DNA of 64,000 bases from Vampirovibrionales bacterium (GTDB taxonomy: Bacteria; Cyanobacteriota; Vampirovibrionia; Vampirovibrionales; Vampirovibrionaceae). Both the position numbers and the translations under genes were made by a program. Below, in pieces: positions 1 to 64,000 of this stretch (position 1 is its first letter; each line of letters starts with the position of its first letter). The stretch spans positions 310,001 to 374,000 of the forward strand of contig JAJCZA010000005.1 in the NCBI GenBank assembly GCA_029262635.1, given 5' to 3'. Under the pieces are notes generated by a model that was given only the letters and a program-made list of their open reading frames with translations, did not search any database and had not been told where the DNA came from.

Positions 1-7622: not shown

Positions 7623-9251
7623 ATGACTGCGGAACCTTCTACCCCTTTAGATAACTGGTTTTCCGACCTCCCTCTAGAATCACAAGTCGCCCAACGACTG
7701 ATCTTGGGCTATCAAGGCAAGCCTCACGATTTATCGGCCAACGAATGGTTTAATGAATTCCTTCAACTCGGACTCGGGGGCGTTATCTTTTTTAGAGAAA
7801 ACTTCGAGGCACTGGAGCCACTGGAACCAAGTCGTGTGGCCCAACTCCTCAGCGATATTGATCAAGCGATTCCCGAATCCTTTCCCCGCCCTTTCCTAAC
7901 GCTAGATCAAGAAGGGGGACAAGTCGAGCGGCTTCCTCATACCGTTTTCCCCACTTCTATCAACCCGGCATCCTTGGCATTGACCCTTCAGAACGTAGAA
8001 TCCAATGAATTTTGCGCCGAGGTTTATGACCTCTCCGCTTATCATCTGTCACTCCTTGGATTCAACATGAATTTATTCCCCACGCTGGATGTGAATCTGG
8101 AGAAAAAAAACCCCGTCATCGGCCCTCGTTCGTTTGGGCAAACCCCGGAAACCGTCTGGCGTTTTGCAAAAGTTGCCATGGAACGACTAGACGCACGAAA
8201 GATATTAGCGGTCGGCAAGCACTTCCCCGGCCATGGCCATGGCACCGTCGACTCTCATGAACAGCTTCCCACCCTTCATTTTACGGCTCAGGAATTGCAA
8301 GCGTTTAAACACGCCATTGAGGCAAACATTCCCGCGCTCATGGTTGCTCATGGCTATTACCCAACACTTCAGGATAGTGCCGGCGAACAGAACATTCCGG
8401 CAACAGCCTCAAAAACTATTCTTCAAGACTTGCTAAGAGAAGACCTCAACTTTAAAGGGCTCACCCTCAGTGATGACATGTGTATGGGTGCTGTAACAGG
8501 CGGTTTCGACCCGGTAGAAACCGCTATTCGCTCTATTGAAGCGGGCATTGATATACTTATTTACCGAGAATCTACCGAAACGCAATGGGCTATTCTCCAA
8601 GGGATCGTCAAAGCCATCGAGAGTGGACGGATCAGTCGGGAAGCCCATGATCAAACCATGGCTCGAATTGCCGCTCAGAAAGTAAAGCTCCCGGTTTGTA
8701 AACCCAATCTGACCACCTTGTCTCAGGTCATGTCGCCTCCGGCCATCGAAGCCGTTGCTTCATTCATCGCAGGAAAAGCCCTGACCCTACTTCATGACAA
8801 TCAGGAATTCGACATGCCTATTGATCCTGAGGACCTACTCTGGATCGTCCACCCAGATCGAGGCGAAATTCCCGCTTATTACCCGGATATTGCCTCCTCA
8901 GAGGAGCTGCCTAATCTCCTTAAAGCAAAAGGGCTAGCCCCTGTCTACGAACATCGGTACGCTCTGGGCGACCCCATCCCCTTCCCAAAAGATTCTGAAA
9001 ACCCGGAAGTGGTTGTTTTTATCACTTATAGCCCTCAACTCCATGCCGGACAGATTGAATTCTATAAGGCCCTTCGTGAAAGATTCCCGGACGTTTTCAT
9101 TCTTCTAGTTTCCGCCGGAACCGCTTACGATCGGGAATGGATGCCCGATGTCGATCTACATTTCGTTATGGGGAGCTACCGCCCGGCCTCAATGGAAGCC
9201 CTTAGTGAAAAACTGAGCTGCCAACCAGAGCCCGAACCCGTTCACCGATAA
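7623..9251 (+). CDS. nagZ: Glycoside hydrolase family 3 beta-N-acetylhexosaminidase (NagZ-like)
   Basis: The 542-residue protein has a GH3 TIM-barrel: D-Q-E-G-G near 95, the NagZ signature K-H-F-P-G-H-G at about 199-205 followed by the D-S-H loop, and S-D-D-M near 284 where the catalytic aspartate sits. NagZ removes GlcNAc from anhydro-muropeptides during wall recycling. The protein is about 200 residues longer than the compact E. coli type; the extra C-terminal region (about 345-542) looks like the alpha/beta second domain of two-domain GH3 enzymes. No signal peptide is seen, so a cytoplasmic location is likely. The murQ gene at 43 kb supports a recycling role. Confidence 0.88.
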   Translation: MTAEPSTPLDNWFSDLPLESQVAQRLILGYQGKPHDLSANEWFNEFLQLGLGGVIFFRENFEALEPLEPSRVAQLLSDIDQAIPESFPRPFLTLDQEGGQVERLPHTVFPTSINPASLALTLQNVESNEFCAEVYDLSAYHLSLLGFNMNLFPTLDVNLEKKNPVIGPRSFGQTPETVWRFAKVAMERLDARKILAVGKHFPGHGHGTVDSHEQLPTLHFTAQELQAFKHAIEANIPALMVAHGYYPTLQDSAGEQNIPATASKTILQDLLREDLNFKGLTLSDDMCMGAVTGGFDPVETAIRSIEAGIDILIYRESTETQWAILQGIVKAIESGRISREAHDQTMARIAAQKVKLPVCKPNLTTLSQVMSPPAIEAVASFIAGKALTLLHDNQEFDMPIDPEDLLWIVHPDRGEIPAYYPDIASSEELPNLLKAKGLAPVYEHRYALGDPIPFPKDSENPEVVVFITYSPQLHAGQIEFYKALRERFPDVFILLVSAGTAYDREWMPDVDLHFVMGSYRPASMEALSEKLSCQPEPEPVHR

Positions 9252-9435
9252 TAAAACCGCTTTTTAAAAAACTTCAGTAATTTTACCCATACAGAATCCT
9301 CCCTTTCCAACCGATAGGTGATTATAAGTGTTAGGCTGATCATTTTCGCAGAGAGAGAGAGCGACTCTCTTATCTTATTTATCAAGCTTAAGTTTACTAA
9401 CATTGCCGAATAATTTACCAAGGAGGATCTTCAAT

Positions 9436-9828
9436 ATGAGAACAGCTTCAAGTGGTTTTACCCTCGTCGAACTCGCAGTTGTAATTGCCATCGTGGCCAT
9501 TTTAGCCGCCGTTGCCGTCCCCCGGCTAGTTGACTCCACCGATGCGGCTCAACGTTCTGTGGCATTGGACTTTGTTTCCCAACTTAATAGTGCGGCTGCC
9601 ATGTACACCGCCAAGCAAATGACCACCCCCAACGGCTTCGATGACTTTATCACCAACGGTGCTATTGCAGCAGGCGATGAGTTTACCTTGAGCACCTCCA
9701 CACTAGGTGATGGCTCTTGTACCATTGCAGCCGGTGCGGTTACCTGTGCAACAGCCTTCGATAAACTGGGTGCGGTTACCTACACATGGACTTCGGGCGC
9801 AGTCACCCATAACGTTCCTGCACTCTAA
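9436..9828 (+). CDS. Type IV pilin-like protein (prepilin)
   Basis: The start at 9436 is chosen because AAGGAGG lies 9 nt upstream and the product then begins M-R-T-A-S-S-G, a short basic leader ending in Gly. The prepilin peptidase site G|F-T-L-V-E-L follows with the conserved glutamate at mature position 5, then a 20-residue hydrophobic helix (V-V-I-A-I-V-A-I-L). The mature 123-residue protein has two C-terminal cysteines (S-C-T and T-C-A) that may form a disulfide. It is a major pilin or a pseudopilin of a type IV pilus or type II secretion system. No assembly genes are nearby, so which one cannot be decided. Confidence 0.9.
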   Translation: MRTASSGFTLVELAVVIAIVAILAAVAVPRLVDSTDAAQRSVALDFVSQLNSAAAMYTAKQMTTPNGFDDFITNGAIAAGDEFTLSTSTLGDGSCTIAAGAVTCATAFDKLGAVTYTWTSGAVTHNVPAL

Positions 9829-9853
9829 AGTTTAATTAATCAACTTTTTTAAA

Positions 9854-9893
9854 GAAGTCTGGCAAATGCGTCCATTTGCCGGACTTCTTTTTA
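9854..9893 (+). terminator. Rho-independent terminator after pilin gene
   Basis: A 15-bp stem with one G-U pair (9854-9868 with 9873-9887) and a 4-nt loop, followed by a T-rich tract CTTTTTAT. It separates the pilin gene from the downstream kinase gene. Confidence 0.92.
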
Positions 9894-9918
9894 TGAAAAA
9901 AGCGATAAGATAAAAACA

Positions 9919-11064
9919 ATGATAAGACGTTTTACGATTCAATCCATTGTCGTCCCACTGGCTGTCATGGTCATGTTAACTCTTTTGGTGGGCTACACAG
10001 CCTATCAAGTAACCCAAACCTGGGAGCAAGCCATCAACAAGTTGACGACTGAACTGGTTCAAAGCCAAATTCTCAACAATATCCACAGCCAACTGCTCCA
10101 GTCCCATCAGGCTCAACAACAAGGCCATATGGAAAAAGCCGTTGAGCTATGGGGGACCGCCAAACAACAAGTTGATTTTTTAAACCGAAACAATCCATCA
10201 AACACACTTGTCGCCCCTATCAGCCTTTCCCTTTTCCTCAGCAAGCCAAACAACATCCATCATATCCCCATCATTCTGAAAGAAAGTTACTTTCACGCCA
10301 ATCTAAAAAAACAACAAACCGCACTCATCGAATTGCAAAAAAACTCTCGTCGTATCACCCTACTGACCACCGCCAGCATGGTGATACTGGGTCTCTTATT
10401 GATCAGCGCCACGGCGCTGGATCTGACCCGATTATTCCAGGAGCTCGCTCGCTCAAGGGATCTAAACAACCGAATCCAAGAAGAGGAACGGCACCGAATC
10501 GCTCAAGAGCTTCATGATGCAGTGATTCAAGAATTAATTGGTCTCAAACGGAATTATCAGCCGGACAAAGTAGACTACTTGGTAGAATCCATCCGACGCA
10601 TTTGCCACAGCCTCAAACCACAAGTGCTTGAGGATCTAGGCTTTTTAGCGGGGCTGGAGCTTTTGGTTAATGATTTAAAAACCACCAGTCCATGCGATGT
10701 CCGTTTGAACATTGACTCGGAAAACTTGTCCCACCTCCCGAAACACTACGAACTGCCCCTTTTCAGGATTGTCCAGGAGTTATTAAACAACATTAAACAA
10801 CACGCCGAAGCCCAGAAAGCCAACCTGACCTTGATTTACGAGCCAGAAGAGAGCCCCCTGCTCCGACTCTATATTCAGGATAACGGTAAGGGGTTTGATC
10901 CTCATCAAAAAACCTCCCGACTCGGTATTACGGGTGTTCGAGAACGGGTTGTTCAACTGGATGGCCAACTTAAGATTCAGTCTAAACTTGGCCAGGGCAG
11001 TACGTTTCAAGTTTTTATCCCCATTCGCCCGACAGTGCCGCACTCTAAAGACAACCACAGGTAA
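9919..11064 (+). CDS. Membrane sensor histidine kinase (HisKA_3/NarX type)
   Basis: The 381-residue protein has TM1 at about 8-30, an extracytoplasmic helical region (31-147), TM2 at about 148-170, then a HisKA_3 box E-R-H-R-I-A-Q-E-L-H-D with the phospho-accepting His near 199. The HATPase domain has an N-box near L-L-N-N-I-K-Q-H and G-boxes D-N-G-K-G-F and G-Q-G-S-T. The sensor region resembles no domain I can name. The gene lies 5 bp before a NarL-type response regulator, its obvious partner. No Shine-Dalgarno is visible; TAAGAT ends seven bases before the ATG, so it may be read from a leaderless mRNA. Confidence 0.93.
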   Translation: MIRRFTIQSIVVPLAVMVMLTLLVGYTAYQVTQTWEQAINKLTTELVQSQILNNIHSQLLQSHQAQQQGHMEKAVELWGTAKQQVDFLNRNNPSNTLVAPISLSLFLSKPNNIHHIPIILKESYFHANLKKQQTALIELQKNSRRITLLTTASMVILGLLLISATALDLTRLFQELARSRDLNNRIQEEERHRIAQELHDAVIQELIGLKRNYQPDKVDYLVESIRRICHSLKPQVLEDLGFLAGLELLVNDLKTTSPCDVRLNIDSENLSHLPKHYELPLFRIVQELLNNIKQHAEAQKANLTLIYEPEESPLLRLYIQDNGKGFDPHQKTSRLGITGVRERVVQLDGQLKIQSKLGQGSTFQVFIPIRPTVPHSKDNHR

Positions 11065-11069
11065 CTTTC

Positions 11070-11717
11070 ATGCCCACCTCGTTCACACCACAAGTCACCC
11101 TGATGCTCGTTGATGACCATACGGTCGTCCGGCAAGGGACACGGGATTTGCTCGCCGCTCACCCCCAACTGACCGTTATCCACGAAAGCGAATCCGGCGA
11201 AAACTTAACCCAACTCATTACACTCAAAAAGCCAGATGTCATTCTCCTGGACATTAATCTGCCCGGTAAAAACGGGCTCGACCTATTGGAAATGCTCCGT
11301 CACGAAAAGCCCGAGCAAAAAGTGATTCTCTTTACCGCGCATACGGATATTCAATACATCCGCAAAGGCATTGCACTCCAAGCAAACGGATACCTTTCAA
11401 AAACTATTTCAGCCGAGGATCTACAAGAGGCGGTTCTAAGCGTCATGGCGGCCGAGGCAAAACCAGTCTACTCCAAAGATATTCTGGAAAAAATGGCCAC
11501 TATAGCCTTACTCGATGACAACAGTCCCAAGCTTACCGCCCGTGAACACGAAATTTTACTACAAGTCGCTCAAGGAATGACCAATAAAGACATTGCGAAA
11601 GTCCTAGTGCTTTCGGTAAAAACCGTGGACAGTCACGTAGCAAAACTCATGAAAAAGCTAGCGTTGAACAACCGAGCCCAACTCACCGCTCACGCCTATC
11701 AACATGGTTTTTTATAA
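11070..11717 (+). CDS. NarL/FixJ-family response regulator
   Basis: The 215-residue protein has a receiver domain (about 9-125) with acidic pair D-D near 15, phospho-acceptor D61 in L-L-D-I-N-L-P-G, and the conserved Thr/Lys positions (F-T-A, S-K-T). A LuxR-type helix-turn-helix domain (about 150-212) has L-T-A-R-E-H-E-I and the recognition helix around V-K-T-V-D-S-H. It should bind DNA as a dimer when phosphorylated by the kinase encoded immediately upstream. A G-G-T-A-A ribosome site precedes the ATG. Its targets are unknown; the pilin gene just upstream is one candidate. Confidence 0.95.
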   Translation: MPTSFTPQVTLMLVDDHTVVRQGTRDLLAAHPQLTVIHESESGENLTQLITLKKPDVILLDINLPGKNGLDLLEMLRHEKPEQKVILFTAHTDIQYIRKGIALQANGYLSKTISAEDLQEAVLSVMAAEAKPVYSKDILEKMATIALLDDNSPKLTAREHEILLQVAQGMTNKDIAKVLVLSVKTVDSHVAKLMKKLALNNRAQLTAHAYQHGFL

Positions 11718-11776
11718 CACTCTCTTTTCATTTGTAACAGTCCAGTATCAAAACCCGGCAAACCTACTGATTTTGT

Positions 11777-11805
11777 TTGGCTTTGCCCTAAAAATCCGAT
11801 ACAAT
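11777..11805 (+). promoter_or_regulatory. Promoter predicted to give a leaderless transcript
   Basis: -35 TTGGCT (11777-11782), 17-bp spacer, -10 TACAAT (11800-11805). The expected start site is about 11811-11813, one to three bases before the ATG at 11814, and there is no Shine-Dalgarno sequence. Confidence 0.6.
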
Positions 11806-11813
11806 AAGCAAGT

Positions 11814-13208
11814 ATGTTGGGACTTTTTCCGATTTTATTGAACCGCTCCTCCCGCGTTTTTATTAACGCGTTGATTCTGTTCTTTGTTTGCCTTGCCACA
11901 GTCTTGCCCGCCTCTGCCGAAGAACGCATTCTGGAACGCTTTGAAATCGAGACCACGAACAATAACAGCATCAAGGTCATTCTCTATACAGACGGCCGGA
12001 CCGCTTACCATACTGAGCCTCAAGACAAAGGGTTTTCCCTGATTCTAGACAATGCTCGTCTTTCAGACGTTAGCCGAAAAAGTGGTTTGCCCGTCGTCAT
12101 TGACAATAAAAACCGGTTTATTGGCCGGGCTGTCCCTGAAGGAGACGGCCAAATAAAAATCATTATCCCCAACCTACCTACGGATCAATATGCCGTCTCC
12201 GTGATCCAGCGCAACACACTAACTCAACTGGATCCAAAACCGAAATCGTCCGTCCAGCCCTTTAAGCCGACTGCCAGCAACGAAACCTTTGATGACCCGT
12301 TTGAGGAAATTGTTTCCCAATTCGAAAAACCGGAACCCTCCAAAAAATGGGCTCACCAAAAAAAACCAGACATTATTTCAGCCACTGGAACCACTCAACC
12401 CATCAAAAAGCCGCGCTCGGTTTACTATCCTCCAACAACAGCTTCTCCCAATCCGGCGTCTCAGCCCATGCCGCCTCGCTATTACTTTCCGCAATGGCAG
12501 CCACAGCGGTCCACTCTAAATACTAGCCCTTCCAAGAAATCTCCATCGAACTGGGTTTCTGTCACACCAGTCGAAAATTACGGCGCTATGGCTTTAGAGG
12601 ATGAAGAATCAAAAGACCTCCTTGAAGAGGTCCTAACCAACGACTCCGGAGAAATTTCTTCCATCCCTTTACCCACGAGTCAACTGGGATATAGACAACT
12701 TGACCCCGGATTTACCGAATCTCCAACAACGGAAATGGAAGTCGACCCTTTGTTGAGTGCCAACAGTCCAGCTGCTAGCAAGTCTGGATTTGTGCACTCG
12801 CTATTTTCCTGGATCAACCGGGACATTGCCGGGTTCCCTCTTTGGGGTGTTGTCTTGGCCTCCTTCTTTCTGGGTGGTATCGGACTTTTTGCTCTGATGG
12901 GGGCTTTATTGCTTGCCCGGCTCTTTATCAACCCCAAGTTGCTTACCCAGACCGCACCTGTTATTGAGCCGGCTCAAACAGCCTCCCACCCAACATTTCA
13001 GGACCCTTTTTACGCCGATAAAATGGCCGAGCTGGAGGAAAAAGCCCCTTTAGTTCCTGAAGAAATGGTTCCTTCTCATACCATCGATGATGATCCGGTA
13101 ATTTTCCCTGATCAGGCAATGGTGAACGCCACAGATTACTTGATCCATTCACCCAATAGTGTTCAAGAAGCCATCCGAAACACTACATTACTCAAAATAT
13201 CAGGCTAA
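11814..13208 (+). CDS. AMIN-like envelope protein with one C-terminal TM segment
   Basis: The 464-residue protein has an N-terminal signal sequence (about 15-36, cleavage near A-S-A). The region about 38-135 consists of alternating strands with an L-D-N-A-R-L segment, as in AMIN domains of PilQ and AmiC-type periplasmic proteins. A long Pro/Ser/Thr-rich linker (about 140-325) follows, then a strong transmembrane helix (about 343-370) and an acidic tail. The likely topology is a periplasmic N-domain anchored near the C-terminus with the tail in the cytoplasm. AMIN domains bind peptidoglycan; assignment here is by eye and tentative. Its stop overlaps the convergent TPR gene. Confidence 0.75.
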   Translation: MLGLFPILLNRSSRVFINALILFFVCLATVLPASAEERILERFEIETTNNNSIKVILYTDGRTAYHTEPQDKGFSLILDNARLSDVSRKSGLPVVIDNKNRFIGRAVPEGDGQIKIIIPNLPTDQYAVSVIQRNTLTQLDPKPKSSVQPFKPTASNETFDDPFEEIVSQFEKPEPSKKWAHQKKPDIISATGTTQPIKKPRSVYYPPTTASPNPASQPMPPRYYFPQWQPQRSTLNTSPSKKSPSNWVSVTPVENYGAMALEDEESKDLLEEVLTNDSGEISSIPLPTSQLGYRQLDPGFTESPTTEMEVDPLLSANSPAASKSGFVHSLFSWINRDIAGFPLWGVVLASFFLGGIGLFALMGALLLARLFINPKLLTQTAPVIEPAQTASHPTFQDPFYADKMAELEEKAPLVPEEMVPSHTIDDDPVIFPDQAMVNATDYLIHSPNSVQEAIRNTTLLKISG

Positions 13209-13684
13209 AGCAGACCCATCTTCCGAAATTTAATCCGTATTTCAGGCGATGGCGGTAGTTTTCCGCCCTGAAGCTCAATATAATGCTTGTAAGCTTGTTT
13301 TGCTCCTGCCATATCACCTTGGGCTTCCTTCACTTCGCCTAAATTATAGTAGGCCGGTGCAAAGTTAGGATAAAGCTCAACCAGATTGCTCAGGATCGCC
13401 AACGATTCGCCCAACTTACCTTCGGCTTTTAACGCCATACTTAACCCAAGGTAAGCATGAGGTTCGGTGGGATTGACCTTGAGTGCTTTTCGATAACTCT
13501 TTGCCGCCGACCGATAATGCCCTTGACTAAAGTCAAGCGTGGCTTCATCCAGATACTGCTCCGACGTTTTTGCCGCCATACTCTGAGCGACAATGCCATA
13601 CACCAGGCCTGTCAATAACAGCAGGGTAACAACACCCCGAAACACTTTGGGGCGAGAGTCCTTTCTTTTTCTATAGATCAACAT
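13205..13684 (-). CDS. TPR-repeat protein with N-terminal signal anchor
   Basis: The 159-residue protein has a basic N-terminus (M-L-I-Y-R-K-R-K) and a hydrophobic helix (about 18-34), then three TPR motifs (about 39-145) with the typical A-Y-x-x-L-G and A-Y-Y-N-L-G spacing, ending in basic residues. TPR domains mediate protein contacts; the anchored, probably periplasmic form suggests a scaffold for an envelope complex. AAGGAG lies 8 bases upstream of the ATG. The gene converges on the AMIN-like gene with a 4-bp overlap of stop codons (CTAA read on both strands). The partner is unknown. Confidence 0.85.
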   Translation of the reverse strand: MLIYRKRKDSRPKVFRGVVTLLLLTGLVYGIVAQSMAAKTSEQYLDEATLDFSQGHYRSAAKSYRKALKVNPTEPHAYLGLSMALKAEGKLGESLAILSNLVELYPNFAPAYYNLGEVKEAQGDMAGAKQAYKHYIELQGGKLPPSPEIRIKFRKMGLL

Positions 13685-13862
13685 CTGAAAACTCCTTTTT
13701 CGAACAGCAACCGTGCTAGAATTGTACCTTATTTAAAGGCAGGCAAAAAATAGACCTTTCTTTTTCAACCCCTCACCATTCTAAAAAACGCCCAAGTCCT
13801 GATGAAAGTTGAGGTTGAAGTGGTTTTAATCCCCTTCCCTTTATGCTATATTTCCTCTGCCG

Positions 13863-13892
13863 TTAACATCAAAATAATATTTTGCATATCAT
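13863..13892 (+). promoter_or_regulatory. Promoter of the fba-gap-tpiA run
   Basis: -35 TTAACA (13863-13868), 18-bp spacer, -10 TATCAT (13887-13892), about 20 bp before the fba start and followed by a GAAGGAGAAG ribosome site. Confidence 0.6.
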
Positions 13893-13913
13893 ACAAGAAG
13901 GAGAAGAAAGGCA

Positions 13914-14822
13914 ATGACAGCAACTATGACACAAGCTCAACCCCGTCTAAAATTAGAAGATATGGACCTCTCCATCGGTAAGAAAACCCGATTACACCGA
14001 CTGCTCTATGAACATGGACCTGGAAACGGTACTATGCTCCTTCTTCCTACTGATCAGGGCTTAGAACATGGCCCCATGGATTTTTTCGTCAACCCACCTT
14101 GCTCTAACCCGGATTATCAATGCCAGCTCGCCTTAAAGGGCCATTACTCTGGCGCTGTTTTTCACATCGGCTTGGCTGAAAAATACTTCAAGCCTTACGC
14201 CGGTAAAGTCCCCCTCGTTCTTAAAATCAACGGCAAAACCTGTATCCCTTCGGATGCCCAAGCCTTTTCTCCTCTGACCGGTTCAGTTGAAGATGCTGTT
14301 CGACTGGGTGCTGACGCCATTGGTTACACCCTGTATGTCGGCTCGCCTTCTCAAGATTTGGATATTCAACAGTTTAACGACGTGCGCCGTGAGGCCGAAC
14401 GTTATGGAATGCCCATTATCATGTGGGCCTACCCGCGGGGCGAAGCCATTGAAGCCAAAGGCGGAAAAGATAGCCTTTATGCGATTGATTATGCCGCCCG
14501 AGTCGCCTGTGAGCTGGGTGCTGATGTCGTCAAAATCAATTACCCTAAAATGGGTGCGACCGCCGCTTCTCCTAAACCCTACAACGAACTAAGTTTAGAC
14601 TTTCGTGAAGGCGTTCGCAAGGTCGTTGCTTCCGCAGGCAAGACCATGGTCCTTTTTTCCGGTGGTAGCAAAGTGAGTGATGAGGACTTACTGGAAAAAG
14701 CCCAGATTGGTATCGAGTGTGGTGGCACGGGTCTAATTTTTGGTCGAAACATGTGGCAACGGCCCATGGACGAAGCGATTAACATCAGTCAGCGTACCCT
14801 TGAGATGATGAAAAAATTCTAA
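13914..14822 (+). CDS. fbaB: Class I fructose-bisphosphate aldolase, DhnA/FbaB type
   Basis: The 302-residue protein belongs to the DeoC/LacD/FbaB-type aldolase family: L-P-T-D-Q-G-L-E-H-G-P near 45, Y-P-R-G-E-A in the middle, and V-V-K-I-N-Y-P-K near 206 where the Schiff-base lysine is expected. It cleaves fructose-1,6-bisphosphate into dihydroxyacetone phosphate and glyceraldehyde-3-phosphate without metal. gap and tpiA follow directly, so consecutive lower-glycolysis/gluconeogenesis steps are encoded together. An alternative start at the second Met (residue 5) is possible; a good ribosome site precedes the first. Confidence 0.92.
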   Translation: MTATMTQAQPRLKLEDMDLSIGKKTRLHRLLYEHGPGNGTMLLLPTDQGLEHGPMDFFVNPPCSNPDYQCQLALKGHYSGAVFHIGLAEKYFKPYAGKVPLVLKINGKTCIPSDAQAFSPLTGSVEDAVRLGADAIGYTLYVGSPSQDLDIQQFNDVRREAERYGMPIIMWAYPRGEAIEAKGGKDSLYAIDYAARVACELGADVVKINYPKMGATAASPKPYNELSLDFREGVRKVVASAGKTMVLFSGGSKVSDEDLLEKAQIGIECGGTGLIFGRNMWQRPMDEAINISQRTLEMMKKF

Positions 14823-14848
14823 CCAATATTTAAAAAGGAGATTTCCCC

Positions 14849-15874
14849 ATGGGAACAAAAGTTGCAATTAACGGTTTTGGTCGTATTGGCCGACTCACCC
14901 TCCGGGCGGCTCTGGAGAACCCGACAATTAACTTTGAAGTTGTGGCGATTAATGATCTAGTGCCCGCTAAACAGTTGGCTCACCTGTTCAAGTATGATTC
15001 CACCCACCGAACGTTTAAAGGCGAAGTGGACCACACGGAAAACACCTTGATCATCAACGGACGCTCCATTCAAATCACGGCTGAACGAGATCCTGCCAAC
15101 CTGCCCTGGAAAAAACTGGGTGTGGATGTGGTCATTGAATCCACCGGCTTCTTTACCAAGGCTGAACTGGCAAAAAAACACATTGAAGCGGGCGCAAAGA
15201 AAGTGATCATCTCAGCTCCGGCTAAGGGCGAAGATATTACACTGGCACTGGGTATTAACATGAGTCAGTACAATCCCGAAAAACACCATATTATCTCCAA
15301 TGCGAGTTGCACAACCAATTGCCTAGCCCCTATTGCCAAAGTTCTCCATGAGAATTTTGGCATTAAAAGCGGCCTAATGAACACCATCCACAGTTACACC
15401 GGCGATCAGTGCTTGTTGGACGCACCTCACTCGGATCCACGCCGTTCCCGATCCGCAGCACTCAACATTGTTCCCACCTCAACCGGTGCTGCCAAGGCCA
15501 TTTCTCTAGTGCTACCCGAACTCACCGGAAAACTCGACGGCTTTGCCGTTCGTGTTCCCACACCGACCGTCAGCATGGTGGATCTTACGATTCAAACCGA
15601 GAAACCCATTACGATGGATCGTGTAAACCAAGCCCTGAAGCTAGCCGCCGAAGGCGAGTTAAAAGGTATTTTAGAATACTCGGAAGCACCGCTGGTCAGC
15701 TCTGACTTTATTGGCAACCCGCACAGCAGTAGCTTTGACCCTGAACTCACCCGAGTCATGGGCGATAATCACGTGAAAGTAGTCAGCTGGTATGACAACG
15801 AATGGGGCTACAGCAACCGATTGGCAGAACTAACCCAATTTGTGGGGGAGCGTTTACCAGTTAACGCCCAGTAA
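14849..15874 (+). CDS. gap: Glyceraldehyde-3-phosphate dehydrogenase
   Basis: The 341-residue enzyme has the Rossmann start K-V-A-I-N-G-F-G-R-I-G-R, the catalytic S-N-A-S-C-T-T-N-C-L-A-P near residue 150, and the C-terminal W-Y-D-N-E-W-G-Y-S-N-R signature. It oxidises and phosphorylates glyceraldehyde-3-phosphate with NAD(P). AAGGAG precedes the ATG, 26 bp after fba. Residues after the second glycine-rich strand (A-I-N-D-L) resemble NAD-preferring forms, but dual cofactor use cannot be excluded. Confidence 0.98.
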   Translation: MGTKVAINGFGRIGRLTLRAALENPTINFEVVAINDLVPAKQLAHLFKYDSTHRTFKGEVDHTENTLIINGRSIQITAERDPANLPWKKLGVDVVIESTGFFTKAELAKKHIEAGAKKVIISAPAKGEDITLALGINMSQYNPEKHHIISNASCTTNCLAPIAKVLHENFGIKSGLMNTIHSYTGDQCLLDAPHSDPRRSRSAALNIVPTSTGAAKAISLVLPELTGKLDGFAVRVPTPTVSMVDLTIQTEKPITMDRVNQALKLAAEGELKGILEYSEAPLVSSDFIGNPHSSSFDPELTRVMGDNHVKVVSWYDNEWGYSNRLAELTQFVGERLPVNAQ

Positions 15875-15961
15875 CGATATTCAATCTAGCAGGGGAGCTT
15901 CGCTTGATTCGGAAAAATGCGACAACTTCCCTGCTTTCCTATAAAGAAAGAGGATCTCATC

Positions 15962-16759
15962 ATGACGACAACATCCCGACGTTTTGTCATTGCTGGCAAC
16001 TGGAAGATGTACAAAACCGTAGACGAAGCCCACGACTTTACCCGACGACTGTATGATCAGATGAAAGATGATGTCTCCAGCGTAGACGTCGTCATTTGCC
16101 CTCCCACACTGGCACTGGATCGTGTGACCCACACCATTGAAAAGGAGCTGGGAGGCGCCCCTTTCTCTACCGGAGCCCAAACCATGGAAAGTGGCGATGA
16201 AGGTGCCTTTACCGGCGAAACTGCACCGCCCATGCTAACCAGCCTCGGTATCCAGTTTGTCATTCTTGGCCACAGCGAACGTCGCCAGTACTATAACGAA
16301 ACCAACGAAACCGTCAATAAAAAGGTTCAGGCGGCACTCAAACATGGCCTGACCCCTATTATTTGTGTCGGCGAAACACTGGCTCAACGAGAAGCGGGTG
16401 AAACGGATACCTTAATTCAAGCTCAGGTGAAAGCCGCCATGACACAAATTGATGCGGTAATTTTGCCCCAACTGATTTTCGCTTACGAACCAGTTTGGGC
16501 CATTGGCACCGGAAAAACATGTGAAGCCACGGAAGCCAACCGAGTTTGCGGTCTGATTCGTACCAGTCTCTCGAAAATCGGCGATGCCTCAAAAACCCGA
16601 ATCCTCTACGGCGGCAGTGTTAAACCTGATAATAGCCTGGAACTGTTGAGTACCCCTGACATTGATGGCGCTCTAATTGGTGGTGCTAGCTTGGACGTGA
16701 GTAGCTTCACCCAAATCGTTTATCACGCGGCTCAACTTTCGCAAAAGGTACCGGCTTAG
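15962..16759 (+). CDS. tpiA: Triosephosphate isomerase
   Basis: The start at 15962 is preferred over an in-frame upstream ATG because AAAGAGGA lies upstream and the product then begins M-T-T-T-S-R-R-F-V-I-A-G-N-W-K-M, the usual start. The 265-residue TIM barrel has H in G-H-S-E-R-R (about 102) and the catalytic Glu in Y-E-P-V-W-A-I-G-T-G (about 175), with G-G-S-V near 221. It interconverts dihydroxyacetone phosphate and glyceraldehyde-3-phosphate, linking the products of the adjacent aldolase to Gap. Confidence 0.98.
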   Translation: MTTTSRRFVIAGNWKMYKTVDEAHDFTRRLYDQMKDDVSSVDVVICPPTLALDRVTHTIEKELGGAPFSTGAQTMESGDEGAFTGETAPPMLTSLGIQFVILGHSERRQYYNETNETVNKKVQAALKHGLTPIICVGETLAQREAGETDTLIQAQVKAAMTQIDAVILPQLIFAYEPVWAIGTGKTCEATEANRVCGLIRTSLSKIGDASKTRILYGGSVKPDNSLELLSTPDIDGALIGGASLDVSSFTQIVYHAAQLSQKVPA

Positions 16760-16764
16760 CCCCC

Positions 16765-18057
16765 ATGTCCCATATCGGCCAGCCTAAAAAGTATCAAATC
16801 GAGAATGGCCTCCGGGTTATTCTCGACCCGATGCCGTCACTTCATTCCGCTACCGTCAGTCTTTGGGTTGATGGTAGCCACTATCCAGCCTATGCACCTA
16901 GCCCTTACCCCTATGGCGTCGCTCACTTCCTTGAACACCTCCTGTTTAAAGAATCTCAAAAGATGACTTCATTCAGGCAAGTTCAAGATATTGAGGCTTC
17001 TGGCGGACAAATGAATGCCATGACCGATAAAGAAACCACCTGCTACTATGCGCAGGTCCTATCGGAAGAAGTGGACACAGCCCTTAACATTCTGGCCCAT
17101 ATGGCACAGCCCCCCCAGTTCACCCAAGACGACATCACACTAGAGCGTCAGGTGATTACCCATGAAATCCGAACCGGCCAAAATGCCACCGATACACGAA
17201 TTCTTGAAACCCTGATCCAGACCTTGTGGCAACCCCACCCCCTCAGCCAACCTGTTATTGGTACCGAAATGTCCATAAGCGCCATGACTCCGGCCATGCT
17301 CCACCACTATCACCAGACCGTTTATACACCCAACCACATGATTCTTTCCATTGCCGGCCGATTTAATCCCGAAACGATTCTGACGCAGGTTCAGTCGGCT
17401 TTTGACGGTTTACCCGCGTCCTCCTCGGCGAAGTCCAATAAGTCTAAACCCAACCTATCTCCACCCTATACGCCGTGCCGAATGCATTTGTATCCCGAAG
17501 ATCCTCAAGCAACCTTATGCCTCCTCAGTAAAGGCATTGAAGCTGACTCGCCCCAACGCTTTGCCCTGGCAGTTCTGGACATGCTCCTCGGCGGCGGTAT
17601 CAGTAGTCGACTCTTTAAAAACCTGCGACAAGAGAAAGGGCTCGTGTATTCCATTCACACGTTTGAATTACTGTATCGTTACACAGGACTTTTCGGCGTG
17701 TTTGCCCAAACCCACCCCGATCAGCTCAATACAGTTTACCCATTGATTCTCGATACGCTAGAAGCACTCACCGCCTCAGGCCCAACAGCCGACGAGCTGG
17801 AACGCGCCAAACGAAAAATCAGCGGTACCCTACGCTTAAATCTAGAATCCACCCGCTATCGCGCTTCTCGAAACGCCCGAACTGAAATCTACCAAGAAAC
17901 CCAGCCCGACATTAAGACGATTTTACAACAGATTCAAGCTGTTTCTGTTCAGGAAATCCGGGCACTCTGCCAGCAGTTACTGATTCCAGAGAATTTATCC
18001 TGCGGCTACACCGGCTCAGTCTCCCTGCATCAACCCGAAGCCGTCCAAAAATCATGA
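16765..18057 (+). CDS. M16-family zinc peptidase (PqqL/processing-peptidase like)
   Basis: The 430-residue protein has the inverted zinc motif H-F-L-E-H (His54, Glu57, His58) with a third ligand expected in the V-I-T-H-E-I segment near 130. The C-terminal half shows the M16 pseudo-repeat with L-D-M-L-L-G-G-G-I-S-S-R-L-F and the E-K-G-L-V-Y-S motif. No signal peptide is seen. Bacterial single-chain M16B enzymes often act as homodimers on peptides or presequences. It starts 5 bp after tpiA and so is likely cotranscribed; the substrate is unknown. Confidence 0.92.
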   Translation: MSHIGQPKKYQIENGLRVILDPMPSLHSATVSLWVDGSHYPAYAPSPYPYGVAHFLEHLLFKESQKMTSFRQVQDIEASGGQMNAMTDKETTCYYAQVLSEEVDTALNILAHMAQPPQFTQDDITLERQVITHEIRTGQNATDTRILETLIQTLWQPHPLSQPVIGTEMSISAMTPAMLHHYHQTVYTPNHMILSIAGRFNPETILTQVQSAFDGLPASSSAKSNKSKPNLSPPYTPCRMHLYPEDPQATLCLLSKGIEADSPQRFALAVLDMLLGGGISSRLFKNLRQEKGLVYSIHTFELLYRYTGLFGVFAQTHPDQLNTVYPLILDTLEALTASGPTADELERAKRKISGTLRLNLESTRYRASRNARTEIYQETQPDIKTILQQIQAVSVQEIRALCQQLLIPENLSCGYTGSVSLHQPEAVQKS

Positions 18058-18090
18058 CGAATTTAAATAAAACCAAGGAGTTCTTTCACT

Positions 18091-18609
18091 ATGTCATCAA
18101 ACACCACCCTTCCCCGTGAAACCCAACAACAGGAACGGACTATCACCATTCAGGTTCACCGTCTCGCCCATGCCCCGGAAGCCCTACCTTTTTATGCTAC
18201 CCCCGGCTCGGCAGGTATGGATCTTCGGGCCGCCATCACTGAACCACTAACCCTAAATCCTATGGCACGTACACTGGTCCCTACAGGACTCATTATGATG
18301 ATCCCTGAAGGCCACGAATGCCAGGTTCGGCCTCGAAGCGGCTTGTCTATTAAACATGGCATCACCCTCATCAACTGCGTCGGTACCATTGACAGCGATT
18401 ACCGGGATGAAGTGAAAGTTCCCTTGGTCAACCTGTCCGACAAGCCCTTTGTCATTGACCCTGGTGAACGGGTGGCTCAAATGATTATTGCGCCAATAAC
18501 CCAAGGCCGTTGGAGCGAGGTCTCTCTAGAAACCATCACAAAGGACAAGCAACGCTTAATGGATAGTGGTGGACGCCAAGGTGGGTTCGGATCGACCGGG
18601 ACCCGGTAA
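18091..18609 (+). CDS. dut: Deoxyuridine 5'-triphosphate nucleotidohydrolase (dUTPase)
   Basis: The 172-residue protein carries all five trimeric dUTPase motifs: A-G-M-D-L-R-A, R-P-R-S-G-L-S, G-T-I-D-S-D-Y-R-D-E, R-V-A-Q-M-I-I, and the C-terminal arm G-G-R-Q-G-G-F-G-S-T-G. It hydrolyses dUTP to dUMP and diphosphate, limiting uracil in DNA and supplying thymidylate synthesis. It has a somewhat longer N-terminal arm (about 22 residues) than E. coli Dut. AAGGAG lies upstream of the ATG. Confidence 0.97.
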   Translation: MSSNTTLPRETQQQERTITIQVHRLAHAPEALPFYATPGSAGMDLRAAITEPLTLNPMARTLVPTGLIMMIPEGHECQVRPRSGLSIKHGITLINCVGTIDSDYRDEVKVPLVNLSDKPFVIDPGERVAQMIIAPITQGRWSEVSLETITKDKQRLMDSGGRQGGFGSTGTR

Positions 18610-18615
18610 AACGCT

Positions 18616-19068
18616 ATGAAAACCGTACTTCAACGGGTTTCCCATGCCCGTGTCGTTGTTGAGACCAATGGAGCCCCGGAGACCACTGGAGAAATTCAGG
18701 CAGGAGTTTTGGTGTTGGTCGGCTTTGACAAAGGAGACGATGAAAGTAAGCTAGCCTACCACCTTAAAAAAATGACCACCCTGCGAATTTTTCCCGATGA
18801 AGAGGGCAAGATGAACCGCTCCGTCACGGATATTAAAGGGGGGTTACTCATTGTCTCCCAATTCACATTGGCTGGCGATTGCAAAAAGGGCACTCGCCCT
18901 AGCTTTGATAAAACCATGCCACCACGAGAGGCTGAGGCACTTTACAACACCTTTATCCGTCAACTCAAAGCCTTGACAACTCTCACTGTCCAAACCGGCC
19001 AGTTTGGTGCCATGATGCAAGTTTCTCTCACCAACGACGGTCCTGTAACCTTCATTCTGGAAAATTAG
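18616..19068 (+). CDS. dtd: D-aminoacyl-tRNA deacylase
   Basis: The 150-residue protein has the DTD signatures S-Q-F-T-L near residue 77, the K-G-T-R-P-S-F loop, and the cross-subunit G-P-V-T-F near the C-terminus. It clears D-amino acids (and misacylated glycine) from tRNA. It starts 6 bp after dut and its stop is 1 bp from the convergent hemC stop, with no terminator visible between the two operons. Confidence 0.97.
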   Translation: MKTVLQRVSHARVVVETNGAPETTGEIQAGVLVLVGFDKGDDESKLAYHLKKMTTLRIFPDEEGKMNRSVTDIKGGLLIVSQFTLAGDCKKGTRPSFDKTMPPREAEALYNTFIRQLKALTTLTVQTGQFGAMMQVSLTNDGPVTFILEN

Positions 19069-19069
19069 C

Positions 19070-20041
19070 TCAGTTCAAAGCCGATTTTAAGCCGTCTTTC
19101 AACACACACTGAGCTAATTCTTTTGCCTGAGGCTCAATGGCCGCCAGAGAAACGAACGCTTGTTGACGAATCGCCTGCTGACCTTCCGGCGATAGCAAAA
19201 TCACCGTTAACATCAGCCGTTCTTCTTCCCCTGCTATATCCCCTACTAAACTTTCCGGCTTGACAAGCTTGGCATGGACGCCTAATGGCGTATGGCAACC
19301 CGCTTCCATCTCAATCAAAACCGATCGTTCCGCCAGCATCGCCGCTTGTGTGGCCGGGTCCTGAATCGCGCCCAGTGTTTCTTCCAACGCCTTATCCAAC
19401 GCCCGATACTCCACCCCTAAAATCCCTTGCCCCGGAGCGGGGACAAAATCGTTTTCAGGATCCAAATATTGAGTAACTCGCTCCTGCCAACCCAAGCGGT
19501 GGACGCCTGCCGCCGCCAACAAAATCGCATCGTATTGGCCTTCATCCAACTTTCGAAGCCGGGTTTGTAAATTACCCCGAATATTCTCACAGACCACATC
19601 TGGACGACAGCGTTTCAACATAGCCACACGCCGGGTGGACGACGTCCCAATCACCGAACCGGCAGGAAACTGTTCTAACGCCATATGATTTTTTGAAATC
19701 AACACATCTCGCGGATCTTCCCGAGTTCCGGCGGAGATCAAAGCCAGTCCTTCCGGAATCTTGCCTGGCATATCTTTCAGGCTGTGTACCGCCAGATCAA
19801 TCTGGTTTTCCAGCAAAGCCACTTCCAGTTCTTTCGTAAAAAGACCTTTCTCACCGAACTCCGATAAGCGATTCGTTTGATTCAAGTCCCCAGTCGTTTT
19901 AAATGTGGTCAGAGTGCAGTCCAACTCAGGAAACCGGGCGGTTAAAAGTGCCATGATATGACGCGCCTGAGCCTGCGCCAGTTCACTCTCTCGGCTCCCC
20001 ACCCGGATTTTTTTCTTTCCTTGATAGACTGCCGACGTCAT
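19070..20041 (-). CDS. hemC: Porphobilinogen deaminase (hydroxymethylbilane synthase)
   Basis: The start at 20041 is preferred because its ATG overlaps the hemA stop as ATGA, implying translational coupling; an in-frame ATG three codons upstream is the alternative. The product of about 323 residues has V-G-S-R-E-S-x-L-A-x-A-Q, H-S-L-K-D-M-P, and E-A-G-C-H-T-P-L-G with the cysteine that carries the dipyrromethane cofactor. It polymerises four porphobilinogens into hydroxymethylbilane in haem and tetrapyrrole synthesis. It pairs with hemA upstream. Confidence 0.97.
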   Translation of the reverse strand: MTSAVYQGKKKIRVGSRESELAQAQARHIMALLTARFPELDCTLTTFKTTGDLNQTNRLSEFGEKGLFTKELEVALLENQIDLAVHSLKDMPGKIPEGLALISAGTREDPRDVLISKNHMALEQFPAGSVIGTSSTRRVAMLKRCRPDVVCENIRGNLQTRLRKLDEGQYDAILLAAAGVHRLGWQERVTQYLDPENDFVPAPGQGILGVEYRALDKALEETLGAIQDPATQAAMLAERSVLIEMEAGCHTPLGVHAKLVKPESLVGDIAGEEERLMLTVILLSPEGQQAIRQQAFVSLAAIEPQAKELAQCVLKDGLKSALN

Positions 20042-21333
20042 GATGAACACGGCTCATCCAAATTAAACAGGTGACCCAATACTTCCGCCTTAGAGGCAAT
20101 CTCTTCTGCCGTTCGGCCAGAGGTTCTTAAACGTACCGTAGGCTCATGAAGAATCTTATTAACCAACCCTCGGGACATTTCATCCAGAACCCGAGAATCG
20201 CTTTTGGATAACGTTCCATAAGAAGCCAACTGAGCCCGTCGAATGGACTCAACCTTGGAGCGTAACTCCGTAATCGTCGGTACAGCCGGTAAACTCACAT
20301 ACCAACCATAAAACTGAGCATACTCCTCTTCCAGAATTTCTTTGGCATGACACAACACTTCGTCCTGATACTCTTGCGGAAGCTGGGATTCCCCATCCAG
20401 GCTATCGGTATTGTAAAGCTGGATACCCGGCAAGTCACCCACTTCCGGTGCCACATTGCGAGGCACCGAAATATCCAGAATCAATTTTTGACCTTCCTTT
20501 GAGAAATGGTGCGGTGTTAAAACCACATGAGGTGCTCCAGTAGCCACGAACAACACATCGGAGCGTTCAATGACAGTATCCAGCCCCTCCCATCCCTGAC
20601 CTTGAAAGCCATATTTGTCGCATAAGACCATCAATCGGTCTTCACTTCGATTCACAATGGTAATATTCGATTGTTGCGCGGCGGATAAGTCCTGCTTTAG
20701 AGCACTCATTAAAATAGTAGCCATTTTTCCACCGCCAAGCAGTGTAATCCGACGATTCGCAAAGTCTGGCTCCAGACGACGAGCCAGTTCATAAGCAGAA
20801 CGACTAACACTCACATCCCTGCTGGCAATTCCTGTTTCACTCCGGACCCGCTTTCCCGTTGTAATAGCCGCTTTAAACAGCCGATCCAACACCACACTTT
20901 TTCCGCTTCCGTTTCCACTCGGCAGGGTTCTCACTAGGTTTTGTTTCTTTAGCCGGGCATACATATCCTTCACCTGTCCGAGAATTTGCCCTTCACCGAG
21001 AATCAAGCTATCCAACCCAGACGCGACACGAAACAGGTGAAGAATAGCGTCTTCATGGAGCAGGGTAAACACCGCCAAACGGTGCAAATCAAAATCAACC
21101 CCTTTAAACTCCCGGAAAAAACGCTTGATGGAATCGATGCCCTGATTGGTTTCATCGACCACCGTATAAATTTCAGTCCGGTTACACGTGGTTAAAATGG
21201 CACATTCCTGGATCGCAGGCATCCCTTGAAGGTGCTGAATCGCTTTATCCAACTCATCTGCAGACAAGGCAAACTGCTCTCGGATTTCAATCGGAGCGTT
21301 TTTTTGTCGGACACCGGTAACCAGAATTTTCAT
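20038..21333 (-). CDS. hemA: Glutamyl-tRNA reductase with an unusual loop
   Basis: The start at 21333 gives M-K-I-L-V-T-G-V-R, the family N-terminus; an in-frame ATG 17 codons upstream adds an unlikely extension. The product of about 431 residues has the catalytic Cys50 in T-T-C-N-R-T-E-I-Y and the G-E-G-Q-I-L-G-Q-V-K motif, an NADPH domain near 190 (L-L-G-G-G-K-M), and a C-terminal dimerisation helix. It makes glutamate-1-semialdehyde from Glu-tRNA, the committed C5-pathway step. Residues about 133-148 include a Gly/Ser-rich insertion (S-G-N-G-S-G-K-S) of roughly 11 residues relative to usual forms. There is no clear ribosome site. Confidence 0.96.
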   Translation of the reverse strand: MKILVTGVRQKNAPIEIREQFALSADELDKAIQHLQGMPAIQECAILTTCNRTEIYTVVDETNQGIDSIKRFFREFKGVDFDLHRLAVFTLLHEDAILHLFRVASGLDSLILGEGQILGQVKDMYARLKKQNLVRTLPSGNGSGKSVVLDRLFKAAITTGKRVRSETGIASRDVSVSRSAYELARRLEPDFANRRITLLGGGKMATILMSALKQDLSAAQQSNITIVNRSEDRLMVLCDKYGFQGQGWEGLDTVIERSDVLFVATGAPHVVLTPHHFSKEGQKLILDISVPRNVAPEVGDLPGIQLYNTDSLDGESQLPQEYQDEVLCHAKEILEEEYAQFYGWYVSLPAVPTITELRSKVESIRRAQLASYGTLSKSDSRVLDEMSRGLVNKILHEPTVRLRTSGRTAEEIASKAEVLGHLFNLDEPCSS

Positions 21334-21423
21334 TAGAAAACAGACACCCAATATTACAGTAGAAAAACAATCGCTTGCTTTCAATTAGTCTCTGCTAGTT
21401 TACCTATTCTGCCAACGAAATTC

Positions 21424-21460
21424 AATGGGTACTCTAGACTAAAAGCCCTGAGTACCCATT
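21424..21460 (-). terminator. Hairpin between metK and hemA, likely metK terminator
   Basis: A perfect 11-bp inverted repeat AATGGGTACTC (21424-21434) / GAGTACCCATT (21450-21460) with a 15-nt loop, 24 bp after the metK stop. No T-run follows, so it may be a weak or factor-assisted terminator, or a processing hairpin that lets hemA be expressed separately. Confidence 0.6.
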
Positions 21461-21483
21461 CACGTTCTCTTCTTTGTCTGAAA

Positions 21484-22746
21484 TTAAACCGACAGCGTGG
21501 CTTTTCCTGCAAAAGCCGCTTTCAGGTCGTCCACCCGATCCAGCTTTTCCCACGGCACATCCAGATCCGTCCGGCCAATGTGTCCGTAAGCGGCCAGATT
21601 TTGATAGAACCGACCATTGCGTTTACCCGGCAAGCCGCACAAATCAAAGTTCTGAATAATGGCCGCCGGTCGTAAATCGAAATGATTAATCACAAAGTCC
21701 GCCAACTCGTCTTCGCTCACTTTGCCCGTGCCAAAGGTATGAACATTAACCGAAACCGGACGAGCCACCCCAATAGCATAGCTGATCTGAATTTCACATT
21801 GATTAGCCAATCCAGCCGCAACAATATTTTTCGCCACATAACGAGCGGCATAGGCCGCAGAACGGTCTACTTTTGTCGGATCTTTTCCACTGAAGGCACC
21901 ACCGCCATGGCGAGAATAGCCACCGTAGGTGTCCACAATGATTTTACGCCCAGTTAAGCCTGCATCCCCTTGTGGGCCACCAATCACAAACCGGCCGCTT
22001 GGATTAATAAAATATCGGGTTTTGGCATCCGGCTTAATGGGCAATTCCGCAAACACCGGATCGATGACGCACTTTCTCACATCGGCGGCAATTCGACTCA
22101 GCAAACCCTCCTTATCGGAAACACCATCGATTTCCGGATCATGTTGGGTGCTGATGACCACGGTGTCAATCCGGCTGGGCCGACCATCTACATACTCAAT
22201 GGTTACCTGGGATTTACTATCTGGCCGCAAGTAGTTCAGCTGGCCATTTTTTCGGACGGCGGCCAGTTTTCTCACCAGATGATGCGCCGCATCGATTGGA
22301 AGCGGCATCAAGTCAGGTGTTTCATCACAGGCAAAACCGAACATGATACCCTGATCCCCGGCGCCGATTTTATCCAATTCCTCACCGGTCTTTTGACGAA
22401 CCTCTTGCGCTTCATCCACGCCGCTTGCAATATCCGAAGACTGCTCATCAATGCTGGTTAGCACCGCACACGTTCGGGCATCAAACCCACCACTACGATC
22501 ACCGACGTAACCGATTTCCTCAATGGTTCGGCGCGCCACTTCCGGGATATCCACATAGGTATTGGATGAAATTTCACCGCAAATCAACACCATCCCTGTC
22601 GTTACCGTAGTTTCGCAGGCCACCCGCGCAGCGGGATCCTGAGTGAGGAAGGCATCCAGAATGGCGTCGGAAATCTGATCGCAAATCTTATCGGGATGCC
22701 CTTCACTAACGGATTCTGACGTAAATAGAAACCGGGATGTTGTCAT
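21484..22746 (-). CDS. metK: S-adenosylmethionine synthetase
   Basis: The 420-residue enzyme starts with the [14 protein letters not shown] motif, has [10 protein letters not shown] near 125 and the P-loop-like G-G-G-A-F-S-G-K-D near 285. It makes S-adenosylmethionine from methionine and ATP. It is about 35 residues longer than E. coli MetK, as in several non-proteobacterial forms. No SAM riboswitch is recognisable in the short leader on its 5' side. Confidence 0.98.
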
Positions 22747-22900
22747 CAGTCGTGTCCTCTCAAATAGCGCTTATAAAAAAGATGATTATCACGAGATTTT
22801 GCCACAAAATCATGATTGTGAAAAGCACTTTCCCCTCAACCCTTTAACAGATTACCGGAGAAGAGAGCAATTTTTAAGTTTGTTTTGTTTTTTACAGCAG

Positions 22901-23632
22901 ATGTTTAATGTGACGTACTGTTCAGGCTATCAGCCAAAAACGATTAGAACGCACCCTTCTACCAGCGTATCGGCCCCTCTATTTAAAGGGGACAATGAAT
23001 TTAATGGACTTGTTGCTAAATACAGAAAACATACGGCAAATCTGGCATCTTCTATTCTGAATGCCACTATCAAACAAGGGATGATTAACCCCCATAAAAT
23101 CGAGCACATTTGCGATTTCGGGGCAGGCTACGGCGGACCAACCCAGCAGTTGTGTGACCGGTTTCCAGATGCCACAGTTCATGCCTTACAACTAGATGAT
23201 CGTTGCGCCAAGAGTCTAATAGATGCAGACATCCTCTCTCGTCAGAATATATTTTTGGGTGATGGAGTGAAACACCTGAAGACTTTGGACAAACAATATG
23301 ACTTAGTAACAGCCTTTCTCTTCGGGCCGGATGAAGAAGGGACATTAGCAGAGCGTTTTATTGAACCCGCGGTTCAAAGTTTGACCCCGGAAGGTAAGGT
23401 TTTAATCACTTCAGATCTTTGGACCATGTCTGCCGTTTCAGAGGTTTTAGTGTATGGAGGGTATCATTTTTCCTGGGCAACATTACCTTTAGAGTGGCGA
23501 TTCGGGCTAATTACGGGAACAGAAACAGAACCTCCTCCTTCAGGTATAGCCCTTGCTGTGGTTCAGCCCGAGAAAAGGAACGCCGAACTCTGGAAAAAAT
23601 TTGTTTCGGGGGACCCTCTACCCGCAAGATAG
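22901..23632 (+). CDS. Putative class I SAM-dependent methyltransferase
   Basis: The start is uncertain: ATG at 22901 is chosen; an in-frame TTG at 22799 would overlap the metK promoter region. The product of about 243 residues has a Rossmann motif I, I-C-D-F-G-A-G-Y-G-G, about 66 residues in, followed by an acidic strand end (H-A-L-Q-L-D-D) and L-V-T-A-F-L-F-G-P as motif IV. The rest is unremarkable. The substrate is unknown. It lies alone on the plus strand between minus-strand genes, has no good ribosome site and its DNA is A+T-richer than metK, so it may be a later arrival. Confidence 0.72.
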   Translation: MFNVTYCSGYQPKTIRTHPSTSVSAPLFKGDNEFNGLVAKYRKHTANLASSILNATIKQGMINPHKIEHICDFGAGYGGPTQQLCDRFPDATVHALQLDDRCAKSLIDADILSRQNIFLGDGVKHLKTLDKQYDLVTAFLFGPDEEGTLAERFIEPAVQSLTPEGKVLITSDLWTMSAVSEVLVYGGYHFSWATLPLEWRFGLITGTETEPPPSGIALAVVQPEKRNAELWKKFVSGDPLPAR

Positions 23633-23662
23633 CCGGGGACTATTGGGCCTGCTTTTGGGTAT

Positions 23663-24370
23663 CTAATTTCCGATAAATCGTTGGGTAATTTGATGAGGGC
23701 GAGTAATAGCCGAGCCAATGACCACAGAAAAAGCCCCTAAATCAAAAGCTTGTTTTACTTCTGAAGGATGCCAGACTCGCCCCTCTAAAACCACAGGTGT
23801 TTTCAAACGATTCACTAGACCGATTAGTAATGCAAAGTCAGGCCCCTCTGTTTTTATTTCTAGTGTTTCTTGGGTATAGCCGGACAGGGTCGTTGAAACC
23901 ATATCAAAGCCCAGATTTTCAGCGCTTAAACCTTCTTCCAGAGTAGCGATATCTGCCATAAGCAAGAGCTTTGGATACTCTGTACGAGTCTGCTCTACAA
24001 TAGAACCTAAAGTTTCTCCACCCGGACGAGTACGACCCGTGGCATCCATAGCAACGATGTCCGCACCAGCTTCGGCAAGGTTGGCCACATGATTAAACGC
24101 AGGCGTAATATAGACTTCTGATTCAAAATTCACCGGGATTTTATCGGGTTTTGTTAAGCCGATAATGGGTAAATCGTTCCCGAACACCTCTCGAACCCAA
24201 CGAATCGAATCGATGCCTGCCAATCGTAACCCTTTGGCTCCGCCGTTTAAGACCGATTGAACCATCGCCAGAAAAGGTTCTTTCGAGTGGAAAGGTTCGT
24301 GGTTCTCGGCTTGGACAGAGACGATAACTTGTCTTTTTAATTGAGTTAGTCGACTTAAATTACTCGCCAA
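23663..24370 (-). CDS. nanE: N-acetylmannosamine-6-phosphate 2-epimerase (NanE)
   Basis: The product of about 235 residues fits the NanE TIM barrel: I-V-S-V-Q-A near 16, G-A-K-G-L-R-L, I-G-L-T-K near 72, I-V-A-M-D-A-T near 106 and a C-terminal S-V-V-I-G-S-A-I-T-R-P. It converts ManNAc-6-phosphate to GlcNAc-6-phosphate. The start is TTG with GGAG 11 nt upstream. No other sialic acid genes lie nearby, so it may serve amino-sugar salvage together with NagZ and MurQ. It runs in the same direction, 17 bp after, the EmrE-like gene. Confidence 0.9.
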   Translation of the reverse strand: MASNLSRLTQLKRQVIVSVQAENHEPFHSKEPFLAMVQSVLNGGAKGLRLAGIDSIRWVREVFGNDLPIIGLTKPDKIPVNFESEVYITPAFNHVANLAEAGADIVAMDATGRTRPGGETLGSIVEQTRTEYPKLLLMADIATLEEGLSAENLGFDMVSTTLSGYTQETLEIKTEGPDFALLIGLVNRLKTPVVLEGRVWHPSEVKQAFDLGAFSVVIGSAITRPHQITQRFIGN

Positions 24371-24387
24371 AAGATAATAACTCCTGC

Positions 24388-24798
24388 CTATTCGCCAGCC
24401 AACATTTTAATCCAGTTGCGAATGGTGATTTCATTGCCAATGACCATAACCCCAATGGAGATCATGACCACACCCAGCCATCGAATCGTTGTGACAGGCT
24501 CCCCTTTAAAAGCCCAGGCGATAAACACGGCAATAACATAGGCCAGCCCGAGCATCGGGTAGGCATAACTGATGTCCGCCCGAGAGAGAACCACCATCCA
24601 GGTCACCGCCCCAAAAGCATATAAAAACAGGCCCAGCCAGATATACGGATTTTTAAAAATTAAAAACACCTGCTGGACCAGCTGACCAAACGAATTCAGC
24701 TCGATTCGGCCCGAGCTTTCCATGACCCCGTGCTTTAAACAAAACTGCCCACCAATTCCAATGGCAATACTGACAAAAATCAAAAAGAGGGTTTTCAC
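24388..24798 (-). CDS. EmrE/DMT-superfamily small membrane protein
   Basis: The 136-residue product has four predicted TM helices (about 3-20, 48-68, 73-94, 101-124) with the small-multidrug-resistance layout. L-S-R-A-D-I-S-Y-A-Y-P lies in the middle, a motif seen in EmrE-like and ArnE/ArnF-like proteins. The usual membrane-embedded glutamate of true drug antiporters (E14 of EmrE) is absent in helix 1, so lipid-linked sugar or metabolite transport is as likely as drug efflux. Start is GTG. The gene sits immediately upstream of nanE, which could hint at a sugar-related substrate. Confidence 0.85.
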   Translation of the reverse strand: MKTLFLIFVSIAIGIGGQFCLKHGVMESSGRIELNSFGQLVQQVFLIFKNPYIWLGLFLYAFGAVTWMVVLSRADISYAYPMLGLAYVIAVFIAWAFKGEPVTTIRWLGVVMISIGVMVIGNEITIRNWIKMLAGE

Positions 24799-24962
24799 AA
24801 CGATAAGACCCTATCCACTCAATAACATGAAACGTTTTTATCATATCTTAAAAACGACGTAAAAAAATCGCCTCTTTTTGTCACAATCCCGGTCGGAACA
24901 TAAGAAACTATGCTAGCTTATAGTAGCGTTCGTCTTATTTTTATAGAGCAAACGAGGAACGG

Positions 24963-26105
24963 TTGGAAAAAATAGTAAAAACAGAACTCTCTCAAACATT
25001 TTCTGATGGACCTTCGACGGAACCTGTTCGAGAGTCCATTCGTGAATCCCTTGAGGCTCAAGAGGTTCAGCTCCTGCACCCGCTAGCCATGCATAGTATT
25101 AAAAGCCGGGGGCGACACGCTTCCGAACCGCCTTGCCCTCTTCGCACCTGCTTTCAAAGAGATAAAGACCGAATCCTCCATAGCAAAGCCTTCCGACGAC
25201 TTAAACATAAAACCCAGGTGTTCATCTCTCCTGTTGGAGATCACTACCGAACCCGCTTAACCCACACATTAGAAGTCGCCCAGGTTTCCCGAACTATTGC
25301 TCGTGCTTTACGACTGAACGAAGATCTCACAGAAGCCATTGCTCTGGGTCATGACTTGGGACACCCGCCCTTTGGTCATAACGGCGAGGAGATTATTAAC
25401 GAATTTAAAGCTTTTCACCACGAGCATCAAAGCCTTCGTATTGCCAATCAAATTGAGCCGATGAACTTGTCGTTCGAAGTGTTGGAGGGCATGGGACAGC
25501 AGAAAAGCAATGAAACCCCAGAAACACTGGAAGCTCAGGTGGTTAAAATCGCCGACCGGATGACCTATTTGCATCATGACGTCGAAGATGCCGTTCGAGC
25601 GGGTCTTATTATCGAAACCGATATCCCAAAGGCCCTTTGTAGCATCCTTGGCAAAACCCGACAAGTTCGTCTGGACACCATGGTCATCGATTTGGTTCAG
25701 GCTTCTCAGAAAAGCCTGAACGCCCGAAAAGCCGAAATCCGGATGACACCCCCCATTCAGGGCGCCATGAACCAACTGCGTCAATGGATGTTTAAGCATG
25801 TTTACCTCTCTAAGCCTCAACTGGAGCAAAAGGAAAAAGTTCGCCGGGTACTAAGCAACCTTTATCACTTTTACCTTCAAAACCCTTGCCATATCAGCGA
25901 AAACATTCCTCTCCACCCTGAAAAAGCAGACGCCCTCGAACGACGTATCGTCGATTATATGGCCGGGATGACCGACCGATACGCCATTGCCATGTTTAAC
26001 AAACACCTGCTCCCCAATACTTATGGAGATAAACCCGAGGCCATCTGCCAGAATGCCCCGTTTGAAACTAATATGATGGTAACGTATCAGGAGGATCAAA
26101 TATGA
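24963..26105 (+). CDS. dgt: dGTP triphosphohydrolase-like HD protein
   Basis: Reading from a TTG start preceded by GAGGAA, the 380-residue protein has the dNTPase N-terminal signature F-Q-R-D-K-D-R-I-L-H-S-K-A-F-R-R-L-K-H-K-T, the HD metal motif around H-T-L-E-V-A (about 99) and G-H-D-L-G-H-P-P-F-G-H (about 130), and a late D for the metal site (I-A-D-R-M-T-Y). Such enzymes hydrolyse dNTPs to nucleosides and triphosphate. Its stop overlaps the dnaG start by 4 bp (ATGA), tying dNTP control to replication priming. Exact dNTP preference cannot be read. Confidence 0.93.
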   Translation: MEKIVKTELSQTFSDGPSTEPVRESIRESLEAQEVQLLHPLAMHSIKSRGRHASEPPCPLRTCFQRDKDRILHSKAFRRLKHKTQVFISPVGDHYRTRLTHTLEVAQVSRTIARALRLNEDLTEAIALGHDLGHPPFGHNGEEIINEFKAFHHEHQSLRIANQIEPMNLSFEVLEGMGQQKSNETPETLEAQVVKIADRMTYLHHDVEDAVRAGLIIETDIPKALCSILGKTRQVRLDTMVIDLVQASQKSLNARKAEIRMTPPIQGAMNQLRQWMFKHVYLSKPQLEQKEKVRRVLSNLYHFYLQNPCHISENIPLHPEKADALERRIVDYMAGMTDRYAIAMFNKHLLPNTYGDKPEAICQNAPFETNMMVTYQEDQI

Positions 26106-28147
26106 ATACTCCTCCCACCAGCACGGGTATAAACCCCGTCGTCAAGAGCTTTCAGGAAGCTGCCGATCAGGTCAAAGGATCACTGGATATTATTGATCTG
26201 GTTTCACGCTACGTGGTGCTTAAAAAGTCCGGACGAAACCACACCGGACTTTGCCCGTTTCATAAGGACCGAAACCCCTCATTCAGTGTTAGCCCTTCTA
26301 AAAGCCTTTACAAATGCTTCAGTTGCGGCGAAGGAGGCGACGCCCTAAGCTTCCTCATGAAGATTGAAAACAAAACCTACGGGCAGGTCATCCGGGATCT
26401 GGCCGAAGAGCAAAACATTCTTATTCAGGACGACGGACAAGACCGGGATGAAGTCGCTCGAAAACAGACACTGAGCCACCAACTAACCGAACTAAACACT
26501 TTGGCGCAAAGCTGGTACCAACACCAACTGAACGCACCTGAAGGCGAGCCTGTCCGCCAATACCTCACCCATCGAGATATTTCCAATGAAACCATCCAAC
26601 GTTTCGGATTAGGGCACGCCCTACCGGGTTGGGAGACCCTGACCCAACACCTGGTTACCACCGTTGATTTCGCGAAAGACAACCCGGATTTACTCATTAC
26701 TGCAGGTATCTCCAATGCCAGACAGGAAGGGAACGGTTATTATGACCGCTTCAGGAATCGTCTCACGATTCCTATCCATGATGAATCGGGTCGGGTCGTT
26801 GGCTTTGGCGGCCGTGCCCTGAGTAACGAAGACAAGCCTAAATACCTGAACACTCCAGAAACCACTCTGTATCAAAAAAGCAAATTACTTTACGGCCTGT
26901 TTCAAGCCAAAAAAGCCATTCATGACACCCAGTCCGCCATTGTTATGGAAGGCTATTTCGATGTAATCTCGGCCCATATGGGCGGGGTAACACAGGCGGT
27001 TGGCTCCTGCGGTACAGCCTTAACAGACCGCCACTTGAAATTACTCACCCGATTTGGTGCTGAGACGATTTATCTGGCATTCGATTCAGATGAAGCCGGG
27101 CTGAAAGCCGCTCTCAAAGCGATTTCACTCATTGAACCCTATCTCGATTCCACATCACTCAAAGTCAAAATCGTAACGGTCCCCGGCGATAAAGACCCGG
27201 ACGACTTTATTCGCCACCACGGCGGTGAAGCCTTTCAGAAATTGCTCACAACGGCTTTACCCCATCTAACGTTCAAATGCGAACAGGCCCTTCAGGGCTT
27301 AAACACGAAAGAAGCTGAAGGACGGGTCCAGGCCGCAACCAACCTGACCCCTATTCTGGCCGCAATTCAACAACCCGTTCTCCGCCGGGAATACCTCAAT
27401 CAATACGCCGATCGCATCGGGGTTCAGCCCAATGATTTAACACAGGAACTTCAACGATTTTTTCAGAAAACACAACCCCCTTCCGCTTCTATCTACCCCC
27501 TTTCCCGGCGAAGGAAACAAAACGATACAAAAAAAGTTGAATCCAATAAGGCAATTTCTGATCCCTCTCGGACTTTGAAGAGAAGAGCAGGGTTTTCCCT
27601 TGACTCAAAAATAAACTCTAAACTCTACAAGGCGGAGAAGGCCTTGCTTCAACTCCTCTTTTTAAACAAACAAACCTATGGTGCGATGGAGCCTATTGTG
27701 AAAAAACACCAATTCACCGATAATATCCACCAGTCACTTGTTGACTCTCTTCCGGAAACCCATTCTGATGAAGAGACCCTTAACGATGTGATTCACAAGT
27801 TGAGCGGCTTAACAGCCGATCAGCCCGAGCTCCAACATGCATTAACGGACCTGGTGTTCTCTGCTGAAACGTTCGCCGAATCCATCCAGATTGATGCCCT
27901 TCCACCCTCCGAAGTGGATGCCTTTATTCTGGAAGAAGCGAAAAATTATCAACAGACCATGAGAACCATCCAACTTCGTCAGCATCTGGCCCAACAGCGC
28001 CAACAAATTCAAGCGCTGGAACAAGCCAAAACAGAGGATTTCAATGACGAATCCTCTGATCAGGAACACGACCGGACTCTCTCTCAACTGGAACTTCAAT
28101 ATGAATTTCGGGAGAACCTGTCGAAAACCAGAAACGAGTTACTGTAA
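26102..28147 (+). CDS. dnaG: DNA primase
   Basis: The 681-residue protein has the N-terminal CHC2 zinc finger (C-P-F-H near 57 and C-F-S-C near 78), the primase core with E-G-Y-F-D in the Toprim domain (about 280) and the D-S-D metal pair near 330. A longer, charged C-terminal region (about 465-681) would bind DnaB helicase. It synthesises RNA primers on the lagging strand. It is translationally coupled to dgt and followed 21 bp later by rpoD, the core of the macromolecular synthesis operon. rpsU, its common third member, is not present here. Confidence 0.97.
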   Translation: MNTPPTSTGINPVVKSFQEAADQVKGSLDIIDLVSRYVVLKKSGRNHTGLCPFHKDRNPSFSVSPSKSLYKCFSCGEGGDALSFLMKIENKTYGQVIRDLAEEQNILIQDDGQDRDEVARKQTLSHQLTELNTLAQSWYQHQLNAPEGEPVRQYLTHRDISNETIQRFGLGHALPGWETLTQHLVTTVDFAKDNPDLLITAGISNARQEGNGYYDRFRNRLTIPIHDESGRVVGFGGRALSNEDKPKYLNTPETTLYQKSKLLYGLFQAKKAIHDTQSAIVMEGYFDVISAHMGGVTQAVGSCGTALTDRHLKLLTRFGAETIYLAFDSDEAGLKAALKAISLIEPYLDSTSLKVKIVTVPGDKDPDDFIRHHGGEAFQKLLTTALPHLTFKCEQALQGLNTKEAEGRVQAATNLTPILAAIQQPVLRREYLNQYADRIGVQPNDLTQELQRFFQKTQPPSASIYPLSRRRKQNDTKKVESNKAISDPSRTLKRRAGFSLDSKINSKLYKAEKALLQLLFLNKQTYGAMEPIVKKHQFTDNIHQSLVDSLPETHSDEETLNDVIHKLSGLTADQPELQHALTDLVFSAETFAESIQIDALPPSEVDAFILEEAKNYQQTMRTIQLRQHLAQQRQQIQALEQAKTEDFNDESSDQEHDRTLSQLELQYEFRENLSKTRNELL

Positions 28148-28168
28148 AGGAGACATAGGTAAACCATT

Positions 28169-29296
28169 ATGACGAAACCCAAAAAACGTCGTTCTTCCAA
28201 TAACGAAGATGCTTTGGTGGACATGATTGAAAAACAGGAAACCGGTTCCAGCAAACGAAGCGGCATCGATGAATTCCTCTCTGTTAGTGAAGGTCATTCC
28301 GACCACATTGGTGAACTCTTTGGTGGTAGCTCGGTTCAAGCCGATCACCTGGTCGATCAGAATGCACTGGGCCGCCAAGGGCAAACCGCAACCATGGCCC
28401 CCGTTATTCGAGAAGATAAAAAAGAGTCCGAGCCTAATTTTTCAGAAGCAGGAAGCAGTTCCATCGATGACCCCGTCCGGATGTACCTTCGGGAAATTGG
28501 TCGAATTAACTTACTCTCAGCTAAAGAAGAGATTGAGCTAGCTCGAACTATTGCCGCTGGCGGTGAAGAAGGTATGGATGCTAAACGAAGTTTGGTTCAA
28601 GCCAACCTTCGGCTGGTGGTTAGTATCGCTAAAAAATATGTTGGCCGTGGCATGCTCTTCCTCGATCTCATTCAAGAAGGGAATCTAGGTCTAATTCGAG
28701 CCGCCGAAAAATTTGATCACGAGCGAGGTTATAAATTTTCAACTTACGCGACATGGTGGATCCGTCAGGCTATTACCCGTGCCATTGCGGATCAGGCACG
28801 AACCATAAGAATCCCGGTTCACATGGTGGAAACCATTAATAAACTCAAAAAAATCACCCGTAAACTGGCTCAGGAACTCAGCCGAAAACCCACGGAAGAA
28901 GAGTTGGCCAAGGAAATGGGAATCACGGTTCCCAAGCTTCGGGATATTATCAAGGTCGCTCAGGAGCCTCTCTCACTGGAAACCCCCATTGGCAAGGAAG
29001 AGGATTCTCGCCTCGGTGATTTCATCGAAGATCGGGATGCGGAGGCCCCGGCACACACCGTTGCTCAGGAACTCCTGCGGGAAGATTTAACCGAAGTCCT
29101 TAGTAGCCTGTCTCCTCGTGAACGGGATGTTCTCCGACTTCGGTTTGGTCTGGATGATGGCCGTCAGCGAACATTGGAAGAAGTAGGCCAGCTCTTTGGA
29201 GTCACCCGTGAGCGAATTCGGCAGATCGAAGCCAAAGCATTACGTAAACTGCGTCACCCCAACCGCAGCCGTCGCTTAAAAGAATACATCGAGTAA
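28169..29296 (+). CDS. rpoD: Primary RNA polymerase sigma factor (RpoD/SigA)
   Basis: The 375-residue protein has a short, divergent N-terminus (about 1-100, largely lacking region 1.1), then region 1.2 with [11 protein letters not shown]. Region 2 has [12 protein letters not shown] and [16 protein letters not shown], region 3 I-P-V-H-M-V-E-T-I, and region 4.2 has the helix-turn-helix [14 protein letters not shown]. It directs housekeeping transcription. GGAGA lies 17 bp upstream of the ATG, a long spacing. Size and layout match SigA-type factors. Confidence 0.98.
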
Positions 29297-29309
29297 TTCC
29301 AAACCTTAC

Positions 29310-29352
29310 ATAACCCCAGCCCAATCCATTCATCACCTTTGGCTGGGGTTAT
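29310..29352 (+). terminator. Hairpin terminator after rpoD
   Basis: A perfect 12-bp stem ATAACCCCAGCC (29310-29321) / GGCTGGGGTTAT (29341-29352) with a 19-nt loop. It is followed by GTCTTTCCCC rather than a pure T-run, so it is a moderate terminator or 3' stabiliser of the dgt-dnaG-rpoD message. Confidence 0.78.
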
Positions 29353-29574
29353 GTCTTTCCCCTTTAAAGATCATCTATCCATAAGAACTGAAAAATAGCA
29401 CCGATAGCGGATGGTTTACCTGACCCACTTCCTATAGAATAGAAATAAGTCTTTCCAATATGAGCGGATTGTGGAATTTGTTAGCGAACGTTGGCCCTGT
29501 GAGTCTCCGTCAGTCTCCCGCCTCCTTTTGTGGTTTCCATTCTCTCTGGAAAGGCTTTCCTCTTGCAGGAAGCT

Positions 29575-29832
29575 TTAAAACTTGGGTTCAAAAGGGGAAC
29601 TTTCTTTATCTAAGCTTTTGGGGCAAGCCATTTGCTGATATTGCTCTTTAACCTCATCAACAATCCCAACATGAACCTCTTGGAGGTCTCCCGAATTTTG
29701 TTCTAACGCATAGAAACGGCCCACAGCCCAAGTGCCATTGGATGTGGTACAACCCGTCAGAAAACTAACTCCTAAAACCCCGAACAGAACGAGGCGAGAG
29801 CTAAACGGCTTTAGATGGATCAGTACCGCCAC
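29575..29832 (-). CDS. Small predicted lipoprotein
   Basis: The 85-residue product has a basic N-terminus, a hydrophobic stretch (about 13-26) and a lipobox F-L-T-G-C, so it should be lipidated at Cys28 with the mature 58-residue part outside the inner membrane. The mature sequence is short, acidic to neutral, with no recognised fold. The start has only a weak GGA nearby. It lies alone between rpoD and groES on the opposite strand. Function unknown. Confidence 0.7.
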   Translation of the reverse strand: MAVLIHLKPFSSRLVLFGVLGVSFLTGCTTSNGTWAVGRFYALEQNSGDLQEVHVGIVDEVKEQYQQMACPKSLDKESSPFEPKF

Positions 29833-29908
29833 AAAGATACCCCATGGATTTCCTACTCACTTCTTCTTTCTAGCATACTCTTTCTCTCCTCTTTTTCTGA
29901 TCCTCTAA

Positions 29909-29957
29909 ACAAAGGAAACACGTGAAAAACCGGCTTAAAGTCTTCCGTTTCCTTTGT
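29909..29957 (+). repeat. 11-bp inverted repeat upstream of groESL
   Basis: ACAAAGGAAAC (29909-29919) and GTTTCCTTTGT (29947-29957) are perfect inverted arms separated by 27 bp, about 70 bp before the groES -35. No CIRCE element (TTAGCACTC/GAGTGCTAA) is present anywhere in the leader, so this repeat is the most obvious candidate regulatory site for heat-shock control. It could also be an RNA hairpin. Confidence 0.55.
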
Positions 29958-30026
29958 ATCGGAAATATTAAAATTTCATTATAATTTGCATTTTAGCCCC
30001 TGAAACATTGGACAAACCCCTAGGGC

Positions 30027-30055
30027 TTTACATACCATACAAGCAGAATTATGAA
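30027..30055 (+). promoter_or_regulatory. Promoter of groES-groEL
   Basis: -35 TTTACA (30027-30032), 17-bp spacer, -10 TATGAA (30050-30055), about 50 bp before the groES ATG. A second perfect TATAAT at 29980-29985 without a good -35 may mark an alternative start. Confidence 0.65.
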
Positions 30056-30105
30056 ACTCAAATTGTTTAATCCATATTCTACGAAATTAGGAGGAAAAAC
30101 ATCTG

Positions 30106-30417
30106 ATGGCTGAAACCAAAACAAAGGTCAAATTTAAACCTCTGGCCGACCGTGTCTTACTCGAGATTATCGACGAAAGCGATAAAACAGCGGGAGGAAT
30201 CTACATTCCTGAAACGGCTAAAGAAAAACCAATGAGAGGCCGTGTCATTGCTTTAGGTCAAGGACGCCTACTTGAAACCGGACAACGTGAAGAAATGAAT
30301 GTCGAAGTCGGCAACGTGGTTCTGTTCTCCAAATACGGTGGAACCGACATCAAACTTGGTACCGAAACCTTTAAAATCCTGTCTGAGAAAGATATTCTCG
30401 GTATCATCGAAGACTAA
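30106..30417 (+). CDS. groES: Co-chaperonin GroES
   Basis: The 103-residue protein has P-L-A-D-R-V-L at the start, the mobile loop T-A-G-G-I-Y-I-P (about 30-38) that contacts GroEL, and the dome and C-terminal S-E-x-D-I-L-G-I. It caps the GroEL ring as a heptamer. AGGAGG lies 11 bases upstream. The N-terminus has a short lysine-rich extension (about eight residues) relative to E. coli GroES. groEL follows 47 bp later. Confidence 0.98.
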   Translation: MAETKTKVKFKPLADRVLLEIIDESDKTAGGIYIPETAKEKPMRGRVIALGQGRLLETGQREEMNVEVGNVVLFSKYGGTDIKLGTETFKILSEKDILGIIED

Positions 30418-30443
30418 CCCCCCATTTAGATTAATTAGATTAG

Positions 30444-32117
<1,674 letters not shown>

Positions 32118-32152
32118 TAAAAGTCCAGACACTCCTTCATTCAAACCATGAG

Positions 32153-32197
32153 ATAAGCGACGGTTTCAAAGTAAAACCGTCGCTTATTCTTTTCTTA
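32153..32197. terminator. Bidirectional terminator between groEL and the convergent gene
   Basis: A perfect 14-bp stem ATAAGCGACGGTTT (32153-32166) / AAACCGTCGCTTAT (32174-32187), 7-nt loop, then TCTTTTCTTA on the plus strand. It lies between two convergent stop codons and can serve both. Confidence 0.9.
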
Positions 32198-32203
32198 CTA
32201 ATT

Positions 32204-32620
32204 TTAAAACCGATGGATCGCCAACGGGCTTCTATCGTACCAGAAGACGGGCGGTGGTGGTGCAGGCCGAACCGTATTCAGAGCCACTCTATTCTCTTCG
32301 GGCGTCAGGCCCTCTGTGGCCAGCTCATTCAAAGAAATCGGACGAACCTGTTTTTTCGCCTCGACCGTAGCAACGGTTGAGGGAATTTGCGCTTGATTGA
32401 AAAGAACCTTGTCCTCAGCAACCGCTAAACCTCCGACATATTGAGAGTCCTGAGGTACCGATGCCATCACAGCCCCTGAAGGGTTGTATTGACTGGAGCG
32501 ATCGATTTTTTGCATCAAAATAACATTTTCTTGAAAAGGTAACCCTTGAAACACTTCTTCAGCACTCGCTGACAAACCCATGGTTAAAAAGCAAACCAGA
32601 AGCATCCATATTCTCATCAT
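32204..32620 (-). CDS. Secreted protein of unknown function
   Basis: The 138-residue product has a clear signal peptide (hydrophobic about 4-18, cleavage near S-A-S-A). The mature region has no TM segment and no family I recognise; it is rich in Gln, Val and Ser and ends with a Pro-rich patch (P-A-P-P-P-P) and a basic C-terminus. GGTGAG precedes the ATG. It is convergent with groEL and its 5' side faces the long hut leader. Function unknown. Confidence 0.7.
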   Translation of the reverse strand: MMRIWMLLVCFLTMGLSASAEEVFQGLPFQENVILMQKIDRSSQYNPSGAVMASVPQDSQYVGGLAVAEDKVLFNQAQIPSTVATVEAKKQVRPISLNELATEGLTPEENRVALNTVRPAPPPPVFWYDRSPLAIHRF

Positions 32621-32910
32621 AATAACAACTCACCACATGTTACTAAACGAACGTTTTTTACTTGTTCTAATATCCGTTTCTAAATCCGTTTCAATTTGGC
32701 CTTTATTTGCCTGCGATTCAGAAAACCACTTCTCAAATTATTTTATTCTTCTCAAAATAACCGTTTACTCTATTTATTTTTATACTGTGCGTATGATTAA
32801 TATAGCCTATTAACCTTCCTATTCCCTTGAATGGAAAAATCTAATCCTTTTATGAAGATTTATTAATTTTTTTAACCTTTCACCCTCTTTTTTTTCTCTC
32901 CCGCTCTACA
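32621..32910. other. A+T-rich leader between secreted-protein gene and hut promoter
   Basis: A strongly A+T-rich stretch with homopolymer runs and no supported ORF. A plus-strand reading frame at 32580-32813 has no codon-use or motif support. Upstream regulatory sequence for the hut operon and the promoter of the minus-strand secreted-protein gene probably lie here. Confidence 0.5.
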
Positions 32911-32947
32911 TATAATAATCGATAATGCTTCAGAAGCGAGTCGCTTC
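32911..32947 (+). promoter_or_regulatory. hut operon -10 with overlapping palindromic operator
   Basis: A perfect TATAAT (32911-32916) is followed at the expected start site by two overlapping palindromes: GCTTC-A-GAAGC (32927-32937) and GAAGCGA-G-TCGCTTC (32933-32947). Arms therefore alternate GCTTC, GAAGC, GCTTC on one face of the DNA. The position just downstream of the start site fits a repressor operator. The hutH start codon is 38 bp further on. No repressor gene is in the window. Confidence 0.65.
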
Positions 32948-32985
32948 AACCACACGGAGAAACTATTAAAACAGAGGACCCGTCA

Positions 32986-34584
32986 TTGGAAGCTGGAGAG
33001 GAAAATACCATAGCCATCATCGAACTGACGGGGAATGATCTCACCTTAGAACAGATTGAACAGGTGGCCTTCGGCCATCCTGATACTATTACAGTTCGCT
33101 TGGCCCATGAAGCTCGACAACGGGTTAATGCCTCCCGGCAAGTTATTGAGCAAGTTCTAATATCCAACAAGACTGTCTATGGTGTTAATACCGGGTTTGG
33201 CGCCATGAGCAAAATCTCTGTTACCCCGGATCAGGTAGGTGCCCTGCAACTCAATCTCGTCCGCAGTCATGCGGCAGGTACGGGCAAGCCTTTGGATGAG
33301 CCCACGGTCCGAGCCATGACACTCCTCCGTGCCAACACACTTGCCAAAGGATTTAGCGGAGTCCGGGTCGAAGTCATCGAAACTCTCGTTGAATTATTGA
33401 ACCAGGGTATCTACCCGGTTGTTCCTTCAAAAGGTTCACTGGGTGCCAGCGGCGACTTAGCCCCTCTGGCACATCTAGCGTTGGTTCTGATTGGTGAAGG
33501 AGAGGTCTTCAAAAAAAATACACAAGGGCAACCCACACCACAGCAACAAACCGGACTCAAAGCCTTAAAAGCAGCGAATATCAAACCCTTAATTCTAGAA
33601 GCCAAAGAAGGGCTAGGTCTCCTTAATGGCACACAAATGATGACCAGCCTCGGCACCCTGACTCTACTCCAAGCCGAACGACTCACGCTGGCTTCTGAAA
33701 TCGCCGGAGCCATGACCATTGAAGCGATTCAGGGAAGCGTCCGCCCTTTTGACGAGCAAGTGGCTCAAGTTCGTCCTCATCCCGGTCATATTCGATCCGC
33801 CCGCATTGCCCGGAATCTACTCGCCAACAGCGAGATTATGACAGCTCACCGGGATTGCGCCAAAGTGCAGGACCCCTACTCTCTCCGTTGCATTCCACAA
33901 GTTCACGGCATGGTCTTTGATACTCTGGATCGGGTTCGGGAGACCCTAACCATTGAAGCCAACGCCGCTACAGACAACCCGCTGGTTTTTCCCAACGGTG
34001 ACATTATCTCTCAAGGAAATTTTCACGGAGAACCCGTGGCCATGGCGCTAGACATGATGGGCATTGCCCTAGCCGAACTGGCCAGCATCTCCGAGCGTCG
34101 CATTGATAAGCTCATGAACCCGGCCTTTAGCGAACTCCCTGCTTTTCTCGTCGGGAAAGGTTCAGAACCAGGACTTCACTCGGGCATGATGATTATCCAC
34201 TACACAGCGGCTTCTCTCGTATCGGAGAACAAAGTTCTCAGCCACCCGGCCTGTGTAGATTCAGTCCCCACCTCCAATGACAAGGAAGATCATGTTAGCA
34301 TGGGTGCCATTGCCGCCCGAAAAGCGGCTAAAATAGTTGAGCATGCCCGATGGGTCATTGCGGCCGAACTCCTTTGCGCCGCCCAAGGGCTGGAGTTTCA
34401 GGATAAGCTGAAACCAGGTACCGGTATTCAGACCGCCTATCAATTAATTCGACAACACGTCAGTCCCTTAAAAGAAGATCGTAGCTGTGCCTCTGACGTG
34501 GAGAAAATCGTTCAGCTCATTGAGAGTGGGCATTTAATCAACACCGTTGCCCATGCCATCGGCCCATTAGACCCCTTAGCCTAG
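32986..34584 (+). CDS. hutH: Histidine ammonia-lyase
   Basis: Read from TTG (GAGG about 8 nt upstream), the 532-residue protein has the N-terminal L-T-L-E-Q-I segment, Y-G-V-N-T-G-F-G near 60, and [12 protein letters not shown] near 150, where Ala-Ser-Gly forms the MIO prosthetic group. Q-D-P-Y-S-L-R-C appears near 300. It deaminates histidine to urocanate. The MIO-site context and hutU immediately downstream favour a histidine rather than phenylalanine/tyrosine lyase. It heads a three-gene hut operon. Confidence 0.96.
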
Positions 34585-34616
34585 CCTTTACCGAATCCAA
34601 CAGGAGACCCCTTCCC

Positions 34617-36305
34617 ATGGCTGTATCCGAATCCAATACTCAATTGACCGGCGCCCCTCGAGGTAAAAAACGCCTTTGCAAATCCTGGCAAACCGAAGCC
34701 GCTTACCGCATGTTACTAAACAATCTGGATCCAGACGTGGCCGAAGACCCGGATGCACTCATTGTTTATGGTGGCACTGGAAAAGCCGCCCGAAATTCGG
34801 CCTGTCTGCAAAAAATTCTGGAGCTCCTAAAAACATTGGGAAACGAAGAAACCCTGCTTGTTCAATCCGGCAAACCCGTTGCTGTCTTCCCTTCCCACAC
34901 CGATGCCCCCCGAGTCCTCATCGCTAACAGTAACCTAGTCGGTCACTGGGCTCATTGGGACCATTTTCGGGAGTTAGAACGCAAGGGCCTGATGATGTAC
35001 GGACAAATGACCGCCGGAAGCTGGATTTACATCGGCTCTCAAGGCATTGTTCAGGGCACATACCTCACCTTCGCCGAAGCCGCAAAAAAACATTTCGCCT
35101 CGGATCTCACAGGAAAATTCGTCCTTTCGGCAGGCCTTGGTGGCATGGGGGGCGCTCAACCTTTGGCCGTTAAAATGAACAACGGCATTTTTCTCGGGGT
35201 AGAAGTGGATGAAAGCCGTATCCAGAAACGACTAGACACCGGCTACCTCGATGTCATGGTACAAACACTTGCCGAAGCCGAAGCCCTTATAGATCAACAT
35301 CTGGCAAACAAACAACCCGTCTCCATCGGCCTCTTGGGCAACGCCGCTACCATTTACAAACAACTGGTCAAAAACGGTCGGTACCCGGACATGGTCACGG
35401 ATCAAACCTCAGCCCATGACCCCTTGAACGGTTATATTCCTGAGGGTTATAACCTAACAGAAGCCAGCACCTTTCGAACCCAAGACCCTGAGGGCTACAT
35501 CCAAGCAGCCAAAAACGCCATGGCCGATCAGGTCAACGCCATGCTGGCCTTCCAACGCAACGGCACCATCGCCTTTGACTACGGAAATAATATCCGGCAA
35601 ATGGCGCTGGAAGCTAAAACCCACCCCGCCACAGACGCCTTTCAAATCCCCGGATTTATCCCTGAGTACATCCGCCCCCTCTTTTGCGAAGGCAGTGGCC
35701 CCTTTCGTTGGGTCGCTCTTTCTGGCGATCCCAAGGACATTCAAAAAACCGACGAAGCACTCAAAACGGCCTTCCCCGAGAACCAACCCTTACGACAATG
35801 GCTGGCTCTGGCAGAAAAACACATTCAATTTCAAGGACTCCCGGCCCGGATCTGCTGGCTCAATTACGCCGAACGCGCCAAAGCGGGATTGATCTTTAAT
35901 GATCTAGTCGCCTCAGGGGAGGTTTCGGCCCCCATTGTCATTGGTCGGGATCATCTGGACTGCGGCAGTGTCGCCTCACCCAATCGGGAAACCGAGGCCA
36001 TGAAAGACGGCAGTGACGCCGTGGCCGATTGGCCCATTTTAAACGCCTTAATTAATTCGGTTAACGGCGCCACATGGACATCTTTCCACCATGGCGGCGG
36101 TGTCGGTATGGGATACTCACTCCATGCGGGCATGGTCATTGTCGCCGACGGTACCCCAGAAGCCGCCCGACGATTAAAGCGGGTTCTCACCTCAGATCCT
36201 GGTATGGGCGTTATTCGCCATGCGGACGCGGGCTACGAACAAGCCCGAACGACCGCCAAAGAACAAGGTATCCAGGGTAACTTTCTTAAAAATACACCCC
36301 AATAA
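34617..36305 (+). CDS. hutU: Urocanate hydratase (urocanase)
   Basis: The 562-residue enzyme has the urocanase signatures [10 protein letters not shown] near 50, G-Q-M-T-A-G-S near 127, the NAD-binding G-L-G-G-M-G-G-A-Q near 171, and F-D-Y-G-N-N-I-R near 322. It hydrates urocanate to imidazolone propionate using tightly bound NAD. CAGGAG precedes the ATG; the gap from hutH is 32 bp. Confidence 0.98.
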
Positions 36306-36322
36306 CTGAAGGCACCACACCC

Positions 36323-37567
36323 ATGACACCAACACCCCAGCCAGACCTTATCCTCTACAATGCCGAGCAGTTAGTCACTGTGGACCCAGCCCGTATGACC
36401 CCGGATAACCCTTTAGGTGTTATTCCTAAAGGGGCTCTTGTCATAAAAGACGGCTGCATTACCGCATTGGGAGGCACCTGTGATTTTGACTTGCCCGACA
36501 CGACCAATACCATCGATTGCACCGGCCAGATCCTTTTGCCCGGACTGATTGATTCCCATACCCACCCAGTGTTTGCCGGGGATCGCTCCGACGAGTTTGA
36601 AAAACGCTTGCAAGGCACCAGCTATCTGGCCATCGCTCAAGCCGGTGGCGGCATTAAGAAAACCGTCGCCGCCACCCGAAAGGCTAGTGAGCTCGAACTC
36701 TACATCAGCGCCAAACGCCGTTTAGAAACCATGCTCTCCTTTGGCGTCACCACCGTAGAAACCAAAAGTGGTTATGGGTTAGACAGTAATAGCGAGGAAA
36801 AATCCTTGCGGGTTCTTCAAAAACTAAAGCGGGAGCTCCCGCAAACCGTATGTGTTACGTACATGGGCGCTCATGATATCCCTATAGAATACAAAGACCA
36901 CCCGGACAGCTACGTGGATCTCCTCTGCCACGACCAGCTCCCCAAAATCGCAGAACAAAAACTAGCGGATTTTTGCGATGTGTTCTGTGAAACCGGCTAT
37001 TTCAGCGTCGCTCAATCTCGTCGTATTCTGGAAACAGCCCGAACACTAGGAATGAAACTCAAAATCCATGCGGAAGAATTCACCGATCTGGGCGGCGCCC
37101 AATTAGCTGGCGAGTTGGGTGCTGTTTCCGCCGATCATCTATTGCATATTTCCGATGACAGTATTCAGGCCATGAAGCAGGGCGGCACCGTCGCAACACT
37201 CTTACCGGGTACGGCTTTTTATCTCAAACTCCCCCATTATGCTCCAGCCCGAAAGCTATTGGACGCTGGCATACCCGTAGCACTGGCTACAGACTTTAAC
37301 CCCGGGTCCTGTATGAGCGAGAACATTCAGCTCATTATGACCCTTGCCTGTTTAAACATGAACATGACCCCCGCCGAAGTGATTCAGGGCGTTACCCTAA
37401 ACGGCGCAAAGGCGCTGGACCTGCACCACGACCGGGGCAGTCTGGAAGTAGGTAAGCGGGCAGATTTAGCCTGTTTTAACGCCTCCAGCTATAACGAACT
37501 GCTCTATCATTTTGGTGTAAACCACTTGACCAGCGTCTATATTCAGGGTCGTCCCATTTCCTTTTAA
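36323..37567 (+). CDS. hutI: Imidazolonepropionase
   Basis: The 414-residue amidohydrolase has the metal H-x-H in D-S-H-T-H-P-V-F-A-G near 75, K-S-G-Y-G-L near 150, H-A-E-E-F near 248 and a late A-T-D-F-N-P-G-S. It opens imidazolone propionate to N-formimino-L-glutamate. It begins 17 bp after hutU. No hutG, hutF or formimidoyltransferase follows, so the final conversion to glutamate must be encoded elsewhere. Confidence 0.98.
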   Translation: MTPTPQPDLILYNAEQLVTVDPARMTPDNPLGVIPKGALVIKDGCITALGGTCDFDLPDTTNTIDCTGQILLPGLIDSHTHPVFAGDRSDEFEKRLQGTSYLAIAQAGGGIKKTVAATRKASELELYISAKRRLETMLSFGVTTVETKSGYGLDSNSEEKSLRVLQKLKRELPQTVCVTYMGAHDIPIEYKDHPDSYVDLLCHDQLPKIAEQKLADFCDVFCETGYFSVAQSRRILETARTLGMKLKIHAEEFTDLGGAQLAGELGAVSADHLLHISDDSIQAMKQGGTVATLLPGTAFYLKLPHYAPARKLLDAGIPVALATDFNPGSCMSENIQLIMTLACLNMNMTPAEVIQGVTLNGAKALDLHHDRGSLEVGKRADLACFNASSYNELLYHFGVNHLTSVYIQGRPISF

Positions 37568-37608
37568 GTCGTTGTTCTATTCTTTTTTCTTATTAAAAGC
37601 CAGCTAGA

Positions 37609-37917
37609 TTATTTAGAATCTGGATCCGGTTTGGACTCAATTTCCCGAACAATCCGATCGATGTCATCCCAATGACACCCTTTTCCAGAAGAACTTGGCT
37701 CATGCTCATGAGAGGGATTCGTACAAGACACCGCACTTGCACCCGACTCTTGTTCCGGGTGAACATCCTGTTTTAAAAGCACACGAACCTCCCGGTTCAG
37801 TTGCCGCTTCATTAATCCGCCACAACTCTCACACGCCAACTTCGGGTGTTCATAAACCCCGTGGGTGACTGTTTGATTATGTTGACACTGGGTGCATTCG
37901 TATGTGTAAACCGGCAT
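37609..37917 (-). CDS. FmdB-family zinc-ribbon protein
   Basis: The 102-residue protein starts M-P-V-Y-T-Y-E-C-T-Q-C and has a second knuckle C-E-S-C-G, the CxxC/CxxC zinc ribbon of FmdB-type putative regulatory proteins (about 1-45). A further C/H-rich stretch (S-C-T-N-P-S-H-E-H-E, G-K-G-C-H) may bind a second metal, which is less usual. AAGGA precedes the ATG. The function of this family is not settled; it is placed 32 bp downstream of a glycosyltransferase on the same strand. Confidence 0.85.
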   Translation of the reverse strand: MPVYTYECTQCQHNQTVTHGVYEHPKLACESCGGLMKRQLNREVRVLLKQDVHPEQESGASAVSCTNPSHEHEPSSSGKGCHWDDIDRIVREIESKPDPDSK

Positions 37918-37949
37918 AATCCATCCTTTTTTAAATCCAACGCCTTAAA

Positions 37950-38738
37950 TTAACCCTCCGAACTTTTCACCAGTAAAGCCCTGAATTTTGCATATTTCAA
38001 AAAACTCTGCGCACTCATCGCATACGCCAGCGTTAACCCGGCAAGGCCATGAAAGATTCCCTGCTGAAGAATATAGCGTTGAAAAAACGTGTAAAGAGGT
38101 CGGAGTAAAAGGTTAAAGCCACTTTTTCTAAACCGGTACGGCCCACCAGCTTCAATCACTCGATACGCTGCCCGGGTCGACATCTCGTTGCATCCGCCAA
38201 CCAACGCCTGAAAATGGCGATAAGGCTCACTGCCCATCGATTTGTCGATGGATTGGACCGTTCCTGAAACAGCATAGCCAGTAAAATAGATATCATCCAC
38301 CATTCGAGCCTCACTTCGCCGAATCAGTCGGATTTCCTGTTTCGACATGCCTCCCTGCACCATGGCCTTTCCCTGCCAATGGAGCCGGATGGGAATGGTA
38401 AAGCCGTTCTCTCCATTGGGATTCAACAGCACCCCGTCAATCTTGTGACGCAGCATTTCCTCAACCCATTCATAGGGTTCCACATACAGGATCCATTCTT
38501 TTTCCGCCTGTTTCAGGGCGTACTCCCGTAAAGAGGCTCGATCCGCTGATGGGTGAAAAAAGACACGATCCGTATATTTTCTGGCAATCGCCAGCGTACC
38601 GTCTGTACTCCCTTGATCCACAACGACAATTTCATCCACCCAATTCAGAGACTCCAACGCTCGTTCTAGAGACACCTCGTCGTTATAAGTAATCAGCAGG
38701 GCACTTAAGGTTTGGGATCGATTGGTCACTTCTTTCAC
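37950..38738 (-). CDS. Glycosyltransferase family 2 protein
   Basis: The 262-residue protein has the GT-A start L-S-A-L-L-I-T-Y-N-D-E (about 12), V-V-V-D-Q-G-S-T-D-G-T for nucleotide-sugar binding (about 36-46) and Y-V-E-P-Y-E-W near the metal site, where the usual second D-x-D-like motif is altered to E-P-Y-E. Its layout recalls WaaE/KdtX-type LPS core transferases, and a C-terminal hydrophobic patch could contact the membrane. Start is GTG without a close ribosome site. Donor and acceptor are unknown. Confidence 0.88.
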   Translation of the reverse strand: MKEVTNRSQTLSALLITYNDEVSLERALESLNWVDEIVVVDQGSTDGTLAIARKYTDRVFFHPSADRASLREYALKQAEKEWILYVEPYEWVEEMLRHKIDGVLLNPNGENGFTIPIRLHWQGKAMVQGGMSKQEIRLIRRSEARMVDDIYFTGYAVSGTVQSIDKSMGSEPYRHFQALVGGCNEMSTRAAYRVIEAGGPYRFRKSGFNLLLRPLYTFFQRYILQQGIFHGLAGLTLAYAMSAQSFLKYAKFRALLVKSSEG

Positions 38739-38838
38739 TATGGCTTGTTTTTCACTCCATTGCTCTCATTTATTATAGAGGATTTTTGAGACAAGGGCCT
38801 GTTAGGATTTGTTCCTTAAATTTATCTCTGAATTCCAT

Positions 38839-38844
38839 TATAAT
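38839..38844 (+). promoter_or_regulatory. -10 element directly before yebC
   Basis: Perfect TATAAT ending eight bases before the ATG of yebC; a weak TTAAAT -35 lies 17 bp upstream. With no Shine-Dalgarno, the transcript probably starts at or within two bases of the ATG. Confidence 0.55.
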
Positions 38845-38852
38845 AGCGTATT

Positions 38853-39611
38853 ATGGCTGGACATTCTAAATGGGCAAACACAAAGCACCGTAAAGCGGCT
38901 CAGGACGCCAAAAAAGGACAGACCTATGCTAAATCTGCCCGAGAGATTACCATCGCCGCCAAACTCGGAGGGGGCGATCCAGCCGGAAATTTTCGCCTGA
39001 GAACCGCTATCGAGCGAGCCAAAGCCGCAGGACTCCCCAACGACAACATTCAGCGGGCCATTGAGAAAGGTGCTGGTAGTGCCGAGGCCGATAATATGGA
39101 GTCGGTCATCTACGAAGGTTACGGCCCCGGTGGAGTCGCCGTGTTTATAGAAACCATGACCGAAAACCGCAACCGAACCGCTGGTGATATCCGCAGTTAT
39201 TTCAACAAATACGCTGGTAATCTCGGCACCGACGGTTCCGTGGCATGGATTTTTGAGGAAAAAGGTCTAATCCAGCTTGACCAATCGACTCTATCCGAAG
39301 AAGAGGCCTTTGAAAAAGCCATTGAGGCCGGTGCCACAGATTTTGAGCCCAACACCGAGGAAGGGGTCTATGAGATCTATACAGAGCCCGCTGACCTGAA
39401 CACCGTAGCCAACACCCTGAACGATCAGGGTATTGCCGTTCAATCCGCAGAGATCACCCGAGTCCCCACAAATACGGCACCGATTACCGAAGAGGACAAG
39501 GCCAAAGACCTAATGAAACTCCTCATCGCCATCGAATCCCATGACGACGTACAGTCCGTTTACACCAACTTTGAAATGGACGAGACCTTACTGGAACGGG
39601 TCTCCTCTTAA
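38853..39611 (+). CDS. yebC: YebC/PmpR-family protein
   Basis: The 252-residue protein starts M-A-G-H-S-K-W-A-N-T-K-H-R-K and has P-x-D-N-I-Q-R-A-I-E-K-G, Y-E-G-Y-G-P-G-G-V-A and an acidic third domain, all as in the YebC family. Members act as transcription regulators or, in recent work, as factors that relieve ribosome stalling at proline-rich stretches. The pabB/trpE-like gene starts one base after its stop. The message appears leaderless. Confidence 0.97.
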   Translation: MAGHSKWANTKHRKAAQDAKKGQTYAKSAREITIAAKLGGGDPAGNFRLRTAIERAKAAGLPNDNIQRAIEKGAGSAEADNMESVIYEGYGPGGVAVFIETMTENRNRTAGDIRSYFNKYAGNLGTDGSVAWIFEEKGLIQLDQSTLSEEEAFEKAIEAGATDFEPNTEEGVYEIYTEPADLNTVANTLNDQGIAVQSAEITRVPTNTAPITEEDKAKDLMKLLIAIESHDDVQSVYTNFEMDETLLERVSS

Positions 39612-39612
39612 A

Positions 39613-41079
39613 ATGAATCAGGGGCAGCGTATTCGACAATTTCATCGCCTGATGGCAGAATCGTTGGATTATTCCATTTTGCTAGAAGGCATGGCGCCCC
39701 ACCCTGAACAGGGGCTTTGTACGGTTTCTAATAACCCTAACGTTAATCAATGGGCTCTGATGGGTTTTGGCAGACGTCAATCCATCTCCCTCACGGGGCA
39801 TCAGCTCACCTTAAACCACGAACAACCCATCACGATTCAAACTCGTCAGGCCCTGTTTCGACACCTTCGGAACATGAATGCCCAGTGTAAGCGTTATGCG
39901 GATCCAACACAAGTTCACCTCCCCTTTCAAGGAGGCTTGATGGGCTTCATGGGTTACGAATTCGGTCAATGGTGCGATCCAGCACTCGTCCACCTCTTTC
40001 AGAAAACAGCCCCTCGAAACACGCCTGATCTCCTGTTAATCGAATGCGACCACTGGGTAATCATCAACCGCGTCAGCGAAACATTCCATGCCCTGAGCCC
40101 GGATCCCCAGTGGACCATCATCGCTAAAGACAAGTGGAACGACTTACAAACACCAAGCCCGAAAAGTCAGCCGACTTCCTCCTTACCGACCCTAACATCG
40201 GATTATCTCAAAACCTACGAGACATCCCTCTCACCCAAAGCCTTTGAACATGGAGTCAACACCATCCAACAAGCTATCCTGTCTGGCGATCTCTATCAGG
40301 CCAACCTGACCTTTCGCCTCACCAAGTCACTCCACATCGATCCTTTTTCTGTCTACGACAGCCTCTCTTGGCATAACCCATCACCCTTTTCTGGCATGTT
40401 CCGGTGGCCCGGCGGCATTCTCCTCTCTAACTCGCCGGAGCGTCTCGTGAACGTTTATCACCAACAAGTAAGCATTCGTCCCATCGCAGGAACCCGAGGA
40501 CGGGGAAAGACAGCTAGCGACGACAAGCGTATCGGGCAGGAACTCCTAAATAACGAGAAAGAGCGGGCTGAACACCTGATGCTCGTAGATTTAGGACGCA
40601 ATGATCTGGGCCGTATCTGTGCACCGGGCTCAGTGATTGTCGATGAACAACTGACCTTAGAACGTTACTCCCACGTCACTCATCTCATTAGTAATATCAC
40701 CGGAAAACTGGCGCAGGGTAAAGACATTTGGGATGTCGTTCAGGGCACTTTCCCCGGCGGTACCATTACTGGATGCCCAAAAATTCGGTGCATGGAAACC
40801 CTGTCTAATCTGGAGCCGGTGGGCCGCGGACTTTATACCGGTGGGCTCGGCTATTGGGACGCTCGCCAAACCCAGATGGACATGAACATCTTAATTCGTA
40901 GCCTATTTTTGGAAGAAACCAGAACGCCTTTCGTGTATAATGGCGCTATTCACGTTGGCGCCGGGATTGTCGCCGATTCAGTCGGGACACATGAGTATCG
41001 GGAATGCCTTCGTAAAGCCGCCACTATTTTAGGAGTTCTGCAATATCATGAGCAACACCAACACCCCGCTATCCACTAA
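39613..41079 (+). CDS. pabB: Chorismate-binding enzyme (PabB/TrpE component I)
   Basis: Starting at 39613 (one base after the yebC stop), the 488-residue protein has a divergent N-terminal domain and a full chorismate-binding domain: S-P-E-R-L near 278, P-I-A-G-T-R-G-R-G near 298, A-E-H-L-M-L-V-D-L-G-R-N-D-L-G-R, and G-G-T-I-T-G-C-P-K-I-R-C-M-E-T. I call it aminodeoxychorismate synthase because of this last motif and the short N-terminus. However, the P-I-A-G-T motif has Ala where classical PabB has the catalytic Lys (P-I-K-G-T) and where TrpE has Ala, so anthranilate synthase remains possible. No glutaminase subunit is adjacent. Confidence 0.8.
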   Translation: MNQGQRIRQFHRLMAESLDYSILLEGMAPHPEQGLCTVSNNPNVNQWALMGFGRRQSISLTGHQLTLNHEQPITIQTRQALFRHLRNMNAQCKRYADPTQVHLPFQGGLMGFMGYEFGQWCDPALVHLFQKTAPRNTPDLLLIECDHWVIINRVSETFHALSPDPQWTIIAKDKWNDLQTPSPKSQPTSSLPTLTSDYLKTYETSLSPKAFEHGVNTIQQAILSGDLYQANLTFRLTKSLHIDPFSVYDSLSWHNPSPFSGMFRWPGGILLSNSPERLVNVYHQQVSIRPIAGTRGRGKTASDDKRIGQELLNNEKERAEHLMLVDLGRNDLGRICAPGSVIVDEQLTLERYSHVTHLISNITGKLAQGKDIWDVVQGTFPGGTITGCPKIRCMETLSNLEPVGRGLYTGGLGYWDARQTQMDMNILIRSLFLEETRTPFVYNGAIHVGAGIVADSVGTHEYRECLRKAATILGVLQYHEQHQHPAIH

Positions 41080-41599
41080 GACGCAGGTTTTTTCCGAACA
41101 GGATATTCAACGCACCCTAAAGCGCTTGGCCCATGAGCTCATTGAGGCGAACAAAGGTACCGAGGATCTGGTACTCATGGGCATTGTCACCCGAGGAAAA
41201 TATCTAGCCGAGCGCATTGGCCGCTTGGTAGAAGAATTTGAAGACGCCACCGTGCCGGTTGGCTTTGTGGATATTACTCTGTATCGAGACGATGTGGACA
41301 CCTCGTTCAAGGCCGCGGGCGAAAGCCATGTACCGGTGGATTTGACCGATAAACGGGTGGTGCTGGTGGACGACGTGATTTTCAGTGGCCGCTCGGTCCG
41401 GGCCGCCATGGACGCCCTGAGCGCTTACGGACGCCCCCGCTCGGTTCAGCTCTTGGTCCTGCTGGATCGAGGACATCGTCAACTACCCATCTCCCCTGAT
41501 TTTGTGGGAAAGAATATACCCACCGCCACCACAGAGCGACTCACTGTCTGCCTCAACGAAATCGATAGCACGGAAGAAGTGGTTATCGAAAAAGCGTAA
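41048..41599 (+). CDS. pyrR: PyrR bifunctional regulator / uracil phosphoribosyltransferase
   Basis: The 183-residue protein has the PRPP-binding loop R-V-V-L-V-D-D-V-I-F-S-G-R-S-V near 98-113 and the V-T-R-G-K-Y-L-A-E segment of PyrR. In many bacteria PyrR binds pyr leader RNA to attenuate the operon when UMP is high and has weak UPRTase activity. The start overlaps the 3' end of the upstream gene by 32 bp. No pyr genes follow, so here it may act only in trans. Confidence 0.96.
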   Translation: MSNTNTPLSTKTQVFSEQDIQRTLKRLAHELIEANKGTEDLVLMGIVTRGKYLAERIGRLVEEFEDATVPVGFVDITLYRDDVDTSFKAAGESHVPVDLTDKRVVLVDDVIFSGRSVRAAMDALSAYGRPRSVQLLVLLDRGHRQLPISPDFVGKNIPTATTERLTVCLNEIDSTEEVVIEKA

Positions 41600-41615
41600 C
41601 CCTAAAAATCGTCAC

Positions 41616-43166
41616 TTAAGAAGCATTACACCCCACCGTGGCCGCATGTTCATTTTCCTTTTTCAGTTCTTTTTTCAGAATTTTACCGGTGGCATTTTTG
41701 GGGAATTCGTCATAAATCCGAAAATACGTGGGGCACATAAACGGGGTTAATTGCTCTCGACAGAACTTTTTCAACACCTGTAGTTCCACCGACTGGCCCT
41801 CTTTCAACACCACGGCGGCAAAAATATCCTCGCCCAGCTTCGAGTCCGGCACGCCAAACACGCAAGCTTCCTGAATCGCCGAATGTTGGTACAAGGTGTT
41901 TTCAATCCGAAGGGGGGCAATGTTTTCGCCCGCCTTAATGATCAAATCTTTTTTCCGGCCGCCAGAAATATAGAGATTACCCTCGGCGTCAAAATGACCC
42001 AAATCCCCGGTTTTTAGCCATCCGTCCTTGGTCAGAGTCTCTTCCGTGGCCTCTGGCAGATTAAAGTACCCCAGCATCACGTTGGGACCTTTGGCCTGGA
42101 TTTCACCCACCGGCGAATTTTGTCCCGACTCCTGTTGAATAACCTGACCGGCATCATCCACCAGCCGGACCTGAACGTTATTAAGCGGCAAACCCACCGA
42201 ACCAGGAATACTGCCCTTAGATAGTCGGTTTACAGCAATCACCGGCGATGTTTCCGTTAGACCGTAACCTTCCAAAATGGTCATATCCGCCGCCTCTTCC
42301 AACGACTTCAACAACGACGGCGGCAAGCTCGCTCCGCCCGACACACAAACCTTCAGGGACTTGAATACATTGGCTCCCAACTTTTTGAGGTTCTCGGCTA
42401 CAAAGCTAAAAATCGTGGGCACCAGCGGCAAGATGGTGATCTGCTCTTCCGCCACCAGACTAATAATTTTTCGGGGGTTGAAATTCGGCACCAGCGCCAA
42501 CGTCACGCCCTTCGTCAAAGCGTACAGGGTGACAATTAGACCGTATGCATGAAACAAAGGCAAAGCCATCAACACTTTTTCGTCAGCCCCAAAATCCAGA
42601 GCATCACCAAAGCCCTCGGTATTTGAAAGCAGATTTTCTTCGGACAGCATCACGCCCTTAGGCTTACCCGTCGTGCCCGACGTGTACATTAAAACCCGCA
42701 TCGTGTTTGGTGCTGGTGCCACCAGCGGCTCAAACGACGGCTCTCCGGATTCAATCACTGCCTCCAGCGAGGGAAGCGACGGATTTTCGCCCTGATTGGC
42801 CACCAGAAACGGCAACGGCTTGCCTTCAAAATGCGGCGCAAATTTTTGGGTGGTCAGCATCATACGAGCACCCGAATTTTGGACAACGTAGGCCATATCT
42901 TCCGATGGCAATTGAATATTCACCGGTACCACCACCGCACCTAAACGTAAAATCGCAAAAAAGCCGACCAAATACTCTTTCTGATTCATGAACATCAGCG
43001 CCACCCGATCGTCTGGCTGAATTCCTCTTTCGTTTAAAGCATGAGCCAGCCGACAAATTCTGTCGAAAAACGTCTGATAGTCCCACCGAGCATCACCTTC
43101 AATAATACACAATTTCTCCGGATGAGATACCACTTGTTCTTTTAACGCATCAAACAACAGGCTCAT
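41616..43166 (-). CDS. AMP-dependent acyl-CoA synthetase/ligase
   Basis: The 516-residue protein is an ANL-superfamily enzyme: P-loop Y-T-S-G-T-T-G-K-P-K-G near 166-176, G-Y-G-L-T-E-T-S near 300, K-T-G-D-L-G-H and the hinge S-G-G-R-K-K-D-L-I near 405. It adenylates a carboxylic acid and transfers it to CoA. Chain length cannot be read; long or medium fatty acids are likely. AGAGAGGG lies upstream of the ATG. It ends 16 bp from the convergent pyrR stop. Confidence 0.93.
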   Translation of the reverse strand: MSLLFDALKEQVVSHPEKLCIIEGDARWDYQTFFDRICRLAHALNERGIQPDDRVALMFMNQKEYLVGFFAILRLGAVVVPVNIQLPSEDMAYVVQNSGARMMLTTQKFAPHFEGKPLPFLVANQGENPSLPSLEAVIESGEPSFEPLVAPAPNTMRVLMYTSGTTGKPKGVMLSEENLLSNTEGFGDALDFGADEKVLMALPLFHAYGLIVTLYALTKGVTLALVPNFNPRKIISLVAEEQITILPLVPTIFSFVAENLKKLGANVFKSLKVCVSGGASLPPSLLKSLEEAADMTILEGYGLTETSPVIAVNRLSKGSIPGSVGLPLNNVQVRLVDDAGQVIQQESGQNSPVGEIQAKGPNVMLGYFNLPEATEETLTKDGWLKTGDLGHFDAEGNLYISGGRKKDLIIKAGENIAPLRIENTLYQHSAIQEACVFGVPDSKLGEDIFAAVVLKEGQSVELQVLKKFCREQLTPFMCPTYFRIYDEFPKNATGKILKKELKKENEHAATVGCNAS

Positions 43167-43231
43167 AACAGTCCCTCTCTAATAATAACGGGCAACGGGT
43201 CTCGAATAAATCCGGGAGTATACATCACAGT

Positions 43232-44152
43232 TTAACAGGGAGAGAGGGCCACACGCAACTTCCCACCGCAAAGCGTCAACCGTTCTTTCGCTTCTGAAGA
43301 GTTCAACTGGCACCGGAGCATAACCACCGCCGTCTTTACTTCATAACCACAGGCTTCCAGTGTTTGTCGAGCCTGATCCATCTCTACCGAAGCCAATACA
43401 CTGACCAACCGTTGAGCTCGCTGGATTAATTTGGCATTGGTCGGCTTCACGTCCACCATAAAATTCCCGTACGTCTTCCCTAACTGAATCATGGTCGCCG
43501 TGGTAATCATGTTCAATACCAGCTTTTGAGCTGTTCCTGCTTTCATCCGGGTAGATCCCGTAATCACCTCTGGCCCGGTTTCGACCACAATGGGGCAATC
43601 GACCGCCTGAGCTAGGGCTGACATTTTTGATGCCGTAATGCCTGCTGTAAAACACCCTGTCTCTCGAGCGGCTTTCATGGCCGATACCACATAAGGTGCC
43701 CCTCCACTAGCAGAAATGCCGATAACCACATCATCTTTCCTCGCACCCGTTTCTAGAAAATCCGAACGCCCTTGATCGGTCGAATCTTCTGCCCCTTCAA
43801 TGGCATGCCTCAATGCCGGGTCACCCCCTGCAATAAAAGCCTGTACCAAAGCCGGATCCGTCCCGTACGTCGGTGGACACTCGGCGGCATCCAGTACCCC
43901 TAAACGACCACTGGTTCCGGCGCCAAAGTAAAAAAGCCGCCCCCCCCGACTTATGGCCTGCACCGTTTGATCCACCACCTGCCCGATGGCTGAGATCACC
44001 GGGTAAATCGCCTGAGGCACCTGCTGATCTTCCGTGTTAATCCGGGTTAAAACATCAACCGTGGCCAGTTGATCAATATCCTGAGTGGCCAGATTAACCC
44101 CCTCAGTCGGAACCAGTCCAGCCAAAGCCATTAATGGATCATTTTTACCCAA
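43232..44152 (-). CDS. murQ: N-acetylmuramic acid 6-phosphate etherase
   Basis: The 306-residue SIS-domain protein has G-A-G-T-S-G-R-L-G-V-L-D-A-A-E-C-P-P-T near 77 and the active-site segment with E, then E-V-I-T-G-S-T-R-M-K-A-G-T near 195-208, as in MurQ. It cleaves the lactyl ether of MurNAc-6-phosphate to GlcNAc-6-phosphate and D-lactate. The start is TTG with AGGTGA upstream, 10 bp after the DAHP synthase stop. Together with the NagZ-like gene it supports peptidoglycan recycling. Confidence 0.96.
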   Translation of the reverse strand: MGKNDPLMALAGLVPTEGVNLATQDIDQLATVDVLTRINTEDQQVPQAIYPVISAIGQVVDQTVQAISRGGRLFYFGAGTSGRLGVLDAAECPPTYGTDPALVQAFIAGGDPALRHAIEGAEDSTDQGRSDFLETGARKDDVVIGISASGGAPYVVSAMKAARETGCFTAGITASKMSALAQAVDCPIVVETGPEVITGSTRMKAGTAQKLVLNMITTATMIQLGKTYGNFMVDVKPTNAKLIQRAQRLVSVLASVEMDQARQTLEACGYEVKTAVVMLRCQLNSSEAKERLTLCGGKLRVALSPC

Positions 44153-44162
44153 AACAAGTCAC

Positions 44163-45194
44163 CTATAATTGATCGGATGTCACCCGAAATTTATACAATG
44201 CGTCCAGTTCGGTCATGAGAGCCTGAAAGGCCGGAATAGTCAAGGTTTGTTGGCCATCAGACCAGGCCCTGTCTGGATCTGGATGGACTTCAATCATTAG
44301 CCCGTTCGCACCACAAACCGTCGCCGCCTTGGCCATGGGTGCCACCAAGTAACGATGACCTGTGCCATGGCTGGGATCAACAACCACTGGTAAATGGCAT
44401 CGTTTTTGGATTACTGGAACCGCCGCCAAATCTAACACATTCCGGGTAAAACCGGTATCAAAACTTCGGATGCCTCGCTCGCAAAGTGCCACATTCGGGT
44501 TGCCCTGAACCATAATGTACTCGGCGGCCAACAAAAACTCTTTAATCGTAGCCGAAAGACCCCGTTTGAGAAGCACTGGCTTATTTTGTTGCCCCACCGC
44601 ATTAAGCAGTTTATAGTTTTGCATATTCCGGGCCCCAATTTGAAGCATGTCCGCATAACGAGCGACCAAATCCACGTCCTGACTATCCAGCACTTCCGTG
44701 ACCACCAGCAACCCCGTTTCCTCCCGAGCCTGAGCCAACCGCTTTAAACCTTCTTCACCCAATCCCTGAAAATCATAAGGAGACGTTCTCGGCTTAAAGG
44801 CGCCGCCCCGTAAAAAAGTGGCGCCCGCCTCTTTCACCCCTCGTGCTACGATCAGTAAACTCTCAATATCCTCTTCCACACTGCACGGCCCAGCCATAAC
44901 ACACAAGGGACTATTGCCTCCCAGCTTCACCCCATTTTGAAACTCAATCACGGTATCTTCCGGGTGGGTAATCCGGCTGGCTCGCTTATACGGATCCTGA
45001 ATGGGAACAATTTCCTTAACCCCTGGCATGGCCGACAGGCTTTTGGGTACCACCGTATTTTTATCACCAATGGCCGCAATAACCGTTAGAACATCTCCCC
45101 GATTCAAAATCGTTTGATAGCCCTGCTCCTGAAGCAAGCGATCCATGGTTTGAATGTTTTCTTCCGTGGCATTGGGTTCCATGACAATAATCAT
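44163..45194 (-). CDS. aroF: DAHP synthase, type I-beta with N-terminal regulatory domain
   Basis: The 343-residue protein begins with a ferredoxin-like regulatory domain (about 1-70, starting M-I-I-V-M), then the TIM barrel with A-G-P-C-S-V-E near 105, [10 protein letters not shown] near 140, I-G-A-R-N-M near 198, and D-P-S-H-G-T-G-H near 266 with metal ligands. It condenses PEP and erythrose-4-phosphate into DAHP, the first shikimate step. The N-domain usually confers feedback control by aromatic amino acids in this class. AAGGAA precedes the ATG. Confidence 0.97.
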
Positions 45195-45351
45195 AAGAGT
45201 CTATTCCTTTTGTTTTCTGGCTGTTTTGTTAGAGTGGGCTAAACCGACTTTCACACGATCATACCCTGATTAAGTTGGAAAGAACATAAAAAAGTGGAAG
45301 GAAAAGACCACTTCCGGCTACAATAGAGGGACTGTATTCAAGAAATAGGAA

Positions 45352-46671
45352 ATGAATAACACCGTGGTTGTTTTTCACCATCACCTAATGTCCTTTGCCA
45401 TTCGCTTTGTCCATGACTGGTTGGAGGGTTGTGGTGTCAGCTTATGGCGACGTGTTACGGGTGCCTTTATTGCCTTTCCCCTACTGGTCATTTTAACAGG
45501 ACTGGGTGTCACCGCTGTCGAAAATGATCACCCCCTGCCCAATACATTTCAAAACCAAGGCACTTCATCGTTTGAAACAACGTCACAGGTTTTGCCTTCT
45601 CAAGGCGAACGACTGGCGGTTCGTCGAACCCGAAAAAGCCGGCGTAGTCGACGGCGAAACAAACGACTCAAAAGCAAAACATCAACGCCAGCCACCGCCG
45701 GAAAAATTCGATGGCAAGTGAAAGTCGATGGCCGTATTTACGCTCCGCCCACGCTGGACAGCGAACTCGTTTATGTCGCCACCACCAAAGGGGTTCTGTA
45801 TGCTTTTGAAAAAGATGGCGGCGTTTTACGATGGCAGAAAACCATGGCCCATAAACTGGCCAAGTCGGCTCCGGTTCCCGGCACTCGTCAACTCTTTATT
45901 GGCACACAAACCGGCGAGTTGATCGCCATGGAAAAAACCTCCGGGCGAGAAACCTGGCGATTCAACGCTGGCGGGACCATTATCTCCTCACCGGTGGTTC
46001 AAAGCCAGACCGTCTATTTCTCATCACGTAATGGATTTATTTACGCTCTGAACACAGAAGACGGAAGCGTTAAATGGCAATTTAATACGGAAGACATTGT
46101 GGATGCCAGTCCTCTCATCGATCAAGGCACCCTTTATATTGGCGATTATAAAGGTCAAGCCTACGCCATTGACGCTGAAACCGGAAAATTAAAATGGAAT
46201 TACACGATTGAAGGCCCGCTTCTGTCTACGCCCCGAATTGCTGGCGATTCGGTGTATTTTAGCAGTGCGGTGGGGGCTATGTTTGCCCTAACCAAAGCCA
46301 GCGGCATGAAACGCTGGAGCTATACCTCTCCTGGTGGAAACGCCATGATCGCAACCCCGACGGTTCTGGACGACCAAGTCTATATTGGCGATGTGGACGG
46401 AACCATTGGGTGCGTGAACAATGAATTCGGCATCCGGGTCTGGCAACGCGCCCTAAAGGGTGCCATTATGTCGTCCATCCAACCCTTTCACCAATCCTTG
46501 CTTATTGGTACCGGCGACGGCAAACTGGTGGCCATTCACCCAAAAGATGGTCGGCTACTCTGGAAGCTTCCACTGGAAAGCGTTATTGAAGCCAACATGG
46601 CCCTCAGCGGTAATCAGATCTTTTTAGGATCCCATAATGGCAACGTATTTGCCGTGGAGCTGACCCCATGA
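45352..46671 (+). CDS. PQQ-repeat beta-propeller protein with basic linker
   Basis: The 439-residue protein has an N-terminal signal-anchor helix (about 36-54) and a linker (55-115) that contains a run of Arg/Lys at about 91-109. Seven to eight PQQ-like repeats follow (about 118-439), each with a G-x-x-x-A-x-x-x-x-x-G-x-x-x-W pattern. It resembles BamB-type propellers, which contact BamA; here it would be periplasmic and membrane-tethered rather than lipidated. The strongly basic linker is unusual. AGGAA lies before the ATG, and kdsB overlaps its end. Confidence 0.9.
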   Translation: MNNTVVVFHHHLMSFAIRFVHDWLEGCGVSLWRRVTGAFIAFPLLVILTGLGVTAVENDHPLPNTFQNQGTSSFETTSQVLPSQGERLAVRRTRKSRRSRRRNKRLKSKTSTPATAGKIRWQVKVDGRIYAPPTLDSELVYVATTKGVLYAFEKDGGVLRWQKTMAHKLAKSAPVPGTRQLFIGTQTGELIAMEKTSGRETWRFNAGGTIISSPVVQSQTVYFSSRNGFIYALNTEDGSVKWQFNTEDIVDASPLIDQGTLYIGDYKGQAYAIDAETGKLKWNYTIEGPLLSTPRIAGDSVYFSSAVGAMFALTKASGMKRWSYTSPGGNAMIATPTVLDDQVYIGDVDGTIGCVNNEFGIRVWQRALKGAIMSSIQPFHQSLLIGTGDGKLVAIHPKDGRLLWKLPLESVIEANMALSGNQIFLGSHNGNVFAVELTP

Positions 46672-47456
46672 AACCATTAAAAAAAACCCTCGCTGTTATC
46701 CCGGCCCGATACGCCTCCAGCCGATTTCCCGGCAAGCCTCTCGCTGAGATTGACGGCAAGCCCATGATTCAACACGTTTGGGAGCAGGTTCGAAAGGTAA
46801 AATCTATTCATCAAGCCATTATTGCCACCGACGACCTCCGAATCAAAGAAGCCGTTGAGGCATTTGGCGGCCAAGTTCAAATGACCTCCCCCGATCATCG
46901 CTCTGGAACCGATCGGGTCTGGGAAGTGGCTCAAGCCCTGCCAGAATTTGACACCATCCTGAACATTCAGGGCGATGAGCCTTTTCTGGATCCAAACCAT
47001 CTGGAGCAGATAATCGACCGCATGAACGCCTTGCCTCAAGCGGACATCATGACACTGGTCACCCCCATCCAAAACCTGGAGCGGGTTGAAAACCGCCATA
47101 TCTGGGAAGATACCAACGTGGTCAAAGCCGTCTTGGATCAGCAAGGTCGCATTCTCTATTTTTCCCGAAGTCCTGTTCCCTGCTATCGAGACGGTATTCA
47201 ACCCGGCGATGGCGCGTTTCGGCACTTAGGGCTTTATCTATTCCGACGAGAGGCTCTCGCCCACTTTACCGGCCTACCGCTCTCCCCCCTGGAAAAAGCC
47301 GAACGACTGGAACAGCTACGCGCCATGGAAAGTGGCATCAGCCTCTATGCCGTTACCGTGGATAAAGCGCCCATCGGAGTCGACACACCAGAAGATCTGG
47401 CTCGTCTGAAAAAGCACCGGCAGAACCTGAATGACTCCCCTCTAACCTGCCTGTAA
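46668..47456 (+). CDS. kdsB: 3-deoxy-manno-octulosonate cytidylyltransferase
   Basis: The 262-residue protein has A-V-I-P-A-R-Y-A-S-S-R-F-P-G-K-P-L near 9-25, the nucleotide-binding Q-G-D-E-P-F near 103 and the S-R-S-P-V-P motif near 165. It activates Kdo as CMP-Kdo for lipid A-core assembly, direct evidence for LPS in this organism. Its ATG overlaps the upstream stop as ATGA, so the propeller protein and KdsB are translationally coupled. Confidence 0.98.
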   Translation: MKPLKKTLAVIPARYASSRFPGKPLAEIDGKPMIQHVWEQVRKVKSIHQAIIATDDLRIKEAVEAFGGQVQMTSPDHRSGTDRVWEVAQALPEFDTILNIQGDEPFLDPNHLEQIIDRMNALPQADIMTLVTPIQNLERVENRHIWEDTNVVKAVLDQQGRILYFSRSPVPCYRDGIQPGDGAFRHLGLYLFRREALAHFTGLPLSPLEKAERLEQLRAMESGISLYAVTVDKAPIGVDTPEDLARLKKHRQNLNDSPLTCL

Positions 47457-47487
47457 GAGGTTATAACCCAAGGAGGTTTAAGGTCTC

Positions 47488-48165
47488 TTGCACAGACGAC
47501 TCTACCAACACAGCTCACGTTTCCTCTCTCTAGCTTTTGCCTGTCTATGGATCAGTCTGACCATAACCCTTGCTTATAGTACCCCTAGGGACAGATACCT
47601 GTTAGAACCCTCCGAAATTATTCCAGAAATTGGAGAAGGAGTAATTATTGAAGCCATCGGCTCCGATGAAGAGGAAGACAGAGAGTCCGAATTATCGCCC
47701 CTCTCCCAAAGCTCTATCCAGCAAGTCAATCCGAGAGAAATAACGCTGGCTCATGCAATTTGGCAGTATAACCGGGCCCTCAACCCGTTGCAATCTCGGT
47801 ATTTAGCCCATTATATTCTAAAGTTCAGTCATTTTTATGAACTCGATTACCGACTGGTGACTGGCATGATTGCTGTGGAGTCCTCGTTTCGTCCAGACGC
47901 CGTTTCGTCTTCCGGTGCCATTGGCCTCGGCCAACTAAAGCCCGCCACTGCCAAATGGCTGGGCGTCAATAACCCCTATCATCCGGCGGATAATATTGCC
48001 GGTATGACCCGATATCTGAAATACTTGCTCAACAAATATCATGGCCATTTCCCCCGAGCCATTGCGGCTTATTACCAGGGTCCTGGTAGCGTGGATCGTC
48101 AAGGTATCTCACCCCAGTCTCAACCCTATTTAAAAAAAGTCGAGCATGCCATGGCTCGGTTTTAG
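47488..48165 (+). CDS. SLT-family lytic transglycosylase
   Basis: Read from a TTG start with AAGGAGG 11 bases upstream, the 225-residue protein has an N-terminal signal peptide (about 13-33), an acidic linker, then an SLT domain with catalytic Glu in I-A-V-E-S-S-F near 131, S-S-G-A-I-G-L-G-Q-L-K-P and a late A-A-Y-Y-Q-G-P-G. It cleaves the MurNAc-GlcNAc bond of peptidoglycan to form 1,6-anhydro ends, the substrate class recovered by NagZ and MurQ. The AAGGAGG site is complementary to the anti-SD core of the sRNA unit. Confidence 0.9.
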   Translation: MHRRLYQHSSRFLSLAFACLWISLTITLAYSTPRDRYLLEPSEIIPEIGEGVIIEAIGSDEEEDRESELSPLSQSSIQQVNPREITLAHAIWQYNRALNPLQSRYLAHYILKFSHFYELDYRLVTGMIAVESSFRPDAVSSSGAIGLGQLKPATAKWLGVNNPYHPADNIAGMTRYLKYLLNKYHGHFPRAIAAYYQGPGSVDRQGISPQSQPYLKKVEHAMARF

Positions 48166-48242
48166 CATGTTTTTTTCTGTTCGGTTTTTAGATCAGGGAC
48201 CTCTTTTAATATCGAACGATTCAACCCAATAGGACCCGCTTT

Positions 48243-49409
48243 ATGGTCAGCCCCATGACATTAAAACCAGCGACTGGCTTGATACCCCAAATTACCGGCT
48301 CTGCCAGCAGAGCGCTCTATCGCTTGTTTGGAGCGCCGAATAAGGTCTTAAAATCTGGGCAGGAAATCCGACTGGACTTTCGTCAAACACCATTAGCGAT
48401 TCTTTCGGGTGGGGCTTTAATTTATGCACAAGGACAAGAAAACAAAAAAATGGGAGGCGACTCCCACCGCTGGTTAAAACTTCTGACAGAAGGTGGCGTT
48501 ATTTATGCGTTGATGACCACCACCGCCGGCATTCTGCCTTTACTCACTCTGGGAACCGCCGCTTACCGCTCAGGAAAAAAGGACAACCTGTTAGAAAAAA
48601 CACAGGAAGCCATTCAGGTTGCCAGCATGGTTTTTCTTGGCTATTTGGGTGCCATGACCGGGCTAAACTACTCGATGCATGCCATTGATAACGGGGCAAA
48701 GGAGTTGCTTCCCCACCTAAAGAAAGAAGTGCTCTGGAACGAGTTCAACCCGGAGAAAAACCCGGTACTAAACCAACTTCTCGCTTCCAACGACCTTGAA
48801 CGAAAAGCCATCGGTGAACGGCTAAAGTCTATTCATGTCTCCAAAGAAAAAGCCATTAAGGCCATCGAACAGCATCTGGTCTTCTTATCCGGGGGCCATT
48901 TAAAAGCAGGTAGCGAAATCAGCTATCGACTGGCACAAGAATACCGGCGCAAGACCGACACAACCCTCGGTCAATTGTTTGAAGACTTAACCCACCCCAG
49001 AGTAAAACAACGATTAAAGACTCAACTGGATCACTTGACCCGACGGCTCGCTGAAAACACGCCTTACATCGGGGATCAATTCCAACAAAAGATGTTGAGT
49101 GGGATCAAAAAATTCAGTATCGAGCTTGGAACCAGCCATTCAAGCCCTATTCGTGGACTCCGTTTAGCAAACCCTGTTTTTGGCGCCATGATTGGCGCAA
49201 CCCTATTGGGCCTGCCTCTGGCCAAATTTTTTAATAATTTACTCACCCAGAGTTTCCCCGCTTTAGGAAAAACCGATCTAAAAATACCGACTCAAACCCT
49301 CTGGCTTCCAGAAACGGGAAAACCGGCCTATAACCGAAGCCAAGAGTTCAACTACCTTCCAAACATCGATGCTTATACCCGTCCAAGCTTTAGCCCAAGG
49401 GGCTTCTAA
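48243..49409 (+). CDS. Membrane protein of unknown function
   Basis: Not recognised. The 388-residue product has hydrophobic segments at about 53-66, 80-108, 127-150 and 320-340, a soluble helical region rich in Lys/Glu (about 155-310), and a C-terminal soluble tail with aromatic and proline residues. It may start at the second in-frame Met (residue 5). AGGA lies upstream. It stands alone between a transglycosylase and a convergent epimerase. I found no motif to suggest a function; it may be specific to this lineage. Confidence 0.75.
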   Translation: MVSPMTLKPATGLIPQITGSASRALYRLFGAPNKVLKSGQEIRLDFRQTPLAILSGGALIYAQGQENKKMGGDSHRWLKLLTEGGVIYALMTTTAGILPLLTLGTAAYRSGKKDNLLEKTQEAIQVASMVFLGYLGAMTGLNYSMHAIDNGAKELLPHLKKEVLWNEFNPEKNPVLNQLLASNDLERKAIGERLKSIHVSKEKAIKAIEQHLVFLSGGHLKAGSEISYRLAQEYRRKTDTTLGQLFEDLTHPRVKQRLKTQLDHLTRRLAENTPYIGDQFQQKMLSGIKKFSIELGTSHSSPIRGLRLANPVFGAMIGATLLGLPLAKFFNNLLTQSFPALGKTDLKIPTQTLWLPETGKPAYNRSQEFNYLPNIDAYTRPSFSPRGF

Positions 49410-49423
49410 GCCTCTTTAACCCC

Positions 49424-50446
49424 TCAGCAAGCTAGCCCACAGGTCGGGATCCGCTTTTTATAAGTCATATACCAATCCACGAATTTCGGGATGCCCTCTT
49501 CTACTTTTGTCGAGGGGTGATAGTTTAAGACCGATCGAGCTCGGGTAATATCCGCATACGTAATGGGTACATCGCCCGGCTGAAGAGGCTGACGGTTAAT
49601 AATGGCTTTCTTGCCCACAGCGTTTTCAATCAACTCAATCAAACGAGCTAGCGTGGTCGTTTGGGACTCGCCCAGATTGACCACTTGAAACGGGGTCGCA
49701 TCATAAGCGATGGCCGCCATCACACCTTGCATAATATCGTCAATATACGTGTAATCTCGCTCGGTTGTGCCATCGCCAAACACGGGAATGGGTTCGCCCT
49801 CGTCAATCATGCGGGTAAACTTATGAATGGCCAAATCCGGGCGCTGCCCAGGACCATACACGGTGAAAAACCGAAGACAAACCACTTGCAGGCCATACAA
49901 ATGACTATACGTATGAAGCAGATTCTCACCCATCACCTTGGTTGAAGCATACGGTGAAATGGGTTTGGAAATATCCTGATCTTCTTTGAACGGCACCTGA
50001 TCCGGGCTAGAACCATAAACCGAGCTGGACGAGGCAAAGACGAACTTCTGAATGCCGTGTTCCCGAGCCTGCTCCATTAAATTCAGCGTCCCGGTCACGT
50101 TGGTTTCCAAATACAGACGCGGTTCCATTAGCGAAGGACGTACGCCCGCTCGAGCCGCTAAATGAATAATCCCACCGGCTTTCAGTGCTTCGCCATGGCG
50201 AGAAAACACCTCGGCCAGCGCTTGTTGATCCCGAATATCCACCCGATACAGCGAAAAGTTCGGATGCGTTTCAAACGCCTGAATGTTTTGTTCTTTAATG
50301 GCCGGATCATAAAAGTCATTAAACTCATCCACTGCCACCACCGAAGCCCCTCGATCCAGCAAATGCCGCACCGTGTGCGACCCAATAAACCCGGCACCAC
50401 CGGTGACCAGATACGTTTGACCCGAAAAAGAAGAATTATCGACCAT
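49424..50446 (-). CDS. NAD-dependent nucleotide-sugar epimerase (GalE/UDP-glucuronate 4-epimerase like)
   Basis: The start at 50446 (ATG, GGAG about 10 nt upstream) is preferred over an in-frame TTG six codons earlier. The 340-residue SDR has [10 protein letters not shown] near 17, S-S-S-S-V-Y-G near 130 and the catalytic Y-A-S-T-K near 156. The sequence [16 protein letters not shown] is close to UDP-glucuronate 4-epimerases. It should interconvert UDP-sugars for envelope polysaccharide; exact substrate is inferred. Confidence 0.9.
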
Positions 50447-50571
50447 GAAAACCAGTCTCCGCAATCAACATCCGTTACACTACAGGGTATTTTACCTCAA
50501 ACCCATGCGGAAAGAGAGTCCTCTTAAGTTCTTTACCTAAGGTTACAAGAATTAACCTAGAAACAATCTCA

Positions 50572-50600
50572 TTGTTTGAAGGGCGTTTTTTTATTACACT
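50572..50600 (+). promoter_or_regulatory. Promoter candidate for the tandem small-gene array
   Basis: TTGTTT (50572-50577), 17-bp spacer, TACACT (50595-50600). The -35 is the right arm of a 7-bp hairpin AAACAAT/ATTGTTT (50561-50567 and 50571-50577). It lies 47 bp before the first small gene. Confidence 0.45.
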
Positions 50601-50647
50601 CCTAATACAGTTGCCTTAGTGTTACTCAATCCATAGGAGTCCTCCCC

Positions 50648-51049
50648 ATGCACATTCCCCAATTTGCCGGAAGCTTTGATATCCACTTTACCCCCACAAG
50701 CAAAAACGTAGGAAATCCAGAGGCTAAAAAAGCGCTTCACACCTTTTATGAAATCTCCGAAGATCCCCATAAAGAAATCATGGCCCCTATCAATCTCGTT
50801 TCATGGGAGGCTAAAGTAAACCTTCAAAAAAAAGAGGTAACACTTCCTAACCACATTCAAATCAACTGCTCTCCAGAGTTTGATGATTCCTTCAAAAAAA
50901 CCATTAAAGGCATCCAAACACTCCAACCTAAAGCCTTTAAGGGTGTCTCATTTACTCCTGACAATGTGCCTCAAAAATTAATTCCAAGTAACATACGCAC
51001 CTCCTCATCACGCATTCGTCAGACACCCCCAACAAGCGGAAGAGATTAA
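50648..51049 (+). CDS. Small unknown protein, tandem paralogue 1 of 3
   Basis: The 133-residue product begins M-H-I-P-Q-F-A-G-S-F-D and has a second conserved block L-P-N-H-I-Q-I-N-C near 80. Both blocks recur in the two following genes, so the three are paralogues. No signal peptide or TM segment; probably a small cytoplasmic or structural protein with an N-terminal strand. The C-terminus is Ser/Thr/Pro-rich and unique to this copy. AGGAG precedes the ATG, followed by a pyrimidine-rich CCTCCCC. No known family is recognised. Confidence 0.8.
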   Translation: MHIPQFAGSFDIHFTPTSKNVGNPEAKKALHTFYEISEDPHKEIMAPINLVSWEAKVNLQKKEVTLPNHIQINCSPEFDDSFKKTIKGIQTLQPKAFKGVSFTPDNVPQKLIPSNIRTSSSRIRQTPPTSGRD

Positions 51050-51082
51050 CTGCACCTTCTCCCTTTGGCCTTTAAAGGATCG
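51046..51082 (-). repeat. Decayed copy 1 of the dapL-like 3' end
   Basis: Read on the minus strand, the 37 bp after (and including) the stop of the first small gene encode V-D-P-L-K-A-K-G-R-R-C-S-stop, against I-D-R-L-K-A-K-G-I-R-Y-S-stop at the true dapL end (51850-51886). By eye 26 of 37 bases match without gaps. Confidence 0.75.
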
Positions 51083-51129
51083 ACTCTCTTGAGACTTTTC
51101 ACCTTACTAATGAAAAGGAGCGCCTCCCC

Positions 51130-51462
51130 ATGCACATTCCAAAATTTTCAGGCACTTTTACAGTGACCCTCAAGCCTCAAGACCCAAAAGCAAAGAGAAA
51201 AGGAGACCCAAAGGCACAAGTCATCGACTATTTGAACAATCACATCGATGATTATTCTATCTTTATTCCAAAAAACAGATCTCACTCTAGGGATATTTTA
51301 CCCAACCAGTTTATGATTCTATGCTCAGATGGTATGGATACCCAAGCAGTCCTTGGACTAGAGAGCATTAAAGCCCTCCACCCTAATCTGTTTGAATCTG
51401 TTATGTACCAATCTAATAAAGACCGAGGCCCGCTTTCACTGTTTTCTTCAAAAGAAAATTAA
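51130..51462 (+). CDS. Small unknown protein, tandem paralogue 2 of 3
   Basis: The 110-residue product begins M-H-I-P-K-F-S-G-T-F-T and has L-P-N-Q-F-M-I-L-C in the second conserved block. It shares start, length and spacing with the flanking genes but has diverged in the middle, with many Lys and Asp residues. AAAAGGAG and a CCTCCCC tract precede the ATG. No signal sequence or TM segment. Function unknown; the array suggests dosage or variant specificity. Confidence 0.8.
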   Translation: MHIPKFSGTFTVTLKPQDPKAKRKGDPKAQVIDYLNNHIDDYSIFIPKNRSHSRDILPNQFMILCSDGMDTQAVLGLESIKALHPNLFESVMYQSNKDRGPLSLFSSKEN

Positions 51463-51488
51463 CTGTAACGAACCCCTTTGGCTTAAAA
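51459..51488 (-). repeat. Decayed copy 2 of the dapL-like 3' end
   Basis: On the minus strand these 30 bp read A-K-G-V-R-Y-S-stop in the dapL frame (A-K-G-I-R-Y-S-stop in the intact gene), with an internal stop just upstream. 25 of 30 bases match the true end, several changes being synonymous. Confidence 0.78.
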
Positions 51489-51520
51489 CTTTTTTAACTC
51501 AACAAATAGGAGATCTTCCC

Positions 51521-51853
51521 ATGAACATCCCCAAATTCGCCGGAACCTTTGATCTTCGGTTTAACCCAAACCCCATTTTATCTTCAGATGCTAAAAATGA
51601 GGTAGCTCAGCTCTATGAAGAGCTTTCAGAACCCAAAAATTTATTAATTTCAGTAAAAGGCGTGAATTTAACCCAAGGCATCCGCCAATTTCCTGATCAC
51701 ATTCAAATCCAATGTCATTCTAGAGATGATGAGAAGGTAAAAACGAAATTACTAGACCTTAGTGGAGACCTTTTTAGTCTTATTCGTGCAATTATGTCTA
51801 TTGATTACCAATCAAGCAGTGGGAAGCTACCCCTTAACGATCTCATGGGTTAA
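51521..51853 (+). CDS. Small unknown protein, tandem paralogue 3 of 3
   Basis: The start at 51521 is fixed by ATAGGAG and by alignment with the other two; the product (110 residues) begins M-N-I-P-K-F-A-G-T-F-D, with F-P-D-H-I-Q-I-Q-C as the second block near 68. A helical middle (E-V-A-Q-L-Y-E-E-L) matches that of copy 1. Its stop overlaps the convergent dapL-like stop by 4 bp (TTAA). No signal peptide. Function unknown. Confidence 0.82.
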   Translation: MNIPKFAGTFDLRFNPNPILSSDAKNEVAQLYEELSEPKNLLISVKGVNLTQGIRQFPDHIQIQCHSRDDEKVKTKLLDLSGDLFSLIRAIMSIDYQSSSGKLPLNDLMG

Positions 51854-53064
51854 CTATAGCGAATCCCTTTGGCTTTAAGGCGATCGATGGCTTGTTGGAG
51901 GAGTTCTTTGGATGAAACCAAAGACACTCGGAAATAAGCGTCACCGGCATCGCCAAAAGCAATCCCCGGTGTAATCACCACATCGGTGGTATCCATCAGG
52001 TGACGACACCAGCTTTTGGAGTCATCAAACCCGCTAGGCACCGGCAACCAAACGTAAAGAGTGGAACGAGGGGGCTCTATCGTCCAGCCCATTTCCTGAA
52101 AACCTTTCACCACCACATCTCGGCGTTCTTGATAGGTTTGGATAATCCCAGGCAAAAATTCTTCGGCTCGATCCAGCGCGCAAATGCCCCCGTCCTGAAT
52201 CGCCGAGGCAATACCATAGTCGCAGTTGGTTTTCACGTTAAATAACGTTTTAATCACGCCTGGATTCCCGCACGCCCAGCCCATACGCCAACCGGCCATG
52301 TTGAAGCTCTTGGAAAACGAGTGGTATTCAATGGCCACAGATTTCGCATCCGGTACATTAAAAATGCTCGGCGGACGATAGCCATCGTAACAGATCTCAC
52401 CGTAGGCCAGATCGCTAATCAGCACAATGCCGTGCTTTTTACAGTACGCCACCAGTTTTTCCAGATAACTCAACGGAGCCGTGGCCGCCGAAGGATTATT
52501 GGGGTAATTCATAAACATAAGCTTGGCTTTTTGAGCCACTTCCTCTGGAATGGTCTCCACATCGGGTAAATAATGATTTTCTTCCGTCATGGCACAATAA
52601 TGAACTTTCCCACCGGCCAAATACGTGGCTCGGGCATGGACCGGGTAATACGGCGCAAAAACAATGCTGTAATCCCCTTCACCAATATAGGCAAAGGTTA
52701 GCTTGGCCAATCCTTCTTTCGAGCCAATTAGGGGCTGTACTTCGGTTTCTGGGTCGATCTCCACATGATAACGGCGGCTCATAAACCGAGAGACCGCTTC
52801 TCGAAATTCAGGCTTACCGTTGAATTGAGGATATCGGTGATTGGCAGGATCCATGACCCCTTCTTGAATGGCTCTTAAAATAGGCTCCGGTGTGGGTAAG
52901 TCCGGATTCCCCATGCCCAGATCAATCAAATCAGCTCCACGGGCTCGGGCTTCCGCCTTTAGCACATCCAATTGGGCAAACACATAAGGAGGCAAGTCGG
53001 TCAATCGTTTTGACGGCTCTGCCGGGCTCGTATAAACCGGAGTCAAAACAGAATCGTGTGTCAT
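51850..53064 (-). CDS. Class I/II aminotransferase (LL-diaminopimelate aminotransferase-like)
   Basis: The 404-residue PLP enzyme has L-G-M-G-N-P-D-L-P-T-P near 50, N-Y-P-N-N-P-S near 188, the Schiff-base lysine in S-F-S-K-S-F-N-M-A-G-W-R near 252, and a C-terminal F-R-V-S-L. It fits the group annotated as LL-DAP aminotransferase or aspartate/alanine aminotransferase in cyanobacteria; the substrate is inferred. GAGAGG lies upstream of the ATG. Its 3' end has been copied into the spacers of the adjacent small-gene array. Confidence 0.9.
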   Translation of the reverse strand: MTHDSVLTPVYTSPAEPSKRLTDLPPYVFAQLDVLKAEARARGADLIDLGMGNPDLPTPEPILRAIQEGVMDPANHRYPQFNGKPEFREAVSRFMSRRYHVEIDPETEVQPLIGSKEGLAKLTFAYIGEGDYSIVFAPYYPVHARATYLAGGKVHYCAMTEENHYLPDVETIPEEVAQKAKLMFMNYPNNPSAATAPLSYLEKLVAYCKKHGIVLISDLAYGEICYDGYRPPSIFNVPDAKSVAIEYHSFSKSFNMAGWRMGWACGNPGVIKTLFNVKTNCDYGIASAIQDGGICALDRAEEFLPGIIQTYQERRDVVVKGFQEMGWTIEPPRSTLYVWLPVPSGFDDSKSWCRHLMDTTDVVITPGIAFGDAGDAYFRVSLVSSKELLQQAIDRLKAKGIRYS

Positions 53065-53177
53065 GGCAAAAACCTCTCTAAAACAACATACAATGCATTC
53101 TAATCAATCTTTATTCATATATACGACAAAGACACGCCCCTGTCTCCTGCCTTCCCCGAATTTCATTTGCTCCCAGA

Positions 53178-53972
53178 CTAAATCGCTTGAAAAACCAGAC
53201 GCCCTTCCGTCGGATCAATGGTTAATTTAAATTGACGAAGAAAGCTCAACCCCAATAATCCGGAAAAACTGGAACTTTTCCGCACATCAATCACCGTTGC
53301 CTCGACATTGCGAGCTTCCAAACCATTAATATTAATACGATCAATCAAAATCTTGGGCACTTCAATCCGCCCATTAGCTGTGGTGATGCGCACGGTTCCA
53401 ATTTGAGTCATGTTTTCCGGCCCCAGCTCTTCATAAAGCTCTCTGGAAATAGAGGTATACGTTGCCCCCGTATCCACAATAAAGGTACCCACGGCACGAT
53501 CATTCAGACTGGCTTCCACCATTAACGCGTTATTATGAGGTTTCAACGGAACGTTAATCCCTTTGTCCAGGTTAAACGCGGCCAAGCTTTGATGGTTATC
53601 CAACTTTAGGTGAGTTACCCGCTTTTTCGCATAGGCCATCACCCGATTATCCGTCCCATGGTGCATAACATACCGGTAATGAGGTAACGCCTCATCCGAT
53701 CGATCCATCTTGTCCAGTACAACGGCCATGTAATAACGAACATTCGCGTTCGCTGGTTCGACATTATACGCTTGCTTTAAAAAAACCAGCGCCTTAGAGT
53801 ACTGCCCATGGCGATAGGCCTCAATACCTGCCCGGTAAGGAGATGTCGACGCAATTTGAATCGATGACTGACGCTCAGCAAACCCCGGAAAAGCGGTAAA
53901 CAATAAAATAAACACACTCAATACGGCTAAACTAATTTTAAAGCAGGTTAGTCTTCTATTCTCAAAGCGCAA
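53178..53972 (-). CDS. Secreted TPR protein with retropepsin-like aspartyl protease domain
   Basis: From a TTG start (AGGAG upstream), the 264-residue protein has a signal peptide (about 12-31), two TPR-like repeats (about 45-115), then a retropepsin-type domain with the active-site D-T-G-A-T near 172 and a second I-L-I-D segment. A single D-T-G implies an active homodimer. The fusion of TPR and single-domain aspartyl protease outside the cytoplasm is uncommon; it may process an envelope substrate bound through the TPRs. Substrate unknown. Confidence 0.88.
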   Translation of the reverse strand: MRFENRRLTCFKISLAVLSVFILLFTAFPGFAERQSSIQIASTSPYRAGIEAYRHGQYSKALVFLKQAYNVEPANANVRYYMAVVLDKMDRSDEALPHYRYVMHHGTDNRVMAYAKKRVTHLKLDNHQSLAAFNLDKGINVPLKPHNNALMVEASLNDRAVGTFIVDTGATYTSISRELYEELGPENMTQIGTVRITTANGRIEVPKILIDRININGLEARNVEATVIDVRKSSSFSGLLGLSFLRQFKLTIDPTEGRLVFQAI

Positions 53973-54179
53973 AAAGAGGTTCTCCTCTGGTTTTCTGGGT
54001 TTCTCTTCTGTTCTTTTTAAGTGTCGACCATTCAGCCTCTTTCTTTAAAAAAAAATCTTTTTCTAAAAAACACGCACAAAAATAAGAGATTCTGTTTTTA
54101 TATAACCGAGGGCACAATCTAAAGAAAATCTTAATCAGCATTTTCTTTATTGGGGCATTTATACTTCAGAGGGCAGTAC

Positions 54180-54199
54180 ATGTTGTTTTAAGACAACAT
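54180..54199 (+). promoter_or_regulatory. Palindrome upstream of the unknown gene at 54228
   Basis: Perfect 7-bp inverted repeat ATGTTGT (54180-54186) / ACAACAT (54193-54199) around 6 bp, 28 bp before the start codon. A TATACT hexamer at 54160-54165 lies just upstream. It may be an operator or leader hairpin. Confidence 0.4.
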
Positions 54200-54227
54200 C
54201 AATCCAAACGGGGAGCATCCATTACCG

Positions 54228-54866
54228 ATGGGATCAGTCGCATACAGCGGACAGCCATTACCTTGGTATCATCACCAGCCAACTTCACTTGAGCGGGAGA
54301 TGAAAGAGCGTATAAAAACCTACGATTTAGACGGGCCCGTTGGACGTTCTTCTAGTGATTTCATGCCTTTTTCCTACGATGATTCGCCGGAAAGCTCTTT
54401 AAAGAAAGGGGTTAATGCGGCAGGATTAACACTGGGCGGGGTTTTAGCGGCAAACCAACTAAAACATGTCCCTCCCAGCCTTATAACAAATTCTGCTGGT
54501 GTTTCAACACCGACAAGTGGCAACCTTGGTTACCGTGCAACCGAATGGGCTAAAAAAGGTAATCATGTTAAAACCCAACGGTTTTTTCAATCCGCTGGCA
54601 CCGCATCCGAAGGCTTTCTCAGTCGGATCACTCAATTCGGAAATTGGTTTGAAAAGACATCTAAAGCGGCTGCAACATCCGTTGGTAAAACAGCATCCGG
54701 TCAATGGATCAAAAATATCGCTTCAAAGCCAGCCATTAAAAATGTTGGTTCTAAACTACTCAAGGTTGGCGGACGTGCTTTGGCATTTGTCGGCGCCGCC
54801 GGCCCAGTGGGTTGGGCCATTGGTGGAGTCGCACTGGCAACCACCCTAGCCTTTATGATCCTGTAA
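54228..54866 (+). CDS. Unknown protein with C-terminal glycine-rich membrane segment
   Basis: Not recognised. The 212-residue product has a polar, acidic N-terminus (about 1-65), a short hydrophobic patch (about 68-77), a Thr/Ser/Lys-rich amphipathic middle, and a C-terminal Gly/Ala-rich hydrophobic stretch (about 182-212) ending at the last residue. This would insert as a tail anchor or glycine-zipper helical hairpin. Glycine-zipper tails occur in secreted bacteriocin-like and effector-like proteins as well as in envelope proteins, but no leader or maturation genes are present. GGGGAG lies 12 bases upstream. Function unknown. Confidence 0.7.
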   Translation: MGSVAYSGQPLPWYHHQPTSLEREMKERIKTYDLDGPVGRSSSDFMPFSYDDSPESSLKKGVNAAGLTLGGVLAANQLKHVPPSLITNSAGVSTPTSGNLGYRATEWAKKGNHVKTQRFFQSAGTASEGFLSRITQFGNWFEKTSKAAATSVGKTASGQWIKNIASKPAIKNVGSKLLKVGGRALAFVGAAGPVGWAIGGVALATTLAFMIL

Positions 54867-54928
54867 ACACATCTATATTTATAAGTTTAAGTTTTATCCT
54901 TATCATCTGTGTCTATCCCACTTGCTAT

Positions 54929-54961
54929 ACGGCTTTGTTTCACGCAAACAAGCCGTTTTTT
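54929..54961 (+). terminator. Rho-independent terminator after the unknown gene
   Basis: ACGGCTTTGTTT (54929-54940) pairs with AAACAAGCCGT (54946-54956) with one bulged T, followed by a run of six T. A second small hairpin (GCCAGC/GCTGGC, 54967-54981) follows. Confidence 0.85.
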
Positions 54962-55025
54962 ATTTGGCCAGCGAAGCTGGCTTTAATTAGGGGCTTATTC
55001 TTTGCCTCTAATTATAACCTTAGCT

Positions 55026-56768
55026 TTAACCGGCTTTGGGTTGATCCAATAATTGTTGGACAAATTGTTCTACCTGCCGGGCTGTGCCCGTATCACTAAA
55101 CTGATCCAGCTCCATACCACTCACCAAACGGCTCAGCACTCGCATACGTTGCTCCTGATGGTGGGAAAGTTCACTTATCTGAACCACCATTTCGTTCTTT
55201 TCTATCGAGTCAACGACTTTAGCAGATTTTTCCACATGCAGGTGATGCTCGCCATAAGCCGCTAAAATCGGCTGATGGGTAATAGCAATCACCTGAAGGT
55301 GTCGAGCCATGGCGTAAAGTCGCTGGGAAACAGCCTTAGCCGTCGGGCCGCTGATGCCCGCATCAATTTCATCGAATACCAGGGTTTGTACCCCACTTTT
55401 CTCCGCTGTAACCACTTTAATGGCCAAAAGAATCCGGGACAGCTCACCTCCACTAGCGGATTTAACCAAGGGTCGAGGAGGTTCGCCGGGATTGGCGGAA
55501 AATAAAAACGCAATGGATTCCGCTCCCAAGGGGCTAAAACCCGACCGGGGATTGAAAGCGACCTGAAAGCGTACCCGAGGGAGTTCTAGTCCTCTTAACT
55601 CCGTGGTCAATTGCTCGGTGAACTGACTCGCCAGCCGTTCCCGTTCAAGGGTTAATTGACCGGTTACCTGTTCTAAATCGCCTTTTGCCGCTTCTAAAGC
55701 CGCCTCAAGCAGTCGTAAATCTTTTTCCGCTTGTTCATCAGCTTGCAGGGTCTGACGAATCTCCTCTTGCGTGGCCAAAACTTCCACCAGTGACGGGCCG
55801 TGTTTTCGCTTCAGTTTTTCTAGCTGATCCAGCCGTTCCACCAGCTCATCAATCTGTCGGGAACTAAAAGAAACCTTATCATGGTAATTTTTTAAATCTG
55901 ATGCCAAAGCCCTTAGTTCTTCCCGCTGAGTATCCAGCCGTTGCGCTAACTCATCCAGCATGGGATCTACCCCGAATAAAGAGGCCAGCATTTTCTGCAC
56001 CTTTTCCAGCAAGTCACCCACCCCTTGACGATCATTCCCCCAGAGCGTTTGATAGGCTTTACCTGTCTGCTTTTTTAAAGATTCTCCCTGACCCAGCCTT
56101 TTAAGTTCCGCTTGACAGGTTTTATCTTCTTGAGGATCCACCAGATGAGCCTCATCCAACTCCCGGAGCTGAAATTCCAGATAGTCTCGTTGATTGGCCA
56201 TGTCCTGAATTTTTGCTTGTTTGGCTTCCAACTCTTTTTTTAGCTTAAACCAACGCTCATAAGCCGATGCTACGGTTTGCTGTAAGGCGTTAAAATCAGC
56301 ATCTCCCAGTGAGTCCAGAATCCTCCCGTGGGTTTCATCATCGAACAAACTGGTTAACTCGTGTTGCCCATGGAGATCGACCACCATAGAACGTAGCTGA
56401 GACAAAACATCCAGTGTCACCGGAATCCCGTTAATCCGGGCTCGACTACTGGACGGGGTAAATTCTCGGGAAATTAAGAGTTCCGTATCCTCAGCAGGCA
56501 ACTCTAGCGACGCTTCTTCCTGTAAAAATTGTTGAATAGCTGGGCGACTGACCGAAAAGTCAAAGGTCAGCTCAATCCGGCCCCGTTTTTCACCATAACG
56601 CAAAACATCCGCTGGCGAGACCTTTTTGCCAAACACCAACGCAATTGCACTGATTAACAGGCTTTTCCCCGCACCTGTCTCACCGGTAATCACTGTCAAA
56701 CCAGCATCCAACGCCACATCCACAGCGTCAACAATGGCCACATTTTGTAAACTTAACCGTTTTAACAT
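55026..56768 (-). CDS. recN: DNA repair protein RecN
   Basis: The start at 56768 (M-L-K-R-L-S-L-Q-N) matches the family; an in-frame ATG four codons upstream overlaps the GGGGGGTGAG ribosome site. The 580-residue SMC-like protein has Walker A G-E-T-G-A-G-K-S near 28, a long coiled-coil (about 150-390), the A-S-G-G-E-L-S-R-I-L signature and Walker B L-V-F-D-E-I-D-A-G-I near 470. It acts in double-strand break repair. It is divergent from the DUF1015 gene. Confidence 0.96.
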   Translation of the reverse strand: MLKRLSLQNVAIVDAVDVALDAGLTVITGETGAGKSLLISAIALVFGKKVSPADVLRYGEKRGRIELTFDFSVSRPAIQQFLQEEASLELPAEDTELLISREFTPSSSRARINGIPVTLDVLSQLRSMVVDLHGQHELTSLFDDETHGRILDSLGDADFNALQQTVASAYERWFKLKKELEAKQAKIQDMANQRDYLEFQLRELDEAHLVDPQEDKTCQAELKRLGQGESLKKQTGKAYQTLWGNDRQGVGDLLEKVQKMLASLFGVDPMLDELAQRLDTQREELRALASDLKNYHDKVSFSSRQIDELVERLDQLEKLKRKHGPSLVEVLATQEEIRQTLQADEQAEKDLRLLEAALEAAKGDLEQVTGQLTLERERLASQFTEQLTTELRGLELPRVRFQVAFNPRSGFSPLGAESIAFLFSANPGEPPRPLVKSASGGELSRILLAIKVVTAEKSGVQTLVFDEIDAGISGPTAKAVSQRLYAMARHLQVIAITHQPILAAYGEHHLHVEKSAKVVDSIEKNEMVVQISELSHHQEQRMRVLSRLVSGMELDQFSDTGTARQVEQFVQQLLDQPKAG

Positions 56769-56912
56769 CTCACCCCCCATTTTACCCGGTTTAACCCGGA
56801 TTTCTCCCCTTTGTTCACATGCCCTTACAAATCCGGTTCTGTTTGCCGTAAAATAGATCGCCACAAGAAACATCAACCCAAACCCGTTCATACAGAAAGA
56901 AGCATTCACACA

Positions 56913-58298
56913 ATGGTACAAATTTTTCCTTTTCACGGCCTCCGATACAACCTTAACAAAGTAGAAAGCCTCACTCATGTAACGGCACCCCCTTACGATG
57001 TTATTGAACGCGACCTACAGGATCAGCTCCATAAAAAGCATCCCGCTAATATCGTTCGGGTCATCCTCGGGGAAAAAACGAACACCGACACGGAAACGGA
57101 GAATGTCTATACCCGAGCCGCCCAGTTACTCAATCAATGGCAGAATGATGACATTCTGATACCTGATGAACAGCCCACCATGTACGCTTATTCACAAAAA
57201 TGGACGGACGGCCAACAACAAACCCATACCCGCAAAGGGTTGATCGCCCTGCTAAAAGTAGAAGACTACGCATCCCGCCAAGTACTCCCCCACGAACGAA
57301 CCATTGCCAAATATATTGCCGACCGGTTTGAACTGGCCAAAACCACCGGCTGGAACCTAAGCCAGATTTTCATGATCTACAGCGACCCCCAACGACTGGT
57401 AGAAACCCAGGTATTTCAGGGCACTGAGGCCAGTGACGACTGGAACGAGGCCGTAGACGAAGATGGGATTATCCACCGTTTGAAAGCGTTTCAAGATCCA
57501 ACGCTCATTCATCAGATTCAAGAACTTTTTAAAAATGAATCCCTGCTTATTGCCGATGGTCACCACCGGTATCAAACTGCCTTAAGCCTAAAGGCCGAAG
57601 CCCGGGAGCGCTACAAAGAACGTTTCGGACAAGATGCTCCAGAAAACAGCCTAATGACCGACTACATGATGGTCTTTTTGGCCAACATGGACGACCCCGG
57701 CCTCATGGTCTACCCCACCCACCGCGTTCTTAAAAGCTGGCCTGAAGGCTGGAATCAGGAACGGTTTGAAAAAGAACTACTCACATGCTTTAAAGTCGTT
57801 GACACCAGCCAGTTTCAAACGGATATCACCACCTTAATTTATGAAGGCCCAGGCCGATCCCCCCAATGGACTTTAAAACTCACGGATCCCGAACGGTTGA
57901 AAAGTCTGGCCCCCTTATTACATGACCTGGACGCCGCCATTTTGGATCAAGTGATTTTTCAGGGCTTTTTCAACGACACGGCCCAAAACCTGAAAGAAAC
58001 CCACCGGCTCTGGTTTGATCGCAGTGATAACTCGGTAAATCAACTAATGCAAAACAACGACGCCGTGGCCGCGTTTTACCTCCATGCACCGTCTGTTCAT
58101 CAGGTGAAAGCCATTTGCGAATCCGGCGAGCTAATGCCTCAGAAGTCCACATACTTCTACCCTAAAATTCTCACCGGTAATGTTTTTCACAGTTATATTG
58201 GCTTTAAAAACATGGATGGCCATAGCTTAAGCAACATCGTGGATGGTGTTCAAACCATCCCTGCTGATTTGTTCAAAAAGCAAAACACCCCGGTTTAA
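56913..58298 (+). CDS. DUF1015 family protein
   Basis: The start at 56913 gives M-V-Q-I-F-P-F-H-G-L-R-Y-N, the family N-terminus, and removes an unlikely upstream extension. The 461-residue protein has T-A-P-P-Y-D-V-I, N-I-V-R-V-I-L-G-E, H-E-R-T-I, I-A-D-G-H-H-R-Y-Q-T-A and Y-P-T-H-R, all typical of DUF1015. Members occur widely, often near serine or D-amino acid metabolism genes, but no activity is firmly assigned. Here the neighbours give no clue. Confidence 0.93.
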   Translation: MVQIFPFHGLRYNLNKVESLTHVTAPPYDVIERDLQDQLHKKHPANIVRVILGEKTNTDTETENVYTRAAQLLNQWQNDDILIPDEQPTMYAYSQKWTDGQQQTHTRKGLIALLKVEDYASRQVLPHERTIAKYIADRFELAKTTGWNLSQIFMIYSDPQRLVETQVFQGTEASDDWNEAVDEDGIIHRLKAFQDPTLIHQIQELFKNESLLIADGHHRYQTALSLKAEARERYKERFGQDAPENSLMTDYMMVFLANMDDPGLMVYPTHRVLKSWPEGWNQERFEKELLTCFKVVDTSQFQTDITTLIYEGPGRSPQWTLKLTDPERLKSLAPLLHDLDAAILDQVIFQGFFNDTAQNLKETHRLWFDRSDNSVNQLMQNNDAVAAFYLHAPSVHQVKAICESGELMPQKSTYFYPKILTGNVFHSYIGFKNMDGHSLSNIVDGVQTIPADLFKKQNTPV

Positions 58299-58328
58299 CC
58301 TTGATAGAACCAACAGGAGCCTCTTGTT

Positions 58329-58580
58329 ATGCCTGCTCATTCTGACCAAAAAACAGACAAAAAATCGTTTATGTCCCGAAACGCCTGGTTCGCTTGGGGA
58401 TTAGCTGTAGCGGTCTTGCTCACGTTTGCTTCCATTGCCACCATGGCCGTTCAAACCACCATTGCGCTGGAAAAAAAGAAAAAAGGGTTTCAAGCCATCG
58501 AAGTGGAAAAACCCATCTCCTTTTTTGATACCACCTACATCCAAAAAGGAACTGACTCCAACGAGTCCAGCCCTAAGTAA
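58329..58580 (+). CDS. Small single-pass membrane protein
   Basis: The 83-residue product has a charged N-terminus, one TM helix (about 20-42) and a Lys-rich then acidic tail. The start has GGAG nine bases upstream; a second Met (residue 15) is a possible start. It lies 30 bp after the DUF1015 gene and may be cotranscribed with it. No family recognised. Confidence 0.65.
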   Translation: MPAHSDQKTDKKSFMSRNAWFAWGLAVAVLLTFASIATMAVQTTIALEKKKKGFQAIEVEKPISFFDTTYIQKGTDSNESSPK

Positions 58581-58601
58581 AGCCAGCTGTGCTAGCGCTC
58601 G

Positions 58602-59531
58602 TCATGATTTAGGCTTCTGGAACACCATCACATATTCGTGCTTAAAGATATAAAACCCACCTTTAAGCGCCCGGTATCGCCAGAGATTCCCCTGACGGCC
58701 CTTCCCACGCTCATTTCCGGTGATGTTTTTCACGATAATAGACTTGGTTTTAAAGCCGGCCCGGTTCATCCGTTCCATACACCCAAAACCCAACGGAATC
58801 AGCTCACCATGGGTGTACTTATCACCAATAACCAAGCCAGCAAACCGCCCCGGCTCCAGCTTACTAAACCCTAGGCGGGCCACCTTTTCAAACTCATCGA
58901 GAAAGGAATCTGTTGATTCAGCATTGGATAAACACTGTTCCGCCTCAGAAAAACGGATAATATCCGCGTACGGCGGATGCAAAAAAAGGAATTGGGCTTT
59001 ATCCCGATCCAGCTTTTTCAGGGCTCGATCAATGGCTTTGCCCGTCCATTTCTTATCAGCGCTGCTACCGTTAATTAACTGAACCCCATAGTCTTTTCCT
59101 TGTTCGGTTAACTTTTCCCTGACATACTCAACCAGCTCCGGTTTCAGTTCGACCCCAATAGCCTGCCGTTCCAGATTCATCGCCTCAATAGCGGATGTAC
59201 CCGATCCCAGAAACAGATCCAGAACAACATCTTGTTTTTTAGTAAATCGAGTCAGCAGTTGGGTTAAAATCTGCGGAACACAGTTGCCATGATAATCCAA
59301 TTGATGCCCATCCGAGCGCCCTCGTCCATCAAATAACCAAAGCGAATCGGTCTCAATATGGTCATAGTCCCGCCACTGGCTCAAATCCATATCTGAAAAT
59401 GAGGTTTGAGACGCGGTTCGGCCATCCTTTCTAATCCGACTTTGGCCACTAGATTCCCTGCCAGACTCAGTGGCAGATTGCCTTTTCTTTGAAAGTGATG
59501 TCACTTTGGCTTTCTTTTTAACTGGCTTCAT
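58602..59531 (-). CDS. Orphan DNA N4-cytosine/N6-adenine methyltransferase
   Basis: The 309-residue protein has a basic, low-complexity N-terminus (about 1-45), SAM motif I D-L-F-L-G-S-G-T-S near 105-113 and the catalytic motif H-P-P-Y at 185-188. Motif I precedes the catalytic motif, so it is not beta-class. The L-D-Y-H-G-N-C-V-P segment just before motif I resembles the family motif X. No restriction endonuclease gene is adjacent, so a regulatory or housekeeping methylase is likely. Target sequence unknown. The start is preceded by a run without a strong ribosome site. Confidence 0.88.
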   Translation of the reverse strand: MKPVKKKAKVTSLSKKRQSATESGRESSGQSRIRKDGRTASQTSFSDMDLSQWRDYDHIETDSLWLFDGRGRSDGHQLDYHGNCVPQILTQLLTRFTKKQDVVLDLFLGSGTSAIEAMNLERQAIGVELKPELVEYVREKLTEQGKDYGVQLINGSSADKKWTGKAIDRALKKLDRDKAQFLFLHPPYADIIRFSEAEQCLSNAESTDSFLDEFEKVARLGFSKLEPGRFAGLVIGDKYTHGELIPLGFGCMERMNRAGFKTKSIIVKNITGNERGKGRQGNLWRYRALKGGFYIFKHEYVMVFQKPKS

Positions 59532-59694
59532 GTGTTATTCAAACCCCTTCATACCCTTTTAACTTTCAGTTTAAAAGAGAATCATGCAGGACAACTTCCC
59601 TTAATTAATGGATTTATCGCTCACTCCCTCGTTCTTTTCAGTTAAAATAGAAAAATTCACTGACCCCGTGTCACCCCGTTCGTTAAGGGATCCC

Positions 59695-60690
59695 ATGAAA
59701 GTTTTTCGACACCTGCAAGACATTGAGCCTGCGCTGTACCCGGATATTCATCAAAGCGGTTCCTCTTGTGCCATGGGTATGTTTGACGGCCTACACGTGG
59801 GACACCAGAAAGTATTGATCAGCGCATTAACCGAAGCCAAACGCTTGAATGTACCCAGCGTGATCTTCAGTTTTGCCAACCATCCCCAGTTTCTCCTCTC
59901 CAAAACACCACCCGAAGTGTTATCTTCTCTTGACGAACGCCTTGAAAGGCTAGAAGCCATGGGGTTTGATTATGCTCTAATTCTGGATTTTGATGACCAC
60001 TTAAAAAGCCAATCCGCCATGGATTTTGTCCGAACCATTCTACTCGGTGCCCTTAACGTCAAAAACGTTTCCGTCGGCTACGATCACTGCTTCGGCACCA
60101 ACCGGCAAGGCGACGGGGATTTTCTTAAACGGAGCGGTAACGAGTTTCAATTTAACGTCCAGATCATTGAGCCCGTTCAGGTGGCTTACCCCAATGAAAA
60201 CAGCCAACAGATTGTCAGCAGTACCCTCATCCGAAAGCTATTGCGCTACGGCGATCTAGAACATGCAAACCTTTTATTAGGTTACCCTTACCGACTATCC
60301 GGCCACGTAGTTTTTGGAGAAAAGCGGGGACGCAGACTCGGGTTCCCTACCGCTAACTTGGCTACCGATCCTCACCGACTGGTGCCCGCCGTGGGAACTT
60401 ACAGTGGTATAGCGGCTTTGCCCCAACACCTTCCCAAAAAGTTAAAGCCTAAGACCTATCAGGCGGTTTGCAATATTGGCCATTCCCCTACTTTTGGGGA
60501 TCAGCCCTTAAAGCGGGTAGAAATTCATTTGTTGGACTATAACGGCGGAGAATTTTACGGTGATCCCCTAACCATAAACTTTCATCACAAACTTCGAGAC
60601 GAACAAAAATTTGACTCTGCCGAACAACTGGTGGTCCAAATCCGGCAAGATTGTGAGCAAGCCCGCCAACAACTGGCCCTTATAAATTAA
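59695..60690 (+). CDS. ribF: Bifunctional riboflavin kinase / FAD synthetase
   Basis: The start at 59695 gives M-K-V-F-R-H-L, matching RibF; an in-frame ATG 29 codons upstream is unlikely. The 331-residue enzyme has an FMN adenylyltransferase domain with G-M-F-D-G-L-H-V-G-H near 26-35 and S-S-T-L-I-R-K-L near 182, then a riboflavin kinase domain with G-R-R-L-G-F-P-T-A-N-L near 220. It makes FMN and FAD from riboflavin. AAGGGA is close to the ATG. Confidence 0.97.
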   Translation: MKVFRHLQDIEPALYPDIHQSGSSCAMGMFDGLHVGHQKVLISALTEAKRLNVPSVIFSFANHPQFLLSKTPPEVLSSLDERLERLEAMGFDYALILDFDDHLKSQSAMDFVRTILLGALNVKNVSVGYDHCFGTNRQGDGDFLKRSGNEFQFNVQIIEPVQVAYPNENSQQIVSSTLIRKLLRYGDLEHANLLLGYPYRLSGHVVFGEKRGRRLGFPTANLATDPHRLVPAVGTYSGIAALPQHLPKKLKPKTYQAVCNIGHSPTFGDQPLKRVEIHLLDYNGGEFYGDPLTINFHHKLRDEQKFDSAEQLVVQIRQDCEQARQQLALIN

Positions 60691-60719
60691 ATAACCAAAC
60701 AATAGAGAGAATTTTTCCC

Positions 60720-61358
60720 GTGGACGTTACCATCACTGAACGAACCCGAATCAAACGGGCTTCTGCCATGCGACGTCACGGAAAAATTCATGTGTCCCTT
60801 CCTCGCCATTGGCCAAAACAATTGAAAAATGAGGCCACGCTGGAACTCGTGGAAAAAGTGCTTCAAGGAGAAAAACGCCAGCAAAAAATCCTGAACTCCC
60901 CAGAGGCTCAGGGTCCTCGCATCACCCTTACCACACAAACCGAACTAACCGATTACGTTGAAACCATTAACCAACAAACGTTTCAGGTCACACTCAATCA
61001 GGTTCGCCTAGGTCATTCCCGTTACAGCCGACTAGCACAAATGAACATCAAAAACCGGGTCATGACCGTATCTTGCTATTGTCTGGATAGTGTCCCCGAA
61101 ACAGCCCTGCGCTACCTGATTATCCATGAACTGGCTCACTGCTTTGAGGCCAACCATAATCAGCACTTCTGGCGACTGGTTGAACAATACGTACCAGACT
61201 ACCGAAAGCAATCTCGCATCATGAAAGCTTTTCACAACCAGGCCGTCTCTCAGGCCGAAGCCGACGACGAACCACAACCTACTTTGGGTAAAGCAACCCA
61301 CTCAAAACCAGATAAATCTCTTCAACATGGTTTTTTTACCCAAATAAATTTATTTTAG
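60720..61358 (+). CDS. YgjP-like metallopeptidase domain protein (SprT/M48-like)
   Basis: From a GTG start (AGAGAGA upstream), the 212-residue protein has a strand-rich N-terminal half and the zinc motif H-E-L-A-H-C-F-E-A-N-H-N-Q-H-F-W near 137-152, with both HExxH histidines and the downstream H-x-x-F-W typical of YgjP-like (DUF45) proteins. The tail is polar. It begins 29 bp after ribF and is probably cotranscribed. Substrate unknown. Confidence 0.88.
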   Translation: MDVTITERTRIKRASAMRRHGKIHVSLPRHWPKQLKNEATLELVEKVLQGEKRQQKILNSPEAQGPRITLTTQTELTDYVETINQQTFQVTLNQVRLGHSRYSRLAQMNIKNRVMTVSCYCLDSVPETALRYLIIHELAHCFEANHNQHFWRLVEQYVPDYRKQSRIMKAFHNQAVSQAEADDEPQPTLGKATHSKPDKSLQHGFFTQINLF

Positions 61359-61378
61359 CCTCTGGTTTTTATTTAAGT

Positions 61379-62650
61379 TTACTCGTGGGAGGTTTTTTTC
61401 AGCAGGCTTCGGCTTTGCAAGTGTTTCATCGATTTACCGTTCAGCCAGTCCTGCATCACTTCAATCGCGCTTTCCAATTGTAGATCTTTCTTAACTTTCA
61501 AGTCTTCTTCTTTGACCTTCACCGCAATATCCGGAACAATCCCAGTCTTGTTAATGTCCGTATCATTGGGGGTTAAATATCGCTGAGTTGTTACATTCAC
61601 ACCTGAGCCACCCGGCAGACGATTAATTTCCTGGACTAACCCTTTGCCAAACGAAGTTTGACCCACTAAAATGGCTCGGTTATTGTCTCGAAGAGCACCG
61701 CTTAAAATCTCGCTGGCACTGGCACTGCCTTTATCAATCAAAATAACCAGTGGTTTTTTCGTCAGCACTCGAGGTGAAGCCCAACGCACTTCCTTATAAC
61801 CATCTCGATCCACCGTACTCACAATGGCACCCCCTTCCAAAAAGAAATCCGCAATACTGATTGCATTGGATAACAACCCGCCCGGGTTGGATCGCAGGTC
61901 AATAATATACCCGGCCCGATCTCCTTTTTCTTTAACTTGGGTTCGCATCTCAAACGAAGCATTACTACTCAAAAAGGTGGACATTTTAATGTAACCAATA
62001 TTTTCAGGAATATCGGTTTCAAACGGAGGTTTATCGCTCACGGCCTTCAGTTTAATTTCATCTCGTTCTACTTCAACCCAAGTATCTTCTTTGTCTTCTC
62101 GACGAATCAGCAATCGAACCGTGGTCCCTTTTTTACCCCGAATCATATTAGCCGCGTCCTTGACATCCATGCCTTTGGATTCCACGTCATCAATTTTGAC
62201 GATTTCATCATCGGCTTTTAAACCAGCTCGAAACGCAGGCGTGTCTTCAATGGGTGCAATAATTAATAATTTGTTATCCCGATTACCAATCTGAATCCCA
62301 ATCCCAAACAAAGTCGCTTTAATAGACCGCCCTTCCTCGGCAAATTCTTCTGGATCCAGAAAACGAGTATAACGATCATTCAAGCTTGCCAACATACTTT
62401 CAATGGCCACATAAGCATCTTCATCGGTTTCAATGACCTCGTCGTATCGATGTCGCCAAATCTTCCAGTCCTGTCCATTTTTTTTGACATCCACAAACCG
62501 AGAATTAATCAATTTCCACACATCATCATAAAGCGATTCGGGCGTATGGGCCAATGCCTCGGGCATAGCCATCGAAAGCGTCATAGCAGAAATCCCTATC
62601 AGAAGGATCGTTCGTTTTAGATGAGTCCCAAGATTCAATATCAATTTCAA
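61379..62650 (-). CDS. ctpA: Carboxyl-terminal processing protease CtpA (S41)
   Basis: From a TTG start preceded by AAGAGG, the 423-residue protein has a signal peptide (about 12-34), a PDZ domain (about 115-190, G-I-G-I-Q-I-G) and the S41 core with catalytic Ser in K-G-S-A-S-A-S-E near 310 and Lys in S-F-G-K-G-L near 337. It is a periplasmic protease cleaving C-terminal tails; in photosynthetic relatives CtpA matures the D1 protein, whose gene is not expected here. Ends 20 bp from the convergent YgjP-like gene. Confidence 0.95.
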   Translation of the reverse strand: MKLILNLGTHLKRTILLIGISAMTLSMAMPEALAHTPESLYDDVWKLINSRFVDVKKNGQDWKIWRHRYDEVIETDEDAYVAIESMLASLNDRYTRFLDPEEFAEEGRSIKATLFGIGIQIGNRDNKLLIIAPIEDTPAFRAGLKADDEIVKIDDVESKGMDVKDAANMIRGKKGTTVRLLIRREDKEDTWVEVERDEIKLKAVSDKPPFETDIPENIGYIKMSTFLSSNASFEMRTQVKEKGDRAGYIIDLRSNPGGLLSNAISIADFFLEGGAIVSTVDRDGYKEVRWASPRVLTKKPLVILIDKGSASASEILSGALRDNNRAILVGQTSFGKGLVQEINRLPGGSGVNVTTQRYLTPNDTDINKTGIVPDIAVKVKEEDLKVKKDLQLESAIEVMQDWLNGKSMKHLQSRSLLKKTSHE

Positions 62651-62754
62651 AAGCCTCTTTCTCTTAATGCTTTGTATTTATGGCAAATAACGCCCCTATT
62701 TTTTTATTATAACGAAAAAAACGAAACAAACCCATCGAGAGTTCGAGTGATTTT

Positions 62755-63408
62755 TCAAAATGTCATCCGCAGTAGATCCAGCATCCCTTGGGCAAAAGCG
62801 CCCGCTATACCCCAAAAACTGATAAAAGGCAATGAAAAAATGAGAAACAAAAGAATAAATCCCCCGTTGCCCAGCTTACGATAAACCGGAATCAGTGACG
62901 GAATAAAATCAGCAAGAACAGCATGTCCATCCAATGGCGGAACCGGCAACATATTAAACAAAAACGCCCCGGCATTAGCCCATGCACCAATCCAACAAAA
63001 ACGATAGGCCATTTCTTGCAGCGCCCCTTCCGCATAAACCTGTACCGGAAAAAAGGCCTCCAGAACAAACATAAAAATGACAAACGAACCCGCCAAAAAT
63101 AAATTAACCAACGGTCCGGCAAACGATACAATAGCATCGCTGTAACGCCGTCTAAAATTACGTTTTGTAACTGGGCACGCTCCCCAGCAAATTCCAAACA
63201 GTAAGAGAACAACCAAAGACACGGGTCCCATATGGACCATGGGATTCAACGTAAAATAGCCCAACTTTTTAGCCGTATCATCCCCTTCATAATACGCCGC
63301 CACCGCATGCCCTAGCTCATGTAAGCAAACAGAAAACACCATAATCACAATCCAGCTAGCAATAAAAAAAGGCTCGGAAACAATATCCAGAATAAACACA
63401 TGAAACAT
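62755..63408 (-). CDS. Site-2-type zinc metalloprotease (M50)
   Basis: The 217-residue membrane protein has the motif H-E-L-G-H near 30 in a hydrophobic helix and the second zinc ligand in L-P-V-P-P-L-D-G near 156, with five or six TM helices. Short M50B members cleave within the membrane; some are linked to sporulation or stress sigma factors elsewhere, but the role here is unknown. There is no Shine-Dalgarno; an extended -10 directly precedes the start. Confidence 0.92.
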   Translation of the reverse strand: MFHVFILDIVSEPFFIASWIVIMVFSVCLHELGHAVAAYYEGDDTAKKLGYFTLNPMVHMGPVSLVVLLLFGICWGACPVTKRNFRRRYSDAIVSFAGPLVNLFLAGSFVIFMFVLEAFFPVQVYAEGALQEMAYRFCWIGAWANAGAFLFNMLPVPPLDGHAVLADFIPSLIPVYRKLGNGGFILLFLIFSLPFISFWGIAGAFAQGMLDLLRMTF

Positions 63409-63417
63409 AATGGAGGT

Positions 63418-63426
63418 ATTATAGCA
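63418..63426 (-). promoter_or_regulatory. Extended -10 directly upstream of the M50 gene
   Basis: On the minus strand TG-C-TATAAT ends nine bases before the ATG at 63408. The intervening ACCTCCATT contains no ribosome site (it is C-rich, complementary in sense to one). A leaderless or nearly leaderless message is predicted. Confidence 0.6.
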
Positions 63427-63447
63427 TTCCCTTCCGGGAAGCCATCC

Positions 63448-63843
63448 CTAAACTGTTCCGACGCCCAGTTCAATACGTGTTAATTGAATACCCGTTTGAA
63501 CGGAAAATAGATTGATCCGGGCGGTTATCTCAGGTAAAGCAAAAGACAACTCGGACGCAATGGCACCATCCGAAACGATAACCTGTAAAACCCATTGCCC
63601 CGCTTGTTGCTTTAAGCGGAGAGGCCGTGTTTTTCCCTGATATTTAGATGAAATTTGTTGATGCCACAAGGCTAAAACGGCCATTTCCTGGGTTTTCTGT
63701 GCTAACCCCAACGCATCTCCCACTGCCGGCAAAATCGATTTTAATTCTGTAATGGCATGCGCTCCTCCTTCCCGCTTCCGCTGGATTTTCCGGCGGCCTT
63801 TTTGGCGAGAGGAGAAATAAGACGACGAAGACGAGTCACTCAT
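63448..63843 (-). CDS. dciA: DciA-like (DUF721) replicative helicase loader
   Basis: The start at 63843 overlaps the recF stop as ATGA; a second in-frame ATG three codons upstream lies within recF. The 131-residue product has a Ser-rich, basic N-terminus and a DUF721 domain (about 40-131) with A-V-L-A-L-W-H-Q-Q-I and the L-S-F-A-L-P-E-I strand-helix end. DciA loads DnaB-type helicase in bacteria lacking DnaC or DnaI. Adjacent recF is a frequent partner gene. The full domain is present but short. Confidence 0.85.
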   Translation of the reverse strand: MSDSSSSSYFSSRQKGRRKIQRKREGGAHAITELKSILPAVGDALGLAQKTQEMAVLALWHQQISSKYQGKTRPLRLKQQAGQWVLQVIVSDGAIASELSFALPEITARINLFSVQTGIQLTRIELGVGTV

Positions 63844-64000
63844 CGAATACACCGTTTTTCCGGTTGAGCCTGAATCTGCCCAGCGGATACCTTAAAAATC
63901 GTTGAATTCCCTTCGCCCACATAGCGAGCAACCACCGGATTCAACTGGGCGTCCAAGTGTGTCGTCGTTAAAAAGACCTGGATTTCCGGCGGAATATGAT
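63840..64000 (-). CDS. recF: DNA replication and repair protein RecF, C-terminal end (partial)
   Basis: The minus-strand frame is open through the window edge and ends in TGA at 63842-63840. The last 53 residues include I-Q-V-F-L-T-T-T-H-L-D, the end of the RecF ATPase lobe (Q-V-F-x-T-T-T), then a divergent tail. Its stop overlaps the dciA start by 4 bp, suggesting coupled translation. Identity is by motif and neighbour; most of the protein lies outside the window. Confidence 0.85.
   Translation of the reverse strand, partial: HIPPEIQVFLTTTHLDAQLNPVVARYVGEGNSTIFKVSAGQIQAQPEKRCIR

Follow-up and report, generated by a model that had tools for sequence, protein, structure and literature searches.

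The window analysed here, the whole stretch of 64,000 nucleotides (64 kb), carries on the minus strand an LL-diaminopimelate-aminotransferase-like gene and an NAD-dependent epimerase gene, separated by a gap of 1.4 kb that is filled by three small genes on the opposite strand (Table 1). The GC content of the inserted stretch is 0.403, compared with 0.483 in the window as a whole and about 0.50 in the neighbours, and the small-gene array showed the lowest GC among the 1.4-kb stretches sampled in the window. The aminotransferase scored 503.8 bits against NF006756 (cut-off 507) and 482.9 against TIGR03540 (cut-off 593); as it lies below both NCBIfam curated cut-offs, it was named DapL-like. A second aminotransferase paralog, 44% identical to the gene of the window, is found in the same genome (C2:206989-208152). 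Two other open frames were observed in the window, one of 388 aa adjoining the epimerase gene (48243-49409, no significant Pfam hit) and one of 212 aa flanked by conserved genes and running on the opposite strand (54228-54866, no Pfam hit). Six relatives, compared over their syntenic stretches, showed no match to either.

Table 1. Genes, remnants and inserted stretch at the aminotransferase-epimerase locus (window positions)
Feature	Position	Strand	Basis
NAD-dependent epimerase gene (probable start ATG at 50446)	49424..50464	-	GDP_Man_Dehyd E 1.1e-61, Epimerase E 1.8e-59; synteny
Whole inserted stretch	50465..51849	.	Between aminotransferase and epimerase genes; GC and synteny with relatives
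Possible, unproven fourth remnant upstream of gene 1	50552..50588	-	p 0.05-0.06; overlaps hairpin with T-run
Small orphan gene 1, 133 aa, MHIPQFAGSFDIHF...	50648..51049	+	ORF; paralogy by shuffle test; ribosome site AGGAG
Remnant 1 of aminotransferase 3' end	51046..51082	-	26/37 ungapped; homology to ~51083 with gaps
Small orphan gene 2, 110 aa, MHIPKFSGTF...	51130..51462	+	ORF; paralogy by shuffle test
Remnant 2 of aminotransferase 3' end	51459..51488	-	25/30 ungapped; 26/37 over 51459-51495
Small orphan gene 3, 110 aa, MNIPKFAGTFDLRF...	51521..51853	+	ORF; paralogy by shuffle test
Intact aminotransferase 3' end, source of remnants	51850..51886	-	C-terminus RLKxKGIRY conserved in closest relatives
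LL-diaminopimelate-aminotransferase-like gene, 404 aa	51850..53064	-	Aminotran_1_2 E 2.4e-60

All three small genes lie on the plus strand and have an AGGAG ribosome site before them. The listed open reading frame of gene 3 opens upstream, at TTG 51392, and a ribosome site precedes the ATG at 51521; the stop of this gene overlaps that of the aminotransferase gene in TTAA. The three encoded proteins are paralogous according to the shuffle test (z of 12, 18 and 7), with amino-acid identities of about 30% and a common N-terminal motif, M-x-I-P-x-F-x-G-x-F. Beyond the first 15 residues, paralogy was significant for gene 1 with gene 2 and for gene 1 with gene 3, and genes 1 and 3 are mutually closer than either is to the middle gene 2. 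Several silent differences separate the genes in the motif region, and such differences within a shared N-terminus suggest selection on the protein.

Outside the array, the genome yielded no convincing relative of the small genes, and neither did the family or the 382 class genomes, the two class matches below 0.01 to the small-gene profile covering only its middle. Searches of Pfam, PHROGs and NCBIfam gave nothing above cut-off, and no relative was recovered from phages, plasmids, viral contigs or solved structures. The structure predicted from the three sequences was poor (pLDDT 45). Judged by these comparisons, the three small genes are paralogous orphans. The N-terminal motif was also considered as a genome-wide signal and discarded: the pattern M-x-I-x-x-F-x-G occurs 22 times versus 8 for a reversed-pattern control, and only the three array genes are alike. 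In front of each small gene (50630-51520), AGGAG is followed by a few bases, a pyrimidine run and the ATG (AGGAGTCCTCCCC, AGGAGCGCCTCCCC and AGGAGATCTTCCC). In genes 1 and 2 the pyrimidine run includes CCTCC, partly complementary to the ribosome site, and pairing between the two could form a small hairpin masking that site.

The 3' end of the aminotransferase gene is repeated after each of the first two small genes. Read on the minus strand, remnant 1 ends LKAKGRRCS-stop and remnant 2 ends AKGVRYS-stop, the true gene end being LKAKGIRYS-stop. An earlier note made from the sequence had described these copies; on rechecking the minus-strand reading, its coordinates and translations of both remnants and of the gene end were correct, and its by-eye counts of matching bases were reproduced, the second rising to 26 over the full 37 bases. 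The overlapping TTAA that it reported as kept is indeed the point at which each copy begins, both remnants starting exactly at a small-gene stop as in the true convergent overlap. All copies contain the block TTAACT...CCCTTTGGC, and a repeat search returned a three-copy family covering the two remnants and the true gene end.

When both strands of the 64 kb were scanned without gaps (~128,000 positions), the two remnants were the best matches, the next best being 22/37 on the plus strand and 23/37 on the minus strand. Local alignment against dinucleotide-preserving shuffles yielded p = 0.001 for spacer 1 and p < 0.0005 for spacer 2, values beyond chance expectation. As a background for the scores, 464 kb of this contig (including one 400-kb sample) with 423 predicted genes was used, the 3' end of each gene being matched within 2.5 kb downstream. 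Two other genes scored at least as high as the remnants, one through an ordinary tandem pair of paralogous coding regions (29/37) and one at 26/37 with no evident homology. No other copy of a small gene or of the aminotransferase tail was found elsewhere in the genome, and a scan of the genome contigs returned distant aminotransferases only, mostly cyanobacterial. Both spacers have the same layout, namely tail, leader with ribosome site, and gene. At the tail/leader junction, homology stops near base 37 in spacer 1 and at base 28-30 in spacer 2; a single junction shared by both spacers, altered by one deletion, may account for this. No promoters were found in the spacers.

A further stretch near 50552, upstream of gene 1, matches the tail at 19/33 positions when anchored and 21/37 when unanchored, values that are not significant (p 0.05-0.06), and its agreement with remnant 1 (11/33) is no better than chance. 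The region 50540-50600 holds a palindrome, AAACAATCTCATTGTTT, followed by GAAGGGCG and T7, an arrangement that resembles either an operator or, in the direction of gene 1, a terminator or attenuator.

In relatives from the same family and order, the epimerase gene comes directly after the aminotransferase gene, and the aspartyl-protease gene upstream is likewise conserved. In the closest relatives, the aminotransferase stop and the epimerase start overlap in ATGA and the epimerase NAD-binding motif lies 25-26 bases past the aminotransferase stop; in two other relatives this distance is 93-96 bases. The array is absent from 9/9 other genomes of the family and from the rest of the 382 class genomes searched. 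Arrays of a different length, for which the earlier note had suggested looking in relatives, were not encountered either: the family members have zero copies, and no one- or two-copy intermediate occurs among the genomes searched, which include no second genome of the same genus. Because the junction is closed in relatives and its two genes stand 1.4 kb apart in the window, the array is, from this synteny, a lineage-specific insertion into the ancestral aminotransferase-epimerase junction.

The last codons carry information on the order of events. The aminotransferase of the closest relatives ends R-Y-(E/D/Q)-S-TGA, with the epimerase ATG overlapping. The gene of the window ends R-Y-S-TAA, and in both remnants AGT-TAA immediately follows the codon that aligns with Tyr. 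Since this derived end occurs in all copies, the junction would be older than the copying; the small-gene/aminotransferase junction was probably formed once and then duplicated with the gene. The Tyr codon itself is TAC in remnant 2 and TAT in the gene of the window; most relatives with Tyr at this position have TAC, and its presence in remnant 2 is expected of a fossil retaining the older state.

The repeats, the paralogy, the insertion seen against relatives and the common junction are direct observations. Their best explanation, to which we give a probability of about 0.74, is a tandem duplication, at the ancestral junction, of a small gene of an orphan family together with the aminotransferase tail. 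If the small gene was copied along with the tail of the gene facing it, the three genes are expected to be paralogs; a unit repeated head to tail gives the tail-then-gene order of both spacers; and tandem duplication in this lineage accounts for an ORF/tail junction that is the same in all three units and for the lack of the array in any relative searched. The unit proposed in the earlier note, a small gene plus the 3' tail of the convergent neighbour, is supported by these same observations.

We infer the following order of events. In a lineage in which the aminotransferase gene stood directly before the epimerase gene, an AT-rich small gene of unknown origin would have entered on the opposite strand, exactly at the aminotransferase stop, its arrival leaving the aminotransferase with AGT TAA as its last codons today. 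Next, some 30 bases of leader, the small gene and a piece of the aminotransferase 3' end at least about 37 bases long would have been duplicated in tandem, as one unit, to give three copies. The 3' end would have stayed coding only in the copy next to the aminotransferase body, the two internal tail copies becoming non-coding and drifting, and the small genes would have diverged to their present identity with the N-terminal motif kept.

Some observations count against tandem duplication. The closeness of genes 1 and 3 is not predicted by simple stepwise tandem duplication unless gene 2 evolved faster, and the lack of a one- or two-copy intermediate in the genomes searched is also unfavourable. 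Another tandem pair of this genome (C5 ~28000-28747, minus strand) consists of paralogs of ~115 aa with 86/115 identical residues. It counts in favour of the reading in showing that ordinary tandem duplication does occur here. Despite these much more similar proteins, its downstream spacers show no similarity (8/37), which counts against the reading, though the boundary of that duplication may have fallen elsewhere.

The earlier note had raised another origin, in which one family of small elements inserted three times at the aminotransferase stop and pushed the old end outward, each event carrying or regenerating the last 30-40 bases of the gene. We consider this unlikely. Such insertions would agree with the opening of a junction that is closed in relatives, with the AT-richness of the array and its conserved ends and divergent interior, and with the weak remnant-like stretch at the outer flank of gene 1, the position that the model requires; however, that outer stretch is not significant and overlaps a hairpin. 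The genes between the remnants, which unrelated cargo would have left without similarity, are homologous by the shuffle test, no recombinase gene lies within the array, where only the three small genes are present, and neither gene nor tail has other copies in the genome. Integron attC sites were rejected, there being no attC core pair (RYYYAAC with GTTRRRY) in the spacers: the GTTRRRY core occurs in no spacer, and one isolated RYYYAAC lies at 51497. A minimal cassette-like element of ~400 bases, consisting of an orphan gene with conserved ends and without a recombinase of its own, inserting repeatedly and precisely at one chromosomal stop and restoring the host gene end each time, is a distinctly improbable variant.

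A different question is whether the remnants are fossils at all. Duplication may have made the repeated 30-37 bases and selection may keep them because they act on the side of the small genes, for instance as the 3' end of an RNA, as a terminator, or as part of a transcript complementary to the end of the aminotransferase mRNA. The two non-coding copies are identical at 18/33 positions, and each matches the coding copy at 22/33; third codon positions over the full gene alignments are only 28-38% identical, and the remnants are significantly more alike than these (Fisher p 0.014 to 0.0002). Remnants closer to one another than gene interiors are, together with the block present in all copies, speak for retention, and such preservation is not predicted for neutral fossils of the same age unless the interiors are misaligned, a point against drift. 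The gene interiors do contain numerous indels, and their alignment may be wrong. In the securely aligned codons 2-11, 5, 8 and 3 of 10 third positions agree, an identity of the same order as that of the non-coding pair, and in comparisons with the living aminotransferase gene the divergence is slowed by coding constraint. For these reasons we favour drift of the spacers and treat retention as the competing reading. An argument from saturated synonymous sites to selection on the remnants was likewise weakened once the comparison was restricted to the securely aligned N-terminal codons. Against a retained function, neither strand folds with unusual stability (z between 0 and +1.2), no terminator was detected in the spacers, no gathering-level Rfam match was obtained, and the third-position divergence of reliably aligned codons resembles that of the remnants. 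Retention is thus improbable, and the word "decayed" used in the earlier note suits the non-coding pair, with the caution that the tails are mutually closer than most of the gene interior.

Finally, chance similarity to the gene end can practically be dismissed: a single 26/37 match could arise once by chance, as the one unrelated gene among 423 illustrates, but not plausibly two independent matches, each anchored exactly at a small-gene stop and together the best two of ~128,000 positions.

Under the tandem-duplication reading, the array is a legible record of the origin of a lineage-specific orphan family, comprising entry between two adjacent genes, the sharing of a stop, and multiplication together with a fossil of the neighbour. 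Such fossils mark the boundary and the direction of old duplications even though the genes are now only about 30% identical.

Our searches for papers returned nothing specific on such an array. It resembles an integron gene-cassette array in its small genes of one orientation with short related sequences between them, and differs by having no attC core pair, no integrase, homologous cargo, and spacers that come from the end of a chromosomal gene. Integrative elements at gene 3' ends likewise repeat a gene end across inserted DNA, whereas here there is no recombinase, the unit is ~400 bases long and no outer att-like copy is significant. Tandem gene duplication with a breakpoint inside a neighbouring gene is a general mechanism, and the array shares with it homologous units in direct orientation, the same truncated piece of the neighbour in the units, and a neighbour left intact at one end. 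Unlike in the usual case, the captured piece is only ~37 bases long and is the end of a convergent gene with overlapping stops. On present evidence no new mechanism is revealed: the kind of event is known, and the instance is new.
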